Virus record (IMG/VR): IMGVR_UViG_3300046096_000189
Location: 1 to 64,000 of that record
From: a virus
Length of the DNA: 64,000 nucleotides
Direction: 5' to 3' (one strand)
The position numbers and the translations under genes are program-made. The notes below the pieces were generated by a model. The model ran no database searches. It had not been told where the DNA came from and worked only from the letters and a program-made list of their open reading frames with translations. This document shows, in pieces, positions 1 to 64,000 of this stretch; the first letter of the stretch is position 1, and every line of letters begins with the position of its first letter.

Positions 1-1092
1 CATCCACCATCTCAATCCATATCCTTCCAACTCACTGATCCATTCAGGATAGACAAAGAGTTTAACAGCATAACTGTTATTAGGATTGACGGTGACTAGA
101 TCGTAAGGTTCATTGATACGTCTGTTGTCTTCACTCAGTCCGTTGTAAGCTACCTCACCAGCACCTAATTCATAGCTCAGCACCAGATTGACAGACTGAC
201 CTACTATAGTAGATACATACTGATCCAATCCAAACATTCTGAACTTGGTGCCGTCTACAGGCAGAGTCAAAGTACTGCCATCACTATAGTGAACCACACC
301 CATCATGTTCAGACTGTTCAACGGTATGTTGACAGGGAAGTTGATGACGTGATCCAGAGTAGGTGACAAGAAAGCTGTATCCAACGAGATATGGCTGATG
401 TACTTGGTAGACGCATTGATATTCCTGATGAAAGAAGATACTTCCACCATCAGTTGTCTCTTATGCACTACATGTCCAGCAGCACTGTAATAAACCACAG
501 TTACTAACTCACCATCCACCAGATTCTCTGTGGTGAAGCAAGGGGTCACTACTTTGACAGTGTGGTTTACATGACTGTCCATAGCAGCCAGCTCAAGCGG
601 TACGTTATTGGTGATCAGATTCCCACTGGAATCATACACCATACTGACCACTTTACCCATCACAGTCACATCTGTGGATCTGAAGATCTTAGCATATTGA
701 CACTGTGTTCCCGCTACCTTAAGAGCTGCATCTACTGATAACACATGAGGTGTTACAGATTTATCAATGTAAACTCTGTAGATTTCAGAAGCAGTGCCCG
801 GACCAGTACCAAATAACACATCAGTCCTTGACAAACTGAATGACATATTAGCAGGTCTGATTTCTCTCAGTGTGGGTATGAGAGTGACAGGATCCAGATG
901 GTCTACCACAAAAGCAGTGTAACTTTCTGTATCCATTACGTAGTCTTTGACTTTAGGCACATACATATTAGTGCCGGTCTCACCACGATAGACTTCATGC
1001 AAACCCCACCAACACCATCTGCTGTCTGGGTTATAAACCGGTGAGATGCCATCAGTTCCTACAATCCCTAGCAAAGCTGCATTGTTAGGCAT
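1..1092 (-). CDS. Virion structural protein, partial (C-terminus off the left edge)
   Basis: The frame is open from an ATG at 1092 to the window edge (364 codons, no stop seen), with an AAGGAG ribosome site about 8 nt upstream. The N-terminus contains WCWWGLHEVYRG, and a VDHLDPVTLIPTLREIRP segment follows, a wording I associate with phiKZ-like virion proteins. It is beta-rich with no catalytic motif that I recognise. It lies 13 nt downstream of the 863-residue gene in the same direction, so it is probably in the same late operon. The exact virion role is unknown; tail or baseplate is an inference. Confidence 0.7.
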   Translation of the reverse strand, partial: MPNNAALLGIVGTDGISPVYNPDSRWCWWGLHEVYRGETGTNMYVPKVKDYVMDTESYTAFVVDHLDPVTLIPTLREIRPANMSFSLSRTDVLFGTGPGTASEIYRVYIDKSVTPHVLSVDAALKVAGTQCQYAKIFRSTDVTVMGKVVSMVYDSSGNLITNNVPLELAAMDSHVNHTVKVVTPCFTTENLVDGELVTVVYYSAAGHVVHKRQLMVEVSSFIRNINASTKYISHISLDTAFLSPTLDHVINFPVNIPLNSLNMMGVVHYSDGSTLTLPVDGTKFRMFGLDQYVSTIVGQSVNLVLSYELGAGEVAYNGLSEDNRRINEPYDLVTVNPNNSYAVKLFVYPEWISELEGYGLRWWM

Positions 1093-1105
1093 ATTGTTAA
1101 ACTCC

Positions 1106-3697
1106 TTATAGTTCAGTGAAATTCACGAACGAGGAAAGATTAATCAGTCCATGTCCATAAAGTCGTACGACCTTGGTCAGAAATCTATACTCATAAAGAG
1201 TGAGAGTCACGACGTTGGTTAAGTTGTGTGGATGCAGGATCAGATAATCCCAGTTCAGTGAATCTCTGTAAGTGATAGGATCATACTTAAGAAGATACTC
1301 ATAAGTCTTACACACATCCATGACTTGCATATCTGTGATAGCATCCATGACGTGTGATGTGTTGATCTGTTCACTAGCTAGATCATTGATGAGGTGTGAA
1401 AAGAAAGGGCTTAGCAACTCATACTTACCAGGTATAGCTGAGATACCATTTCTGGCAGGTTGAGGCAACCTAGTCGTCATGAAGTCGGATACCTTCTTAT
1501 CTATTACCATAGACTTGTTTCTTAAGCTATAGGTGTTTTCATTCACCAATCCCTTAAGAGGCACCACGATATCTTTGATCTGGTAAGGCAATCCGTTTAA
1601 GGCTGAGGTTACGTTGATACCTAGATGCTCTTCTGAAAATACCACATCTTCAGCAGTAACTAACTTACCACCTAAGGATATTCTCATTACTTTGTCATCT
1701 CTGACATCGTATCTGTTGTTATTAGACAACACACCATGCTCAACAAACCCATAGTCTTCAATGGTATCTACAGACAGATTAGCATCACAGAACCCTGTGA
1801 ACCTTACTTTGATATCTTGTAATCCACTTCCAGACTGCTGCCTTAGATATCTCTTATTGACCAAATGAACTTCAGGGAAATCTAATACATAGTCTAAACC
1901 ACGTATCAAAGACTTACCATTCAGCCAAATGTCCAACTCACCCATAGGCACAGGTAGAGTGTAAGGTAACAAACTACCGTTTCGATTTTCTTTTTCAAAA
2001 AGTGTAAAGTGTAGATTACCAGCCACAGGTAACATACTTAAATCAAACTCTAGAAAATCGCTATCGATTCTGACCATCAGTAAATAGCCAGTGACAGGAC
2101 TGTCCCAAACCAATCTGTTGCCAGAGACATGATATTTGTCACTGCCTGTTATATCTACCCACTTTTCATCAGAGTTACCAGCTACCATGCCAGACATGTA
2201 TACTCTGTAGTTATCATAAGCAGGTAAGAGTATGTTGTCTATACCAAAGATAACGTTAGGGGTATCGCTACCTCTACCGGCGATCATTTCCACCAGCCTG
2301 GCATTGTTATTCTGACAGTAGTAATCAGTGCCTGACAGATGATAATAGCTGCCTAACAGATAGCCATCAGCATCGTACTCATAAGCTGTAGACCCTTCAG
2401 CTAATAAGTAAGGTACTGATACGTATTGTCGACCGCTTCTTAATACAGTCTTAGTAGGTGTGTTACCCACTAATTTACTTATGGAGTTGTATCCATAAGC
2501 TCTCTGTACCATATCTTGATCGACAGTATTCATGTCAGCCCTCATCAACTCTGTATAGCCACTATTCTCTAGATAAGGTGCTGTCCAGATATCTAAGCTG
2601 GACTGTAAACCCAACAGAGCCTGCACTCGTTCTTCATAACTGAGTTTAAATAGTTCAAAGATACGACTGTTCTCGTAGATCAAAGGTCTGGCATATCCAG
2701 ACTTACGTACAGTTACTTGTACGACCATGTCTGTATTATCCATAACTCCAGAGATCTCTCTCATGAATCTGAATAAATTTTCAGCCTGAGCCAGATCTAT
2801 CGCATAATCTTTATGCGTGATCATCCGATGGTGTTTAAGAAGATTCCTTGAAAAGTACAATCCTCTGTATTTATCACCAGTTCTTTTATAGATATAAACA
2901 TCTATATCATCCTGATAGTCGATCTGATCTCCGTCACCATCAAAGCTTAACAGATACTTATAGCAGCTATCTAACGTAGATGAGAAAGTGTTTAAACCAG
3001 AATAAGGAAAAGAAACCAGTGTTTTCACACTGGCGTCATATACAAATTCTACCTCATCACCAACAGTTGCGTTTAGAAGATCAATTTTATCAACCACAAA
3101 ACCATTGACATAAGACTTAACAGAACCAGTCATGGTCCTATAGTTACTTTCGTCAAACTGAAGTTGCAAGACTTCTTGGTTATTAAGTATTGTTCTGCCT
3201 GAGGTAAACAGTTTGATACTTGAACCACCAGATCTTACCGATTCAAAATAAGAGTTGCTGTAAAACCTCAGATAGATGTTATCTGTTGTGTAATTAATAG
3301 GCAGTCTTTGTGTTTCAGAGAAAACCACCAGTAAATTGTTTTCGTTGGTGTACATATACCAAGCTTTATATCTTGGTAGCTGCACGCCATTGTCATTATA
3401 GAGATCCACATGGATCTCTTGCTCGTTCATGACAGTCGAAAATGATTTCCAGGTTTCTCTGACCCAGCCAGGATCATCTGTAGTTAAACCAAGCACCTCA
3501 GGTTTTACCTGACCTACCTGGTAAACATGCATCTTAACAGAAGACACAGGAAACGTCACATATCTTCCCATGAAGTACATGCGATTCAGTTCACCTGTGG
3601 GCTTGCTGATCCTAGCTGGTTTAAACACGTAACTGTTATCTTGTCTGGGTGTGCACCAGACATTTTTAATCGCGTGGTCTACCAGGTGGTTAAACAT
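1106..3697 (-). CDS. Large virion structural protein (tail/baseplate class), function unknown
   Basis: About 863 residues. The frame also allows a TTG at 3706, but the ATG at 3697 is preferred; it begins immediately after the TAA of the upstream gene (stop 3699-3701), suggesting translational coupling. The sequence is beta-strand rich with many Tyr/Asp/Asn, has no membrane segment or signal peptide, and shows no enzyme motif. Its position between a partial structural gene and the gene beside the sheath suggests a virion part, possibly baseplate. I do not recognise a family from sequence alone. Confidence 0.75.
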   Translation of the reverse strand: MFNHLVDHAIKNVWCTPRQDNSYVFKPARISKPTGELNRMYFMGRYVTFPVSSVKMHVYQVGQVKPEVLGLTTDDPGWVRETWKSFSTVMNEQEIHVDLYNDNGVQLPRYKAWYMYTNENNLLVVFSETQRLPINYTTDNIYLRFYSNSYFESVRSGGSSIKLFTSGRTILNNQEVLQLQFDESNYRTMTGSVKSYVNGFVVDKIDLLNATVGDEVEFVYDASVKTLVSFPYSGLNTFSSTLDSCYKYLLSFDGDGDQIDYQDDIDVYIYKRTGDKYRGLYFSRNLLKHHRMITHKDYAIDLAQAENLFRFMREISGVMDNTDMVVQVTVRKSGYARPLIYENSRIFELFKLSYEERVQALLGLQSSLDIWTAPYLENSGYTELMRADMNTVDQDMVQRAYGYNSISKLVGNTPTKTVLRSGRQYVSVPYLLAEGSTAYEYDADGYLLGSYYHLSGTDYYCQNNNARLVEMIAGRGSDTPNVIFGIDNILLPAYDNYRVYMSGMVAGNSDEKWVDITGSDKYHVSGNRLVWDSPVTGYLLMVRIDSDFLEFDLSMLPVAGNLHFTLFEKENRNGSLLPYTLPVPMGELDIWLNGKSLIRGLDYVLDFPEVHLVNKRYLRQQSGSGLQDIKVRFTGFCDANLSVDTIEDYGFVEHGVLSNNNRYDVRDDKVMRISLGGKLVTAEDVVFSEEHLGINVTSALNGLPYQIKDIVVPLKGLVNENTYSLRNKSMVIDKKVSDFMTTRLPQPARNGISAIPGKYELLSPFFSHLINDLASEQINTSHVMDAITDMQVMDVCKTYEYLLKYDPITYRDSLNWDYLILHPHNLTNVVTLTLYEYRFLTKVVRLYGHGLINLSSFVNFTEL

Positions 3698-3698
3698 T

Positions 3699-4676
3699 TT
3701 ATTCAAAGTCCCGTATTACAAATTCTTCAATAGCCACGGTATGGGATTTAACAAGAGAGGTATAACTCATCATAAACTGATCAGCCACACCACGCTTACC
3801 TAACCGTTCAGCTGTTTTGAAAACTGTGCTGGATTTAAATGTCTTTTCAGAAAGGGCTGTGAACACTAAAGCTGTCCAGGTAGGTGGATGCTCTAAAGAA
3901 ACACTGATGATTTCTTTGGCATTTGTGCCGTACCAGCTGTTGGCCATGATGTTAAGTAATAGAGCGGAGTTAAATTTCTCCAGTCTCACATTCTCAACCA
4001 CCTTAGGAACATTAGCGCAGAACTCATTCAAATCCTTGACAGAGTCTATTTTATCTAAAATACTGTAGACATATTCAGCCCTAATTTTACCGGATCTGAT
4101 AATATGGACAACAATCTTTTGTTTGTCATCGTCTGATAAAGTTTCGGAATCTAGAAAGAGACTATAATAATAGATCTCCGCCAAGACGCCAATCGTGATC
4201 AGGTCGTTAAAGTCGAGAGCAAAAGCTCTGCTAATTGTTTCGCTGATAACAGATGAGAAGACGCCTGCTGAGAAAGACAAGTTATTTTTAAGAACCTGTG
4301 GGCCTTCATTCAACCAAATGAGGTTCAGCATAGCTCTGCTTTTAGCAAAGTTAAAATCGGTTCTGTTCTTAACCAAGTCCTCGATCTTAGCGTCCCAGGA
4401 CCATTTACCAAGAAACAGCCTCATATCCGTTACCAAAAAGTTTTTTCCTTGGAAATTATTTATTGTTATCGGATGAGTGAATAGCGGTATGTCGACTTCA
4501 CTTGAAAATTTTCCGGTGATGAAAACAGCTCGATACTCTCCGTTATCGACAAGACCTAGATTTTCGTTTTGAAGTCCTTGATCTTTGATCAGGGCTTCTT
4601 TAATGGAGACTTCGAGTTGTCGTGTTGGATACATCGATCCGATCGAAGTCATGTAAGCATCTTTGTATATCGACAT
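3699..4676 (-). CDS. Conserved hypothetical protein divergent from the tail sheath
   Basis: 325 residues, ATG at 4676 with AAGG about 8 nt upstream. It starts 48 nt from the oppositely oriented tail sheath gene, so the two share a divergent regulatory gap. It begins MSIYKDAYMTSIGSMYPTRQ and is mixed alpha/beta, with alpha-helical segments in the C-terminal half. In phiKZ-like phages the gene beside the sheath is usually a virion protein, so a neck or tail-completion role is possible but unproven. Confidence 0.7.
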   Translation of the reverse strand: MSIYKDAYMTSIGSMYPTRQLEVSIKEALIKDQGLQNENLGLVDNGEYRAVFITGKFSSEVDIPLFTHPITINNFQGKNFLVTDMRLFLGKWSWDAKIEDLVKNRTDFNFAKSRAMLNLIWLNEGPQVLKNNLSFSAGVFSSVISETISRAFALDFNDLITIGVLAEIYYYSLFLDSETLSDDDKQKIVVHIIRSGKIRAEYVYSILDKIDSVKDLNEFCANVPKVVENVRLEKFNSALLLNIMANSWYGTNAKEIISVSLEHPPTWTALVFTALSEKTFKSSTVFKTAERLGKRGVADQFMMSYTSLVKSHTVAIEEFVIRDFE

Positions 4677-4723
4677 GACGAAACCTTTGTGATTTTTTAG
4701 GAAACCTAGCTGAAGAGGAAATT

Positions 4724-6808
4724 ATGGCAAATCAAATTGTCAATGCAGCACCGATGGTGGTGGAGTACGGCACTCAAGACTTGAGCACTCGTCAGCCCCC
4801 TCGGGTACCGGAAGCAATTCCACAACATCTACCAAAGTTCTACCTGTTTACCCAGAAGGGACCCAAGGCTCCGCAACTTTGTTCTGGAGCTGAACGCGAC
4901 CGTCTTTTCGGTTCTGCGTCTTTTGATTACAGAGGTAAATTCTCTAATCACCAGACGGTTTTTGCTAACTTAGCCAATGCTCAGGGTAATGCCTGCATGA
5001 TCCAACGTCTGTTCCCAACAGACATGGGTCCTAAGTCTAACATCATCGCATGGCTTGACGTTCTTCCCACCACCGTAGATTTGTACCGTCGGAATTCCGA
5101 TGGTTCTATTTATCTGGATGCGTTGAACCAACCTGAAGTGATCGGTACCACCACCGGTCACAAAGTAAAATGGGTTTTCACTAACCGCACTACAGTTGCA
5201 GATCAAACCACTCAGTTTGGTTTGGCTACTATTTCTGCTGGTGACCAGATTGATGTGACGGCTGGTGTGCAGTCTCAGCGTTACCCTATGTTTGAACTGG
5301 AAGTCTCCAGCGAAGGCGAATGGGGTAATAACTCTGGTCTGCGTCTGTGGGCACCTACTGTTAAAACAGTGTCGGCTATGCCTAACAAGATGATGGTGGC
5401 TGAGAAAGCTTATCCATATTACATCTCTGTGGTTGAGCGTGCTGATGCACAATCTTCTGCTGCTGTGGTGCCTACGTTGTTTGGTGAGCAGCGTTTGATG
5501 GTTACTCTTAAAGAGAACGTTATCGATCCACTGACCGATCGGTCTATGAATCTGAACGAAGTCTTCCTGAATAGCTATCAGAATCTGACTGACGCACGTT
5601 ACCCTAAGCTGTTTGGTAACTTTGGTAAGCTTCATATTTACCAAGCCAACTTAGAGTTACTGTTGGGTCAATTCCACGCTGCTGAAGTAGCCCACATTGA
5701 TGGTTTCAGTGATTTTACAGCAAATACTGCAGACAAACATCTGTTCAACATTGTGTCTGGTGTTTCTAGCCAGAACGTGAAATACCACAGCTTCACTTTC
5801 ATCGACGACACTTCTTCGACTCGTTTGTCTGAAGTGACCAACGTCTATGCCAAAGGTGGTTCTGACGGCACAATGAACAACACAGTACACGCAGCTCTGA
5901 CTTCTGCTGAAGCTCTTCGGTATCTGAATCCCAACGATGAGTTGATGGATCTGGCTTACCATGTTGAATCTATTGTCTATGACTCCGGATTCCCGCTTCA
6001 GACCAAGAAAGATCTTTGCTCTATCATGGCTGTCCGTAAGGATACGTTTGTTGCTGTTGGTACACATACCGCTGGTGAACGTGCTCTGACTCAGTCTGAA
6101 GAACAATCTGTGGCTATTGCTTTGCGCACTCACATGCAGATGTATCCTGAATCTGATTACTTCGGCACTCCTGTGTCCCGTGGTATGATCATGGGTTGTT
6201 CTGGTGTTCTGCGTAACAGTCAGTACACCGATCGCTTGCCTATGACTGGTGAGATATTGATCAAGTCTGCTAAGTACATGGGTGCTGCCGACGGTCGTTG
6301 GAAGAACGGCTTCCATTTCGATGGAGCGCCTGGTTCTGTTATTGATAACTTCACCGATATCAACATCACCTGGGTATCTGCTTCTGTTCGGAATCGTTTC
6401 TGGGATGTGGGTCTGAACTGGGTTCTGACTTATGATCGTAGCTCGTACTTCTTCCCTGCGCTGAAGACCGTTTACGATAACGATACTTCTGTGCTGAACA
6501 GCTACTTCACGGCTATGGCCTGCGCCCAGCTGAATAAAGTCGCTAACAGCGTGTGGCGTCAGTTCAGTGGTGTGAGTCACTTGACCAACACACAGTTGGC
6601 TTCTCGTGTTAACGACGCTGTGACTGCACGGGTGCAAGGTAAGTTTGACGGACGGTTTGTGATTCAACCCGATGCGTTGTTCACCGACATGGATGAGGTT
6701 CGCGGGTTCTCTTGGACTCTGCCTATCAAGCTGTACGCTCCATCCATGAAGACTGTCATGACTACCTATGTCCAAGCTTATCGCATCAGCGATTTGCCTG
6801 CGGCCTGA
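4724..6808 (+). CDS. Contractile tail sheath protein (phiKZ gp29-like)
   Basis: 694 residues, close to the roughly 700-residue sheath of phiKZ-like phages. The N-terminus reads NAAPMVVEYGTQDLSTR, which resembles the phiKZ sheath start, and the C-terminal part (FSWTLPIKLYAPSMKTVM) fits the sheath domain that contacts the tube. The ribosome site GAGGAAATT precedes the ATG. It is followed 63 nt later by the tube gene, the classic sheath-tube pair. Codon use favours GC-rich, well-translated codons compared with neighbours, as expected of an abundant virion protein. The protein polymerises around the tail tube and contracts on infection. Confidence 0.93.
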   Translation: MANQIVNAAPMVVEYGTQDLSTRQPPRVPEAIPQHLPKFYLFTQKGPKAPQLCSGAERDRLFGSASFDYRGKFSNHQTVFANLANAQGNACMIQRLFPTDMGPKSNIIAWLDVLPTTVDLYRRNSDGSIYLDALNQPEVIGTTTGHKVKWVFTNRTTVADQTTQFGLATISAGDQIDVTAGVQSQRYPMFELEVSSEGEWGNNSGLRLWAPTVKTVSAMPNKMMVAEKAYPYYISVVERADAQSSAAVVPTLFGEQRLMVTLKENVIDPLTDRSMNLNEVFLNSYQNLTDARYPKLFGNFGKLHIYQANLELLLGQFHAAEVAHIDGFSDFTANTADKHLFNIVSGVSSQNVKYHSFTFIDDTSSTRLSEVTNVYAKGGSDGTMNNTVHAALTSAEALRYLNPNDELMDLAYHVESIVYDSGFPLQTKKDLCSIMAVRKDTFVAVGTHTAGERALTQSEEQSVAIALRTHMQMYPESDYFGTPVSRGMIMGCSGVLRNSQYTDRLPMTGEILIKSAKYMGAADGRWKNGFHFDGAPGSVIDNFTDINITWVSASVRNRFWDVGLNWVLTYDRSSYFFPALKTVYDNDTSVLNSYFTAMACAQLNKVANSVWRQFSGVSHLTNTQLASRVNDAVTARVQGKFDGRFVIQPDALFTDMDEVRGFSWTLPIKLYAPSMKTVMTTYVQAYRISDLPAA

Positions 6809-6820
6809 TCCATGACCATG

Positions 6821-6844
6821 AGGGAGAGCTTGAACACTCTCCCT
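6821..6844 (+). terminator. Hairpin between sheath and tube genes (attenuator-like)
   Basis: A stem AGGGAGAG / CTCTCCCT lies in the 63-nt gap between sheath and tube. No T-run follows, so it may stabilise the upstream mRNA end or attenuate rather than fully terminate. The tube ribosome site CAGGAG lies just downstream. Confidence 0.5.
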
Positions 6845-6871
6845 CTCTGAACAAAAAACAGGAGTTAAAAT

Positions 6872-7735
6872 ATGTCTCGTATTACAGAAGCTTTGCTTGA
6901 TCAAAAAGCCTTCGGTAAGAATGCCAATCAGTACATGCTGGATCCGGTCCACGGTGGTCAGTTTGGCTGGGCGCCTAACTTAACCGAGTGGGTCAGTAAC
7001 CAAGCTTACGTTCGTCGTAATCTGGTTTGCATTCTATTGGAATCGCCACGGTTCTTCCAACTGATGCCTGAACCACAGAAATGGGTAGACACCCTGAAGT
7101 CTTTGTTTGAACTACACGCGCGTTCTATCGAAGGTTTCAACGGTGCTCTTACTGTTGAAACGGATGCGCATCCTGTGGGTGGTGCTGGTGAGATGCAAGA
7201 CGAAGTGACTAACGTCACTCGTGCTCGTACCGAACCTTCGTTCACGTTTATGGAAAAAGCTGGTATGCCTATCCAGACTTTCCTGTATAACTGGATTACC
7301 TACGGTTTGATGGATCCTGATACCAAGTACGCCATGGTGGGTACTTTGGGTGGTGAACGTCCTACCGACATGCTGCCTGACTGGTATTCTGCAAGCTGTT
7401 TGTTCTTTGAACCAGATCCTACGCATCGTCGTGTGGTCAAGTCGTGGGTTACCACGAACATGTTCCCTAAGGAAACTGGTGCTATTGAAGGCAAGCGCGA
7501 TCTGACTGCTGCAAGTGAAACATTGACTTTGACAATCCCTTTCACCGGTATCTCTCAGTTCAACTTGGGCACCAACAAGTTTGCTCAGTCTATCCTTGAT
7601 AAGATCAATCTGACTAACGCTAACCCATATCTGCGTCCTTCCTTCATTCAGAAGATGGATTCTAACATCAGTGAAACTTCTGAAGGTTACTTCAAGGGTA
7701 CTGATGATCTTAGCAAGTCTGCTATCATTTCCTAA
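6872..7735 (+). CDS. Tail tube protein (phiKZ gp30-like)
   Basis: 287 residues, CAGGAG ribosome site then ATG. Its place directly after the sheath and its length fit the phiKZ-like tail tube. It should form the inner hexameric tube through which DNA passes and which the sheath drives into the cell. No enzymatic motif is seen. Codon use matches that of the sheath, consistent with high expression. The gene ends 14 nt before a strong hairpin terminator. Confidence 0.85.
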   Translation: MSRITEALLDQKAFGKNANQYMLDPVHGGQFGWAPNLTEWVSNQAYVRRNLVCILLESPRFFQLMPEPQKWVDTLKSLFELHARSIEGFNGALTVETDAHPVGGAGEMQDEVTNVTRARTEPSFTFMEKAGMPIQTFLYNWITYGLMDPDTKYAMVGTLGGERPTDMLPDWYSASCLFFEPDPTHRRVVKSWVTTNMFPKETGAIEGKRDLTAASETLTLTIPFTGISQFNLGTNKFAQSILDKINLTNANPYLRPSFIQKMDSNISETSEGYFKGTDDLSKSAIIS

Positions 7736-7748
7736 TCCTCAGCTAGGA

Positions 7749-7787
7749 CCACTCTCCTCTAGACCTTCGGGTCTAGAGGGGTAGTGG
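7749..7787 (+). terminator. Intrinsic terminator after the tail tube gene
   Basis: A long stem built on CCTCTAGAC / GTCTAGAGG with a CTTCGG-type tetraloop is followed by TTTTTCC on the plus strand. It ends the sheath-tube transcript. Confidence 0.85.
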
Positions 7788-7798
7788 ATTTTTCCTGA

Positions 7799-7826
7799 AA
7801 AAAAAAATACCAGACAGAAGTCTGGC
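7799..7826 (-). terminator. Intrinsic terminator of the 157-residue early gene
   Basis: On the minus strand GCCAGAC TTCT GTCTGG is followed by TA and about ten T, directly after the stop of the minus-strand gene at 7834. Confidence 0.85.
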
Positions 7827-7833
7827 ATCTTGT

Positions 7834-8307
7834 TTACTTACCAAAGGCTTCTTGCGCCAATGAATTCAGCTCCTGACGGGCTTTCTTCAGCTCACCAGAG
7901 TTCTTACCACCGCGCACCTCGAAGGTGGTTGTGGCAACGCCGAACTTCGTGATCTTATTTGGCTCGCCTTCTTTTGCCAAAGAGTTAGTGTACTCCTTGG
8001 TACGGTCAAATGCCACTGTCATTTTGTTGACCCCCATGTCAAGCTCAACAGAGGTCTTTTCCAGACCTTTGCTTTTCTTCATGGCTTCGACAGACAACTT
8101 ACCAAAGGCATATGTGCCTGCGGCGACGTAGTCGGCATCATAGCCGTTGACCGTCTTCACGGTCTCCATGGTGATGCCTTCGGGCAAGTTGCTGCCATAG
8201 ACATCACCTTCACTGGTGCCGATGCCAGTCGCTTTATCCAGCTTGATGCTGGATTCGATTTGCGCAGCCAGTGTCAACACGCGTTCTTTGAGTTTGGATT
8301 CAGACAT
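7834..8307 (-). CDS. Small soluble protein of unknown function in an early-type cassette
   Basis: 157 residues, ATG at 8307 with AAGGAATAAAA upstream. It is rich in Lys, Glu, Ala and Gly, begins MSESKLKERVLTLAAQIESS, and has no membrane segment. Its DNA is noticeably more GC-rich than the flanking structural genes. It is preceded by a 200-nt leader starting at a promoter/leader repeat shared with cassettes near 44.9 and 48.9 kb. That context suggests an early, host-directed or infection-establishing protein, but no family is recognised. Confidence 0.8.
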   Translation of the reverse strand: MSESKLKERVLTLAAQIESSIKLDKATGIGTSEGDVYGSNLPEGITMETVKTVNGYDADYVAAGTYAFGKLSVEAMKKSKGLEKTSVELDMGVNKMTVAFDRTKEYTNSLAKEGEPNKITKFGVATTTFEVRGGKNSGELKKARQELNSLAQEAFGK

Positions 8308-8452
8308 TTTTATTCCTTAAATGGTTGGTAAAATACAACTTTTGCAAAAGTGACTGATATAGTCAAGTAAAGTTTAAGTAGCCGACTTACTCTACAAAGG
8401 CCATTTAAAACCAGTCATAGAGAATAGGGTTCGGAATAAAAAAAATAAACCC

Positions 8453-8522
8453 CAGCCGATAGCTAGATCAAAAGCAATCTATTAAACTACAGCTATGTAT
8501 CAACTAGAATATATGTGATTAA
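8453..8522 (-). promoter_or_regulatory. Early-type promoter and conserved leader, copy 1
   Basis: Read on the minus strand, a CACATATATTCTAGTTGA box is followed by a leader containing GTAGTTTAATAGATTGC and TTTTGATCTAGCTATC. The same leader recurs at 44.8 and 48.8 kb. The box resembles the AT-rich phiKZ early promoter (TATATTAC). It drives the 157-residue gene with a leader of about 200 nt. The rest of the gap 8308-8590 holds no gene that I can see. Confidence 0.6.
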
Positions 8523-8542
8523 AATTTTTTACATGCATAAAT

Positions 8543-8580
8543 ATCTATACACCCGAGCCATATAGGCCGGGTGTATAGAT
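8543..8580 (-). terminator. Hairpin terminator after the 257-residue gene
   Basis: A near-perfect inverted repeat, ATCTATACACCCG / CGGGTGTATAGAT, lies just after the minus-strand stop at 8591. It separates that operon from the early promoter. Confidence 0.75.
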
Positions 8581-8590
8581 AAATGTTTGT

Positions 8591-9364
8591 TTACCAACGA
8601 GAGAACGTTGGAAGGGTAACTACTTTAAGACCAGAAGGGTTTGTATTCTTAACAGCTTCGTAAGCTTCTTTAGCCAAAGCCAAAGAAGATTCAGTAGCTA
8701 CTAAAGACCCCATGCTTGTAGCAAGTTTCTCAAGCTGACTTACTTTAACTTCTTGCTCAGCCATGCATTCTAACACAGGGCTGTATGTTTTCTTAGCTAA
8801 GGATAAACCTGGTTCCACCACGTTATCCCAAGTGACGATTTGTTCAAGCACACGATGAGTTGTGCCTTTAAACATAAAGTCTCTTGTTAAAGCTCTGATA
8901 GAAAAGCAAACTTCTTCCTCAGGATTATTTAAAGAAGCTTCCAAAGATGTAGCATGAGGACCAGCTGGTTTCACTCTAGCCATGATAGCTATCAGATCTT
9001 TGTTGCTAAACTTAGGATTTCTTCTTCCGAAATCTTCATCTAACCAAATCTCAGAAAAGTGACAAACCACATTGGTCTCTTCTATAGTCAGTATCCTGTT
9101 CAGGTAGTCATCCATAGACATACCAGGTGATCTCTTAGGATGACCTGATTCACCTTTAAGACATCCTGATTTAACTCTACGCATAAAGATGCTGCTAGTC
9201 TCAAATAGCTTCTTAGCACCATCTGCTGTATAGAACTGACCTACGCTGTTAAACACGTTAAGACCACCTACAGGCAGTGTATAGTATCCTGCACTGTCAG
9301 GTTTCAATAACCCTTTTTTACCAGTGCCCTCAAGCCTGGTAGATGTAAATTTGATTTGTCCCAT
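8591..9364 (-). CDS. Conserved hypothetical protein, probably virion-associated
   Basis: The open frame extends to 9397, but the ATG at 9364 (MGQIKFTST) has a GAGG site at good spacing and gives 257 residues, so it is chosen. The middle region is basic and Ser/Gly-rich; the C-terminal third is helical. No catalytic motif or membrane segment is visible. It lies in a minus-strand run of structural-type genes and its coding sequence is AT-richer than the adjacent early cassette. Function is unknown. Confidence 0.65.
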   Translation of the reverse strand: MGQIKFTSTRLEGTGKKGLLKPDSAGYYTLPVGGLNVFNSVGQFYTADGAKKLFETSSIFMRRVKSGCLKGESGHPKRSPGMSMDDYLNRILTIEETNVVCHFSEIWLDEDFGRRNPKFSNKDLIAIMARVKPAGPHATSLEASLNNPEEEVCFSIRALTRDFMFKGTTHRVLEQIVTWDNVVEPGLSLAKKTYSPVLECMAEQEVKVSQLEKLATSMGSLVATESSLALAKEAYEAVKNTNPSGLKVVTLPTFSRW

Positions 9365-9427
9365 GCCTGCCTCAATATAGAGTAAAAGTAACTGCAACCA
9401 CTGTATTTAATTAAAAGAACATAAGAA

Positions 9428-9455
9428 CTATCTGGAACCTTGCGGCTCCAGATAG
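9428..9455 (-). terminator. Hairpin terminator after the 237-residue gene
   Basis: CTATCTGGA / TCCAGATAG stem with a short loop, immediately after the minus-strand stop at 9458. Confidence 0.75.
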
Positions 9456-9457
9456 AC

Positions 9458-10171
9458 TTAAGCTCGAAGTATGCTTTCGATTTTATCCACTTTGGTGGTG
9501 GGGGTAACTAAAGCACTCACAACACCATCAGAGAAATAACTACCAGCTATCTTGTTAACTGTGCTGTTAACAGAATAGAAGATGCTGCTTAAAGGAACAA
9601 AGTCTATCTTGCTGTTGACTATGTCAGCATAGCTTTTAGCCACAGACCGTATGTACTTAGATCTATCATCTTTACTTCTGGTGACCATAGAAGCTATTAA
9701 TTCAATAACTTCATAGTTACCAGCCACATCACTACCAGCATGTGACTTTGCAGTATCGAATAACTTACCTACATCTTCATAACCCATATACCAAGGTATC
9801 TTACCTTTGAATATGAACTCATCGAAAATGTTGTACATCAACAGATCGTCTCTTACCACTTCGGTGTTCTTAATAACCACATCACCAGCTCTGAATTCAA
9901 ATTGATGATATTCAACCTCATCAATCTCAACCACAGAAGTCTTAAATGGATTAATAGACATAACCGCAGTTACGTTGCATAACGTGTATTCACCATTCTC
10001 AAAGATCACAGGAAAGCAACCGTAGATTCTGGTTTCCACGCCTACTTCACCCAGACCTCTTTCAGAGTAACGATAAGGAACTTGTATCTTACAGTTTTCT
10101 TTTGTAAGTATCTGTCCCTTACCATTATCTACCAGTTTGGCTTTACACGCTGGTGAGCGTGTGTACTTCAT
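9458..10171 (-). CDS. Conserved hypothetical protein
   Basis: 237 residues. The ATG at 10171 overlaps the TGA of the upstream 486-residue gene (ATGA), so the two are translationally coupled. The N-terminal half is beta-rich (EYHQFEFRAGDVVIKNTEVV) and the C-terminal half is helical. No recognised motif. Coupling to a helical 486-residue protein suggests a shared structural or assembly role. Confidence 0.65.
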   Translation of the reverse strand: MKYTRSPACKAKLVDNGKGQILTKENCKIQVPYRYSERGLGEVGVETRIYGCFPVIFENGEYTLCNVTAVMSINPFKTSVVEIDEVEYHQFEFRAGDVVIKNTEVVRDDLLMYNIFDEFIFKGKIPWYMGYEDVGKLFDTAKSHAGSDVAGNYEVIELIASMVTRSKDDRSKYIRSVAKSYADIVNSKIDFVPLSSIFYSVNSTVNKIAGSYFSDGVVSALVTPTTKVDKIESILRA

Positions 10172-11628
10172 GATTGAACAGGTGTGATCTGGTCAGCCAG
10201 ATAGTCAGTGACATAGTTTACAGCAGAAACCAAAGCTGCTTCTCTTGGATCCAGATTAGGATTCAGTTTAGTAGCTTGTTCAATACCAGACAGAATCTGA
10301 TAACCTGCTGTAAAATAGAAACGTGCACGAGCCATCAAATTCAAAGCCAGTTCAGCAACCAGATCCAAATCATGCAGCTTGAGACAGCCGATATATTCAG
10401 ACGCTACTTTCATAACTGTGTTTGCGTACTGAGGATCTTTATTGACGTATTCTTTTTCTACATCAGACAAATTACACATATGTGTATTCATCACAGTCAG
10501 TAAGAACAATTTGGTGTTATCCAAACGAGCGTTCTCAGCAGACACAGATGCAAATGAACAATAAGAGTTCCAGCCACGGGTCAGAGCGTCTCGTGAATCC
10601 AAAACTGTAGACAAAGATGTAGCTCCGCTGTTGGTAGCACAAACACCCAACACCATCTCTACAGTACCGCCTTGTTCAAGATAAGCTCTGTAAACAGAAC
10701 CTTGAACATAGATAGACTTAGTCTTGCTATCAGACTTCAGAATCAGAGTGTTGTTCTTGATCATGAAGTAAGCGCGTTTGATAAGGCTGTTCAACATAGA
10801 ACCAGCAAAATCACGCACTTCCAACATGTAAGACTGATACTCGTTCAAGCTGGTGTTCAAACCTTCAGGTACGTTGCTATGTAGTTTCTGAGCCATAGTG
10901 TACAGCACCAGACACATATACAAAGCATCATACAGATTCTGCTGACCCAGAGTAGAGTAACTTACATCTAATCCGCTATTTGGATTCTGTCTGAAGAAAG
11001 CATCAAAGACTCTTTTAGCAAAATCATCACCTATTTCTACAACAGCTTCATTAAGCAGCTTATCGATACGAGCAGAACCCAAAGACAACAAAGAGTTGTG
11101 ATCAACAACCACATCATCAAAGCTAACATAGCCCTTAGGGATAATAGAAGCTTTACCTTCGTAGTACTTAAACTGCTCAATGAAACTCTGGTCTTCAAAC
11201 AAAGCAGGAAGTTCTTTCTGAACGATGTTGAAAGAACTGGCAGGATCCACTACTTTGTTACGCTGACAATACTCAGCATACTCAGTCATAAATTCCAGAA
11301 CATGAGGCTTAACCACATTACGAGCTATCGCTATGTGAGAAGTTACCACACCACTAAGAGTGTCGATGACTTGGCCAATAGCGTTGTCGTGTAAAGATGG
11401 GCTCTCAAGAGTTCCTGTTGAAACAGATGCAAGATCGTCTGCTGTAGTATTGATATACTCAGCAGACATCAAAGTCTCAGGAGATACCAATGCATTCTCT
11501 GCATTACAGGAAGACAGATTAACCAACTGACCGAGAAGAGAATTGCTATTGGCTACCAGAGCCTTTTTCTGACCTGCGTAGTGAGCACCCAGCTCATACG
11601 AAGAAGTCAAAATTATTTTATCTAACAT
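10168..11628 (-). CDS. Conserved hypothetical helical protein, probably virion-associated
   Basis: 486 residues, ATG at 11628 with AGGA about 9 nt upstream. Mostly alpha-helical with many Asn, Ser, Leu and Tyr, and no membrane or catalytic signature. It lies upstream of and overlaps the 237-residue gene. It is downstream of the polymerase block in the same direction but separated by a hairpin at 11661-11690. Its function is unknown. Confidence 0.68.
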   Translation of the reverse strand: MLDKIILTSSYELGAHYAGQKKALVANSNSLLGQLVNLSSCNAENALVSPETLMSAEYINTTADDLASVSTGTLESPSLHDNAIGQVIDTLSGVVTSHIAIARNVVKPHVLEFMTEYAEYCQRNKVVDPASSFNIVQKELPALFEDQSFIEQFKYYEGKASIIPKGYVSFDDVVVDHNSLLSLGSARIDKLLNEAVVEIGDDFAKRVFDAFFRQNPNSGLDVSYSTLGQQNLYDALYMCLVLYTMAQKLHSNVPEGLNTSLNEYQSYMLEVRDFAGSMLNSLIKRAYFMIKNNTLILKSDSKTKSIYVQGSVYRAYLEQGGTVEMVLGVCATNSGATSLSTVLDSRDALTRGWNSYCSFASVSAENARLDNTKLFLLTVMNTHMCNLSDVEKEYVNKDPQYANTVMKVASEYIGCLKLHDLDLVAELALNLMARARFYFTAGYQILSGIEQATKLNPNLDPREAALVSAVNYVTDYLADQITPVQS

Positions 11629-11660
11629 GTTAGCGTCCTAAAAAAGAATGGGAATACGGA

Positions 11661-11690
11661 ACATCCAGCTAGACGTATCTAGCCGGATGT
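11661..11690 (-). terminator. Hairpin after the polymerase operon
   Basis: ACATCCAGCTAGA / TCTAGCCGGATGT stem downstream of the small gene at 11703. It probably ends or attenuates the RNA polymerase transcript before the 486-residue gene. Confidence 0.65.
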
Positions 11691-11702
11691 CATTTATAAG
11701 GA

Positions 11703-11894
11703 TTACTTAACCGCAGCTAATTTAGCTTGTAATCTTTGCTTCACCAAACTGTGAATCACTTCAGCAGTGGCTTTAGATCCATTAATCGCGTTAGAGATAT
11801 CGTTACCAGCAATGTTGGCAACCACACTCTTGACGATCTGACCTACGTTAGCAATAACCACTGTGTTGTGGACGGTGAGATTAGGAATAGCCAT
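11703..11894 (-). CDS. Small hypothetical protein downstream of RNAP beta
   Basis: 63 residues, ATG at 11894 with AAAGGTTAAAC upstream; it begins only 2 nt after the stop of the last beta exon. It is Ala/Val/Asn-rich (MAIPNLTVHNTVVIANVGQI) and ends in a basic helix. It may be a small structural protein co-expressed with the polymerase. No family recognised. Confidence 0.65.
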   Translation of the reverse strand: MAIPNLTVHNTVVIANVGQIVKSVVANIAGNDISNAINGSKATAEVIHSLVKQRLQAKLAAVK

Positions 11895-11896
11895 GT

Positions 11897-12103
11897 TTAA
11901 CCTTTATAGACTTTAACTGCCTTTTCGGCAACTTTCTTTAACAACGTGGTGGTGGTACCTATCAGAAATGGAGAATTAACAACACGAGCCATAATGGATC
12001 TAAATCCAAAAATAGCATCGACTCTTTCACCAGATTCTGTATGGACATCATAGTCCATAATTTCACCTATCACACTCTTCATTTGATTAGCGAACACAAT
12101 TTT
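11897..12103 (-). CDS. RNA polymerase beta subunit, exon 3 (C-terminal end)
   Basis: 68 codons plus stop. The spliced reading begins AAA ATT GTG TTC and joins exon 2 to read GDKIVFANQMKSVIGEI, matching the conserved GDKMAGRHGNKGVIS region of bacterial beta. The later segment VDAIFGFRSIMARVVNSP matches the VDIVLNPLGVPSRMNIG region. An ATG-like start inside it would give only a 66-residue orphan, which is less likely than an exon. The subunit stops where cellular beta continues into its C-terminal clamp region, as in split phiKZ-like polymerases. Joined exons give about 1428 residues. Confidence 0.82.
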   Translation of the reverse strand, partial: KIVFANQMKSVIGEIMDYDVHTESGERVDAIFGFRSIMARVVNSPFLIGTTTTLLKKVAEKAVKVYKG

Positions 12104-13721
12104 CGTTATCTTCAGATAAGGGCGTTAGTCCTATCTCGCACCATAACGCGCAGCTCTAGCTTTCACTAGATGTCGAGACTATATCTTTACCGTACTTTAT
12201 AAATACGGTATCTTCCGTTTCGAACTCCACTCGGAGCCCTACAGGTTGGTAAAACCTTAGTCGTTGGCCACACTCCTATACGGAGCTTCGGTGCTGGGTT
12301 GTCCATTGTAATATCTCAACACTTTTTAAAACCATGACGCTTACCGTTTCCAGTTTCGCTTTGGTAGCTGAGCTTTAGGAGTTTCCCGCAATTAGGAAGA
12401 ATTCTACGTCGCTATTACTAGCAACTAGGACTATCAGTACTCATTTCCTTAAAAGTGAATTCATCATAAGACTTTCCTGTTTTTAATCTATCTGCTAAAG
12501 TTCTTTTATCTAAGCCAATGTCAATTGTCACTGATCTCTTACTTTTATATACTTTCACATCGCCAGTAGTCAGATTAGTAACTATTACCATTTTTGGTGG
12601 AGTGAATCTAGTTTCTCTGAAATTTTCAGGCCATTTGTCCTTTGACACTTTTCTGAACAAATAACCGCTATGCGATATCACATCAACTGATCGTAGTGCA
12701 GACTCTATGCGGTCCTGACTAACACCAGTCAATTCTGACAATTCTTTCACCGACTTAGCTTTAACAACTTTTTTGGAATCTAGTTCCAAAGCCTCTAATA
12801 GAACTTTATGATGCTTACGAGCGGTTTGGATGACAGCCTGGTTATATTGCCAGGTTCTCTTCCCAACGTCTTTTGTAAACATCAGCTCAAAACGATTCAG
12901 GAATAAATTTGCAACGATCTCATTACCATGTTTTCTATAAATGGGTTTAACTGACCGCATACCCAGATATTTGAAAGCTTTTTTAAGTGAATAATGCTCG
13001 CTTACACTGTCGGTTTCCCAGTCTTTTACAAGCACATTGACACTGTCTGTTTTCAAACCTGTAACCATGGCGTGGGTGTTATTTTCTTTTGATGTCACCC
13101 ATTCTAAATTTTTTAAATCGTCGTTCTGTTTGTTTCCGTCGATGTGGTTAACAAAGAATTTATTTGCGGGATCGCTGTTTCTTAAAAAGGCTCGCGCAAG
13201 AAGAATGTGGACACACACACCTCTCCATCTATTTTTATCAGGATCATATATTGATACTTCAGTATAACCATAAGAACTTCTTCGTCGATTCATTCTCTTG
13301 TATTTTAAAAGAGAAATTACATCTCCGGCTCTATTGATTATAAAACCAGGGAAACCTGGAATCAGTACATATCCATCTTTATAACAAATAGGGGTTCGTA
13401 TTTCCATCAGCCACTGACATCTTAGTTTAAGCACTTTTGATTTACATTCAGTAAATGTTATCTTTTCCAATTCAGGTAAAGTCAACATAACCTCATAATG
13501 AGCCAAAAGACTTAACCAATGTCTGTGATAGGTTCTGTATACATCACCTATCAAAACACTAATAACATTCTTCTCAACTTTCACAGACGGGGAATTTTCA
13601 TTTTCCTTGAACCAACATTCGTGATTCTGATTAAAAACATATCTTTTATCCACTAATAAAGGTTTTAGCATATATAGATCCTGAGTTATTATTCTCACTC
13701 TATATATGGAATACTGCTTTA
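12104..13721 (-). mobile_element. Group I intron D in RNAP beta, carrying an HNH homing endonuclease
   Basis: 1618 nt between beta exons 2 and 3. The 5' exon ends GGT GAT and the intron ends in G (AACG) before AAA ATT; splicing restores GDK. Core elements on the minus strand: P-like AATTGCGGGAAAC (12381-12393), R-like GGCCAACGACTA (12258-12269) and S-like AAGATATAGTCTC (12175-12187). R GACTA pairs with S TAGTC (P7). The endonuclease frame occupies the 5' part; the ribozyme core fills 12104-12417, which holds no other gene. Confidence 0.88.
12418..13671 (-). CDS. Intron-encoded HNH homing endonuclease with NUMOD-type modules
   Basis: The frame opens at a GTG (13698), but ATG 13671 has AGGA at 7 nt and is preferred, giving 417 residues. 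A NUMOD4-like segment (IPGFPGFIINRAGDVISL) precedes the HNH core FVNHIDGNKQNDDLKNLEWV followed by NNTHA. Conserved His and Asn residues of the beta-beta-alpha-metal fold are visible. The C-terminal part has helix-turn-helix-like DNA-binding repeats (KSVKELSELTGVSQDRIESA). The enzyme would cut intronless beta alleles near the insertion site and promote homing. The stop codon lies only a few bases before the intron core, so gene and ribozyme are tightly packed. Confidence 0.88.
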   Translation of the reverse strand: MLKPLLVDKRYVFNQNHECWFKENENSPSVKVEKNVISVLIGDVYRTYHRHWLSLLAHYEVMLTLPELEKITFTECKSKVLKLRCQWLMEIRTPICYKDGYVLIPGFPGFIINRAGDVISLLKYKRMNRRRSSYGYTEVSIYDPDKNRWRGVCVHILLARAFLRNSDPANKFFVNHIDGNKQNDDLKNLEWVTSKENNTHAMVTGLKTDSVNVLVKDWETDSVSEHYSLKKAFKYLGMRSVKPIYRKHGNEIVANLFLNRFELMFTKDVGKRTWQYNQAVIQTARKHHKVLLEALELDSKKVVKAKSVKELSELTGVSQDRIESALRSVDVISHSGYLFRKVSKDKWPENFRETRFTPPKMVIVTNLTTGDVKVYKSKRSVTIDIGLDKRTLADRLKTGKSYDEFTFKEMSTDSPSC

Positions 13722-14630
13722 ATCACCTACGCCAGATACGGTGTCTATGGTGATGTAGAGTTTGATCTCTGCTTTGTCTAAAGCCAGTCTTGTGCCACCG
13801 ACTCTATACTCGTCATTGACCTCGCCCGTCATGGACCCATTACCTATAGACCTGGAGTTAGCAGAAAAGTTCTTATCGCTCTTATCAGCTAAAGCTCTTA
13901 AAGAAGGAGACATGTCTTCTTTAGATCCATGGTAGTAAACTTCTATTCTATCTAGCACTCCGTCATATTTAGACTTGATAGCCTGTTTAGACAGATCCGC
14001 TAAAACAGATAAAGAAGCTTCATCAAACTGACCAGTAGAAGTAATCTCATCCTCAAGAACTAGCAGTATGTCATTAGGTTTAATCTCTTTACCGAATTCC
14101 ACCACGTTGTGGATATTCTGCTTAAAAGAAACCATAACAGACTTCATCTTGGTGGTCTTAGCTGTAGTCATACCAGAAACACGTTTAGAAACAGCAGAGC
14201 TGTCTTCATGTGTTTGGTTGGTTTCCATCAAAGCCACTTTGACAGTCATAGAGTTCTTCATCACGACACGCTTAGGATCAAGCATATCTCTTTCAAAGAA
14301 CCCTGTGTTGTAAGCTATGTTATCACCCTTAATGAATTTATCGCCAGGTTTTAACTCAGTTACAACATCATGAGGATATACACTACCTTCTGCTTTACCA
14401 TAGATACGCCCTAGTTGAACACCTTTTCTTTCACCACTTGCGTATTCGATAATTATACCACGATTGTCCACGCTGATAACTTTACCAGCTTCAGTGGCGT
14501 TAAATGCAAACAAACCACTTGTCCTGTTAGCCACTACGTAATCATAACCTGTTCTTACGATAGGTTGGTGGTAATCTCTACAAGCGATGGTATGTGCCTG
14601 CTGTATTTGGACAAAGTTGACCCGTTTTCC
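13722..14630 (-). CDS. RNA polymerase beta subunit, exon 2
   Basis: 303 codons. The first codons after splicing (GGA AAA CGG GTC) complete DDGKRVNFVQIQQAHTI, equivalent to the DDANRALMGSNMQ region of beta near the rifampicin pocket. Later, MKNSMTVKVALMETNQTHEDS aligns with GQNMRVAFMPWNGYNFEDS. It ends IDTVSGVGD, the start of the GDK motif continued in exon 3. An apparent stand-alone frame with a TTG start at 14642 is an artefact of reading into the intron. Confidence 0.85.
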
Positions 14631-15993
14631 CTTACTGTCCAATAAAGTCGCTCAGCTTCACAGCTTACCCTCTTTACCCGGTGTGCTCAGACACCCGCCT
14701 ATATTCTCATACAGGAACAGACTATATCTTCACCCTCTGTATACAGTAGGGCGCTCTCCGCTTCGAATACCGCTAGGTATCCTACAGGTTGATAAAACCT
14801 TAGTCGTTGAACTTTACACATGGTTGATCAGAATCAACTTTAGCGTCTTAGCTGCTGATTGTCTCTACCTACTAATTTTCAAACACGTTACGTATGTGTT
14901 TTCACACTCCGCTTTGGTTTAGTAGTCTAACAAGAGTTTCCAGCAATTCAAAGAGATTCTTTGAAAAGTTTCTTTTCCAAAGGACTTAACTGACTGTAAT
15001 ACACATACTTTCTACCGTCACGGTGAACCTTTGCTTCTTGGTTTAAACGCCAGTGTAAGGTAGTTATTTTAATACCATTATCGCTAGCGCAACTTGTGAC
15101 AGACTTATATATTTTTCTTTCGTCTGTCAGACAGTTCCAAACAGTTATGACTTTACACCCTGTGAAATTTTCATAACTTTCAATGAAATCTGTGTGTGTT
15201 ACCCAAGGTATCGAATTATCATTAGGTTTAAGCTGAATAAAATTATCTATAACCGGCTGATCTTTGTTGTAAAACAACTGAGAAACATAACCTGTGCTTA
15301 AGCCTAATTTTGACGATACTTCATTACAACTACTGTAGATAGTGATTCTTTCAATAGCTGGATATGTTCTCACCGCAACGCTTTTGTTCCTACCGTAAAG
15401 TTTTTTCGCTTCTTCTAAATCTTTTATTTCAACCCAAGGTGTTTTATCTTTCTTCAGTTTGAATTGTTGACCAGATGGCGATAATCTTTTACCTAGGTAT
15501 CTTAATCTGTATAAAACAGTATCCTTACTAACACCAAGATGTTTGGAACATTCAATGATGCTAGGGTATTCCGATATCAAACCACTTTTAACATCTCTTA
15601 CTAAAATAGGTAAACACTTTCTACTTAAGTTGTTAAGACCTGCGTGTTCAACGTTCTGTTTAGGTGTTACGATTTCAAGATTTTCAAGTGTGTTGTTGTG
15701 TTTATTACCGTCCTTATGGTTTACATACAACTCACCAAACTTTTCATAATCGCTGCAAATAAAACAAAACGCTATCAGTCTATGCAATCCCCAAGTTAAG
15801 GTTACGCCATTATCGGATGTTAATCTAATATTGGTGTAACCTGCTGGATTTATAGATCCTTTTAAAAACTTTTCTCTATGAAACGAAAAAACTTTTCCAT
15901 CTGGCGAGACTCTGTATTTAGAGTAACCTTTTGGAATCTTAAAATTAGGTGTATTACATTCAGTCATATACAGTTCCTCACTGTATATATTTA
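14631..15993 (-). mobile_element. Group I intron C in RNAP beta, carrying an HNH homing endonuclease
   Basis: 1363 nt. The 5' exon ends CAA GAT GAT, and the intron ends TTGGACAGTAAG before GGA AAA CGG, restoring DDGKRV. Core elements on the minus strand: P-like AATTGCTGGAAAC (14936-14948), R-like GTTCAACGACTA (14801-14812) and S-like AAGATATAGTCTG (14718-14730). Its 3' third is clearly similar to the two beta-prime introns (shared AGACACCGGG-type and CGACTTT-TGGAC segments). The endonuclease frame sits in the 5' part. The core region 14631-14947 holds no other gene. Confidence 0.9.
14948..15967 (-). CDS. Intron-encoded HNH homing endonuclease
   Basis: 339 residues, ATG at 15967 with GAGGA 7 nt upstream. 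A NUMOD4-like N-terminus (IPKGYSKYRVSPDGKVFSF) leads to the HNH core LYVNHKDGNKHNNTLENLEI with VEHAG after it. The C-terminal half contains repeated helix-turn-helix-like modules (IIECSKHLGVSKDTVLYRL; SCNEVSSKLGLSTGYVSQL; VTSCASDNGIKITTLHWRL) typical of DNA recognition by HNH homing enzymes. The termination codon TGA overlaps the start of the ribozyme core. It is related to, but clearly diverged from, the enzyme in intron D. Confidence 0.9.
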   Translation of the reverse strand: MTECNTPNFKIPKGYSKYRVSPDGKVFSFHREKFLKGSINPAGYTNIRLTSDNGVTLTWGLHRLIAFCFICSDYEKFGELYVNHKDGNKHNNTLENLEIVTPKQNVEHAGLNNLSRKCLPILVRDVKSGLISEYPSIIECSKHLGVSKDTVLYRLRYLGKRLSPSGQQFKLKKDKTPWVEIKDLEEAKKLYGRNKSVAVRTYPAIERITIYSSCNEVSSKLGLSTGYVSQLFYNKDQPVIDNFIQLKPNDNSIPWVTHTDFIESYENFTGCKVITVWNCLTDERKIYKSVTSCASDNGIKITTLHWRLNQEAKVHRDGRKYVYYSQLSPLEKKLFKESL

Positions 15994-18900
15994 ATCATCT
16001 TGACTACTACCTGGTGCAAGCATAGTGGCTGTGCTTACCATAGAAGCAGGTGTTACATTTTTATCAGCTTTGATAATCCCACGCATATCCTTAAAATTTG
16101 GATTAGACGAAAGATAGAAGTTGATACCCACGTCACCGCTGTCAACAGAAGCTTCAGAGACCACACCTACATCAGACACATGAAAAGCTCTGGTGGCTTT
16201 GTTCATGGATTCTTTACCACGACCACCTTCACCTACATATGTCACTATCTCAGACTCTTTCATGTTCTGGATAGGGTTGATATCCTCTACTAACTTAATA
16301 GCAGGGTCTTTCATAATAGCTGACCATACAGCAAAAGGAGACATATCTATCTTGGATCTTCCAGAGATATTCTTATTCCTATACTGTCTTATAGCTGTAG
16401 ATAATTGACTGTAGACTATGCCAGAGATACGCTCATAACCTCTGATACGCATGTGGTTTAGGTCTTGAGTATCTGGATGGCTGTAATCTACAAGCATCTC
16501 AGTAGACTTGACTAACAAACCTTCAAAAGTAACAGGCATGTTCATCTGCTCAAGTATGGTTTTAGTAATCCCATCTATAAACAGTTGACGATAGACATCC
16601 AGTTCACGTATGTATAGTGAGCTCAGAGATTTACTTTCAAACAAGTTGAAATAAACATCTTTGTCGTTATACATCTCTACCGGATATTGTTTTAGAGTTT
16701 TCTCAAAGTCTAAGAAGCCAGAGAGTATTAAACTGGCTGCTTTCTGTTTCCTGCTGAATATGTAAGACACATCAGCAAACTTCAAAGCGTATTCATCTTG
16801 CTGAAGATCCTTTTGGAACCTGCCTTCGACGACACGATACTTGGCTTTAAGAAGAGTCAGTAGTTTATCTAGCCCAATGTAGTACCCAAGCACTACACCG
16901 ACAGGTATTGTCTTAGCAAATACTCTAAGCTCTGTAAAGTCTACAGGTGATTTGGTTTTATCTATCCCTAGCATGGTCTCTATATGACCTATGCTGACAT
17001 ATCCACCTGCTTTATAGATAAAGAATTCTTCAGTCTCAGCCATCACGATAGGTTCCAGCTTAGCTGTAAACCCACAGACTATACTTCCGTTCTTCTCTAT
17101 TTTAGCAAAGTCGTCAGAAATAACAGATCGATCTCTTTCATCAAAGATGAAAGTATTACCTGCTATCTTAAACGTTTTATAGTTTTGAGACAGAAAGCTA
17201 TAGAGGTAAGGAGCTTTAAGTAAGTTGTTATACACGTTAGCAGGACCCAGATCTGTAATGACAGGGTTTTCTAACATGCTTAACTTACTGATGTTTCTCA
17301 ATAACCAATCGTAAGAGCTGTTGGCTTTCTTATCAGATACAGCCACAAACGTCTTACCGTAATAGCTGGTTAAAGCTACTGTGATAGGGTCTATTTTGCG
17401 GATAGGTGTATCTACACGCTGTTTTCTGTAAGAGTAAGAAGACCCACCTACCTTCATCACTCCGTCTTCATCCACACACGGTACTCTGAACCGTATCGTA
17501 GAAGCCATACCGTCTACAGGTTTAAACTGTACTTCATGTACATCGTAGGCACCCATGACACTACTTTCATTTCTGATCTCATAGCTGGTTATAGCTACAC
17601 CAGCTTTCTGTAAACCAGACACCATCATCAACATGTCTTTCTTCATGACTTTGTTGATGTAAGCTTTATCAAAAGACTGTAAAGAAGATTCAGCCATCGT
17701 CTTGTCTAACATGTATTCAGACGTGACTATTTTATTGTCTTCTTCATTTAAAGTGACATCAGCTACTGTAACAGAGTTCAACTCAGAGATTTTCTTCTTG
17801 CTACCGTAAGGATCTTCTATGTTGTCAAATTCTTCAGCCAGCTTAACCATCTTTTTATAATCAGCTGCTGACAACCTACCAGTATCAGCAGCAGCATCTA
17901 TAGACATTTTAAGACTTTCTTTATAAGTCTTATCCCCATAGACTTCAGCTTGTACTTGTTCTTCTGTAAATACTCTCTTGAGTTTGGTTTCGGTAACTGC
18001 ACCTTCACCATCTACAGATATGCCTTTCTTGGCTAACTTGTTCTTCTGTACAGTATCAGCTACTTTGACTTCTTCATCCACTTGAGCCAATATAGCGTCA
18101 ATATCTTTTATATCGTTTAAACCATCGTCTTCATCCTCAGAAACCTCAGGCTTTTTATCTGTGGTTTCTTTTGCTTTAGACTTGGTAACACCATGCATGA
18201 AAGCATCTGATACCTCACCAGGTAGATCTACCTCATCATCGAAGTCAACAGACTCTGCATCCTGAACAGGATCTTCCATCAAAGGTTCTTCTTCTGCAAT
18301 CTCAGAAGAAGTATTCAGCTCCATCAAAAACTTCAGAAACAACTTCTGGATGTGGGTATCCTCAAGCTGCATAGTGTCATTAAAGCCTGTTAGGTTGTTA
18401 TGTCCTTTGATCCAACTAGACATATAACCTAAGTTAACGATAGAAGCTTTATTGGTTTTGTTAAAGAAAACGATGTTTACTTTAGAAAGCTTGTCCTCAG
18501 TGATACCAGACAAAACACTTTGACCTGAGTTCTCTTTATCCAACCATTTGTAAACCTCAAGAACAAACAGTTTCTCAACTGTATTAAATACAGTCAGTAA
18601 ACCTGTACTAGGCTTGGCTTTAGAGAACTGTTCTAAGAAGCTAACTGCAGGTACCTCTTTAGGCACAGACATGAAGATAAAGTGATGCCTTCCAGATATC
18701 CCACAATCTTTAGACACGTTTTCAAATAACGTATTATAAAGATTCTTAAACTTGAAATAAGGCGTTGTAGCCAGATCCATGTATTTATAACTCTCATGCA
18801 GATAGTTATAATTTTTCACGATTAAAGTACTGCTGTCTTTAACAACAGCTGTGGCTTCAGGTCTGTATTGAAACAGTTTGTTTTTCAGATGGAAATCTCT

Positions 18901-19164
18901 GATAGCCACTTTCAATACAAAAGGTACCTTCCTGGCACCACCTTCTGTAAAGTCCGACACAAAGACATAGTCAGTAGCTATCCTGTTTTTAAAACCTTTG
19001 AAATAAAGCTTAGAAACATCAAGATCCATACCACCATCCATAGTGAGGTGGTGGTAAACAGAATCTCTGGGAAAGCTTATGAAATCCACTATTTTTGGAC
19101 TGACTAAGTTCTGTATGCGTCTGGTACCTGATTCTCTATAGAAGAGATTAAAAAGTTTTTGCAT
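15994..19164 (-). CDS. RNA polymerase beta subunit, exon 1 (phiKZ gp178-like)
   Basis: 1057 codons, ATG at 19164, 5 nt after the beta-prime stop. The C-terminal end TPASMVSTATMLAPGSSQDD matches the beta segment before the rifampicin-pocket loop, and YRKQRVDTPIRKIDPITVAL is a typical phage-polymerase stretch. Residues about 288-390 form a strongly acidic low-complexity insert (EDEDDGLND, DFDDEVD) that I see no bacterial counterpart for. The exon ends at GAT GAT followed by an in-frame TAA supplied by the intron, so unspliced RNA gives a truncated subunit. Together with beta-prime it forms a phage polymerase; virion versus non-virion type is inferred as virion from its neighbour, the gp181-like tail protein. 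Confidence 0.88.
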
Positions 19165-19169
19165 GTTGT

Positions 19170-19331
19170 TTAACCTGTCATGTTGGCCAGTGTTAACTCA
19201 AGAACATCATCTCCAGCACTGAAGTTCATCTTGTTATTTACACCGACATAGAAATCTCTAGAATTTAATTTGTTTCTGATCTCTAACTTAGACTCTTCAG
19301 ACAGAACGCAAACTAAAGACATCGTATCACC
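19170..19331 (-). CDS. RNA polymerase beta-prime N-terminal subunit, exon 3
   Basis: 53 codons plus stop TAA. Spliced, it begins GGT GAT ACG ATG TCT and supplies the last Gly-Asp of the catalytic DFDGD motif, then SLVCVLSEESKLEIRNKL, as in phage beta-prime proteins. The subunit ends LTLANMTG soon after the catalytic loop, so the rest of beta-prime must be a separate gene outside the window, as in phiKZ-like split polymerases. The unspliced frame extending to 19517 is intron sequence. Confidence 0.87.
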   Translation of the reverse strand, partial: GDTMSLVCVLSEESKLEIRNKLNSRDFYVGVNNKMNFSAGDDVLELTLANMTG

Positions 19332-19670
19332 CTTATTGTCCAGTAAAGTCGCTCGGTTATATAAACCTACTCTCTTTACCCGGTGTGCTAAGACACCCGC
19401 CTGTACTTTCATACAGGAACAGACCATATCACCATCTTCAGCTTTATCTGGTAAGATGCTTCCCACTTCGGATCTGCTAGATCCTACTCCCTTACGGGAT
19501 GGTCGTTGAACGTTCACCTATACGGTGCTTCGCTGCTGATAACCCAATCCTAATCTTTTCAAACCGTGGCTTTGGCTTTCGCCTCGCGGTGGTGATTAGG
19601 CTCTAAGGGTGTTCCAGCAATTCAAGAAGTTTTCATTACAGAATTTCTTCTATATGCGACAATGTTACTT
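19332..19670 (-). ncRNA. Group I intron B in RNAP beta-prime (no ORF)
   Basis: 339 nt, no endonuclease. The 5' exon is TTC GAT and the intron ends CTGGACAATAAG before GGT GAT. Core on the minus strand: P-like GTTCCAGCAATT complement (19611-19622), R-like GTTCAACGACCA (19500-19511), S-like GATATGGTCTG (19420-19430). R GACCA pairs with S TGGTC, a compensated change relative to the other introns. A candidate guide GTCG near the 5' end can pair with exon CGAT, ending in the required U-G pair. Confidence 0.9.
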
Positions 19671-19676
19671 ATCGAA
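19671..19676 (-). CDS. RNAP beta-prime microexon 2 (6 nt, Phe-Asp of DFDGD)
   Basis: The six bases TTCGAT between introns A and B encode Phe-Asp. The two introns end in aligned 12-nt sequences (CTGGACAATAGG and CTGGACAATAAG), which fixes both boundaries. Joining ...GGT GCT GAT + TTC GAT + GGT GAT ACG gives GADFDGDTMS, the universal catalytic motif of multisubunit RNA polymerases, in frame. No other junction choice within a few bases keeps both the frame and the motif. Confidence 0.88.
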
Positions 19677-20087
19677 CCTATTGTCCAGTTACAGTCGTTC
19701 GGTTTCAAACCTATCATAAAGTAACCCGGTGTGCTTAGACACCCGCCTTTGGCTTTCCCAAAGGAGCAGACTATATCTTCACCCTCTGTTTATACAGTAG
19801 GGTGTTTCCCACTTCGGAGATACTATCTCCTACACCTTGCTTAAGGGTTAGTCGTTGAACTTTACGCATGGTTGGCTATAAAGTCAACTTTAGCGTCTTA
19901 GCTGCTGATTACCCATTGTTACATTTAATCCGTTTTCAAACCTTGGCTTTGATTTTCATCTAGCGGTGGTGGATTAACTTTAGGGTGTTCCAGCAATTCA
20001 AGAAAAATCTCTTTAAATATTACTATTTAAGAGGACAATCGGATATAAAATATGAATACTTTTAACTCACTTTTTATATCCTTTTTT
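19677..20087 (-). ncRNA. Group I intron A in RNAP beta-prime (no ORF)
   Basis: 411 nt, no endonuclease. It begins after GCT GAT and ends CTGGACAATAGG. Core on the minus strand: P-like element (complement of 19987-19998), R-like GTTCAACGACTA (19849-19860), S-like AAGATATAGTCTG (19767-19779). Its 3' half is closely similar to intron B, only 6 nt away in the mature message. A long hairpin (GGATATAAAA / TTTTATATCC) lies near its 5' end. Confidence 0.9.
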
Positions 20088-21533
20088 ATCAGCACCCAAT
20101 CTCCCAAGCTGCTTCACAGCGGGCGAGAACGAATTATAAAAACCATTTCCGTGTATGGGAAATTCAGCACAGACAAGTTCTGTAGGTTCCCAGTTATCAT
20201 CCAGTAAAGTTCTGGTGTCAGCTTCTACTGTAGACTTCAGGTACACGTAGCTTGGATATATACTACCATACCCAGTGATAGGGTAACGCGTAGCAAAACA
20301 AGGTATCTCTTCAGACCCGTGATAAACACTTAACATGATCAGCTCAGTTAAAGTGATAGGGCTCACTTCTTCTTTGCTGTATCTTTCAGGTAGTTCATCT
20401 ATGTCTTGTAAGAATCGATATGTGTTGTCCTTACCTTTAAAGATCAATCCTGCGTAATGACCAGATATCTCTATATAGTCATGTCTTAGGTTCTCTTGTC
20501 CGTAAGTAGCAAAGACTTTCTCTAGACCTTCGTTGGTCATCCACTTATCGTACTCTTTACCATTGATAGGTACAGTTACTTTCTTCAGAGTCTTTTTATC
20601 TACCAGTATCATGGGTGTGTTAGGTCCTGTAAAGACCTTAGACATAAACCCATCTCTTACGTTTCTAATAGAAAGAGGTAGAGTAGCTCTTAGAAACTGA
20701 TAAAGACCCACCACAGTTTGTTCTGTGGAAACAGACTTAGGACCAAAGAGTTGTGTAGACTTACTTACATAAGAGGTAATAACGTTTCTGGTAGAATGAA
20801 AAACTTTTCTACCTGCCCACTTACCTAGTATGAGTTTAGACTTACCTTCTAACAGATTCTTAATATACTCAAAGATCTCATTACAAGCTATCTGTAGCTG
20901 AAACCTCATGTTGTTGAAATACTCAGCATTTAACTTAGAGTCTACCGTACCTATGACACCAGAAAGAGAAAGTACTCTTCTATAGAGTCCGTTGATCTCA
21001 TCTTCGCTAGGTTGACTATTCTCATCTAGAGTATAGTCTCTCATACCAGCTGGCATCACTACAAACTTATCTATCAGAGCTTTACTGATATATTTATTTA
21101 CCAGCTTAATATTAAACTCTCTCTTAGGAGATGGTCTGTCTTCAAACTTGATATCCTTATAATGCTTAACAAAGAAATCAAATCCAGTTTTACCTGTGAC
21201 AGGATCAGACTTAACAAAGTCTTTAAGTTCTGTGTCAAAGACAGCGTAAGCTCTAGATGACATGATGTCACCGTAAAGACTCTTAAGATCATAAAGAGCT
21301 TTAAAGATGATAGGATGGAAGATCTGGATGTTTAGATCTATATAAGAGAACATACGGTTTCTCTTCTCTTCCCCCACCATACCGAACGTCTCAGTGCTGA
21401 ATAAACCATCTGGATGAAAGTTCTTACTGAACCCGTCCATGATGTCAAGTACTTTAACAGGTCTTAAACTTCGAATGTCTAGATCTGCTAGGTTAAGCAA
21501 ATCCAGGTTAAAGGGTAAAGAAGGTGATTGCAT
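20088..21533 (-). CDS. RNA polymerase beta-prime N-terminal subunit, exon 1 (phiKZ gp180-like)
   Basis: 482 codons, ATG at 21533 with AGGATCAAGC upstream. The N-terminus carries FSTETFGMVGEEKRNRMFSY, like the start of beta-prime. GKWAGRKVFHSTRNVITSYV corresponds to the LLGKRVDFSGRSVI region, and FATRYPITGYGSIYPSY to the HPVLLNRAPTLH region. The exon ends GRLGAD, the first Asp of DFDGD. The frame continues seven codons into intron A and stops at 20067. The spliced subunit is 537 residues. It faces the 2414-residue tail gene across a 44-nt divergent gap. Confidence 0.9.
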
Positions 21534-21577
21534 GCTTGATCCTATGAAATTAATCGGCCTTAAAAGGATTACCCAAA

Positions 21578-24500
21578 ATGGCTAAGAATGTAAAGAAAAA
21601 ATTACAACGTGATGAGTTTGATCTAGATAATGATCTAGACTTTGATGACTTTGGTATGGATGACATATCTTCCGAAATGTCACCAGAGTCTAGTAATTCT
21701 AAATCTAGATCCCCTGTCACGGAAGTTTTTAAAGGCACCATTTCTGGTGCTGCTGGGGAAGTGGTAAGGCCTGAGTTTTTAGCTAAGACTTTAGAAGGTG
21801 CTTTACCAGAAACTTTCTCTACCAGTTTCAGCACAGCTGATAAGGTAATAGACAAAACGTCTAAGCTATATGATGATACTATCAGGGAATTAAAGCCCCA
21901 GCTTAATAACCTCGGTAGAAAAATCGATAAGCTGGTGCCTCAGGAAGAAGGTTTCCTGAGAAGAATGACAGATAAGTTCTTGGAAATGACTGGTGGTAAA
22001 GACCAGATTTCCAATTCTTCTTCTGAAGGTCAACTAGAACAAAGCATCAACAGCACAATAGCTGGAGTATTTGCAGCTAATCAAGAAGCTCAAATACAGA
22101 TGTCTGCTCGTTCTAACGCACAAGAGAATGTGCGTGAAGGCGTGGCTAAGAAACGTTTCGATAGCGAAATAGGTGTCTTAGGCGGTATCCACGATAACAT
22201 AGCCAGATTGACCAGCTATAACGACACTGTAACTCAAGCTTATCAAAAGAAAAGTTTAGAGTTACAGCTGAGATCCTTCTTTGCTCAGAAAGAACTTTTA
22301 GACTTTACCAGAAAGTACCAAGAAGTATCCACTAAGCAATTCGAGGTCATCAGTAAGAACACGGCTTTACCTGAGTTTGTTAAGATACATCAGAGTGAAC
22401 GGTTTAAAGAAGAATTACAGAACAGAGCTGTAAGTAAGATAACCAATAAGTTATTTGGCGATAATAGCTTTGTGGATAACTTCTTTAAGCGTCTTACTCC
22501 TTACATAGGTGAGAAGGTTTCGGAGATAGCTCAGGGTATTGAGCAAGGTGCCGGTGCTATCGATATGATAGGCATGGGCGTGGAGACCAACAGATCAATG
22601 GGTGGGTCAGCCGCTAGTTTCTTTGGTGAGTCTATTGGCAGCATGGGGGCGGGTTACATAAGAGATCTTCTCACGCCTGAACTTAGAAAAGAAATTGAAA
22701 AAGAGTTTCCTGATCTGAAGATGACCGGTCAGAAATGGGCAAACCTTATAAAGAACCCACACGAGCTTCTTAAGAAATTCAGAAAATCTGATTGGCTGCA
22801 GGGCGGATTAAGTAGTGATAATATTGTTAAACGTCTAGCTGCCGAGACTCTGAGCGACATGAGTCACATGGGTGATAATGAAGGACTCAAAGATTCAATA
22901 AGCGCTAGAAAAATTTATGCTGGTGATGTTCCAGGAGTCGAACAACATACCAACAGCAAGATGTTTGTTAGCGTTACCGAGATTATACCTGGCTATTTAG
23001 CCAGGATGTATCGAGAACTTAAGATCGCTAACGGTGGTGGTGAAACAACACCTCTGACTGTCTTTGATGAAAAGGCAGGAGAGTTCAAAACTGAGGATAA
23101 ACTTAAAAGCGATGTTTTAGCCAATTTGGAAAAAACAGCTAAAGATTCTTCTACGTCTTTTAACCGTAAATTAAAAGACGTTACATCTGCAATACTAGGT
23201 AATGAAAGCACACCTGAGGAACAAGAACAGACAAACAAGTTCTTGGCGGGATTCACTTTTGAGAATTCAAGTGATACTTCCATGCAGGCTATGTTTGACA
23301 GTAAATCTTTTAAAGATCTTCCGTCAAAGATTAGAGAAAAGTTAACAGAGAAACTATTCCATAAATTAGGGGCTGAAGCCAACCCTGAGCGTGAGGGTAA
23401 TAAAGGTAGAATGATGAAGGATCTGGAAGAACTCAGATCCATGGCTCCTAATATACAAGGTACTATCAACGATCACCTTATGGCTAACCAAACTTCCGCG
23501 TTCAATGAACTCGGTATAGTTAAAATGGATAGTGGTGGTAAGTGGAGTCTTGATAGTGACAAATACAAAGATTGGTTATTAAAACAAGCTGAGTCTGAAC
23601 GATTAGGTACGTCTGACATCAACGCCAAAACTAATATTACTAACTTTAACGGAGTGCAGCTTCCTGGACATAATGGTAAATCTGTGCTTGAAAGTTTAAG
23701 CAAGACTGGTATCTTTAATTGGAATTACAAGAAGGGTCTTGGGGAAGACACAGAGAATGCTAAGATAGGTCCTATGGCCCAAGAGGTCAAAGCCAATTTT
23801 GGTAACGCTGCTGCTCCAGATGGTAAGAAAATAGATCTGGTTAGCATGAACGGTATAGCCATGGCTGCCATCAAAGAGTTAGATGGTAAGGTATCTAAAG
23901 TCATAGATAACAAACCTGAAAACGTCGACGATATCTTGGAAATGGCTAAGGTACAGACAGACTATCTTAAACAAATATCTGAGAATACCAAACTAACCAA
24001 TGAGAAGATGGATAACCTAGGTAAATTGACTTTACTCAATATACCTGGTATAACTATCAACAGAAACTTCTTTAAATCCATAGGTAGTTCTTTCATGTCA
24101 GCTGGTAAGCTGATTAAAGACATGACCATAGGGACTGGTAGATTTGGACTTAAACTCACAGGTGGTATATTAGGCGCTGGGTTAAAAGGCGCCGGATCTG
24201 TGGTGGGTGGTCTTTATAAGAACAAAGATAAAATAGATTCTGGTATACGCACTGTTGGCAGATTAGGAAGAGACCTTATTACTAACGTAGGAGATATGGC
24301 TTATAAAGGTGCAGAACGCTTAGGCGGTAGCGTTTTTAAGATGGCTGCGTCTTTGGTAAGAGGTACCGTGAATCTGTTTATCGATACAGATATTTATATT
24401 AAAGGTGAACTTGCTCCTCGTATCAAAAAGATATTGGTGGAGTCTGGTGAGTATTACGATAAGCAATCTGGAACCGTCATTAAGAAGTTCTCTGATATCA

Positions 24501-27500
24501 AAGGTGATATCGTAGATAAGTCCGGCAACATTGTTATATCAGCAAGTGATCTGGCTAAGGGTTTAGTAGACAGACATGGACATCCTATCAAAACCATGTT
24601 TAAGAGCATGTTTGGTATGGCTGCTTCTACTATCAAACTTGGTGCTAAGGTAGTAGGCGCTGTGGCGTCTGGTGCTTGGAAACTGGCTACTAAGGGTATT
24701 AAAGGCTTTAGAGATGGCGAATTTGGAATAGGTTTCGGTAACACTAAGATCTTCAACGTACTTGTAGAGATCAGAGATCTACTTAAAGGTCCTGTCTCTA
24801 AAAGTAAAAAGAAGAAAAAGAATGGTAAGAACGAACCCATTGCTAAAGCTGAAGAAGTCAAACAAGATAACGACGACGCTTTTAAAGAACTTAAAGATAT
24901 CTTTAAGTCAAGTCCACAAGGGCAAAGTCTTTTAAAGTTCGCTTCTATATTCGATCCCAGACTGAGCGACGATAATGAATCCACTGCTGATGGTGATAAG
25001 CCTAAGAAGAAAGGATTCTTTGCATCTATGCTAGACAGGATAGATGCTGCTTCTGACGCTCATGACGAACGTGTAAAGAAGTTCAAAGAAGGTCTTGATC
25101 AAAATAAAAAAGAAAACTTTGTCGGTCCTATGCCTGAGAAGAAAGGTTTGTTTTCAAAGCTATCTTCATACGCTAAAAAGACTAAAGATAAACATGACGA
25201 ACGTTTGCAGACTCTAGCAGATCAATACAATCAGATAAAGAATGGTGGGTTTGTAGGACCCATGCCTCAGAAATCTGATGGAAAAAAAGGTCTCATGGGT
25301 AATGTATTCTCTACAGTCAAGAAACAATACGAAAAACTAAACCCAGCTTTTGTCGGCCCTATGCCACAAAAACAAGAACAGAAATCCATGTTCAAGAGAG
25401 CTGGTGAGTATATCAAGAAAGCCTCAGACGAACAAAAAGCCAGGATGGTTGTTTTAGCTGAACAGCATGAACAGCTTAAAAATGGTGGTTTCGTCGGCCC
25501 TATGCCTAAGAAGAAGAAAGGATTCTTCAGAACTGTCATAGGTGATATGGCCAGTGACTTTAAAGAAAATCGCAAAGCTATAAAAGAACACGCTCAGCAA
25601 CAAGCTGAAAAGAATAAAGAGTCTAAACCTTCTATACAAGAATCTTCAGAACAGAACACCCCGGACGGTGAAAAGAAACCAGGTTTGTTTTCTAGAGTGA
25701 AGAACGGTATAATGGGTAAGCTTGCTGGTAAGCCAAAGGCTACTATCAAGATGCCTGGTAAAGCTGATAAAGGCACTACTGCTGAACGGTTAGCTAGAAT
25801 AGCTGCCAAGAAAAAAGAAAAAGCCGGTAAGTTCAATGACGCGGATGGTGACGGAAGACGCTCTGGTTCCTGGATGGATATATTCGACAGGAATAAAGAT
25901 AAAACTTCTCAACAGAATCCTGCAGCTAAGGGTAAGACCAACGCAGATCCAGACATGACTGTTAAGTACAAAGACGGTAATGGACTTGGGTCTATAATGA
26001 GTAAACTCATGGGTGTCTTGTCTGGAGCTGGGTCTTTGATATCAGGCGCTTTCTCTATTTTCGGTACTATAGGTAAACTGGGTAAAGGTTTAATGACCAT
26101 GGGTAGAGCATTACCTTTAGCTAAGACTGCCATGACTGCATTAAGAGCAGCTCCAGCTATAGCCAGTGTAGTAGCAGCTGGTACCATGGGTGGCGGCTTA
26201 GCTACTGGTCTTGCTGTTGTGGCTGGAGTGGGTAGCTTCTTAGTAGGAGCAGCCCCTTACCTTTTAGCAGCTGGTATAGGTTATGGTGCCTACAAAGGTG
26301 TTAAATACTTAATGAGGAACAACCTCAACAAGTATGAAAAATACAGAGCTTATCAGTACGGTTTTAGTAACTCTTCTGGTGATAGTCAACACCATCACAA
26401 AGTCATAGAGCTTGAAAATCTTATCATAGAGAAACATTTAGCTGTCTCTAACGGCGATCCTAAGATAGCTTCTTCTTTGGATTGGAAAGATGTTTCTAAT
26501 ATCTTCGGTGTGAACATAGAAGACAAAGAACAATTCGATAAACTGAAAACTTGGTTTAAAGATCGTTTCAGAGTATTCTTTATCAACCACCTTAGAGTTT
26601 TATACAACATAGACAAGAATGCTTCCTTAAACAAGGTAGACAAGCTTGAGCCTAGTAACAGAAAGCGCTATCTTGAACTCTCTAGTTTTGATGACGGTCC
26701 GCATGATGTAAAGACAAGTCCTGTTAAGGATGTGCCTGAGTTGAGCGATAACCGTGAGATCATCAAAATAGAAATTAAGAACCTACTCGCTTCTACAGCT
26801 GTAGATATTAAATTAGAACCCACTAAAGTAATTGATTCTTCAGGTAAGGTGAAAAGAGAAAAAGCTCCTTCATTAGAACCTAAGAAAGAAGACAAAGATC
26901 TGATTAAACCACCAGCTGCTAAAACCCAAAACACAAAAGCTGTAGAGGGAACAGAAGATGGTAAAACAGAACCTAAAACCACTAATACAGATAGTACAGG
27001 TTCTTTAGGTGGTATGAAGACACCTGGTCTGGCTAATGGCCCTATGAGGGATGGTAGCACAGGTATGCAATTCATCTCACTGAAGCCAGGTGTGGATATA
27101 GAAAATCTACATCCAGAAGTTCGTAAGAACCTTTTGGCTATGGCTCAGGAATACGGTGAGATAACAGGTAAGTCTATATCTCTAAACGATGCGTTTAGAT
27201 CTTACGAGAAACAAGCTGAAATACACAGAAGATCACCTGGTACATCAGCAGCACCTGGTAAGTCTTTACATGAATTTGGTTTAGCCATGGATGCCGACAG
27301 AGGCATTATGAATGAACTAGATAAGTTAGGACTCATGAAGAAATATGGTTTCACTCGTCCTGTGGGTAGTGAACCATGGCACTTTGAACCAGCTGGTATA
27401 CAAATGGCTCTGATGGAATCTAAAAAGAATCCAGCAGTAGCAGCAGATCTTATTAATTACGGTGTGGGTAGAGGCGGTGGTGGTTACGGCACCATTATGC

Positions 27501-28822
27501 AAGGTGGTCTAAAAGGTCGTAATCACGCAATGGCTAAAGCATTATTAGACGCTACTGCCAACGGAACTATCAATAATCAGTTAACTGAAGAAGACGTCAA
27601 CTTAGCTGGTAAAGCTATGTCTGATAAACCTTTAGATAAACCAGCTGCTAAGACTGAGGAAATATCTATAGGCGGAGCATCTTCATTTGACGCTATGGGT
27701 AACTTTACAGGCATGGATGATGGGTCGACTATCAAAGCTGCTAAAGCTCCTGCATCTTCTGTTCTCAGAACAAATGCGAGCAATAGCACTTACGATGCCT
27801 TGGGTAATGTTACTGGTAGTGAAGATGGTAAGATACCGCAGACAGATACTGTCAGCAAGACAGATGTGCCTCTAGATATAAACGCAGCTATGCAAAAAGC
27901 CGCATCGCAAACAGGTGTGGATCTTAATCTGCTTAAAACCTTTGCTACTTTGGAATCTAACATGAATCCAAATGCAAAGAATCCAAACTCTTCGGCTACT
28001 GGACTATTCCAGTTTACCAAAGGTACTTGGATGGAGCAGATAAAGAAATATGGTAGAAAATACAACTTGGGTCAGGATGCCTCTCCAACAGATCCTTTGT
28101 CAGCTAGTTTAATGGCTGGTGAATATATCAAAACTAACCTAGATACTCTATCTAAAGTAAAACCTAATCCAGATGACTTAGATTTGTATCTGGCACATTT
28201 CTTAGGACCAGCAGGGGCTTCTAAGTTTCTGTCTGCTCATCCTAACGTACCAGGTTCTCAATTGTTCCCAGCTGCTGCCAGTTCAAATAAAGAAATTTTC
28301 TTTGATGGTAGAAGACCAAGAACACTGGCTGAGATATACGAACTGTTTAAGAAGAAGGTTAGTAAAGCCGGCGGTAAAGCTTTGGGTGCATTAAAAGCCA
28401 AGGTTGATTCTGTTACAGGTTCTACCCCATCTGCTACGACAACTTCTGCTAAACCAAGTACAGAGAGTGCAAACTCTTCTTCTGGTATACAAAATGCTTC
28501 TTATCAGGATGTGCCTCAGAAGAAATCTTTTACAACTTTCCAACAGGCTCCTGACTTACAATCAGCTGGTAAAGCCAGCTCTGAGCTTGGTAGAAATACC
28601 ATGCCGGATCTTAATATTGTGAATAATAGCTTAGGTGAATCACTGAGTGTGCAAAAGCAAATGCTGGATGTACTCAGTAAGATACATGGATTAATTTCCA
28701 ATAAAGGCAGTGGTGGTAAATCAGATTCTGATTCTGAAACTCCTGCGGCTCGTCCGTTGGGTAACAGTAAGAAAGAATCTCTTCCTAACCCTGCTTTAGA
28801 TTTGAGAAGAAGATCCGCATAA
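21578..28822 (+). CDS. Giant tail protein with S74-like, M15 peptidase and SLT transglycosylase domains (phiKZ gp181-like, probable tape measure)
   Basis: 2414 residues, AGGATTACCC before the ATG. In order: helical N-terminus; an S74-like intramolecular chaperone segment at about 670-775 with SDINAKTNI (Ser679, Lys684) and IGPMAQEV...AAIKEL; a Lys-rich linker with four FVGPMP repeats (about 1180-1310); a hydrophobic stretch at about 1470-1580; an M15/VanY peptidase at about 1830-1945 with SLHEFGLAMDAD (His1898, Asp1905) and EPWHFE (His1935); an SLT domain at about 2105-2230 with catalytic-type Glu2126 in ATLESNMNP and GLFQF. The size and neighbour match the phiKZ tail peptidoglycan hydrolase. 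It likely sets tail length and opens the cell wall during DNA entry. Confidence 0.85.
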   Translation: MAKNVKKKLQRDEFDLDNDLDFDDFGMDDISSEMSPESSNSKSRSPVTEVFKGTISGAAGEVVRPEFLAKTLEGALPETFSTSFSTADKVIDKTSKLYDDTIRELKPQLNNLGRKIDKLVPQEEGFLRRMTDKFLEMTGGKDQISNSSSEGQLEQSINSTIAGVFAANQEAQIQMSARSNAQENVREGVAKKRFDSEIGVLGGIHDNIARLTSYNDTVTQAYQKKSLELQLRSFFAQKELLDFTRKYQEVSTKQFEVISKNTALPEFVKIHQSERFKEELQNRAVSKITNKLFGDNSFVDNFFKRLTPYIGEKVSEIAQGIEQGAGAIDMIGMGVETNRSMGGSAASFFGESIGSMGAGYIRDLLTPELRKEIEKEFPDLKMTGQKWANLIKNPHELLKKFRKSDWLQGGLSSDNIVKRLAAETLSDMSHMGDNEGLKDSISARKIYAGDVPGVEQHTNSKMFVSVTEIIPGYLARMYRELKIANGGGETTPLTVFDEKAGEFKTEDKLKSDVLANLEKTAKDSSTSFNRKLKDVTSAILGNESTPEEQEQTNKFLAGFTFENSSDTSMQAMFDSKSFKDLPSKIREKLTEKLFHKLGAEANPEREGNKGRMMKDLEELRSMAPNIQGTINDHLMANQTSAFNELGIVKMDSGGKWSLDSDKYKDWLLKQAESERLGTSDINAKTNITNFNGVQLPGHNGKSVLESLSKTGIFNWNYKKGLGEDTENAKIGPMAQEVKANFGNAAAPDGKKIDLVSMNGIAMAAIKELDGKVSKVIDNKPENVDDILEMAKVQTDYLKQISENTKLTNEKMDNLGKLTLLNIPGITINRNFFKSIGSSFMSAGKLIKDMTIGTGRFGLKLTGGILGAGLKGAGSVVGGLYKNKDKIDSGIRTVGRLGRDLITNVGDMAYKGAERLGGSVFKMAASLVRGTVNLFIDTDIYIKGELAPRIKKILVESGEYYDKQSGTVIKKFSDIKGDIVDKSGNIVISASDLAKGLVDRHGHPIKTMFKSMFGMAASTIKLGAKVVGAVASGAWKLATKGIKGFRDGEFGIGFGNTKIFNVLVEIRDLLKGPVSKSKKKKKNGKNEPIAKAEEVKQDNDDAFKELKDIFKSSPQGQSLLKFASIFDPRLSDDNESTADGDKPKKKGFFASMLDRIDAASDAHDERVKKFKEGLDQNKKENFVGPMPEKKGLFSKLSSYAKKTKDKHDERLQTLADQYNQIKNGGFVGPMPQKSDGKKGLMGNVFSTVKKQYEKLNPAFVGPMPQKQEQKSMFKRAGEYIKKASDEQKARMVVLAEQHEQLKNGGFVGPMPKKKKGFFRTVIGDMASDFKENRKAIKEHAQQQAEKNKESKPSIQESSEQNTPDGEKKPGLFSRVKNGIMGKLAGKPKATIKMPGKADKGTTAERLARIAAKKKEKAGKFNDADGDGRRSGSWMDIFDRNKDKTSQQNPAAKGKTNADPDMTVKYKDGNGLGSIMSKLMGVLSGAGSLISGAFSIFGTIGKLGKGLMTMGRALPLAKTAMTALRAAPAIASVVAAGTMGGGLATGLAVVAGVGSFLVGAAPYLLAAGIGYGAYKGVKYLMRNNLNKYEKYRAYQYGFSNSSGDSQHHHKVIELENLIIEKHLAVSNGDPKIASSLDWKDVSNIFGVNIEDKEQFDKLKTWFKDRFRVFFINHLRVLYNIDKNASLNKVDKLEPSNRKRYLELSSFDDGPHDVKTSPVKDVPELSDNREIIKIEIKNLLASTAVDIKLEPTKVIDSSGKVKREKAPSLEPKKEDKDLIKPPAAKTQNTKAVEGTEDGKTEPKTTNTDSTGSLGGMKTPGLANGPMRDGSTGMQFISLKPGVDIENLHPEVRKNLLAMAQEYGEITGKSISLNDAFRSYEKQAEIHRRSPGTSAAPGKSLHEFGLAMDADRGIMNELDKLGLMKKYGFTRPVGSEPWHFEPAGIQMALMESKKNPAVAADLINYGVGRGGGGYGTIMQGGLKGRNHAMAKALLDATANGTINNQLTEEDVNLAGKAMSDKPLDKPAAKTEEISIGGASSFDAMGNFTGMDDGSTIKAAKAPASSVLRTNASNSTYDALGNVTGSEDGKIPQTDTVSKTDVPLDINAAMQKAASQTGVDLNLLKTFATLESNMNPNAKNPNSSATGLFQFTKGTWMEQIKKYGRKYNLGQDASPTDPLSASLMAGEYIKTNLDTLSKVKPNPDDLDLYLAHFLGPAGASKFLSAHPNVPGSQLFPAAASSNKEIFFDGRRPRTLAEIYELFKKKVSKAGGKALGALKAKVDSVTGSTPSATTTSAKPSTESANSSSGIQNASYQDVPQKKSFTTFQQAPDLQSAGKASSELGRNTMPDLNIVNNSLGESLSVQKQMLDVLSKIHGLISNKGSGGKSDSDSETPAARPLGNSKKESLPNPALDLRRRSA

Positions 28823-28827
28823 ACCAC

Positions 28828-28859
28828 AGATAGACAGGCTCCAACGAGCCTGTCTATCT
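28828..28859 (+). terminator. Hairpin after the giant tail gene
   Basis: AGATAGACAGGCT / AGCCTGTCTATCT inverted repeat in the 59-nt gap before the 722-residue gene. It could terminate or attenuate transcription. Confidence 0.75.
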
Positions 28860-28881
28860 ATTTCCGAGAAGGTGTAGCCTC

Positions 28882-31050
28882 ATGGCCGATTTAAACAACA
28901 TAGACCCCACCATAGCTGAAACTCCAGATGGCGGAAGTATATTCCCTATTACCAAGACGGATAAAGATGAGTTTGCACAAATAGACGATAAGGATTGGGT
29001 CAAACAAGCTTTTCTTATCTCAGATATAAACCTAGATGAGAGCTTTGACAGAGCTAATAGGTATTTCACATCAGCATCTATGAAGTTCACCAGCACCAAA
29101 CTGGGTAACAACATAGGTATCAATGCAAGACCAGGGTTTACACCTTATGCTGATATCAGACAGGGTAGAAAGAACTCTGTATTTAGACCACCTACTGTAG
29201 GTTCTATATCTAACTGTGGTTTAGGTAGATACTATTCAGAAGCTATAGATGATCCATCACAGATGATCTTTATTAGATTCGGAGTACCTCAGTTTAATGG
29301 ATTGTTAAACTTCTTTGCCAGAGCTTATGATGCTAACATGACCACGTTAGCTAAAACAGGCAGAGGCTTAGGGTTCTTCTATAACCTAGGTGACTTTGCA
29401 GGCACAGCTGTAGGTACTGTGTTTATGCCTCAGTTGGCTGTTTTGTCATTCTTAAATGGAACTATAGAGACTTTGTTTGGTAGACCCACCACAAAGTTCT
29501 ATACTCTAAAACCAACCATGCACACATATTGGTCAGCTGTAAACACACTTGTGAACAGTCTGGCTGTAAACAGAGGTATAATGCCTAAGATGCTTTCTGA
29601 TGATAAAAATCAGAAGTTAGGTGGTCAGCCTTTTAGATTAGATACTGAATACTTAGAAGAGATCAAGAAGTTAATGCCGGATCTCTTTACAGGCACTGGA
29701 GAGAACGCTAACTATATTGACGTATTCGCCATAGCTTCAAAAGCTCAAAGAACAGCTAACAATGTGTTCATGGCCGAATACGACGCCAGTAAGAACAGTG
29801 ATGACTACAACAGCCATATAGGTTTTTTAAAGAAGAGATCCGATATTCTTAGAACAGATATGGTTAACCCAGGTGGTATATCTACGTTCTTCAATTGGGT
29901 CAACGAGAAGTTAATGGCGCATAGCTATTATAAAGCTGGTGTGGATAAAGGTAAGAACTCAGTAGGTGAAGAAACCACTTTGCTGAAAACAGAACAAACT
30001 GAATTAGATCCTAGGATAGATACAAGTGATCAAAAAGGCGGTCAGCTTAAAGAAGCACCTGCTGGGTTCGCTGAATACTTCGATGCTGAGTTTCGCCAAG
30101 GTTCTCAGTTTGCTGTATTTAGAGTAGATAGCACAGGTTCTGTATCTGAGTCTTTCTCTAACGTAACTACAGAGTCAGAACTTTCACAGAAGTTAAATAG
30201 CACAGCTTCTCAGATTCGGGATGTTCGATTCTCATTAGCTGATGGTAACCTAATAGACAATACGCTTACTAACGCAGTCGGTAAGGTAGTGGGAGCAGCT
30301 GCTGACTTTGCCATGGGTGCTGTGAGCGGTGTCACGTTTGGTATCTCTGATCTGATCATGGGTTTAGCTAATGCTGGATATATAGACATACCTAAACATT
30401 GGCAAAACTCTAACGCTAAATTACCCACAGCTTCTTACAAAATGAAACTGGTGAGTCCTTACGGTAACGTGATGTCTCAGTTTCAGAATATGTACATACC
30501 TCTCTGCATGCTGTTAGCAGGTACTTTGCCTTTATCAGCAGGTAGATCAGCATATGGCAGTCCTTTGATCTGTCAAGTATTTGACAGAGGTCGTTGTCAG
30601 ATCAAACTAGGTATTATAGAATCCCTCTCTATCACAAGAGGTACAACCAATCTTCCATTTAACACCACAGGTAATGCCTTAGGTATAGATGTCAGCTTTA
30701 CCATAGCTGATCTGTCTTCTATCATGCACATGCCTTTGACCTCATCTGGTATCTTCGGTAACAAGATAGAGATGACGTTGGATGAAGACAATATCTTATC
30801 TGACTATCTGGCTGTGTTAGCTGGACAGGACATATACAGTCAAATCTTTGCTTTACCTAAAGCTAAGCTAAGATTGGCTAAGAAATTATTGACTTTAAAC
30901 AGACTTACTTCACCAGCTGAGTGGGCATCTATAGCTCATGAAACTTTAACATCGGGATCTCTATCGTGGACTCTGGTAGGGAACGTGTTAGAAAACTTGG
31001 TGGGTAGCTCTGCTATATTGTCAGGTAGTACTAACGCAACAAGAGTTTAA
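28882..31050 (+). CDS. Virion structural protein (tail-associated), function unknown
   Basis: 722 residues, GAGAAGGTG ahead of the ATG. It follows the giant tail gene in the same direction. Two moderately hydrophobic Gly/Ala-rich stretches (GTAVGTVFMPQLAVLSFLNG; KVVGAAADFAMGAVSGVTFG) could insert into or cross a membrane. The C-terminal third is beta-rich. No enzyme motif is seen. Co-transcription with the tail lysin/tape measure gene suggests a tail-core or ejected protein. Confidence 0.75.
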   Translation: MADLNNIDPTIAETPDGGSIFPITKTDKDEFAQIDDKDWVKQAFLISDINLDESFDRANRYFTSASMKFTSTKLGNNIGINARPGFTPYADIRQGRKNSVFRPPTVGSISNCGLGRYYSEAIDDPSQMIFIRFGVPQFNGLLNFFARAYDANMTTLAKTGRGLGFFYNLGDFAGTAVGTVFMPQLAVLSFLNGTIETLFGRPTTKFYTLKPTMHTYWSAVNTLVNSLAVNRGIMPKMLSDDKNQKLGGQPFRLDTEYLEEIKKLMPDLFTGTGENANYIDVFAIASKAQRTANNVFMAEYDASKNSDDYNSHIGFLKKRSDILRTDMVNPGGISTFFNWVNEKLMAHSYYKAGVDKGKNSVGEETTLLKTEQTELDPRIDTSDQKGGQLKEAPAGFAEYFDAEFRQGSQFAVFRVDSTGSVSESFSNVTTESELSQKLNSTASQIRDVRFSLADGNLIDNTLTNAVGKVVGAAADFAMGAVSGVTFGISDLIMGLANAGYIDIPKHWQNSNAKLPTASYKMKLVSPYGNVMSQFQNMYIPLCMLLAGTLPLSAGRSAYGSPLICQVFDRGRCQIKLGIIESLSITRGTTNLPFNTTGNALGIDVSFTIADLSSIMHMPLTSSGIFGNKIEMTLDEDNILSDYLAVLAGQDIYSQIFALPKAKLRLAKKLLTLNRLTSPAEWASIAHETLTSGSLSWTLVGNVLENLVGSSAILSGSTNATRV

Positions 31051-31063
31051 AACAAAAAAAAAT

Positions 31064-31097
31064 TAACACCCCCGGCCTGTTATGGCTAGGGGTGTTA
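31064..31097. terminator. Bidirectional terminator, cassette type, copy 1
   Basis: TAACACCCCCGGCCTG / GGCTAGGGGTGTTA stem with A-run on one side and T-rich sequence on the other. A near-identical hairpin occurs at 44231 and 48564, always where a plus-strand structural operon meets a minus-strand small-gene cassette. Confidence 0.88.
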
Positions 31098-31103
31098 TTT
31101 ATA

Positions 31104-31400
31104 TTAAACCAAGTGCATGCGCACTTGGCTTTCATGTACCTCGGGGAATCCGAGGCTGTCAAGAGATTGTCGAATTGACCAGCCCTGACCAACGCGCCTG
31201 GCGTTGGTGCAGTAGAGATCGGCTGCGACATCGTCGCAGCCGTCGGCTTTGACGGCTTTACCGAGTAACCCAGTGGTCTTGTCGACCACCAAGTATAGTT
31301 TCCCGATCCAGCCGTCTTTGACGGCGAGAGTTTGAACATTTGCGGCGGGTGCATAATTGCGCTCGCCTTCGTTGCCAAACTGGCAGGTAACTGCGTTCAT
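31104..31400 (-). CDS. Small protein of unknown function in an early-type cassette
   Basis: 98 residues; ATG at 31400 with AAGGAGATACTC upstream (the frame opens further, to 31460, but this start has the strong ribosome site). It begins MNAVTCQFGNEGERNYAPAA and is GC-richer than both neighbours. It contains three Cys. It sits alone between a conserved cassette terminator and an early-type promoter. No family is recognised; host takeover is an inference from context. Confidence 0.75.
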   Translation of the reverse strand: MNAVTCQFGNEGERNYAPAANVQTLAVKDGWIGKLYLVVDKTTGLLGKAVKADGCDDVAADLYCTNARRVGQGWSIRQSLDSLGFPEVHESQVRMHLV

Positions 31401-31433
31401 GAGTATCTCCTTAACCATGAGTTCGAAAGATGT

Positions 31434-31488
31434 TTCGATTAAACCACAGCGATAGCTCAAATAGAATATATGTGACTGAAAAAGTTTA
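31434..31488 (-). promoter_or_regulatory. Early-type promoter, copy 2 (shortened leader)
   Basis: On the minus strand TCACATATATTCTATTTGAG matches the box of copy 1, followed by a shortened version of the leader (GCTGTGGTTTAAT). It lies about 55-90 nt upstream of the 98-residue gene. Confidence 0.6.
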
Positions 31489-31524
31489 CACAGGGGAAAC
31501 CCTGTGTAAACTTATAATCAGCTT

Positions 31525-32592
31525 TTACCAAAGATCTTCACTCACTAATCCATCTGCGTCACTATAGAAGTCGTCTGTTCCAGCAGCTTCATAGGCAGAA
31601 CTTAAAAACACTTGATCTGAATCAGGTATGAAATCTAAGCTGTCTTCATCGATAGCTATAGCTGTTCTTCTGGCAGTCATGACATCTGAAAGATCTTCGT
31701 TATAATCTCCAAACTCAGAGATAGATAACATATCCTCACTTCTGTCAAAACCTTCATCTAACAGCTCAGCCCCACCCATCATCCGATCAGACATTTCAGC
31801 CATGTCGAACTCCTTCACACCAGATGGCATTTTGAAAGATGATAGAGTCATGGATAAAGCACCAGGTAATTCTCTTAAAGGAGATAAGCCTGTAGAACCC
31901 GCTATCACGTCTAGGGCACCTAGGCTATTGCTAGACTTACTAAGCATGCCTAGAAGGCCAGCAGAGGCTCTGGAGAGCATAGGCTTGTTGGTCATGTCTT
32001 TAGTAACAGCATTGAACACACCACACATGTTCATTTTGTAACCGAAGGAAGCCAAAGCCATGACTTTCTTCAACATGCCATTCAAATCTTCATAAGAAGA
32101 ATTATAAGCACCACCTGTTAGCTTGTTAAGTATATCTCCATACTTACCTGCATTACAGCTGTTATTCTTAGTATTGGTTTTCCTACCGTTACAGGAAACA
32201 CTAGGGTCGTAGGGTTTACCTAACCCTTGCATGCTCAGAGGGTCTCTCTTACATTTGTCAGACATCTGTGTAAACACAGACCTGGCTATAGGGTTATCCG
32301 GAAAGAGATCCTGTACTCTCTTATCCATCTCTTTGACATCTAAGAGATTGACATCTTTCATATCAGCTATCAGATCCTTAGTAGCTCTGGTAGCCTCATC
32401 GATAGCATCTTCATAGTCGAAAGGTACTTCGTCCATCATGTCCTGGACAAACTCTTCCAACTCATCACTTATCTCACTGTAATCAGCATCAGGATCGTTA
32501 CGTATAAACGTATCCTCTATCTCGTCAAGATTGGTAATGCTTAGATTGGTTTCTTCTCCTATGATGGAAAAGCGTTTAGAAGATATAGCCAT
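31525..32592 (-). CDS. Acidic conserved hypothetical protein, probably virion-associated
   Basis: 355 residues, ATG at 32592 after an AGAGAG site. It is strongly acidic at both ends (NDPDADYSEISDELEEFVQD at the N-terminus), with a Cys/Asn-rich centre (CNGRKTNTKNNSCNAGKYGD). No membrane or enzyme signature. It resembles neither neighbour. The acidic ends could mimic DNA or bind basic partners, but this is only an inference. Confidence 0.65.
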   Translation of the reverse strand: MAISSKRFSIIGEETNLSITNLDEIEDTFIRNDPDADYSEISDELEEFVQDMMDEVPFDYEDAIDEATRATKDLIADMKDVNLLDVKEMDKRVQDLFPDNPIARSVFTQMSDKCKRDPLSMQGLGKPYDPSVSCNGRKTNTKNNSCNAGKYGDILNKLTGGAYNSSYEDLNGMLKKVMALASFGYKMNMCGVFNAVTKDMTNKPMLSRASAGLLGMLSKSSNSLGALDVIAGSTGLSPLRELPGALSMTLSSFKMPSGVKEFDMAEMSDRMMGGAELLDEGFDRSEDMLSISEFGDYNEDLSDVMTARRTAIAIDEDSLDFIPDSDQVFLSSAYEAAGTDDFYSDADGLVSEDLW

Positions 32593-32643
32593 ATCTAGAC
32601 TCTCTCTCTGTTAATTCACTATAGGATTGTGAACAGAAAAAAA

Positions 32644-32665
32644 GACAGGACCCGAAGGTCCTGTC
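32644..32665 (-). terminator. Hairpin terminator after the four-gene minus operon
   Basis: GACAGGACC CGAA GGTCCTGTC stem just after the stop at 32670; on the minus strand it is followed by a T-run at about 32637-32642. Confidence 0.85.
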
Positions 32666-32669
32666 ATTC

Positions 32670-33479
32670 TTATTCAGCAGCTGTAAAAGAAGGAGCTGTT
32701 GAAGAGTTATTATCCACAGTAACTTCAGAGATAGCGTCCGGCTTCAGTTCCACTGCGTCTAATTTTGTTTCAGCGATTACTGTCTTTAGTTCAGTTGCTG
32801 AAGGTTTGATGGGTTTAACACCAGGATTCTTTGGCATTACGTAATCATAGATGCCAGAACCGTGCTCGTCCAATAGACAAGTGAAATCAGGCTCACGATC
32901 TTCCCTCAGAGCTTTGCGAATTTCTTCAGTAGCCCAAAGCAACCAACCGAAGAAAGGCGGGCGAATGCGCAGACCTGTGTCGTACTCTACTCGATAACAA
33001 TCGAAGGGTAGATCGGAACGTTTCAACATGGCTATCAGAGCAGGTTTTGATTTGATACGTTGCCAGTTGCTATCTGCAATGATCGCTCTGAAGTTAACAA
33101 CCCGTGTAGACTCCATCTTTCTACCGAAACGTACAGCTGAGATAGGGTTCATACCGCGCAAACGATCATCTCGTTCTTTGCTCTGCATGTAGAACCAAAA
33201 TGCAGTCATGTTGTCAAAGTAACCAAAGATGGAATGTGTCAGTTCCAGAGGGCTGTTAAAATCCAATACGGCACCTAGGTCTGTTTCAGCGGCATGCCAG
33301 ATGTTGATGTGGTCTTTACCATCAGCGATCAATGCGTTAACATCTGAGTAAGGGCGCATGAAGTCCACAGTAGGGATGGCGTCATTACTTCTTACTTTCT
33401 TGGACCTGGGTGAATTTTGATTCCTGCGTTGATTTTTGATAGCCAACAGTTCGTCAAAGAGAGATTTAGCCATGGTCAT
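32670..33479 (-). CDS. Conserved hypothetical protein
   Basis: 269 residues; ATG 33479 overlaps the upstream TGA (ATGA), with a second ATG two codons later. A Lys/Arg/Ser-rich N-terminus (residues 15-30) precedes a globular part with aromatic-rich stretches (HSIFGYFDNMTAFWFYMQSK; RPPFFGWLLWATEEIRKAL). The C-terminal 60 residues are Pro/Lys/Val/Glu-rich and probably disordered. It is the last gene of a four-gene coupled operon starting at the 35.2-kb early-type promoter. Function unknown. Confidence 0.68.
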   Translation of the reverse strand: MTMAKSLFDELLAIKNQRRNQNSPRSKKVRSNDAIPTVDFMRPYSDVNALIADGKDHINIWHAAETDLGAVLDFNSPLELTHSIFGYFDNMTAFWFYMQSKERDDRLRGMNPISAVRFGRKMESTRVVNFRAIIADSNWQRIKSKPALIAMLKRSDLPFDCYRVEYDTGLRIRPPFFGWLLWATEEIRKALREDREPDFTCLLDEHGSGIYDYVMPKNPGVKPIKPSATELKTVIAETKLDAVELKPDAISEVTVDNNSSTAPSFTAAE

Positions 33480-33997
33480 TTACCCTTGAGATATATTTCG
33501 TTAAATGTTTTCAGTTCCGTGATGTGTTGTGACACCACATAAAACATGATGATGATGGGGTTGGCGTGTAGAAACGCATGTAGGGCTGACAATCCATTTT
33601 CAGTATTGCGAAACTTAGTAGGTATGTCAACAGTGGAAAGGAAGGCTTCTGGGGAAAGATGACTAACCGATCTCGTGGTCATGACCGCATAAGCAATCAT
33701 TTCAACAAGTTCTTTATAACCATCTGCTGTATCAGTCTTCAAACATTTCAGCTTAAACACAACACCGTCAGCAGCATTGTAGATAAAATCTCTGACTTTA
33801 GAATCAGAGTGTATTGTATCAACAAAGTTTGCCAACCGTGTAGGCATCAGAGCATAGAAAGGTTCAAAGCCTAGACTGAATTCAAAGAACTGATTCAGCA
33901 CATTCATGGCAGTGTTATCAACTTTTGCTGCGACAAGTTGCTTCAAGCAAGCATTGTCGACAGCGTCTAGCACCGCTTGTACGTGTGGTTTGTACAT
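33476..33997 (-). CDS. Conserved hypothetical protein
   Basis: 173 residues, overlapping the next gene by 4 nt and starting 3 nt after the previous stop. Helical, with several Asn/Phe/Met-rich stretches. No recognised motif. The close packing indicates co-translation with its neighbours in the operon transcribed from about 35.24 kb. Confidence 0.65.
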   Translation of the reverse strand: MYKPHVQAVLDAVDNACLKQLVAAKVDNTAMNVLNQFFEFSLGFEPFYALMPTRLANFVDTIHSDSKVRDFIYNAADGVVFKLKCLKTDTADGYKELVEMIAYAVMTTRSVSHLSPEAFLSTVDIPTKFRNTENGLSALHAFLHANPIIIMFYVVSQHITELKTFNEIYLKGK

Positions 33998-34000
33998 AGT

Positions 34001-34741
34001 TTAACTTTCGTTTTCAATATCAGCAGCTGTCATGGAAACAGGAAAGCCTACCCGAAATACTCTTCGGTCAAACCTAACCACTTCCAAAGCCACCACGTAG
34101 TGTTCTATACCAAGGAAACACAGACCTTTGATAAAGACTCTCCAAGTCATGTTACCACGAGAGATCTCTTTCTTGATGCTGCCTTTGATGGATGATAAAT
34201 CACGTTCGTTGGTGTTCATCATTGTTTTCTTGGCATAGTCGATGACCATGTCTTGCTCTGTAACTCCGCAATCGATAAAGCACTGATGGATTTTTTGGTA
34301 AAGTCCATGTAACACATTGGTCTCTTCCAACTCATCCTTTTCTTTATCTGTTCCACCGAACAATTTCATGTTGATGGTTTTATAATCGAAAATATGAGAT
34401 TGCTCTATATTCTCGATCACGCTAGTTACTTTGTTGTTGAACGTGACAGAGAGTTTAAACTCCTTCACACCCAGAAACACCATAGACTTCAAGAAGACTT
34501 TCCAAGACATAGAAGGCTTAGCCAGTTCTTTCTTAATGTTACCGCGAACCGAACTCAGTTCTTTGATGTTCTTAGGCAAACCAGCATTTGTGATATACTG
34601 ATCTATTCTGTTCTCGTACATGATACTGTCAACATTCATAGACTTCAACATCTCAATAAAGAGACGTGTAAGCATGCTGTTGACACTTCCAGTTTTAATC
34701 TGTCTGTTCAGATCCAGACTGAAGAGATTGACTGTGGACAT
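34001..34741 (-). CDS. Conserved hypothetical protein with an internal duplication
   Basis: 246 residues. The two halves look like a tandem repeat: SSVRGNIKKELAKPSMSWKV followed by FLKSMVFLGVKEF in the first half, and SSIKGSIKKEISRGNMTWRV followed by FIKGLCFLGIEHY in the second. Each repeat is about 110 residues. The ATG at 34741 lies inside the end of the upstream gene. The repeat suggests a two-domain binding protein; function unknown. Confidence 0.72.
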   Translation of the reverse strand: MSTVNLFSLDLNRQIKTGSVNSMLTRLFIEMLKSMNVDSIMYENRIDQYITNAGLPKNIKELSSVRGNIKKELAKPSMSWKVFLKSMVFLGVKEFKLSVTFNNKVTSVIENIEQSHIFDYKTINMKLFGGTDKEKDELEETNVLHGLYQKIHQCFIDCGVTEQDMVIDYAKKTMMNTNERDLSSIKGSIKKEISRGNMTWRVFIKGLCFLGIEHYVVALEVVRFDRRVFRVGFPVSMTAADIENES

Positions 34742-35201
34742 TTTGTATATCTTTCATAAGTGTGAGTAGGTCTCCACATACACTACCTACTGCTTTAAAG
34801 TTATGCTCTTGATTATAAGTACGATTTAACATTCTATCGTGCTTCTTATATAAGTCCATGAAGATCTCTACCTCTTCAAGAAAGAGGATCATCTGCTCAG
34901 ATGGTTTTGTAAACATTCCATTAACAGTAAACCAATCTGGTAAACGTATCTGGAAGTGCTCTGTTGTCAAGGATCTCAAATAGATCTCTTCTCCTGTTGA
35001 AAGCTTTCGATTGATTCTCCTAAGGTAGTTTAGATAGTCAGAAATGTTTTTCTTAACTACCGACAGACTTATCAAAGCTAAATCTGATGAATAAACAAAT
35101 GCGTAATCTGTGTTTTTCAGTTTACGTATGAGTTCAGTTGTTTTCTCTTCTTGAGTTGGTTCTCTTGGTTTTTGAAACCAAGACTTGATGATCTCAAACA
35201 T
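34695..35201 (-). CDS. Conserved hypothetical protein, first gene of an early-type operon
   Basis: 168 residues, AAGGTAACC before the ATG. Helical and charged, with MFEIIKSWFQKPREPTQEEK at the start. It overlaps the next gene by 47 nt. It is the first gene after a promoter box at about 35231-35251. No known motif. Confidence 0.65.
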   Translation of the reverse strand: MFEIIKSWFQKPREPTQEEKTTELIRKLKNTDYAFVYSSDLALISLSVVKKNISDYLNYLRRINRKLSTGEEIYLRSLTTEHFQIRLPDWFTVNGMFTKPSEQMILFLEEVEIFMDLYKKHDRMLNRTYNQEHNFKAVGSVCGDLLTLMKDIQNVHSQSLQSGSEQTD

Positions 35202-35230
35202 GGTTACCTTGTGTTGATTGAATAACTAGA

Positions 35231-35251
35231 CTCAACTAGAATATATATTAC
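35231..35251. promoter_or_regulatory. Divergent early-type promoter region
   Basis: The plus strand contains TATATTAC (35244-35251), identical to the published phiKZ early-promoter core, 28 nt before the plus-strand gene at 35279. The minus strand of the same DNA reads ATATATTCTAGTTGAG, matching the early-type box of the cassette promoters, 30 nt before the minus-strand gene at 35201. The overlapping boxes would fire in both directions. Confidence 0.65.
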
Positions 35252-35278
35252 TTTACTAATTAAAGAAAGGGGTCCATT

Positions 35279-35671
35279 ATGGCAACAGAAGATGTATTGG
35301 ACATTGACGATAAACGCAGATTAGAGCTGGGTCTTTCTTTAAGGGAAGACATGATCAGAGAGCTTACTAAGAAAGGTTCTTTACCTGAGAATCCCAAAGA
35401 TAGGTATTTTCTATTAAAGATCATGGAAACCATGGATACCACTATCCTAGGCAAAGCCAAGATCAAGACTGATGATAATGGACAGAAGACACAGGAAGCT
35501 GTGGCTAAATCTCTGTCTGAAATTCTCATCAGAACCACAGCTAGACTTCCTGATAGTCAGAGAGAAGCGCCTGTTGTTTCTTCTGATCACCAAGTTACCA
35601 ATAAAGTTCTGGGTGAAACAGATCAAGGTTCTAGCACTTTAGATTACGAATCTTTCACAAGACCAAATTAA
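35279..35671 (+). CDS. Small acidic hypothetical protein
   Basis: 130 residues, AAGGGGTCC before the ATG. Begins MATEDVLDIDDKRRLELGLS; charged and helical N-terminus, Ser/Thr/Gln-rich tail. Expressed from the TATATTAC promoter and closed by a symmetrical terminator, so it is a monocistronic early-type unit. The layout recalls a small DNA-packaging or regulatory subunit, but no motif supports a specific role. Confidence 0.68.
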   Translation: MATEDVLDIDDKRRLELGLSLREDMIRELTKKGSLPENPKDRYFLLKIMETMDTTILGKAKIKTDDNGQKTQEAVAKSLSEILIRTTARLPDSQREAPVVSSDHQVTNKVLGETDQGSSTLDYESFTRPN

Positions 35672-35678
35672 AAAGCAT

Positions 35679-35710
35679 TATCTCACTACCCTGAAAAGGG
35701 TAGTGAGATA
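35679..35710. terminator. Bidirectional terminator between convergent genes
   Basis: TATCTCACTACCCT / AGGGTAGTGAGATA perfect inverted repeat between the stop of the plus gene and the stop of the minus gene at 35717. Confidence 0.9.
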
Positions 35711-35716
35711 TGTTTG

Positions 35717-36403
35717 TCATTTAAAAGGATTGACTATCATAGAGAAGTCTTCTATGGGGAAAAACTTAAGACCTATGATAGGAGCAGTGATGGTCTCTAG
35801 TATCTGAAAAGGATTCCTTTCCATATCCACATTTTCTTTGACCAATAAAGCTGGGCAAATAACTGTGACATCTGGACAAGCTCTTTTATTGAATCTACCA
35901 GCATCTGCTTGCACATCCATCCAAGCTATGCCATGGTACATGACCATGATAGACACATGGTTTCTGACATATTGAGGAGACAGCTCGTCATTATCCATAG
36001 AGACTATTCTGATATCTGCTTCCATGTTGGTAACAGATGCGAGTATCTCTATAAACCCTGAAGATTCCTGTTCAGTCAAAGTGTAAGGATGTATGTTCAG
36101 TATAATCTCAGGCTTGAACACATGGGGTGAATTAAGATTGTTGAGAAGTGTGGATTTCACAAACTCTTTAATCATTCTTAAGACAGGAGTGACCATAGAT
36201 TGCTTAAGAGTAGAAATATCTCTTTTCTGATATTTCTCTTTAAACCCTTCTACTTTAAAGAAGTCGTTCAATCTCTTAAAGTAATCTGCTGTCACACATG
36301 TCTCTAAAGCATCATTACCCATTAAAGCAAGCGTGCCTGCTCTGGTATCCATTAAAGCATCTAGCTCAACAAAGATAGTTTGTTTAGGTGTGTCTTTAAT
36401 CAA
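35717..36403 (-). CDS. Conserved hypothetical protein with TTG start
   Basis: 228 residues. The start is a TTG at 36403 with an AAGGAG site 7 nt upstream inside the previous gene; TTGA overlaps that gene's stop. N-terminal IFVELDALMDTRAGTLALM could be an alpha/beta hydrolase-like or HAD-like acidic loop, but later motifs are not clear. Coupled to the candidate RNAP beta C-terminal piece upstream. Function unknown. Confidence 0.65.
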   Translation of the reverse strand: MIKDTPKQTIFVELDALMDTRAGTLALMGNDALETCVTADYFKRLNDFFKVEGFKEKYQKRDISTLKQSMVTPVLRMIKEFVKSTLLNNLNSPHVFKPEIILNIHPYTLTEQESSGFIEILASVTNMEADIRIVSMDNDELSPQYVRNHVSIMVMYHGIAWMDVQADAGRFNKRACPDVTVICPALLVKENVDMERNPFQILETITAPIIGLKFFPIEDFSMIVNPFK

Positions 36404-37065
36404 AGAGTGCTCCTTAACATCATAGATGTCAAGAACGTCTTAAGGGTTTTGGTAGACTCCACACCAGAGGCATAAGGCTCCACACTCTTTAAGTTAACTC
36501 TACCATATCTACTCAGCATGGCATTAAAAGCTATAAGACCTTTATTATCACCACCTCTGTACTTCATCAATTCTACCATGGAGTTATCTAAACCCATGGC
36601 AGCACAGACTTGTAATTCAGGATAGGATAACTTAGCACCTTTGGATTCACCTGTTGGCTGACCTGTTAAAGCATCTACAGTTCTGCTGTCATCTGGCACA
36701 GAGATCTTCTTGATCAGAAGTTGCGAAGCCCTTCTGACAGGCAGATCCATAACCAAAGACTCTATAGGTGTTAAATGATCAGGTATATCTTTCTTACCTG
36801 TGATCCAAAGTCTTTGAAAGAACTCATGTCCTAATTCATCAGCTATCTTGAGATTGTTCTCAAGACTCACGCCTGTATGTTTAAAGTTAGGTAACTGAAT
36901 GACCAAAAAAGCTTTACCAGATTCCAAGTTCTTCATGAACTCGTCAAACTGCTTGTCATTCATCTTACCGAACACAGCTTTGTAGACGTCAGAATTACCT
37001 GACTTAGGTGCTATCTTTTCTATGTAAGACAGTATGACTGCCTCGGCTTCTTTTCTTTTGGCCAT
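36400..37065 (-). CDS. Candidate C-terminal piece of an RNA polymerase beta subunit
   Basis: 221 residues from ATG 37065 (GAGG 8 nt upstream; the frame opens at GTG 37074). The C-terminal half reads DALTGQPTGESKGAKLSYPE then LQVCAAMGLDNSMVELMKYR, which resembles the end of bacterial beta ([31 protein letters not shown]). Beta in this window stops just before this region, so a detached C-terminal piece is expected in a split polymerase. Against this, the protein is short and the alignment was made by eye only. Otherwise it is an unknown conserved protein. Confidence 0.45.
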   Translation of the reverse strand: MAKRKEAEAVILSYIEKIAPKSGNSDVYKAVFGKMNDKQFDEFMKNLESGKAFLVIQLPNFKHTGVSLENNLKIADELGHEFFQRLWITGKKDIPDHLTPIESLVMDLPVRRASQLLIKKISVPDDSRTVDALTGQPTGESKGAKLSYPELQVCAAMGLDNSMVELMKYRGGDNKGLIAFNAMLSRYGRVNLKSVEPYASGVESTKTLKTFLTSMMLRSTL

Positions 37066-37075
37066 TCTCCACACC

Positions 37076-37405
37076 TCAAATAGGTTTAGGTAGATTGTGC
37101 TGAATCATGAAGGGTACGACCTTAGACCTAAATAAAGTCAGCCAGTCAGACACATCTCCATTAGGAATCAAACAGAATCTTTCTTCTGTAGAGTCTACAG
37201 GAGCCATAATTAACTGCATGCTGAAATAACGATTCAGTTGAAAGCGTTGTACAGAGGAGCATTTGTCAGAAGCTTCTGTTACAAAACGATTTGTGTCATA
37301 GGCATCTAATGATTGACCAAGCCCATTGGAGATAAGTATCTGTCTGACTTCAGCCACCAGATCTATTTCACCTTTTTCTCTGGGTTTAAAATAATCTTGA
37401 CTCAT
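37076..37405 (-). CDS. Small conserved hypothetical protein
   Basis: 109 residues from ATG 37405 (MSQDYFKPREKGEIDLVAEV). The frame is open to 37459, but the upstream part is the terminator hairpin of the recombinase gene, so the inner start is chosen. It has no strong ribosome site. Mixed alpha/beta, no known motif. Confidence 0.6.
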   Translation of the reverse strand: MSQDYFKPREKGEIDLVAEVRQILISNGLGQSLDAYDTNRFVTEASDKCSSVQRFQLNRYFSMQLIMAPVDSTEERFCLIPNGDVSDWLTLFRSKVVPFMIQHNLPKPI

Positions 37406-37432
37406 GATGTTTGTTCTTTTCAGTAAATGAGA

Positions 37433-37461
37433 ACATGAGTGACCACTCAGGTCACTCATGT
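37433..37461 (-). terminator. Hairpin downstream of the UvsX-like gene
   Basis: ACATGAGTGACC / GGTCACTCATGT perfect stem immediately after the stop at 37468, within the spurious 5' extension of the next gene. Confidence 0.8.
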
Positions 37462-37467
37462 TTTATG

Positions 37468-38877
37468 TTAGGTTAACCAATAGGGTTTATATTCACCCTT
37501 GCGCATTCTGAGCAAATCCATGGTACTCAAAAACTTCAGTGGGTGGGTTTCGTTATTCACGGTCCACCAACCACGGGTTTGTGACAGGATCATATCCCAA
37601 TCATAACCCAGCTCTTTTAAATCTTTATAGAGTTCTGCTGGTGTGCAGAAGTATTCAGATTGAGCTTTAAAGTATTCTTGTATCTGGCAAAGCTCAGAAG
37701 TGATATTCATGGCTCGTCGGAGTTTCAAATCTTTATCCAACTTACCACGAACCGTAGTTCTAGACAACTTACACTCAGGATAAATATCCAAAGCATAGTT
37801 CTGCAAAGATCCGTTTAGACCAAAACGTCCAGAGTCTTTAATGTAATTGAACTCGGTCAACCCAGGCAATACACCTTCGGTCTGACTAACGATGATTTCA
37901 ATGGTATTTCCTGACGGGCCTGACTTGGATCTCAACTGTTTCAAACTGACCAAATTAAGATCAAGATCACCAGCTGCGTTATTGTCACTAGATTTAGGGT
38001 ATTCAGGTCCTTTTGTACCTTGGTTAACTAGAGGCGTAACTGAGTTAGCCATCCAGAAATTGTTAGTCAAAAAGAAAAACTGATCTGTGACACCTTTGAT
38101 CTTTTCACCCATCTTCATATGCTGAAGTTTCTTAGGTGGTGGTGCGGCATATGGACCAGATGCAATGGCTGTGTCTTGACCAAGATGGGCTGATAACAAC
38201 ATGAAATGGTTGTGTGTGCCTGCTAGACCAGGCACTTCCATCAGGAAGCGCATCTTAGCTAGACCTTGGCGCATGTGGATGGTGTTACCACCCGACTCAC
38301 CCAGGGCATTCTCATCCTGCATTCTGGCTACATCTTCAGTCTCAAACCTACTAAAACTATCCACTTCAGAAAAGGTAGGGATGATAGTCTTCATTAATGT
38401 TTTACCATCTCTCTCCATGAAAGGGGTTTCGTACATGATAGAACTATCACCTTGTTTCTTATTCTCTTTCAAATAAGACTTCAGCTTCTCATACCAATCA
38501 TTACCATGGTAAACAGTACGGTCAGTAATAACCCAGGTGCCATCTGTAATGATATCTTTATTAGCAAAGGAAGTGAATTGATTTGTCAGCTGTCGAAGAC
38601 GTTCTTCGTGAATGTTGATTTCTGTGTCATAAGTAGACATAGAAGTTTCAGCTGCAGACATTAGTCGATCAGCTGCCGACAACATCATGTAATGCATGAT
38701 GGTGGATTTGAACATGTTGCCACGTCCTGTGATGCCTGTCAAAGCACCTAATCCACCTAATAGAATACTCTCTCCGTGTTTACCCTTGACATAGAAACCT
38801 GTAGGTATATCCAGACAAGCTCCGATGTTGAGCATGATCTTGACACTGGGAGCTGGTTGAAAACCTTGTTTGATCAT
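37468..38877 (-). CDS. UvsX/RecA-like recombination ATPase (phiKZ gp152-like)
   Basis: 469 residues, AAGGAATAATT before the ATG. The Walker A is GRGNMFKST (about residues 51-59), with Phe before Lys as in T4 UvsX (GPSKSFKS). A Walker B-like hydrophobic strand and a Ser/His-containing NHFMLLSAHLG segment follow at about 220-230. KTLMKTIIPTFSEVDSFSRF lies at about 145. The protein should form filaments on single-stranded DNA for recombination-dependent replication and repair. The order with RNase H and the spike downstream recalls phiKZ gp152-gp155-gp164. Confidence 0.82.
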   Translation of the reverse strand: MIKQGFQPAPSVKIMLNIGACLDIPTGFYVKGKHGESILLGGLGALTGITGRGNMFKSTIMHYMMLSAADRLMSAAETSMSTYDTEINIHEERLRQLTNQFTSFANKDIITDGTWVITDRTVYHGNDWYEKLKSYLKENKKQGDSSIMYETPFMERDGKTLMKTIIPTFSEVDSFSRFETEDVARMQDENALGESGGNTIHMRQGLAKMRFLMEVPGLAGTHNHFMLLSAHLGQDTAIASGPYAAPPPKKLQHMKMGEKIKGVTDQFFFLTNNFWMANSVTPLVNQGTKGPEYPKSSDNNAAGDLDLNLVSLKQLRSKSGPSGNTIEIIVSQTEGVLPGLTEFNYIKDSGRFGLNGSLQNYALDIYPECKLSRTTVRGKLDKDLKLRRAMNITSELCQIQEYFKAQSEYFCTPAELYKDLKELGYDWDMILSQTRGWWTVNNETHPLKFLSTMDLLRMRKGEYKPYWLT

Positions 38878-38982
38878 AATTATTCCTTGAGGGACGTAGC
38901 GGGTTTACGCTGCACATAGTATGGAAACTCGTGCTAGTTTTTTCATTTGCTTTCTAGCGCTCAACTTACAAGGTAGTTATCA

Positions 38983-39837
38983 ATGAATCTCAATATAGAA
39001 GCTCCGGTACAGAGCCTGGAACAAATGGCCCAGGTTATCACTCTTGAATCTTCATTTATAGACAATGCGATCTTTCGCATCAATGAATTCTTTCCTAAAC
39101 TAAGTAACCAACTTAGCGATACCGTTTCAGGTTTTACTGGTGAACGTTTCGGTGGATATGACACACCTAAAATTACAGCGTTCCAAGCACAACGTGATTT
39201 TAAAGTTATCTCGAAACGTGTTCAATCTCATAATTTCCTGGACTTTCAAGATATTCTTGTTCAAGTACCAGAAGGCTTTGATGGTAACCTCATAGATTAC
39301 CTTCGGCTATTAGACCGCATCCACCTCGATGTTTTTAAAGAAACCCTTGAAGTAATAGGAGATTACAACATTGTTCTCTCATCTTTTATCACAAATAAAG
39401 AAGATAAAACGTCGCTTCGTGTGCATACTCAAGTTTATACGAGAGCCGATGCAAAAAGACAGCAAGTTCTAAAAGACATAGCTGGCTTCTTCAAACACGA
39501 TAGTGATCTGTCTCGTCTTCCTCTGCGCAAAGTGATCGCTCGCTTTGCTGATATGGAACAGCTGACCGATGCAGCTGTGGATCTTACTAAAGATAACCAT
39601 ATTAAAAATCTTGAGAAAGTTAAAGCTGCTGTTAATGAAACAGTTATTTATCTTGACAAGATCATGGCTAATAAAGAAACAAGTGAAGTGTCTGGCTATG
39701 CAGCTAAGCAACTTGCTGAGAGTGCTATGTCGGTGGCGCGCTTGGTGGAGACTTGTTCTGTTTATGCTTTCAAAACCAGACAAGCTATCGAATGCACCAG
39801 ATCTCTGGTGGACACAATCGATAAAGTAACAAAGTAA
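38983..39837 (+). CDS. Conserved hypothetical protein, helical
   Basis: 284 residues, AAGGTAG before the ATG. Almost entirely helical with a coiled-coil-like centre (DAAVDLTKDNHIKNLEKVKA). Its codon use is mixed. It is divergent from the recombinase with a 105-nt gap (38878-38982) and is followed by a terminator, so it is a single-gene unit. No known motif. Confidence 0.68.
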   Translation: MNLNIEAPVQSLEQMAQVITLESSFIDNAIFRINEFFPKLSNQLSDTVSGFTGERFGGYDTPKITAFQAQRDFKVISKRVQSHNFLDFQDILVQVPEGFDGNLIDYLRLLDRIHLDVFKETLEVIGDYNIVLSSFITNKEDKTSLRVHTQVYTRADAKRQQVLKDIAGFFKHDSDLSRLPLRKVIARFADMEQLTDAAVDLTKDNHIKNLEKVKAAVNETVIYLDKIMANKETSEVSGYAAKQLAESAMSVARLVETCSVYAFKTRQAIECTRSLVDTIDKVTK

Positions 39838-39843
39838 AGAAAT

Positions 39844-39879
39844 AAGATACTACAGGACCTGATGGTCCTGTAGTATCTT
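39844..39879. terminator. Bidirectional terminator between convergent genes
   Basis: AAGATACTACAGGACC / GGTCCTGTAGTATCTT perfect stem between plus and minus stops. Confidence 0.9.
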
Positions 39880-39892
39880 AAATGCTTTTTTG

Positions 39893-40339
39893 TTAAGCTG
39901 CACTCAGTTCAGGTAAACTCCGAACCAATTTCTTGATATCATAGCGCATGACATCTTCATTGGCATACTTGATCCACTGCGGTGTGGTTTCAATCAAGTG
40001 TCGAGCCATGCTGTCTAGATCAGAAGCTGTGTAGTTACCGCTTTTGAATTGATCTAGATTAAAGCTTTTACCATGATAGGTAAAACTTTTCTCATGGGCA
40101 AATTCTTTCCACAGCACTTCTTTAACAAACATGGTGTCTGTCACTGCGGAAGGATTCTTACCCAATTGAAAAATGTCATTGAGTTTTCTAGCCAAAGCCT
40201 GATCGGACGTGGGTTGCACATCTATCACAGAAAGAAGACTGGAGATATACATCAGTCTCTTAAACATACCGGGAAGTATAAAACCGACGGCTGATTGTAC
40301 TTTGTCTGAAAATCGCTCCATCATTGTAGTTGTTAACAT
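39893..40339 (-). CDS. Small conserved hypothetical protein
   Basis: 148 residues; start not well defined (ATG 40339, or internal ATGs at codons 6-7; no clear ribosome site). Helical, with FILPGMFKRLMYISSLLSVI near the N-terminus. It starts 15 nt after the RNase H gene stop, so it is in the same operon. Function unknown. Confidence 0.62.
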   Translation of the reverse strand: MLTTTMMERFSDKVQSAVGFILPGMFKRLMYISSLLSVIDVQPTSDQALARKLNDIFQLGKNPSAVTDTMFVKEVLWKEFAHEKSFTYHGKSFNLDQFKSGNYTASDLDSMARHLIETTPQWIKYANEDVMRYDIKKLVRSLPELSAA

Positions 40340-40353
40340 GATAAACGAACGAG

Positions 40354-41826
40354 TTAGTTAAGAAAAATTCTATCGGCAAAATAGTTAGACCATATACCGA
40401 TACCAGAGTTACATTCTATTACAAATGCATAGCGAAGAGTTCTTTCTGAGTCTCTCCAAGAGATTAAAAAAATCTTAGGAGAATGATCCTCTAGCTTTTT
40501 AAGGTTATTCCGGGGTGGAATGTCCAGACCGAATAACACAGGTAGGTCTATCTTGTCAGTTCTTTCCTTGTAGGTGACAGAGATAGACAGCTTAATGTTT
40601 TTCAGAGCTGAAGTATATTCAGGTTTAAGAACATGTTGAGTGATGGACTCCTTTTTTACAAGTTTAGATTCCAAGTCATAGAATGTACTTGTAACATCAT
40701 GGATCTGAAAACCGTTGTGATTATCAGGCACATCACAGCCTGTTTTAGAGTAAGTTTGAAACTTAATCAACATATCCTCAAGGAAGTTGAAAGTCTCGAT
40801 TGCTCTCATAGACAGGTTAGTTGGATTCAACTCTACGGTAACTGATTGGTTATCTAGGAAGTTTAACCCCTTGGACTTCCTATCACCAAGTAAACAATAC
40901 TTACCATGTTTCTCTAGATAAGGATAGACTTCTTTGCTATATACCCGATCTAGCTTCATCATCACTATAGAGTTGTGATTATTGGCATGATCAATTTGTT
41001 TGGCTTTGACATCCTCAATGACTTTTTCAGGTTCATAAAGTCTGACCACGGCAAAACCAGTTTCAGGTATGCGCTTACCAATGATGAAATCACCCACGCC
41101 TTTACCTGGCTCAGCTTGGAAGTAGCTGCCAGCTATGTTATACTCTTGGGTGGTGTTGAAATAAACTCTTTTGAAGTTCAGGAAAGGATGGCGCTCTACT
41201 GAAGATTTCCAATAGCCTTTAGGATCACTGTAGGTATAATGATCCTTACAGAGATTATCGGTAGAGTAATTCATACCGATCACAGCCAAGGCATCTGCTC
41301 TGGTATTACCCATGTCGTTGTTATGACCTCTGACCCACTCAATCGTGATCTCTTGACCTATAGATAGAAGTTGTTTATAGTAAGCATAGACTTCCATCCA
41401 GATGTCTGCGTTAACTACAGGCAATCCATCTTGCTTAATCCAGTTGTTTCTTTCCCAACCTTTACACCACTCAGTCAAACCTTTCTTGACATATTCACTA
41501 TCTGTGAGAAAATGAATAGACTTGGGTTTATGCTGTTGCAGTTCTTTGAGTGTGGACAGAAAAGCAAAGACCTCAGCTCGGTTGTTGGTTCCGTCCACAG
41601 CTGAAGTGCCAATGAAGTCTATAAACTGTGTGGGGGATACTTCGACGATGTCGTCTTTAAGCTGTTTTTTATAGCCTTTGTTGGTGAGAAGGTACCCACC
41701 ATCTAACTTAACAGAAGGTTTACCTTCTAAACTAAACAGATAGCCGTGGGTGCCGAATCCTATTTTACCTGGATTAGGTCTGGCAGAACCGTCGATGTAA
41801 ACCACGGCATTGATTTGTGTGTCCAT
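40354..41826 (-). CDS. Ribonuclease H with an additional C-terminal domain (phiKZ gp155-like)
   Basis: 490 residues, AGAGAGC before the ATG. Residues 1-185 are an RNase HI domain: VVYIDGSARPNPG (Asp12), NNRAEVFAF (Glu85), FLTDSEYV (Asp109), RGHNN (His168) and NTRADALA (Asp178), so the full D-E-D-D-plus-His set is present. The following 300 residues are an extra domain of unknown role. It should remove RNA from RNA-DNA hybrids, such as primers. RNase HI alone is about 155 residues, so the extension is unusual but is expected in the phiKZ group. Confidence 0.87.
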   Translation of the reverse strand: MDTQINAVVYIDGSARPNPGKIGFGTHGYLFSLEGKPSVKLDGGYLLTNKGYKKQLKDDIVEVSPTQFIDFIGTSAVDGTNNRAEVFAFLSTLKELQQHKPKSIHFLTDSEYVKKGLTEWCKGWERNNWIKQDGLPVVNADIWMEVYAYYKQLLSIGQEITIEWVRGHNNDMGNTRADALAVIGMNYSTDNLCKDHYTYSDPKGYWKSSVERHPFLNFKRVYFNTTQEYNIAGSYFQAEPGKGVGDFIIGKRIPETGFAVVRLYEPEKVIEDVKAKQIDHANNHNSIVMMKLDRVYSKEVYPYLEKHGKYCLLGDRKSKGLNFLDNQSVTVELNPTNLSMRAIETFNFLEDMLIKFQTYSKTGCDVPDNHNGFQIHDVTSTFYDLESKLVKKESITQHVLKPEYTSALKNIKLSISVTYKERTDKIDLPVLFGLDIPPRNNLKKLEDHSPKIFLISWRDSERTLRYAFVIECNSGIGIWSNYFADRIFLN

Positions 41827-41862
41827 ACAGCTCTCTTTTAAATAACAAGTCAGTTGATAAAT

Positions 41863-42258
41863 CTACTTGCTACTTTTTAGATTGACGACGTCATTGATCA
41901 TATCTTCAGGTTGTCGTCGCTTAAGCTTTCCGCAAACGATCTCATAGGCTCGTTCATTGACTCTACAGTTCTCAAGATCTTTCTTATCTAGCTCTATAGT
42001 CAGCTGTTTGGAAACTAAGTCTTTATTCAGTAAAGCTATTTCTTTTCTCTGCTTCATAACAGTGACACCAGTGGAGACTGAATTATATATTAGCAAAGCA
42101 CCAAAGGTAAGTACACTGACTATGATAATTAATATGATAGCAAGCCAGATGTTGAACTTCTTGCTGAAAGGGTCTAGCTCCCCTTTTTTAACATTAAAGC
42201 CTATTTTAAAACTGGTATAGACCACCTTGATGATGGTCTTTAATGGTTTTAGCTCCAT
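41863..42258 (-). CDS. Single-pass membrane protein with coiled coil
   Basis: 131 residues. One strong membrane segment (about 33-58, WLAIILIIIVSVLTFGALLI) preceded by a basic stretch, then a coiled-coil-like region with alternating Lys/Leu/Glu (QLTIELDKKDLENCRVNERA). The topology resembles an inner-membrane spanin, but a true spanin pair sits at 59 kb. It is divergent from the structural gene at 42285 by 26 nt. Confidence 0.68.
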   Translation of the reverse strand: MELKPLKTIIKVVYTSFKIGFNVKKGELDPFSKKFNIWLAIILIIIVSVLTFGALLIYNSVSTGVTVMKQRKEIALLNKDLVSKQLTIELDKKDLENCRVNERAYEIVCGKLKRRQPEDMINDVVNLKSSK

Positions 42259-42284
42259 TTTTTTCTTTCAGGTAAAGACACGAT

Positions 42285-43598
42285 ATGAACTTAATCAAAG
42301 GCTTCGTTAACATAAACAGTTATGTTAACAACACTCAGGGACAGGTAGCACCCTTAGGTGAACTCAGCACATGGTCAGAAACTTATAGCAGGGAAAAAGG
42401 AGAGTACTCTGACCCTGCTTATAACAATCTGAAATTAACGACTTTCAAATCTATTAAGATATCAGACAAAACACATTATGTTTTACCTGCGATACAGGTA
42501 AAACATATTTTGGATGTTGTTTCCACATGTTTGAATTACTCGACTAACCACATACAGCCTTTTGATTCAAACGATTTCCGAAACACAGTCATCTCTGCTC
42601 ATAACGATAAGATCGCTGGATTAAACTTTGGACCGTTTGTTTCTAACGGGCCCGTGGCTATGCCTCAGTGGTTATCATGGGTGGATCTAGCTACTACTAA
42701 CGATGAGATCAAGATTTGGTTGTCAGATGCTTCTTTCAGAGATCAATACGATGAATATGAAATAGAAGTCATACCACCTGTTACTGATTTGAATGTTCTG
42801 TTTGGTTTCTATGCTCCTGCTGCCGCAGCCATAGCCACCAACACAGTAGCCACGATCTATGAAAGAATAGATGCTATTAAGAATGGCGATCCTGAAACTT
42901 TTATCAGAATATTGCCTTTTGAATATAGCAACAGTACAAACCCTACACAAAAAATAGTCACCAATTGGTCTGTGGTTATTTATGGTAAGGCTGGGGATCA
43001 TATCGATGCTATCAAAGAAGCTGTTACAGCTTATGTATTAGCTAACTCTACCAGATCTATAACCGATTGGGAAAATATTCTACCTGAACTGTTTAGAAGA
43101 ACAGAGTTCATAATGGTGCCTCTGTGGCATAAGAAGTCTATACCTAACTTGACAGATCTGTCAGCTTTGTATAGCAGCATCATTAAGTTCACAGAGATAA
43201 AAGCTTTCTTAGAGACTATGTACCCTATCACGGTATATCCTTCTAACTACATAGCTGATAATCTGTCTATCATGCCTTATGATTATAAAGGTATAAGCTT
43301 AGCTGTGTTCCCAGGCATAACTAACATCTTAGGCAGACGCAGTCTGGTAGAACTCTTTCCTGACTATATAGCTGTGCCTAGTACGTCTTTAGACTTCGCT
43401 CGTATGTCTATCAAGACTTCTGAATTCGCTATACTGTTAGGTAAGTTACTGGTAGCTGCTGAAAGTACATCTGTGTACGCATCTCTACCTAATAACTTCA
43501 GACGCATCACCAGAAATGGTAAGTTGTATATCTCTACTGTGTATGATAACATCAACTACATGGTAGCTACAGCTTCTAACACAGACTTTACATCATGA
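42285..43598 (+). CDS. Virion structural protein (tail/baseplate class)
   Basis: 437 residues; start ATG 42285 with AGGTAAAG upstream. No membrane or catalytic motif; Ser/Thr/Ile-rich with mixed strands. Its TGA overlaps the ATG of the next gene (ATGAG), so the two are coupled. The neighbouring spike suggests a baseplate function. Confidence 0.68.
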   Translation: MNLIKGFVNINSYVNNTQGQVAPLGELSTWSETYSREKGEYSDPAYNNLKLTTFKSIKISDKTHYVLPAIQVKHILDVVSTCLNYSTNHIQPFDSNDFRNTVISAHNDKIAGLNFGPFVSNGPVAMPQWLSWVDLATTNDEIKIWLSDASFRDQYDEYEIEVIPPVTDLNVLFGFYAPAAAAIATNTVATIYERIDAIKNGDPETFIRILPFEYSNSTNPTQKIVTNWSVVIYGKAGDHIDAIKEAVTAYVLANSTRSITDWENILPELFRRTEFIMVPLWHKKSIPNLTDLSALYSSIIKFTEIKAFLETMYPITVYPSNYIADNLSIMPYDYKGISLAVFPGITNILGRRSLVELFPDYIAVPSTSLDFARMSIKTSEFAILLGKLLVAAESTSVYASLPNNFRRITRNGKLYISTVYDNINYMVATASNTDFTS

Positions 43599-44215
43599 GT
43601 GATAATGTACTACCCACGATAGGATCTTCTGGCTCGTATAAACTTTTAGCTCCTTTTGATACTCTTATCACAGAAGGTGAAAGATATACGTGTCAAGGTA
43701 TCAGATCCTTAAATGACTATTTGGCTAATAACGAAGATCCTTATAAGGATATCTACGTTAAATACCGGATACCAGATGCTGACTATGAACTCGATCTGCA
43801 AAACAACATGCATATCGTTTCTCTACAGTCTGATATAGGACATTGGTTATATGTGCCTGCTAGGTACATTTCTACCTACCCTATGGTAAATGGCATACCT
43901 TACAGGTCATATGTACTTACTGCTTCTCTACCTTCTTTTCCTGTAGACAGAGATCTGAGCTTCTTACAAACAGAAGTGCGTAATCTGTGTATGGATACTC
44001 TGGGTGTAGTACCTACAGTTAAGTTTGTAGAAAGCAGCCGTGTGGTGTTAGTGTCCTCTGGTAAGCATGATACGCTGACTACTGCTAGAGCCGGTGTATC
44101 TCAAGGTAGAGGTACTGATAGAGCGAGATACATGGAACTGTTATACAGACATGATCAGGCTTTGACTAAGATAGCTGAGCTAGAAGCTTATATCAAAAGA
44201 AGACTGAGTATTTAA
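43595..44215 (+). CDS. Virion structural protein (baseplate-associated candidate)
   Basis: 206 residues, overlapping the upstream gene by 4 nt. Beta-rich, ending in a charged helix (YMELLYRHDQALTKIAELEA). A short C-terminal coiled coil is probable. Function unknown beyond its structural operon. Confidence 0.66.
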   Translation: MSDNVLPTIGSSGSYKLLAPFDTLITEGERYTCQGIRSLNDYLANNEDPYKDIYVKYRIPDADYELDLQNNMHIVSLQSDIGHWLYVPARYISTYPMVNGIPYRSYVLTASLPSFPVDRDLSFLQTEVRNLCMDTLGVVPTVKFVESSRVVLVSSGKHDTLTTARAGVSQGRGTDRARYMELLYRHDQALTKIAELEAYIKRRLSI

Positions 44216-44230
44216 AAAAGCAAAAAAAAA

Positions 44231-44266
44231 AATCATCCCCGGCCTGTGAAGGCTAGGGGGATGATT
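44231..44266. terminator. Bidirectional terminator, cassette type, copy 2
   Basis: AATCATCCCCGGCCTG / GGCTAGGGGGATGATT stem with A-run and T-run either side; near-identical to the terminators at 31064 and 48564. Confidence 0.88.
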
Positions 44267-44267
44267 T

Positions 44268-44591
44268 TTACTTTCCAGCAGGACAATGACCTGTAAAGTC
44301 CAGTTCATAACCTTTGCCGGGGGTAATATTCACTGTTGGATATCTCCATCCAACAGCGCGACCATAGTGGTCGCGAAAGAAGACATGTGCCCCCAGCTGT
44401 CGCTGGGTGTTGTATCGGGTCCACTCCGACCTGTCGATCAGGTAGACGTCGGCCGTCCCGCCATCGGGGAGTGATAAGCTACACTCCCCGCTACCGTCGT
44501 CAACCCCACCCCAATCTTCGCCGTCGTCCCACTCCTCGGCAAATGACGAGAAGAATGGAACTGTAATTTTTATGTTAGAATTTGCGTACAT
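44268..44591 (-). CDS. Small acidic protein in an early-type cassette
   Basis: 107 residues, AGGAGATAGTC before the ATG. Very acidic tract EEWDDGEDWGGVDDGSG near residues 19-35; beta-rich remainder with many Tyr, Arg and Gly. Its codon use is GC-rich compared with adjacent structural genes. The acidic patch could mimic DNA, as in small phage anti-restriction proteins, but no homology is visible. Confidence 0.72.
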   Translation of the reverse strand: MYANSNIKITVPFFSSFAEEWDDGEDWGGVDDGSGECSLSLPDGGTADVYLIDRSEWTRYNTQRQLGAHVFFRDHYGRAVGWRYPTVNITPGKGYELDFTGHCPAGK

Positions 44592-44727
44592 GACTATCTC
44601 CTGTTAACCTGTATTCACGATATGCGAACTTGAACAGGCTAATAATCCCTTTTTGCTGGCCAAGCGTCAGGGCAGGTTTTGGCCCAACTATTTATTTAAA
44701 GAGGTTAGTTGTCAACCTCTTGGGAAG

Positions 44728-44814
44728 TCAGCGACGTGTCGTCACTGCTTCCCAAATGATGAAAGGCGTTGTGATCGCCGCAAAGGCGATCACTGCAATG
44801 TCAATCATATCCAT
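44728..44814 (-). CDS. 28-residue membrane peptide in an early-type cassette
   Basis: MDMIDIAVIAFAAITTPFII then WEAVTTRR. The ATG at 44814 has GAGGAG about 5 nt upstream. One membrane segment with a basic C-terminal tail (TTRR). It is the first gene after the promoter/leader repeat at 44813-44904. A frame this short is only supported by the ribosome site and context. The gap 44592-44727 holds nothing else that I see. Confidence 0.55.
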   Translation of the reverse strand: MDMIDIAVIAFAAITTPFIIWEAVTTRR

Positions 44815-44904
44815 AATGTACTCCTCAGCTGATAGCTAGATCAAAAACAATCTATTAAACTACAGCTATACATCAAGTTAAGTATATATGACTGAAATCT
44901 TTTA
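44813..44904 (-). promoter_or_regulatory. Early-type promoter and conserved leader, copy 3
   Basis: On the minus strand the box TCATATATACTTAACTTGAT is followed by the leader with GTAGTTTAATAGATTGT, TTTTGATCTAGCTATC and the GAGGAG ribosome site. Almost identical over about 90 nt to 48801-48892, differing at only a handful of positions, and partly to 8453-8522. Confidence 0.7.
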
Positions 44905-44909
44905 CAAGG

Positions 44910-45083
44910 TCAAGAAAGCACTCTAGCTTCTCTCACAGAAGATATCATCCTATACCCACCCATGCGCAAAGGTTTGGTAGGTTCTGTATAGATCTCCAGA
45001 ACTTTATCTTCCTTCTTGGCCTGCTCGATAAGCTCACTCACCACTTTTTCAAACTCTTCACGGGTCTTGATATTTTCAAACAT
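44910..45083 (-). CDS. Small hypothetical protein
   Basis: 57 residues (MFENIKTREEFEKVVSELIE at the start), ATG 45083 preceded by GGAAAG. Charged helical first half, basic second half. It begins 11 nt after the Rad50-like gene ends and is probably co-transcribed with it. Function unknown. Confidence 0.7.
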   Translation of the reverse strand: MFENIKTREEFEKVVSELIEQAKKEDKVLEIYTEPTKPLRMGGYRMISSVREARVLS

Positions 45084-45094
45084 GATTCTTTCCT

Positions 45095-47593
45095 TTACAT
45101 TAAAGCAGGTTCAGTAAAATCTACACAGTTGTTATACCCACAACCTTTAGGTATCACCACGTTGTTAGGACATAGTACCACCACGTCTGCATTGGCTATA
45201 CTGCCATAGCTGTCTTCATAATGGGATATTAGAAAGACTTGACTATGATTAGAGTTAGTCATCAGGTCAGTTACGGTGTTGAAAGCTGACTTTCTGTGAG
45301 CAGAATCCATGTTAACGGAAAACTCATCTAAGAACAAAGGTGCCTTATCCAGCTTTAGGTATTTCATAGACACTCTCATGAAAGCCATGTCTATCACTTC
45401 CTTCATAGCAGATGATCCCAGACTTACATCAGAGATATCGTTCTTATCATTGACTTTGACTTGAAACTTATAATCAAGTTCTAATTCATCGTCTAGTTGA
45501 AAGACAGGTTGTATCTCAAGAGGATATAACCAGACTTTCTTGATAATAGCGTTCATCTGTATAACGAAATGATTGATGAAGTTAATCAACCCTTTAGCGA
45601 TAAGTCCTTCAGTAGGACTTAACTCTTTGAGCATGATCTTATACACTTCAGCCTGTTCTTGATACTCAGCTATCTGTTTCTCTATAGAGGTAAGCAGAGC
45701 TGCTTGGATATCTATCCTGGACACCATCTGAGTCAAACTAGCCAGTTCAGACTTAACCAACCTGATACAAGAAGTTATAAAATCTTGGCTAATAGTTTTC
45801 TCTATGTCTCTTACAGCTGAGCTATGGGCTGTCTGTAGATTAAACAGCTCTTGTTTCTTGAGATCTAGATTTTCTACGATGGCTATAGACTTAAGTAAGG
45901 ATTGTTCTTTTACTTTGCTTCTTCTGATTTTTACCTGATAGTCCTGAGCAGACAGTTCTAATTTAGCATACTTGATCTTAAGGGCGGATAGGTCGTTACT
46001 TTGATTCTCAGCTGTGATCTGTTTGATCTTAGATAATTCAGCTAACTTATCTATAGAGAGATTGAGTTGTTTCTGTTTGTCCAGTTCCTGACTGTATGTC
46101 TGGATCATCTGTCTTACGCCTATAGGAGCCGTTCTCAGAGAACCATAAGACATGATGTGTTTCCACATGCTGTCTAAAGCTTCTACTTGTGTCATGAGTT
46201 TAAGAAACTGACTCATCAAAGTTAGATATTCAAACTGTTCAGCTTTTACACTCTCTAACAATTTAATCTGAAGTTCCAACACAGGTATGTCTTTATCCAA
46301 TATTTCTCTGGATCTCAAACATTCATCATACAGAGACTGAGAGAAACCTTTGAACCAAGTATGTTTACAGTTAGGGCAGCTAACTTCGTTATGTTGTTTA
46401 GCGTGGTCGTACTCCTTTAACTGAGTAAAGAGTTTATCAGAAGCAAATCTGGTGTTGTTAAGCTTCAGATTAAGATCTGCCAAAGCCTGAACATTACTCT
46501 GATAGCTTTCTTTTGTGTAACCTTTGTTAGCATGCTTATACATCTCTGTCAGATACTCATCTAACTGAGGTTTAACAGAAGATAAAGCAGCAGATACAAC
46601 ATCAGGGTTTTTAACAATAGGGAAACTCAGTTGTTTATGCAACTGATCTATTTCATCTTGTATAGACTTAAGGCTCACATCTAGATCTTGAAAAGAAGCT
46701 AAGTTGTTCTGTTCCAACATGGATATAGACTTGCTCTGTTCATCCATCTCTTGATAGACCTTATGCAGAAGAGTCTCTAAAGACTTGATATCTGATTTAA
46801 CAAATAACAAATCATCGAGTATTTCTTGCTTACCCACATAGTTTTCTGGATTAATAAACTTGTTTCTATCTTGAACAGTATCTGTAGCTGCTTTCCTAAG
46901 TTTGAGCTGTATGGTATCAAAATCAGAAAGTGTGCTTGCCTTTAAGATAGACTGATCTGTTTGAGAAAGCAATCCGTCTAAGAACATGTTCAAATGACGT
47001 ATGTCTTCTCTGTATTTGATATGCTCTTGCTCATTAGGCAGCTTGTTAGTCTCCTGCACTAATCTAGCTTGCTGTAGTTTGACAGCTCCTTGTATATCTC
47101 GGTACTGTTCTTTAAGCTTGTTGTAGAAACCTATAGCAAAGGTGTAATCACAATCAGCTATCTGGGTAAACCACTTTCTTCTCTCAGCCACAGACATCTT
47201 ACTGAACTTAACTCTACCTGTCATAAGCCCATGTACATCTGGAGTGATGTTAAACTCTTTTCTGACAAGTTCTTTAAACACAGTTACTGTGTGTCCAGGA
47301 TTAAGCTCTTCCCCATCTTTACAAAAAGAAAACTTATTACCCAGAGCTGTGAAGTCACTCTTTAAGGTATAGGTGCTTCCGTTGTGCTGGTAGGTTATAT
47401 GTTTGTAACCTGACTTCTTATACTCAGAAGCTTCAGCAGGCAGAGGGCTCAATTCTTTAATCAAGCTGCTTTTACCAGATCCGTTACTACCAAGAATCAG
47501 CTGTATTTTTTTATCTGGGCTGTATTTGAAATACTCTATAGAGTTCAAAGACATTCTCTCGTAGCCTTTAATCACCACTTCTTTTATCTGCAT
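45095..47593 (-). CDS. Rad50/SbcC-like SMC-family ATPase (T4 gp46-like)
   Basis: 832 residues, AAAAGGATAG before the ATG. Walker A GSNGSGKSS (residues 35-43), long coiled-coil arms, a central Cys-Pro-Asn-Cys zinc hook (about residue 404, SCPNCKHTWF), ABC signature-like DVSLGSSAMKEV, Walker B APLFLDEFSVNMD and H-loop FLISHYED near the C-terminus. It pairs in other phages with an Mre11/SbcD nuclease, but I see none in this window. It processes DNA ends for recombination. Confidence 0.88.
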   Translation of the reverse strand: MQIKEVVIKGYERMSLNSIEYFKYSPDKKIQLILGSNGSGKSSLIKELSPLPAEASEYKKSGYKHITYQHNGSTYTLKSDFTALGNKFSFCKDGEELNPGHTVTVFKELVRKEFNITPDVHGLMTGRVKFSKMSVAERRKWFTQIADCDYTFAIGFYNKLKEQYRDIQGAVKLQQARLVQETNKLPNEQEHIKYREDIRHLNMFLDGLLSQTDQSILKASTLSDFDTIQLKLRKAATDTVQDRNKFINPENYVGKQEILDDLLFVKSDIKSLETLLHKVYQEMDEQSKSISMLEQNNLASFQDLDVSLKSIQDEIDQLHKQLSFPIVKNPDVVSAALSSVKPQLDEYLTEMYKHANKGYTKESYQSNVQALADLNLKLNNTRFASDKLFTQLKEYDHAKQHNEVSCPNCKHTWFKGFSQSLYDECLRSREILDKDIPVLELQIKLLESVKAEQFEYLTLMSQFLKLMTQVEALDSMWKHIMSYGSLRTAPIGVRQMIQTYSQELDKQKQLNLSIDKLAELSKIKQITAENQSNDLSALKIKYAKLELSAQDYQVKIRRSKVKEQSLLKSIAIVENLDLKKQELFNLQTAHSSAVRDIEKTISQDFITSCIRLVKSELASLTQMVSRIDIQAALLTSIEKQIAEYQEQAEVYKIMLKELSPTEGLIAKGLINFINHFVIQMNAIIKKVWLYPLEIQPVFQLDDELELDYKFQVKVNDKNDISDVSLGSSAMKEVIDMAFMRVSMKYLKLDKAPLFLDEFSVNMDSAHRKSAFNTVTDLMTNSNHSQVFLISHYEDSYGSIANADVVVLCPNNVVIPKGCGYNNCVDFTEPALM

Positions 47594-47682
47594 GTCTATC
47601 CTTTTAGGCTTTATACATCTGATTTATCTGAGTCTTAAAGAAATATCAGAGTTTATTTTGTGATGTTAAACAAGGATTTAAA

Positions 47683-48552
47683 ATGATAACTGAGTCAAAG
47701 TTAAAACTGTACTCTCTGGGCATCGTAGTGCAAACTAAGCCAGATGACACAGATATGATAAAAGTAGTCCCTATAGAAGAATACTCTTATGTAGACGGTA
47801 AACTGTCTGAACATAAAGAAGAGTTCAAAGCTGACTACAAAGATATGTCAGGTACTATAAAGAAAGCATCTGCTGAAAGTTCAGTGATCATAGAAGCCAG
47901 ATGGTTTCCTTTTGCACATAGTAACCGCATCACATCTCCTGATGTGGTAGTGAACGAAACAGTGATTATCTTTAGCTATGCCGATACAGATAAGTACTAT
48001 TGGACGACTATCTATAGAGAACCTAAACTAAGAAGACTAGAAAGAGTTTTATACGCTTTCAGTAATCTGGCTACAGGTATAACCAAGAGAGCTTTTGATA
48101 AGCTATCTAGTTACTGGTATGAGGTAAGTACTAAAGACAAACATATTTGGTTAAAGACTACGAAGTCTGATGGTGAACCTTTTGAGTATGATGTGAAGAT
48201 AGATACCAGAAAGGGTTATGTAGAGGTAAAGGATGATGTGGGTAACTACTATGTGTTGGACAGCCCTAGTAACACCATCACTATAAATGCCTTAGAGAAG
48301 ATACATCTTAAAGCTCCGTTTATACACTTTGAAGCAAGCGAAAGAGTATTAACCACAGCTCCTAAGATAGATGAGAAAGGTGATGAGATCACTGAGACTG
48401 CTGGTGGTGGTATCACCAATACTGCCGGTGGGACAATTACTGAAAGAGCCGGTAAAGTGTTGTGTGACACACCTATAGTGGAAAACACAGGTGAGGAATA
48501 TACAGCTGGAGCTTCTAGAGCTAATCCGCATATCTGCGCAGTAGACTGCTAA
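47683..48552 (+). CDS. Central tail spike / baseplate spike protein (phiKZ gp164-like)
   Basis: 289 residues, AAGGATTTAAA before the ATG. The C-terminal part has short repeated strands typical of a triple beta-helix (EITETAGGGITNTAGGTITE), after a globular beta-rich N-terminal part. It ends in HICAVDC with an HIC motif that might hold a metal or disulfide. The N-terminal region resembles an OB-like base. The position downstream of recombinase and RNase H genes is like that of phiKZ gp164. It would pierce the outer membrane. Confidence 0.68.
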   Translation: MITESKLKLYSLGIVVQTKPDDTDMIKVVPIEEYSYVDGKLSEHKEEFKADYKDMSGTIKKASAESSVIIEARWFPFAHSNRITSPDVVVNETVIIFSYADTDKYYWTTIYREPKLRRLERVLYAFSNLATGITKRAFDKLSSYWYEVSTKDKHIWLKTTKSDGEPFEYDVKIDTRKGYVEVKDDVGNYYVLDSPSNTITINALEKIHLKAPFIHFEASERVLTTAPKIDEKGDEITETAGGGITNTAGGTITERAGKVLCDTPIVENTGEEYTAGASRANPHICAVDC

Positions 48553-48563
48553 ACAAAAAAAAA

Positions 48564-48599
48564 ATAACACCCCCGGCCTGTGAGGGCTAGGGGTGTTAT
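48564..48599. terminator. Bidirectional terminator, cassette type, copy 3
   Basis: ATAACACCCCCGGCCTG / GGCTAGGGGTGTTAT stem with poly-A upstream; same design as copies at 31064 and 44231. Confidence 0.88.
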
Positions 48600-48601
48600 T
48601 C

Positions 48602-48802
48602 TCACGAAAACGCCAGATAGGGTTTTCGTGAAAAGACCCGGACCCCGTCCTCGCGGACGAAACTCCAGGTTTTCCTAACCATACACTTTTTGTACCGGGT
48701 TTCCCCGGTTTTAATGCTTTTGCTCATCCGCGCAGCTGCGCGGAGAGCGTACCCCGCAGCATAAAATGCTGCGGTGGTTTCACGACGGGTCATGTGTTCC
48801 AT
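48602..48802 (-). CDS. Small basic protein in an early-type cassette
   Basis: 66 residues, GAGGAGTGTATT before the ATG. Strongly basic and Ala/Arg-rich (MTRRETTAAFYAAGYALRAA), GC-rich codon use. It directly follows the promoter/leader repeat at 48801-48892 and is closed by the cassette terminator. May bind nucleic acid; function unknown. Confidence 0.72.
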   Translation of the reverse strand: MEHMTRRETTAAFYAAGYALRAAARMSKSIKTGETRYKKCMVRKTWSFVREDGVRVFSRKPYLAFS

Positions 48803-48892
48803 AATACACTCCTCAGCTGATAGCTAGATCAAAAGCAATCTATTAAACTACAGCTATGTATCAAGTTAAGTATATGTGATTGAAATCTTTTA
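48801..48892 (-). promoter_or_regulatory. Early-type promoter and conserved leader, copy 4
   Basis: Box TCACATATACTTAACTTGAT on the minus strand, followed by the same leader as copy 3, ending in the ribosome site of the 66-residue gene. Confidence 0.7.
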
Positions 48893-48908
48893 TAAGCCGA
48901 ATAAAAAA

Positions 48909-48938
48909 CTCTATACCAGCCTAGGCTGGTATAGAGTA
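48909..48938 (-). terminator. Terminator after the 725-residue tail-fibre gene
   Basis: ACTCTATACCAGCC / GGCTGGTATAGAGT perfect stem just after the minus stop at 48946, followed on the minus strand by TTTTTTAT. Confidence 0.88.
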
Positions 48939-48945
48939 ATTCTTT

Positions 48946-51123
48946 TTAACCGTACAGGTAAACTGCACCGTAACCAGCTTGAGCTATAGGAGTAGCTGTC
49001 TTGGTTAAACCAGGATCTCTACCCCAAGCACCCACAGCCATCTCTTTAAGATCATCAGAAAGAGATACCTCGACACCAAACTTTTCGTTGTTGCCGATAG
49101 CTGAGTCAGGGAATACACGAGCTACTTCAGTCCACATACCAGTGACATCACTCTTCTTGAAGATATAAAGCATGCCTGCATCAGTACCTTTGGTGTCTTC
49201 ATATTCAGCACCTACAGCGATGGTCTTACCGTTAGGAGAAACCCACACACTTCTACCGAAATGAGAATACTGACGCTGTCCGCTAGGGGTCAATTTCTGA
49301 CCTCTGACATAGGCACCGTTGATATAGTCCCAAAGCTCTACATATCCATAACCATCACTATACTGGATATTTTTAGCAGCCATTTGGTCGGTTATCCATG
49401 TATTTGTATTAGGAGCTAATACACCGCGACAAGCAGCAGCTAACAACTTACCGTCCGAAGACATGTTCTGAACAGAGTTACCTAAATGACCGTAATGATC
49501 AGAGTGCCTGGGTGTAGAACTCTTCAACGTTTGGATCAAAGTAAACTGACCAGAGCCATTGTCTTTATACACATGCAAGGCACCCATCCAAGACACAGGG
49601 TATTGAGTTGGATTTGTATATGTAGCGGACTCATCTAAAGTATCAAAAACAGAAATGGTTCTGCCATCTCTAGATATAGATACACTACCTGTGTTCTCAA
49701 GTGTATTAGGTATAGTGAGTGTTTGGCTCAATACCCAATCAGAGGCTGTCTTTCTATAAACCAAAGCTCTAGCGTTAGTACCAGCTGTGTTAAAGATCCA
49801 AGGTGTGTTCCATCTCTGTTTATAAGCTGCGCCATAAAAGCTATCAGCTATAACCAATACAGCGCCATCACCAGAAATCTTCACATCTGCATCTAGGGGG
49901 TATTCTTTAAAGTTGCTATTCAGGGAAATAGTTTTGTTCAAAGACCACGTATTGGAACCTGACACTCTGTTATAGATCTCTACAGCTGTGGTGCCATCTA
50001 AGTTAGCAGATTGTGAGACAGGCGTGGAATAAGAGAAATTAGCTTGAGTAAACTCAGAACCATAGAACTTATGCTCACCCAAAGTCAACACACCACCATC
50101 ATAGCTAAGAGAAGCTTTGATAGCGCCTGATGTACCGGTGGGTCTTTGTATACGCTGTACATGAGACCAGGTACCACCTGACTTCACATACATATCAGCA
50201 TAGTCACCACCAGACTCATGGTTACGATTAGCAGCTAAGTTAACATCACGTTTGTTACTGGTGGTTACCATGACTTGTCCGTCACCAGACAAAACCACGT
50301 TAGCACCATAGCCCTCACCAGCAGATGCAGTATAACCTGCTTTGCTATTAGCTGTAACTATTTGCTTCTCTGTTATGGGAAGAAAAATAGTCTTGGTGGA
50401 GAACTGAACAATATCGCTATAACCAGATGCACCAGAGTTAACACCTGTGTGTTTAGCTCTTACATAGTAAGTGGCATTCTCAGACAAACCTGTTACAGTC
50501 CAACTGATCTTATTAGCGCTGCTATTAATAGCTTCGCCAATCAACGTGTTAAAGTTGATATCACTAGATACTTGCCAAGATGAGGAGCTGTGAGTATCTG
50601 TGCCACCCACCACATCAAAAGGAGCAGTTACAAAAGTAACATCCCCACCCAGATTGTTGGATAGATTAACAGGAGATTGAATAACAGGTTTGTTAATCAA
50701 AGTCTGACCAACAGCTATATCAAACACTCGGTCGTTGATCCTAAAGCCTGCGATGCCATTAGCACCAGGTGCTGTATAGGTGATCACATCTTCTACACGA
50801 CTTACAGTACCAGTTATGGCAGAGATACTGTAACTGGTAAATGTATCATAGTTGGTGATGGTGTAAGTAGCTACCTGATTGGAGTTCAATAGAACAGGAC
50901 CTTGGATACTGATAGTATCAGCATCTATAAGGTCTATAGGTAATCTACCCAAAGCGTCTAGACCGGCGATACCCCCAGGCCGATTGATCATCGACCTGTG
51001 GATACCACCAAGATTTTGCACAGCTGTTAAGTCTGTAGTGGCGTCAGTGCCGCCTTCATTGATACCCAGGACTCTGTCCAGAGCCCCGAGGTTCGCTGAA
51101 GGTCCTTGCAAATTACGAGGCAT
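48946..51123 (-). CDS. Tail-fibre-like protein with fibronectin-like module and probable seven-bladed beta-propeller
   Basis: 725 residues, AAGGAGTAGGTCC before the ATG. N-terminus has the tail-fibre GGTDATTDL signature, then an Ig-like part and one fibronectin III-like module (ends YYVRAKHTGVNSGASGYSDI). The C-terminal 430 residues contain seven repeats of the form SxDGxxxxV: SGDGQVMVT, SYDGGVLTL, SGDGAVLVI, SRDGRTISV, SSDGKLLAA, SPNGKTIAV and SDDLKEMAV. They fit seven propeller blades; FG-GAP-like endings (GAVYLYG) are also present. It probably binds a receptor on the cell surface. Its N-terminus is paralogous to the 1160-residue protein. Confidence 0.78.
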   Translation of the reverse strand: MPRNLQGPSANLGALDRVLGINEGGTDATTDLTAVQNLGGIHRSMINRPGGIAGLDALGRLPIDLIDADTISIQGPVLLNSNQVATYTITNYDTFTSYSISAITGTVSRVEDVITYTAPGANGIAGFRINDRVFDIAVGQTLINKPVIQSPVNLSNNLGGDVTFVTAPFDVVGGTDTHSSSSWQVSSDINFNTLIGEAINSSANKISWTVTGLSENATYYVRAKHTGVNSGASGYSDIVQFSTKTIFLPITEKQIVTANSKAGYTASAGEGYGANVVLSGDGQVMVTTSNKRDVNLAANRNHESGGDYADMYVKSGGTWSHVQRIQRPTGTSGAIKASLSYDGGVLTLGEHKFYGSEFTQANFSYSTPVSQSANLDGTTAVEIYNRVSGSNTWSLNKTISLNSNFKEYPLDADVKISGDGAVLVIADSFYGAAYKQRWNTPWIFNTAGTNARALVYRKTASDWVLSQTLTIPNTLENTGSVSISRDGRTISVFDTLDESATYTNPTQYPVSWMGALHVYKDNGSGQFTLIQTLKSSTPRHSDHYGHLGNSVQNMSSDGKLLAAACRGVLAPNTNTWITDQMAAKNIQYSDGYGYVELWDYINGAYVRGQKLTPSGQRQYSHFGRSVWVSPNGKTIAVGAEYEDTKGTDAGMLYIFKKSDVTGMWTEVARVFPDSAIGNNEKFGVEVSLSDDLKEMAVGAWGRDPGLTKTATPIAQAGYGAVYLYG

Positions 51124-51138
51124 GGACCTACTCCTTTA

Positions 51139-51465
51139 TCAAACAGCTTTTTCTAAACCGTGTACACGAATAGACACGTTGCTAGAACTGGCTTGGAAGA
51201 ACATCTTCTCGCCAGGACTCATAGTCATACAGCTACGTTCAACGATGCCGCCGTCCTGAGGGATCTTGGCATTGAAGTCAACGAAGTCAGCAGGAGATGG
51301 AGTTTCACTTGTGGTGATAGCCACTTTAAGGAACACGTCTACTGTGTCCATGTTCAAAGCGTTATAACTGGCAGTAGTGAACACCACACCAGTAGAAGGT
51401 ACTTCATACACCTTCACAAAGTTGTTAGCTATAGCCATAGCTTTACCAAGCAAACCGTTTGCCAT
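51139..51465 (-). CDS. Small virion-type protein
   Basis: 108 residues, CAGGAGTTTATT before the ATG. Beta-rich (VKVYEVPSTGVVFTTASYNA), resembling small head- or fibre-associated proteins with an Ig-like or jelly-roll core; ends with a probable strand. It lies between two structural genes in one minus-strand operon. Exact role unknown. Confidence 0.68.
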   Translation of the reverse strand: MANGLLGKAMAIANNFVKVYEVPSTGVVFTTASYNALNMDTVDVFLKVAITTSETPSPADFVDFNAKIPQDGGIVERSCMTMSPGEKMFFQASSSNVSIRVHGLEKAV

Positions 51466-51490
51466 AATAAACTCCTGATCTCAAAAAATG

Positions 51491-52168
51491 TTAGGGTGTG
51501 TTAAACTGATTAAAAAACATAACCAGTTGTCTGAGAGTGATGTACTTCTCTACTGGAGCAGCAGACAATACTTCGGCATCGGAAGCCACAGGTAAGTTTT
51601 GAACATTACCCAAACCCACTACGATCTTATCTGGTGCTGGTCTGTTAAGAATCTGAGTGGCGATACCATTAATAGCCGTAATCAGTTCTAGATGTCCGTA
51701 AACATAATCTAAGTTCTGATCGTGGTTAATAGGTGGAAAAGCACTGGGTTTGTCTGTGACGACATCCCAGACTGTGGTTCTTGGGTTATAGGCCATAGTG
51801 GCCAATCTCTCAAGAACATAATTATAATTAGCTGTCCATTCACCGCCGATAGTCTGATACGTTACTCGTAGAGTGCCGTTGGGGAAGTCAGTGTTAAAAC
51901 TGATGCCGCCATACAGCATTTTTCCGATAGATCTAGCCGCTCCTATATACGGTAGAGTAAGCATGTAATGCTGGTTCTCTACCATAGGTGTAATCACACC
52001 ACCTGGACCCTCGTGTGAAACACTGAGATTATCCAGATAAAATGGTGCGAAATTAGGGATTATGATCCTATAACGCGAATTGTTGACTTCGGTAAAAGTG
52101 TGTAGCTCATTAACGATTTTGTTACTGAGCAATAGGCCAGTCGTGTCTAAAGGGTACGTTGACGGCAT
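51491..52168 (-). CDS. Virion structural protein (tail-fibre/baseplate class)
   Basis: 225 residues from ATG 52168 (MPSTYPLDTTGLLLSNKIVN) with AGGAAG upstream; the longer frame to 52210 would overlap the divergent gene's leader. Beta-rich N-terminal two-thirds; the C-terminal part (VVGLGNVQNLPVASDAEV) resembles short tail-fibre attachment segments. It is divergent from the gene at 52214. Confidence 0.72.
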   Translation of the reverse strand: MPSTYPLDTTGLLLSNKIVNELHTFTEVNNSRYRIIIPNFAPFYLDNLSVSHEGPGGVITPMVENQHYMLTLPYIGAARSIGKMLYGGISFNTDFPNGTLRVTYQTIGGEWTANYNYVLERLATMAYNPRTTVWDVVTDKPSAFPPINHDQNLDYVYGHLELITAINGIATQILNRPAPDKIVVGLGNVQNLPVASDAEVLSAAPVEKYITLRQLVMFFNQFNTP

Positions 52169-52213
52169 AAAAGTTCTTCCTGAAGTTGACCATCCGATTT
52201 GGAGAAACAAGAA

Positions 52214-53470
52214 ATGTACAGCTACGTAAAAGCGGTGTGTTTAGCACGCACTGCCGGATCACAATGGATAGAGCAGAATATATCGAACCATGTTGTGTTC
52301 TCTATCTACGACACTTTCGCTAAGGTGTACATCGAATTGAGCTTACCAGCTCTTCCTCAGAATATATACATCGACCTAGACACACTCAGATCAGAGTTTT
52401 CCAGCTTTGCTGGAACTCTGAATGAAATGCTTGTTTTATTAGGATCTAGAACATTAGAAACTGTTCCTCAGTTCCCTAACACAGAAGTTAAGTTTGTGAA
52501 GTATTGTGATGCGGTTCGAGCCAGATATAAAATAGATATCTGTAGAATAGGCGTCAATCTTCCTGCAAATTACCCTGCAGAAGATAAACCTGATTTGGTT
52601 TTGACCAGACCTATTTATAGCACAGACATGTCTCTCATTCACAGCCACTGTTTAGTGACTGTGAATGGATTTGTGCATATGACTGATACTGACGGTGAAA
52701 AAGCTTACGTGGTAGATGGCGGTAAAACACTTCAACACTCACGTATGAATAAACTAGGCATCATCAGTTTTCTAGATGTGGGTAGACTCACCAAGATAAA
52801 ACTGAACCCAGGTAACATCATACCTCAAACCCCCTCTGGTAACTTGGTAGATAGAACATTCTTTAGTGTAGATGCGGATTTAACTAGAAAGTCTTGCATA
52901 CTTATACTGGGTGGGTACATAGTCATGCCTGAGCAAGGAGTCTTCTGGCAAACAGGTACCAATACTTTTGCTTTAGATTGGACCAAGATACCTCATATTG
53001 AACGTATCTATGAATCAGGCAAGACTTTGAATCTGAGTTCTTTAAACCTAAATGCAGATCTCCTCAACCCTAATCTGTTTAGTTTACCAGAGATGATCAG
53101 CAATACCACACTAACTAAGTACATGACTTTAAGTCAAAGCTTTTTAGTGGTAGTGGATAAAGAGTTCTTAGTGACTAAGAAGATACCTATAAAGCATTCT
53201 AATATGCCAGGTATGTTCATAGCTTATCAAGATCCTTCTTATCCTCTATTTGTGGGACATGGTAAGATCGCTGAGTATTGGAAAACACATGAAGGTGATA
53301 ATCAGAGATGGGCCGTTACAGTAGCCGATAGCTATTATCAGAATTTCATTATCTCTCAACAGAACACAACCAACCTGAACTTAGTTAACAACAACGAAGT
53401 TAATCAAAGAAGTTTTTATAACTCCAGAGGTAACATGTTAGAGATATCTGGTTACAACCTCACACCTTAA
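52214..53470 (+). CDS. Virion structural protein (tail/fibre class)
   Basis: 418 residues from ATG 52214 with GGAG at 9 nt; the open frame starts at a TTG at 52199. Beta-rich, with no enzyme motif. It is followed 10 nt later by the 1160-residue fibre gene and is likely its partner at the baseplate. Confidence 0.7.
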   Translation: MYSYVKAVCLARTAGSQWIEQNISNHVVFSIYDTFAKVYIELSLPALPQNIYIDLDTLRSEFSSFAGTLNEMLVLLGSRTLETVPQFPNTEVKFVKYCDAVRARYKIDICRIGVNLPANYPAEDKPDLVLTRPIYSTDMSLIHSHCLVTVNGFVHMTDTDGEKAYVVDGGKTLQHSRMNKLGIISFLDVGRLTKIKLNPGNIIPQTPSGNLVDRTFFSVDADLTRKSCILILGGYIVMPEQGVFWQTGTNTFALDWTKIPHIERIYESGKTLNLSSLNLNADLLNPNLFSLPEMISNTTLTKYMTLSQSFLVVVDKEFLVTKKIPIKHSNMPGMFIAYQDPSYPLFVGHGKIAEYWKTHEGDNQRWAVTVADSYYQNFIISQQNTTNLNLVNNNEVNQRSFYNSRGNMLEISGYNLTP

Positions 53471-53480
53471 GAGAAACAAA

Positions 53481-56400
53481 ATGAGTAAACATATTTATAA
53501 AAATGATTCTGGTAGTTCTTCTTATATAGCCAGTATAAGTAACGGCGGTACAGGTGGGGCTAGTGCTACACAGGCTGCTGATAAGCTAGGTCTTTTGACC
53601 ACAGACATGTTAGGCGTAGAGAAAGGTCTGGCTTTATTGGAATCTGTGAGTGGTCAACCTGTGTTGTCTATGGTAACTCTAGGTGATGAAGCCATCGTTA
53701 ATAGAGTATCTGTGATTGGCTTAACCAATGCAGATATCAACACACAGCAAACTTACACCATTGTCAACTACGACAGTTTTACTAAGTATGCTGTTGTAGC
53801 TATTAATGGCAGTGTGGATAGTGTCAATGGTGCTGAAATACGCTACACCACTCCAGCTGTACCTGGTGAGTGTGGTTTTACCATTAACGGACAGAAGATA
53901 TTGTTGAGAGCTATCGCTGGTGCTTATGTTAATCCACCCACGATCACATCTCCTGTTAATAACAGTTTGGATAAAGGGCCTGATGTTACTATCACGACAT
54001 CTCCTTTTCAAACCACAGGCGGTACAGATAACCATCTGAGTACAGATTACCACATAGCTGAAGATCCTTTGTTTGAAACTGGATTTGTGGCTTACAGTAA
54101 TCAGATCGCAGGTAAAACATCTTTTACAATACCGAGTCTGCAAGCTGTCAAGACTTACTATATAAGAGCCAGACATCGTGGTGAAATGCTGTCTGTGAGC
54201 GGATGGTCTGCTGTGGCGATGTTTACTACGAAAACAGTATACAAACCTAACAAACCTTCTATCACATCCCCTCTGAATGCTCAGGAAGGATTAGGTCCTA
54301 ATCTGACAGCTACTTCCTCAGCTTATAGCTTAACTGGAAGCAGTGAGAGCTTACTGGCAGATGTGGAATGGCAACTGTCTAAGTCTAATACATTCAGTCC
54401 TTTGATTAACAGCTCTTCTGAGACTGGGCTGAATGCTATTTGGAACAGCATAGATTATTCAAGTACTTATTATCTTCGGATAAGACATACATCTAACATC
54501 GGTACTGCCCCTAGTGATTGGAGTGATGTTATAAGTTTTATGTCTGGAGCTATCCCTAATCCAAATACTCCCACTATCACAGCTCCTGTAGGTCAACAGG
54601 ATATCGATCTGATATTGACAGCAGATGCATTTCACAGTGATGTGGGTGAGACTCATGCATCTTCCACATGGCAGATCTCTACAGACAGTAGTTTTGCCAC
54701 AATAGTGAGTACCAAGTCTGTAACCAACAGCACGACTCACCTGACTACTTATACAGTATTAGGTCTGAATACAGCTACTACTTATTACGCAAGAGTTTCT
54801 TATAAATCTGATCAAGGTAGAAGCAGTGCTTTTAGCGCTCCTGTTAGCTTTAACACCTTAGGTGTTTTGGTAGATACTCCTACGATCACATTTGTGAGCG
54901 GTGCTGATCCTTATTTGAATGCTTTGTCTAGTTACTATGTAGCTAACGATTCTGCTGGTCCTGTCAGTAAAATGCATTGGCAAGTCTACACCACTTCTGA
55001 TTTCACATCTGGTGTTGTCTACGATCAAGAAGACAACTATAACGGTACAGGTAATCCTTCCTTAACTGGTATCTATTTACCACCTAGTACGGTTCTGTAT
55101 TTCAGAATGCGTTACAAATCTGCTAATGGTTTTTATAGTGGATACTCTAACGTATTGACTTCTACTTCTAGATCATATCTAACACCCCCTACTTTAAACA
55201 CAGCTACTGTAGCAGAAGCAACAGGTACGTTTAGCTGGAACAGAGGTAGTAATACCGTCGTTGGTGTTGCCACTTCTTACAGATTTAGTCTTTATCCAAC
55301 TTCTGATTTTTCCGGTGTTGGTGTGGATATAAATACAGCATCCAGTACAATTAATGCTACTTTGGTTTATGATACTACTTACTACTGGAAAGTAGAACAG
55401 ACAGATACCTTAACTTCTGCTGGATATACTGAAGTGAAAACTTCCACCACAGGTACTGTCAGTGTAGGTGCGCAACCTGATGTAGTTTACACTCTAACTT
55501 CTAGTGTTGATACTTATAACGAAGGTGAATCTGCTGTATTTATTTTGACTAAAAGCAGAGAAGATACTTCTGGTGACTTCTTAACTTTCAGTGGGGATGC
55601 TGGTAATGTCGCTGATATTAACTACTTATTAGAGAACACTTTGTCTTTTGGGGCAGGAATTGACGCACAACTAATTGTAACTGTACCTTTATTAGCTGAT
55701 AACTTTACAGACGGTGATAAAATACTTACAGCTAACTGGAGAACTGGATCTATCACAGGTCCTATTGTAGCTAGTAAGTCAATCACTGTAGTAGACGTTT
55801 CTTTAACACCGGTTACACAACCTAGTGTCCAGCAACCTACCTTAACATTCACTGATAATACAGGTCCTAATTTATCAATTCTGGCAACTGATTACTCAGC
55901 TAATGCTGAAGCAGGTGTTTTAGAAACGGTGATATGGCAATGGTCTTCAGATGCTACATTTACTGTTGTGGATGGTGAGCACCGAATTGACAGCACTGGT
56001 TCTACTGGTTATGATTTTAACAACACTGATTATAGAGTTTTAAATAACATATACCTACCGCCTGGCACTACAATTTATATTAGGGTTACATACATATCAG
56101 CATCTGCAACAAATGCAGTATCCAATTTCATAAGCGGTTCTATAGCTTCTGGTGCTTATATCACAGCAGGTACTATAACAAATCCAGCTAATGATAGTTT
56201 AGACTTTGATCCTATTTACGGTAGTTTGGACACTCCTATCTCCTCGACTCAATTTAGTCTTTTTCCAGGTTCTCAAAGCACAACCTTTTTAAACATATGG
56301 AAAGCTGGGTGGAGTGAACAATCTGCTCAAGAATGGATGACATCCCCAATAGTAGATTATCCTGGACATGAATTTGGTTTATTGAACTTGGAATACGACA

Positions 56401-56963
56401 CTCAGTATAATGCAAGAATACGAACAGTGGCTTCAGCTGATTTCTTCTCAGGTAACGCAATAGTATCCGCACAAAGCCCTATAACTACATTTAGAACAAA
56501 AGTATGTGACGTTTATTCTACCGCATCTATAGTCGCATCTATGACATCGCCGACGACAATGTCTGGTTATATACCTAAAAATAATCCTAACGATATATGG
56601 GTAGGTTGGGGCGCTAATACTGCTGATAACACTATGAACGCCACATATATGTTAGCATCAGCAAGCGCACCGCAAACAGCTATAGATCAAGCTATGGCTT
56701 TGTATGGTGGTAACGTTAAGATGCGTACCTATGAGTACTTACTTGGTTTGAACGGTGTTACATACAGTGCTTCAGAACTTAGTACTAATGCGGGTAGTTA
56801 TTTGTACTGGTTCAGTGTAAATCTTGCTAATGCCTCAAGTGATGGACACAACGTCTCTATCACAAATAATTCTTTATGGCAATTGACATTTAATATAGAT
56901 GGTACATTCACAGGCGTTTACGCTGGTGAGATAGTTCCTAGTGATTTTGGTGGCCCTCCATAA
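53481..56963 (+). CDS. Large tail-fibre-like protein with repeated fibronectin-like modules
   Basis: 1160 residues, GAGAAACAAA before the ATG. N-terminus with SNGGTGGASATQAADKLGLL, the tail-fibre GGTGA signature. About seven fibronectin III-like modules follow, marked by TYYIRARHRG, TYYLRIRHTS, TYYARVSYKS, LYFRMRYKSA, TYYWKVEQTD, IYIRVTYISA and YNARIRTVAS. Its first 240 residues parallel the 725-residue protein. Ser/Thr-rich; codon use becomes more AT-rich after about residue 650. It is a likely receptor-binding or carbohydrate-binding fibre. Confidence 0.78.
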   Translation: MSKHIYKNDSGSSSYIASISNGGTGGASATQAADKLGLLTTDMLGVEKGLALLESVSGQPVLSMVTLGDEAIVNRVSVIGLTNADINTQQTYTIVNYDSFTKYAVVAINGSVDSVNGAEIRYTTPAVPGECGFTINGQKILLRAIAGAYVNPPTITSPVNNSLDKGPDVTITTSPFQTTGGTDNHLSTDYHIAEDPLFETGFVAYSNQIAGKTSFTIPSLQAVKTYYIRARHRGEMLSVSGWSAVAMFTTKTVYKPNKPSITSPLNAQEGLGPNLTATSSAYSLTGSSESLLADVEWQLSKSNTFSPLINSSSETGLNAIWNSIDYSSTYYLRIRHTSNIGTAPSDWSDVISFMSGAIPNPNTPTITAPVGQQDIDLILTADAFHSDVGETHASSTWQISTDSSFATIVSTKSVTNSTTHLTTYTVLGLNTATTYYARVSYKSDQGRSSAFSAPVSFNTLGVLVDTPTITFVSGADPYLNALSSYYVANDSAGPVSKMHWQVYTTSDFTSGVVYDQEDNYNGTGNPSLTGIYLPPSTVLYFRMRYKSANGFYSGYSNVLTSTSRSYLTPPTLNTATVAEATGTFSWNRGSNTVVGVATSYRFSLYPTSDFSGVGVDINTASSTINATLVYDTTYYWKVEQTDTLTSAGYTEVKTSTTGTVSVGAQPDVVYTLTSSVDTYNEGESAVFILTKSREDTSGDFLTFSGDAGNVADINYLLENTLSFGAGIDAQLIVTVPLLADNFTDGDKILTANWRTGSITGPIVASKSITVVDVSLTPVTQPSVQQPTLTFTDNTGPNLSILATDYSANAEAGVLETVIWQWSSDATFTVVDGEHRIDSTGSTGYDFNNTDYRVLNNIYLPPGTTIYIRVTYISASATNAVSNFISGSIASGAYITAGTITNPANDSLDFDPIYGSLDTPISSTQFSLFPGSQSTTFLNIWKAGWSEQSAQEWMTSPIVDYPGHEFGLLNLEYDTQYNARIRTVASADFFSGNAIVSAQSPITTFRTKVCDVYSTASIVASMTSPTTMSGYIPKNNPNDIWVGWGANTADNTMNATYMLASASAPQTAIDQAMALYGGNVKMRTYEYLLGLNGVTYSASELSTNAGSYLYWFSVNLANASSDGHNVSITNNSLWQLTFNIDGTFTGVYAGEIVPSDFGGPP

Positions 56964-56965
56964 TC

Positions 56966-57016
56966 AGAGCATAGTCCTATACCAGACCCTAGGGTCTGGT
57001 ATAGGAGTTATGCTCT
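56966..57016. terminator. Long bidirectional terminator between convergent operons
   Basis: A 51-nt near-perfect inverted repeat (AGAGCATA...TATGCTCT with core ACCAGACCCTAGGGTCTGGT) between the plus stop at 56963 and the minus stop at 57020. Confidence 0.9.
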
Positions 57017-57019
57017 ATT

Positions 57020-57436
57020 TTAACTAAAACCCAAAAGTATAGCCATAAGCTCAGCGGCAGTTTTAAAGAAAGATGTTATGTCGTCACCTTCTCTGAGTTC
57101 TAATATGGCTTTTATAGCTGCTACGCTAAACACCAATACAGTAACTACAGTAGCGCTTATAAGTGCCCAACGTATAACAGCAGAACGCTTCAAATCATCT
57201 TTTGCTTTTAGCAATTCTAATTCAGCTCTAACTGTATCAGCTTTATGATCTTCTATCTCTTCACCCTCAGCAAAATGAGTATCTACCATATCTTCCAATA
57301 TAGCGATCTTTTCTTGCTTGGATAAAGTCTCGAAAATAGGTAAGATGTTTTCTCTCACATCCCCATCATGATCGTCGTTAGCATGAGACTTGATTCTCAG
57401 TAAAGCACTTTTAAACTTACTTACATTATCGGACAT
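57020..57436 (-). CDS. Small membrane protein (possible holin)
   Basis: 138 residues, CAGGAGTC before the ATG. Charged N-terminal 85 residues, then a strong membrane segment (about 87-111, WALISATVVTVLVFSVAAIK) and a second hydrophobic stretch at the C-terminus (FFKTAAELMAILLGF). Last gene of the operon that contains the spanins, so a lysis role such as holin is possible, but charged N-termini of this size are not typical. Confidence 0.6.
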   Translation of the reverse strand: MSDNVSKFKSALLRIKSHANDDHDGDVRENILPIFETLSKQEKIAILEDMVDTHFAEGEEIEDHKADTVRAELELLKAKDDLKRSAVIRWALISATVVTVLVFSVAAIKAILELREGDDITSFFKTAAELMAILLGFS

Positions 57437-57437
57437 G

Positions 57438-58193
57438 TTAAGACTCCTGTGTAGGCAGAGGCTGTGCCTGAGCAGGCTGTGCTATTTTCTGAGCTTCGGG
57501 GGTCTCATCAAAAGGTGGTAGATTCCATTCATTATCCCAGATCTTACCCATGAGTTCTTTTTCAGCTGGTACTTGAGAACTACCCAACATACTTTTCTCA
57601 GGTTTAAAGGGAAGATGAGAAACCTTCAGGATAACTCTAACAGGTTTACCCTCAGACTTTTCATTGATCAAAGGCAGTATGGTATCTAACTCCACATCGA
57701 TCTTACACCATTCAGACTCAGTACCGTCTTTCTTCTTATAGACATCTACTTCATAGGTCAGATTAGGCAAGACGATGACAGTCGTAGATCCGTCTTCTTT
57801 AACCAACTTCATCTCTACAGATTTAGAGTGGAAGACGTATCTGGATTTTTTTAAACGTTTCTTAGCTACGTTTCTGAAACCTTCAAAGAAGTCTTGATCT
57901 ATAGCAATATTATACTCTGTGTTGTTTTGCAGAGCCTTATCACCATCCTTCTTAACCTTGTATGTAAAAGTATAAGAAGTCTCAGTATTCTTAACTTCTT
58001 TTCTAACCCTACATCTGACACCGTTCATGAACTCACTTTCGATTTGTTCTTGTTCGATGACCTGAGAGGCTTGTTTCAAACCTTCGGGATTGGTAATGTG
58101 AGCATAGATAGCTACTTCGATTTCACTGTTTAACTTACTTTGATTAACAGCATCATCTTCAAAAGCTAACTGCAGCATGTTAAATAATTTCAT
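57438..58193 (-). CDS. Possible CYTH / triphosphate-tunnel domain protein
   Basis: 251 residues. The pattern of charged residues alternating with strands resembles the CYTH fold: SEIEVAIYAHI (ExE-like), CRVRKEV...YTFTYKVKK (RxR and xK), KKRLKKSRYVF (KxR), and YEVDVYKKKDGTESEWCKIDV. CYTH proteins hydrolyse or cyclise triphosphates. The C-terminal tail is Pro/Gln-rich. The match is by eye only. Confidence 0.42.
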   Translation of the reverse strand: MKLFNMLQLAFEDDAVNQSKLNSEIEVAIYAHITNPEGLKQASQVIEQEQIESEFMNGVRCRVRKEVKNTETSYTFTYKVKKDGDKALQNNTEYNIAIDQDFFEGFRNVAKKRLKKSRYVFHSKSVEMKLVKEDGSTTVIVLPNLTYEVDVYKKKDGTESEWCKIDVELDTILPLINEKSEGKPVRVILKVSHLPFKPEKSMLGSSQVPAEKELMGKIWDNEWNLPPFDETPEAQKIAQPAQAQPLPTQES

Positions 58194-58203
58194 AGATATC
58201 CTT

Positions 58204-58917
58204 TTACCACTTTGAGAAAGCTGGTTTGTGCTCTAAAGAAAGTAAAGCAGCAGATATTTTCTTTACTTCTTTGAACTCTTTCTCAGAGATCGCTGTGTGT
58301 AAAATTTGCCGCTTAGGTAAGCTGTGATTCACCACAAGCTTATGGTAACCCTTAGGTAAGAACAGATCATCTTTATAGAAGAGTCCTTCTGGGTTCTCTA
58401 TTTCTACAAACCAGGTAATTATGATCGCACTGTTGACTAGACCACCTTTACCTTGTAGGAGTAAATCTGCAAAAACTATTTTACCTACTGTACGCTGATT
58501 GATGTTCGTGTGATCCTTGTCATACCCTACTATCCAGTGCTCTCTTGTTCTATCAGCATCTGGTACCAGAGTCTTATCAGGTATCAGAGCAGCTTCAAAA
58601 TCAAGTCTAGAAATGACATAGCCATTTTTGAACTTATCAGAATCCATCAAAGTTTTATCAGCTAGGATGTCATCCAGAAAAACCGCATACCCGTTAAGAC
58701 AATCTTCTATATTCATAGAAGCACTTATACGAGGTACTGTTCTATCTTCCCCTGGTGTGGCCTTATAAGGCATTAAAGGATAGAAACTGTCAGGTGGATT
58801 CTTATCTATGCGTATTAAAAAAGGCTGAAGAGTCTGTGTCTTATCCACCACAGTGAAGTTTTTCAACTTCTGAGGAGTTTGATTCTTTATGTATTCCTTG
58901 AGATTATCTTTAGACAT
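58204..58917 (-). CDS. Conserved hypothetical protein
   Basis: 237 residues. AGAGG lies upstream of the ATG at 58917. Mixed alpha/beta with Asp/Lys-rich loops; no motif or membrane segment recognised. It sits between the outer spanin and the CYTH-like gene. Confidence 0.68.
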   Translation of the reverse strand: MSKDNLKEYIKNQTPQKLKNFTVVDKTQTLQPFLIRIDKNPPDSFYPLMPYKATPGEDRTVPRISASMNIEDCLNGYAVFLDDILADKTLMDSDKFKNGYVISRLDFEAALIPDKTLVPDADRTREHWIVGYDKDHTNINQRTVGKIVFADLLLQGKGGLVNSAIIITWFVEIENPEGLFYKDDLFLPKGYHKLVVNHSLPKRQILHTAISEKEFKEVKKISAALLSLEHKPAFSKW

Positions 58918-58918
58918 A

Positions 58919-59248
58919 CTACTTAACCTCTAGCTTCTTAAGCATATCTCGTTGAAAGTCTCTGGCTTTACCCATCTGACTATTACAATCTTTCAGATGT
59001 TTGTTAAGAGTAACAGAATGATTAATTAAAAGACTTTCCCTACCTTTATCCCCAGCAGACATATATTCTGTCTTGCTAGGTGGGGTGGATATTTCACAAT
59101 CTTTGAGTAGCTCATTAGGAATAGTGATATAACTGTATTCAGTTTTAATCACAGTCACAGGCTCAGTTCTAAATGTAGAGCAGCCCATAATACCCACGGT
59201 GGAAATCACCACCATTAAACGCCAGTAGCTGTACCAGATTTGAAACAT
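58919..59248 (-). CDS. Outer-membrane spanin lipoprotein (Rz1-like)
   Basis: 109 residues. A short hydrophobic N-terminus ends in a lipobox VGIMG-Cys23, giving a lipoprotein anchored in the outer membrane. The remainder is charged with Cys residues and a helical C-terminus. Its ATG at 59248 (GGAG 7 nt upstream) overlaps the inner spanin by 34 nt in another frame, the classic overlapping Rz/Rz1 layout. Confidence 0.82.
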   Translation of the reverse strand: MFQIWYSYWRLMVVISTVGIMGCSTFRTEPVTVIKTEYSYITIPNELLKDCEISTPPSKTEYMSAGDKGRESLLINHSVTLNKHLKDCNSQMGKARDFQRDMLKKLEVK

Positions 59249-59730
59249 TTCTCATCTCCATCACAAAAAGATTCCCACAAAGCCTCGATATTTACTTCAC
59301 TTGCCTTTTCACGGTAAGCTTCAACATCCGTATCTGTAACACCAGGATCTGTATCTAATCCTTCGATGTCTTTAATACCTTTAGATTTCTGAAGATCAGA
59401 AATTCTTTTATCCTTTTTAGCCAGTATAGTTACAGTACGTTTATCACGCTGGCTTAACTCAGTTGTCAATTCCAAAGTCAATTTCTCAGAAATAGCGATG
59501 CGGTTCTGAAGTATGTTAACTTCTTTGTCTTTAGAAGCAACAACTGCTTTCATGTCTTCTATGACTTTGTTTTGTTTCTCTAGTTCTACCTTAAGACTAG
59601 CCACAGTCTCAAAGCCAAACTTTTCCCTGATCTGGTCCATGTTAAAAAACATGAATAAAGATATCAGAAAAGTGAGCATGATAACCAAGTACAGACCGTA
59701 CTTCTTACCTGCAAATAAAGCGGTTAACAT
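59215..59730 (-). CDS. Inner-membrane spanin (Rz-like)
   Basis: 171 residues, GGAG 8 nt before the ATG. One N-terminal membrane segment (about 12-29, LYLVIMLTFLISLFMFFN), then a long coiled coil (40-130, KVELEKQNKVIEDMKAVV), then an acidic tail ending FCDGDEKCFKSGTATGV. Together with Rz1 it would fuse inner and outer membranes in the last step of lysis of a Gram-negative host. It overlaps the RuvC-like gene by 7 nt. Confidence 0.82.
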   Translation of the reverse strand: MLTALFAGKKYGLYLVIMLTFLISLFMFFNMDQIREKFGFETVASLKVELEKQNKVIEDMKAVVASKDKEVNILQNRIAISEKLTLELTTELSQRDKRTVTILAKKDKRISDLQKSKGIKDIEGLDTDPGVTDTDVEAYREKASEVNIEALWESFCDGDEKCFKSGTATGV

Positions 59731-60308
59731 AAGTTCATTTCTCCATTGTTCTTAATGAAAGTATAGCCTATAGCTATAGAGTCTATAGCGTGTTCATCCA
59801 GACTATCTAAACTAACCTTTAACACAGGTAGTATTAAAGGATTCCTAAGGATAGCTTCCTTAACAGAACCTTTGTCGCTGCTCATAGTAGCCCCTATGGT
59901 TTTCTTAACCACCATAGGTTCTATGGTTCTGAAGAGTGTGTTGTGATTATGGGTTATGACACAATCATGCAGATGACTTATTACCTCTACTAAAGAAGCA
60001 TAAGCACTGGGTCTAAAGCTTGAATAGAAAGGACTTTCACAAGCCACCACTACAGGGTTATAGGTTCTGATCACATTTGAAAAAGCATTCTTAAGTCTAT
60101 ACAACTTAAATACTCTTTCAGGATGATAGTCTTCTTCAAACTCTATTGTATTTTCAAGATGTTCGTTAACCAGAGTAAAGGCAGTTATACTAACTACTTT
60201 CTTGCTCATCATGTCAATTTCGTAGACTGAAACACCTGTTCTATTTAACCCTGGATCCACAGACACCATGTTATACGATTTAAAGCCATCAGGTATATCT
60301 AGAGGCAT
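59724..60308 (-). CDS. RuvC-like Holliday-junction resolvase
   Basis: 194 residues, AAGGTAAG before the ATG. The RNase H-like fold has Asp18 in VSVDPGLNRTG, Glu in VVACESPFYSS (about 90), and the C-terminal Asp pair in DEHAIDSIAIG (about 178). The internal LRNPLILPVLKVSLDSLDEH is typical of the last helix. It would resolve branched DNA before packaging. The position upstream of the spanins in one operon is unusual but seen in giant phages. Confidence 0.8.
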   Translation of the reverse strand: MPLDIPDGFKSYNMVSVDPGLNRTGVSVYEIDMMSKKVVSITAFTLVNEHLENTIEFEEDYHPERVFKLYRLKNAFSNVIRTYNPVVVACESPFYSSFRPSAYASLVEVISHLHDCVITHNHNTLFRTIEPMVVKKTIGATMSSDKGSVKEAILRNPLILPVLKVSLDSLDEHAIDSIAIGYTFIKNNGEMNLC

Positions 60309-60361
60309 AAGACTTACCTTTTTTATTTAATACAATTTCATAGCATATAAAAACAGGGTAA

Positions 60362-60397
60362 ATATCTGACTGAGCCTTCAGTGGCTCAGTCAGATAT
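60362..60397 (-). terminator. Terminator after the 279-residue gene
   Basis: ATATCTGACTGAGCC / GGCTCAGTCAGATAT stem directly after the minus stop at 60401. Confidence 0.9.
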
Positions 60398-60400
60398 GGT

Positions 60401-61240
60401 TTAGCTAAGAGTCAGCAAAGGTTCAACGCTACCCACGTTCAGCATAACCGTCATATTACGGTTGATGGCGTTCATAGGCAAGAATGTACCAATGAAGTTA
60501 CAAACCTGCATCGCTATGGCTTCGGTGTAACCAATAGAAGCACCGTTGAAGTCACCGGTCACGACACGATCCACACCAGAGCACAAAGCGATCTCAGAGA
60601 TAATAGCGTAGTTAGGATCTCCATAGATCACATTACATACGTTCATGAACTCTTCAATATCAGTAACACCCATGGTAAAAGGTACTTTGGCATTGGCAGC
60701 GATGTAATCACCTGTAGTGACCAGTACCCCGCCAGTGCCTATAGCAGGTGGGGTAGGGTTAAGATCACCAGCGTTAGGAGAGAACTCCACACTGGTAACC
60801 ACACCAGAGTTTACTGTTCTCAATTCAAGAACAGGTACTGTAGAAGAAACATCCATCAGTCTTGCATAATAAGCAGCGTAAGTAGCACCGTTATGCGTTT
60901 CCAATCTACGCATGCGATACTTGATACGCTCAGAAGCAGTCAGATCGTTAGCGATAGGTCGCAGAACAAAAGGTAGATGCTTGTACAAAGCAGCGTCACG
61001 AGGACGATGTTGTACCACTTCAGTCTTAGGAGTACCGTCAGCACCCACCGTAACTCTAACACCACCATTACCGATACACAAATATTTAAGTGTGGGTAAC
61101 TCACCACCAGCTAAAGTCAATCCAGCGTGTACGTTGAACTTCTCGTTCAATGTGCTATTGGGTTTGATAGTCAGAGGCAGATCCATGTACTGAGCTGTTT
61201 GCAGATGTGCACTGTAAACTGTACGTACGATATTTTCCAT
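60401..61240 (-). CDS. Virion structural protein (tail/baseplate class)
   Basis: 279 residues, AAGGATCAAC before the ATG. GC-richer than its neighbours, in line with high expression. Beta-rich with Gly/Ala/Val stretches (GTGGVLVTTGDYIAANAKVP). In phiKZ, structural genes gp130-gp132 lie beside the portal gp129; this gene lies near a portal candidate, so a tail or fibre role is possible. Confidence 0.72.
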   Translation of the reverse strand: MENIVRTVYSAHLQTAQYMDLPLTIKPNSTLNEKFNVHAGLTLAGGELPTLKYLCIGNGGVRVTVGADGTPKTEVVQHRPRDAALYKHLPFVLRPIANDLTASERIKYRMRRLETHNGATYAAYYARLMDVSSTVPVLELRTVNSGVVTSVEFSPNAGDLNPTPPAIGTGGVLVTTGDYIAANAKVPFTMGVTDIEEFMNVCNVIYGDPNYAIISEIALCSGVDRVVTGDFNGASIGYTEAIAMQVCNFIGTFLPMNAINRNMTVMLNVGSVEPLLTLS

Positions 61241-61255
61241 GTTGATCCTTGTTTA

Positions 61256-63436
61256 TCAGGCAAATTTTAAAACTGACTTTTCTTCAGGAGTCAGAGATTC
61301 ATAGATCTCATGTCCTAAATAACCTTTTTGGCTGTATAGTCCTGGTACATAACCTGGATAATCAGCTTCCATAACATGTCCTGGGAATAGTAAACTTACA
61401 TCTGTGTCGTAAGTACCTTCTAGCAAAGCATCATTTTTCAAAGTGATGACTTTATCCAGATTGATACTTACATCAAAGACATCAAAGTTTTTATCTATTA
61501 CAGTCTCTATGTTTCTATCTACGATTACTTCAGTATCCGTGTCAAGAACATTGACTTCCACTTTAGCAGATTCTTCCAAACCTACTGTACAGAGTCTTTC
61601 CCCTACTCTGATGGCAGCCCAGTTAACAGGTACGACTTCTTTGTCATTGATCTCTCTGAGATACTGTACGCTATAACTACTCAGCTGTACCATGATACTG
61701 ATCATGGCTTTCTGTACGTTAGCCATCTGCTTAGTCTCATCTATGACATAGCCTGTGGCAGCCATAAAGATGTTCTTCATGAGATCATCAGCTTCACTAT
61801 CTAGATAGTCATAGGTAGTTAGATTCTTCTCAGATAACCAATCGGTAAAGAGAGTTTGTGTAGGCATTAAGCTGTATCTCTTATCTCTATAAAGAGTATG
61901 GATCATCTCAGCTATCTGACCCCTATCAAACAAATCACCTGTATTGCCAAGTACAAACCATTGTCTTTGCACTGAATTATACAGTCTGTTTACCAATTCC
62001 AAAAAAGAAGAAGTTGAGTAAACAGGTATGACATGCGGCATGTCATCTAGTAAAGCTTGCGCTATCTGAGGCTTATCCGTAAAGATTTCTTTTTTAACAC
62101 CTTTTAACATGGTGGTTAAAGAAGGTCTTGGATTCCTTACTTCCTTGATATTGATGAAATCAGGTACATATTCACTGTCTAACTTAAATCTCTTATGTAG
62201 GATATAAGTATAGTAAATGAAAGCATCTGCTGTTTTCATTGTGTATATCTGAGAAGACTTAGGGTCCTTAAACGATGTATATACATCGTAGTATCCCATT
62301 CTGGTCAGTTGTACCCAAGTTCTAACCAACACCTCTTCCATGGTGTCAGGTACTGAATCTGTGTAATCCAGCATAGACGACTGAAGATCCTTGCTCTGTA
62401 TCACACTAGAGGAAGAAGTTTTCAACAGATGAGTAATCGTAGAAGTATTGTCATTCAGATAAGGTATGTTACCGACAGCTGTGGGTCTTTCGTATTCATA
62501 CAACTTATCCAAAGAAAAATAATCTTTCTCAGGTACGTTGGTCTCTAGATTAAGAGGTTTCTTTCTAACCCTTACTTCTGGATAGATCTTATCATCAAAA
62601 GCAGCTAACTGCCTTACAGACAGTTCAGCTAAAGGTATACCTCTATCTGAGAGTAACTTCTCTATCAGAAGTTTGAATTGCTCTACCTTACCAGAGTTTC
62701 TTTCTAAATAGTTAATGTTTCTATAAAGAAACATCACTTGTTTGAAAGTCATGTACGGCATATACCTGTCTAATCTACCATGACTTGTCAAGTATTCTCT
62801 GATGTGAAAACTATGAGCTTCAAAAGTTTTACATTTCTCAGCTCTTAGATTTAAAAGCTTGCTGACTAAGTTTAAACAAAGTATAGCAAACTGAGCTGCG
62901 TTATATAAACTATCTGTCAAACCAAAAGCTTGCACATGCCATCTCTTCTGATAGTTCCAGATGTAGCTTTGCATTCTGGATATCAGGGTGGTTTCTTGTG
63001 GTTCTACAAGAGCGGGATCGTAACTGACTATAGTCCAATCAGGAGAAGCCAGTGTTTTAATCATATCAGCGGGTAGCAATATACCATTGATAAGCAACTC
63101 TTGTTCGGGATGATCTTTCAACAGACTGTAGTAGTATCTACTACCGTATCCGTATGCAGCCTTAGTGGCTGAGTGAGTAACCAGATTTTCCTTAGAAAAA
63201 ACTATGGATTCGAGCGTATCTAATGATGTGACATACATAACTGTGTCTGTGGAATGATAAATTCCACAGATGTTTTTGTAATACTTCCATTGAGATTTGT
63301 CGTCAGGTTTACCGATACCTTTCGAAGTCAAAAGGTAATCCTGCATCATTTCAGCTGCTGTTTCTGATTTGATGCATATAGTTTTCACAAGCTTCTTATT
63401 GGCCTCTAGGTACAGTTTAAAGAAGTTTGTATCCAA
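61256..63436 (-). CDS. Large virion structural protein with TTG start
   Basis: 726 residues. The first plausible start is TTG at 63436 with GGAG 6 nt upstream; no ATG with a ribosome site lies near. Tyr/Leu/Asn/Lys-rich and mostly helical with no enzyme motif. It is divergent from the portal candidate. Probably structural. Confidence 0.72.
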   Translation of the reverse strand: MDTNFFKLYLEANKKLVKTICIKSETAAEMMQDYLLTSKGIGKPDDKSQWKYYKNICGIYHSTDTVMYVTSLDTLESIVFSKENLVTHSATKAAYGYGSRYYYSLLKDHPEQELLINGILLPADMIKTLASPDWTIVSYDPALVEPQETTLISRMQSYIWNYQKRWHVQAFGLTDSLYNAAQFAILCLNLVSKLLNLRAEKCKTFEAHSFHIREYLTSHGRLDRYMPYMTFKQVMFLYRNINYLERNSGKVEQFKLLIEKLLSDRGIPLAELSVRQLAAFDDKIYPEVRVRKKPLNLETNVPEKDYFSLDKLYEYERPTAVGNIPYLNDNTSTITHLLKTSSSSVIQSKDLQSSMLDYTDSVPDTMEEVLVRTWVQLTRMGYYDVYTSFKDPKSSQIYTMKTADAFIYYTYILHKRFKLDSEYVPDFINIKEVRNPRPSLTTMLKGVKKEIFTDKPQIAQALLDDMPHVIPVYSTSSFLELVNRLYNSVQRQWFVLGNTGDLFDRGQIAEMIHTLYRDKRYSLMPTQTLFTDWLSEKNLTTYDYLDSEADDLMKNIFMAATGYVIDETKQMANVQKAMISIMVQLSSYSVQYLREINDKEVVPVNWAAIRVGERLCTVGLEESAKVEVNVLDTDTEVIVDRNIETVIDKNFDVFDVSINLDKVITLKNDALLEGTYDTDVSLLFPGHVMEADYPGYVPGLYSQKGYLGHEIYESLTPEEKSVLKFA

Positions 63437-63458
63437 TTTGTTCTCCAGGAGTTCTTAA

Positions 63459-64000
63459 TGAGCGAGAAGATAAATCAAGTAATCAAATCTATTAACTCTG
63501 GTAAAAATTACCCAGCTGTGGATTTGGTTCAGAAGAATCCAGAGTTGGCTGCTCTGGTAAGTAAACTTACCAGATCAAGAGATAGAACAGAATCTCAAAT
63601 CATCAACTCAGATGGTAACTCAGCCATCGATCAGAGTCAGATGCTTGGCATATCTGATAAAATAAAAACCAAAAGAAAAGACAATGAAAACATCATTCAA
63701 CTCTTTCCGGATATTGAATTAGGCATTCAAATTCTGGTGAGTTCTATCTTGTCGCCAAAGGATATGGTCAAGACAGAACTTATTTACAAGCTAAAAGATA
63801 GTATTTTCCCTTCTGAAATCACGATGGGATTGCACGATATCGTTAGGAAACATCTGGAGAATCATTACGATTTGCTGAAAGATCTTCCTGTTCTTCTGAG
63901 AGAATCTTTGTTCGGTACAGGTAGTTACATCAAAACTGTAATACCAGAGTCTATTCTTGATGACATTATTCATCAGAGAACCATCTCAAAAGAATCTTTA
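63459..64000 (+). CDS. Probable portal vertex protein, N-terminal part (runs off the right edge)
   Basis: ATG 63459 with AGGAG at 6 nt; 180 codons are open to the window end. Early residues include LFPDIELGIQILVSSILSPK followed by DMVKTELIYKL and later GSYIKTVIPESILDDIIHQR, wording typical of T4- and phiKZ-type portal N-termini (capsid-spanning turret region). It would be the large portal of the phage head (phiKZ gp129-like). Only the first fifth or so is in view. Confidence 0.55.

Follow-up and report, generated by a model that had tools for sequence, protein, structure and literature searches.

Three small groups of genes interrupt the window (the 64-kb stretch of virus DNA analysed here), and the one at positions 44216-44904 raises the question of whether they form a family of exchangeable units and, if so, what such units may do for the virus. 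The preliminary description had proposed a modular, moron-like family whose conserved ends let new small genes be swapped in, with contents that were candidates for host takeover or anti-defence. We compared the window and the rest of its contig with those of related phages, and we analysed the ends, the products and the coding sequences of the gene groups, hereafter cassettes.

The phage and the shared ends of its cassettes

A 163,977-base (~164-kb) IMG/VR contig (G000) begins with the window, and a second contig (G009) is identical to G000 over 28.8 kb and runs beyond its end. G000 encodes a multisubunit RNA polymerase, phiKZ-type structural proteins with ~30-35% identity to their counterparts in named phages, and a homologue of chimallin, the phiKZ nuclear shell protein (a 643-codon frame, G000 156073-157227, minus strand, E 1.7e-23). 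These three features together point to a phiKZ-like jumbo phage, which probably forms a nucleus because a chimallin homologue is encoded. No named phage shows a DNA-level match to G000 in the 40-52 kb stretch that was tested. A collinear relative, G002, served for the main exchange comparison, G003 and G008 for cassette content, and G006, G007 and phiKZ as hairpin controls. For replication we used G010, which was found through the AcrIII-1 search described below; it is a distantly related jumbo phage of 230,692 bases and encodes a multisubunit RNA polymerase of its own. Four group I introns lie around the RNA polymerase genes of the window (12154-12448, 14698-15008, 19400-19680 and 19747-20065, minus); the polymerase reading frames are split, in-frame stops are present, and the intron content is unlike that of G002.

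As had been described, the loci at 31.06-31.50, 44.23-44.91 and 48.56-48.90 kb follow one minus-strand plan, in which a leader and a promoter accompany one or two small GC-rich genes and a terminator. The cassettes occupy gaps adjoining structural genes and an SbcC-like gene, and the GC content of their small genes is 0.49-0.55 versus a genome mean near 0.40. At least five further cassettes are present on G000 outside the window, at 66.2, 72.0, 80.9, 87.7 and 160.1 kb. With a 33-nt promoter profile, the three window loci reach 42-47 bits and further sites are found in the contig, while shuffled genomes give 0-1 matches above 12 bits, so that the motif is far beyond chance. The motif lies at 31457-31495 (TTTCAGTCACATATATTCTATTTGA, 46.8 bits), 44873-44911 (41.7 bits) and 48861-48899 (42.6 bits). 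At the other end of the cassettes are near-identical hairpins (TAACACCCCYAGCC...GGCCGGGGGTGTTA followed by a T-run, minus strand) at 31.07, 44.24 and 48.57 kb (31064-31098, 44231-44267 and 48564-48601), which recur at 72.0, 87.7 and 160.1 kb of G000, and a variant (CCCAGCC/GGCCAGGG) is found at 66.2, 80.9 and 126.5 kb. The motif profile, and the hairpins with their T-runs, suggest that the two ends act as promoter and terminator, respectively. A ribosome site like AAGGAGATA or GAGGAGTA is present at each small gene of the three loci (98 codons at 31 kb, 28 and 107 codons at 44 kb, and 66 codons at 48 kb).

Between promoter and start codon lies a leader (31401-31456, 44815-44872 and 48803-48860, minus strand), which folds into a two-helix RNA. 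Over 99 nt, the 44.8- and 48.8-kb leaders share 92% identity, in agreement with their earlier description as almost identical. We aligned 19 leaders of three phages (G000, G002 and G003) from the promoter to the start codon. Their shared fold begins with an outer helix, continues through a conserved UUUAA segment into an inner hairpin, and has AAGGAGATA and the start codon downstream. In this alignment 93.9% of the cells pair, compared with 73.6% in shuffled and 26-44% in slid controls. Compensatory changes are found in 10 of the 13 pairs and the covariation score is 0.714 versus 0.309, although these counts are not independent events because many of the leaders are copies within a single genome. 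A search against Rfam gave nothing credible for the leader, and the group I introns alone were above the threshold.

Exchange of cassette content

The alignment of G000 with G002 breaks at 31,072-31,397, 44,269-44,597 and 48,600-48,809, whereas the flanks near these sites are 84-95% identical. The genes that replace those of G000 are unrelated to them (70 codons in the 31-kb slot, 101 codons in the 44-kb slot and 208 codons in the 48-kb slot), and the terminator and leader are kept, as was expected of a family with differing content and persistent ends. The preliminary description had set against its own proposal the case of the same small genes standing at the same positions in all relatives. 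That is not what the 31-, 44- and 48-kb sites hold, but it is the arrangement that G000 and G002 share for the 28-residue peptide of the 44-kb cassette and for three cassettes outside the window, those at 66, 81 and 88 kb, which have orthologues in both phages.

Content is also lost and moved. The 72-kb slot is emptied in G000, with only ATG GCT GGA GCG TGA between leader and terminator, and in G002 it is filled with a 112-codon AcrIII-1 homologue, which is an extra copy of the gene that occupies the 88-kb slot in both phages. The 98-codon gene of the 31-kb slot has homologues in two other phages: G008 carries one in its own 31-kb slot, and G003 carries one in its 44-kb slot (39% identity). 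An M48-type gene occupies the 81-kb slot of both G000 and G002, but the 126.5-kb position of G008. At 135.3 kb, a site without cassettes in G000, G008 has 2.1 kb of them. HRxDGPA-type repeat proteins in several copies fill cassettes of G008 (97185-97932, L093) and the 31-kb slot of G003 (L028/L029).

A further leader near 8.45 kb had been assigned to the 157-residue gene at 8.3 kb, and this assignment does not hold. The leader joins the 3' half of a terminator (GGCTGGGGTTTATTTTTTTT) directly, and at the same site G002 has a complete terminator behind 1.6 kb of extra genes; the site is therefore an emptied cassette (8437-8538, minus strand) with its promoter at 8500-8538, a truncated leader at 8458-8499 and the terminator 3' half at 8437-8457. 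The 157-codon gene (7834-8307, minus strand, PHROG 9746) lies downstream of it, and we judged it to be outside the cassette family.

The exchanges with G002, the emptied slots and the homologues in different slots all support a moron-like family with conserved ends and swappable genes, and we regard it as firmly established that cassette content undergoes modular exchange. The route would be homologous recombination through the shared leader and terminator. Like known phage morons, which are small genes between core operons with their own promoter and terminator, different GC content and variable occurrence in relatives (PMC2147016, PMC7067206), the cassettes have their own promoter and terminator, their content varies between relatives with conserved flanks, and their composition is unlike that of the core (GC 0.50 versus 0.40). 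They follow the moron plan, yet they are a distinct variant of it, because the near-identical ends are present in many copies, content is shuffled between slots, the leader RNA covaries and the coding sequences are dense in hairpins.

Cassette products

The 31-kb cassette of the window contains the 98-codon gene (31104-31400, minus strand), and the 48-kb cassette contains the 66-codon gene (48602-48802, minus strand). The 44-kb cassette holds two separate genes, for a 28-codon hydrophobic peptide (44728-44814, minus strand), kept in G002 with 30 codons, and for a 107-residue protein (44268-44591, minus strand). The intergenic element between them (44592-44727, minus strand) has a conserved core, TGGCCAGCAAAAAGGGAT (44642-44688), which is also found between both genes of two-gene cassettes in G002 and G008 (L071). 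This element possibly forms a pseudoknot, and Rfam gave nothing credible for it. The 66-, 98- and 107-residue proteins have no matches in PHROG, Pfam or PADLOC, and relatives of the 107- and 66-codon frames were not found. An AlphaFold model of the 98-residue protein is confident (pLDDT 84), and a fold search with it gave no match below E 0.1; the model of the 107-residue protein alone was unusable (pLDDT 45) and was discarded. All four products of the window match no known family and are without recognised relatives outside these phages.

Two products encoded outside the window were recognised. The protein of the 88-kb cassette (G000 87717-88115) is an AcrIII-1-type ring nuclease of the DUF1874/STIV B116-like family, with a match to Pfam PF08960 (E 9.7e-8, 32.5 bits, cut-off 26) and 44% identity to the DUF1874 protein of Thermoanaerobacterium phage THSA-485A. 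When aligned with AFV3-109 (PDB 2j6b), it keeps the GH..TA and RLPEG motifs, and its H45 (in VGHADTA) and R84 (in GPRLPEGA) align with these motifs of 2j6b, to which, rather than to SIRV1 gp29, the alignment refers. In SIRV1 gp29 the active-site histidine is H47, and the H47A variant has no activity (PMC7213978). The AcrIII-1 family degrades cyclic tetra-adenylate (cA4; PMC7854544), and the 88-kb protein is predicted to destroy this signal of type III CRISPR systems. Its likeness to the known AcrIII-1 viral ring nucleases (DUF1874, PF08960; PMC7213978, PMC7854544) thus lies in the family match and the two motifs. Unlike them, it is encoded by a jumbo phage in a hairpin-dense gene, and G002 has the gene twice, in two different slots; its activity is a predicted one. 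Nucleus-forming phages resist DNA-targeting immunity, whereas RNA-targeting type III and Cas13 systems are effective against them (PMC12908238, PMC13282480, PMC7854544); because RNA-targeting immunity reaches such phages, an AcrIII-1 gene fits its phage.

The second recognised product, an M48-type metalloprotease, is encoded by the 81-kb cassette (G000 80942-81583, minus strand) and has a weak match to the CBASS-associated CapP. Since the ring nuclease and the metalloprotease are the only products recognised by sequence searches, most cassette products are unstudied. The proposed anti-defence content is therefore borne out for the family, which includes an AcrIII-1-type ring nuclease, and not for the window's own genes, which are without recognised relatives. 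On balance, we consider it more likely than not that counter-defence is the main theme of the cassettes.

Hairpin-dense messages and their possible role

Beyond what the preliminary description had noted, the leader RNA covaries, as shown above, and the coding sequences are dense in hairpins. In most cassette genes, perfect stems of 6-14 base pairs, whose loops mostly measure 3-6 nt, recur at intervals of about 80 nt (81 stems in 6,486 nt). When 297 genes of three contigs were ranked by stem content, from automatic gene calls in which the 31-kb gene was in the wrong frame, the top of the ranking was almost wholly cassette genes, with the 66-codon gene first (159 stem base pairs per kb). Compared with synonymous-codon shuffles, for which the right frame was used, cassette genes have a median z of 4.8 and the other 236 genes 0.84 (p 6e-9). 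The 98-codon gene has six perfect stem-loops (z 6.7), and the 107-codon gene has four (z 5.1). Hairpin-poor cassette genes are also found (at 57 kb and 36 kb of G002, and in G003), which indicates that hairpins are not obligatory.

Could the hairpins simply reflect the composition of ordinary morons, that is, of foreign, higher-GC host-takeover genes exchanged via repeated ends? Variable content, an own promoter and terminator, and a GC content near 0.50 versus 0.40 for the remaining genes would all be expected of such genes. However, synonymous-codon shuffles keep both composition and protein, and in most cassette genes the hairpin content lies 4-10 SD above theirs. In addition, the GC content outside the stems is still 0.48 (0.59 in stems), and the GC-rich distant phage G006 (0.51) is without hairpin excess, so we consider this explanation improbable.

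Two observations suggest that the structure of the mRNA is selected. Between orthologues, 17% of the synonymous third positions are changed in stems versus 33% outside (p 7e-4). Among stem mismatches in a non-redundant set, 23 are G-U and 6 are A-C, compared with 8.3 and 5.9 in shuffles (p 0.016), a modest G-U excess that has a p of 0.14 under a stricter rule; G-U over A-C would be expected of selection acting on the mRNA strand. Folding energy in cassette genes is also lower than in shuffles (mean z -5.3), and as a test of the strand it was uninformative (mean z -5.31 sense versus -5.19 antisense). Covariation of stems among AcrIII-1 paralogues was rejected as support, since pairs changed on both sides were kept in 23 cases and broken in 18 and the stems mostly turn over. 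RNA-level selection therefore rests on the synonymous conservation and the G-U excess.

The pattern is repeated in G010, where five hairpin-dense genes (154207, 162321, 183256 and 219407 on the plus strand and 78282 on the minus strand; z 3.7-8.3), including an AcrIII-1 gene, stand behind one AT-rich promoter of their own and most of them share a long leader. Hairpin-dense genes are essentially absent from phiKZ, G006 and G007, and in ~200 kb of phiKZ no gene exceeds both 80 stem base pairs per kb and a z of 4, which shows that such genes are not universal in jumbo phages. The AcrIII-1 genes of several GC-rich contigs gave mixed, often moderate hairpin excess, so that the signal may in part be common to such genes generally. 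We found nothing relevant on hairpin-dense phage coding sequences in the literature, of which our coverage was incomplete.

The same data bear on a mutational origin, in which the hairpins would be a by-product of template switching or quasipalindrome correction in fast-evolving accessory genes and would have no RNA function. The turnover of stems between paralogues, the predominance of perfect Watson-Crick stems (81 in 6.5 kb) and the equal folding excess on both strands fit such an origin. It is at odds with the conservation of orthologue stems at synonymous third positions, with an excess of G-U and not of A-C mismatches, with the concentration of hairpins in cassette genes rather than genome-wide, and with the recurrence of the pattern behind one promoter in a distantly related phage. 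We therefore regard a mutational by-product as unlikely, and consider it likely that the structure of the cassette mRNAs is under selection.

A different possibility is that some cassettes are structured non-coding RNAs, such as decoys or sponges, with short frames that are merely incidental. Frames such as those of 66 and 107 codons, strongly structured and without relatives, would suit this possibility, but AcrIII-1, M48 and the 98-codon family show protein-level conservation from one cassette to another, and the frames have ribosome sites and begin directly after the leader, all of which makes it very improbable. Least credible of all is that the hairpins act in DNA, as folded single-strand sites for capture and excision like integron attC sites, which are folded single-strand DNA: this would explain why genes move between slots, but the stems are spread through the gene rather than placed at its ends, their sequences are not the same in different genes, exchange is bounded by the shared leader and terminator, which fit ordinary homologous recombination, and the G-U excess favours RNA. 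No integrase, other recombinase or attC-like site was noticed in passing. Integron gene cassettes are likewise exchangeable genes between conserved ends, whereas the cassettes described here are dispersed and each has its own promoter and terminator.

Our preferred reading, held with moderate confidence, is that the cassettes are early counter-defence morons open to exchange and that selection acts on the structure of their mRNAs, perhaps because it serves as ribonuclease armour. They would be dispersed single-operon accessory units in gaps between the core operons of a phiKZ-like phage, each made of a promoter, a folded leader RNA with a ribosome site, one or two small genes and a terminator. 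Their conserved ends are repeated many times in each genome, and the genes between them are exchanged, lost or moved to other slots. The type of promoter makes early expression quite probable, and it is probably the virion RNA polymerase that would read the cassette promoter at the start of infection. In phiKZ-like phages, which have multisubunit RNA polymerases, an AT-rich conserved motif is similarly found upstream of presumed early genes (PMC7598289), but in the present cassettes a conserved folded leader and an exchangeable gene come after it.

The remaining products, like those recognised, are probably counter-defence or host-takeover proteins. Type III CRISPR attacks the exported mRNAs of nucleus-forming phages, and the AcrIII-1 member would remove its cA4 signal. 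The likeliest role of the folded leader and coding stems would be to shield the messages from single-strand RNases and from RNA-guided attack, which would allow the protective proteins to be produced; we propose only tentatively that such armour is the purpose of the stems. More speculative still is the extension to jumbo phages at large, in which exchangeable counter-defence genes would be shielded at the RNA level by stem-loop messages that survive type III CRISPR, Cas13 and RNase toxins, in at least two distant lineages that both have a hairpin-dense AcrIII-1 gene.

The conserved ends provide a search key to small anti-defence candidates that are invisible to homology search, and these candidates come from phages that resist DNA-targeting immunity. 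The hairpin-dense genes further raise the question of whether phages evolve mRNA that is resistant to RNA-guided or ribonuclease defence.
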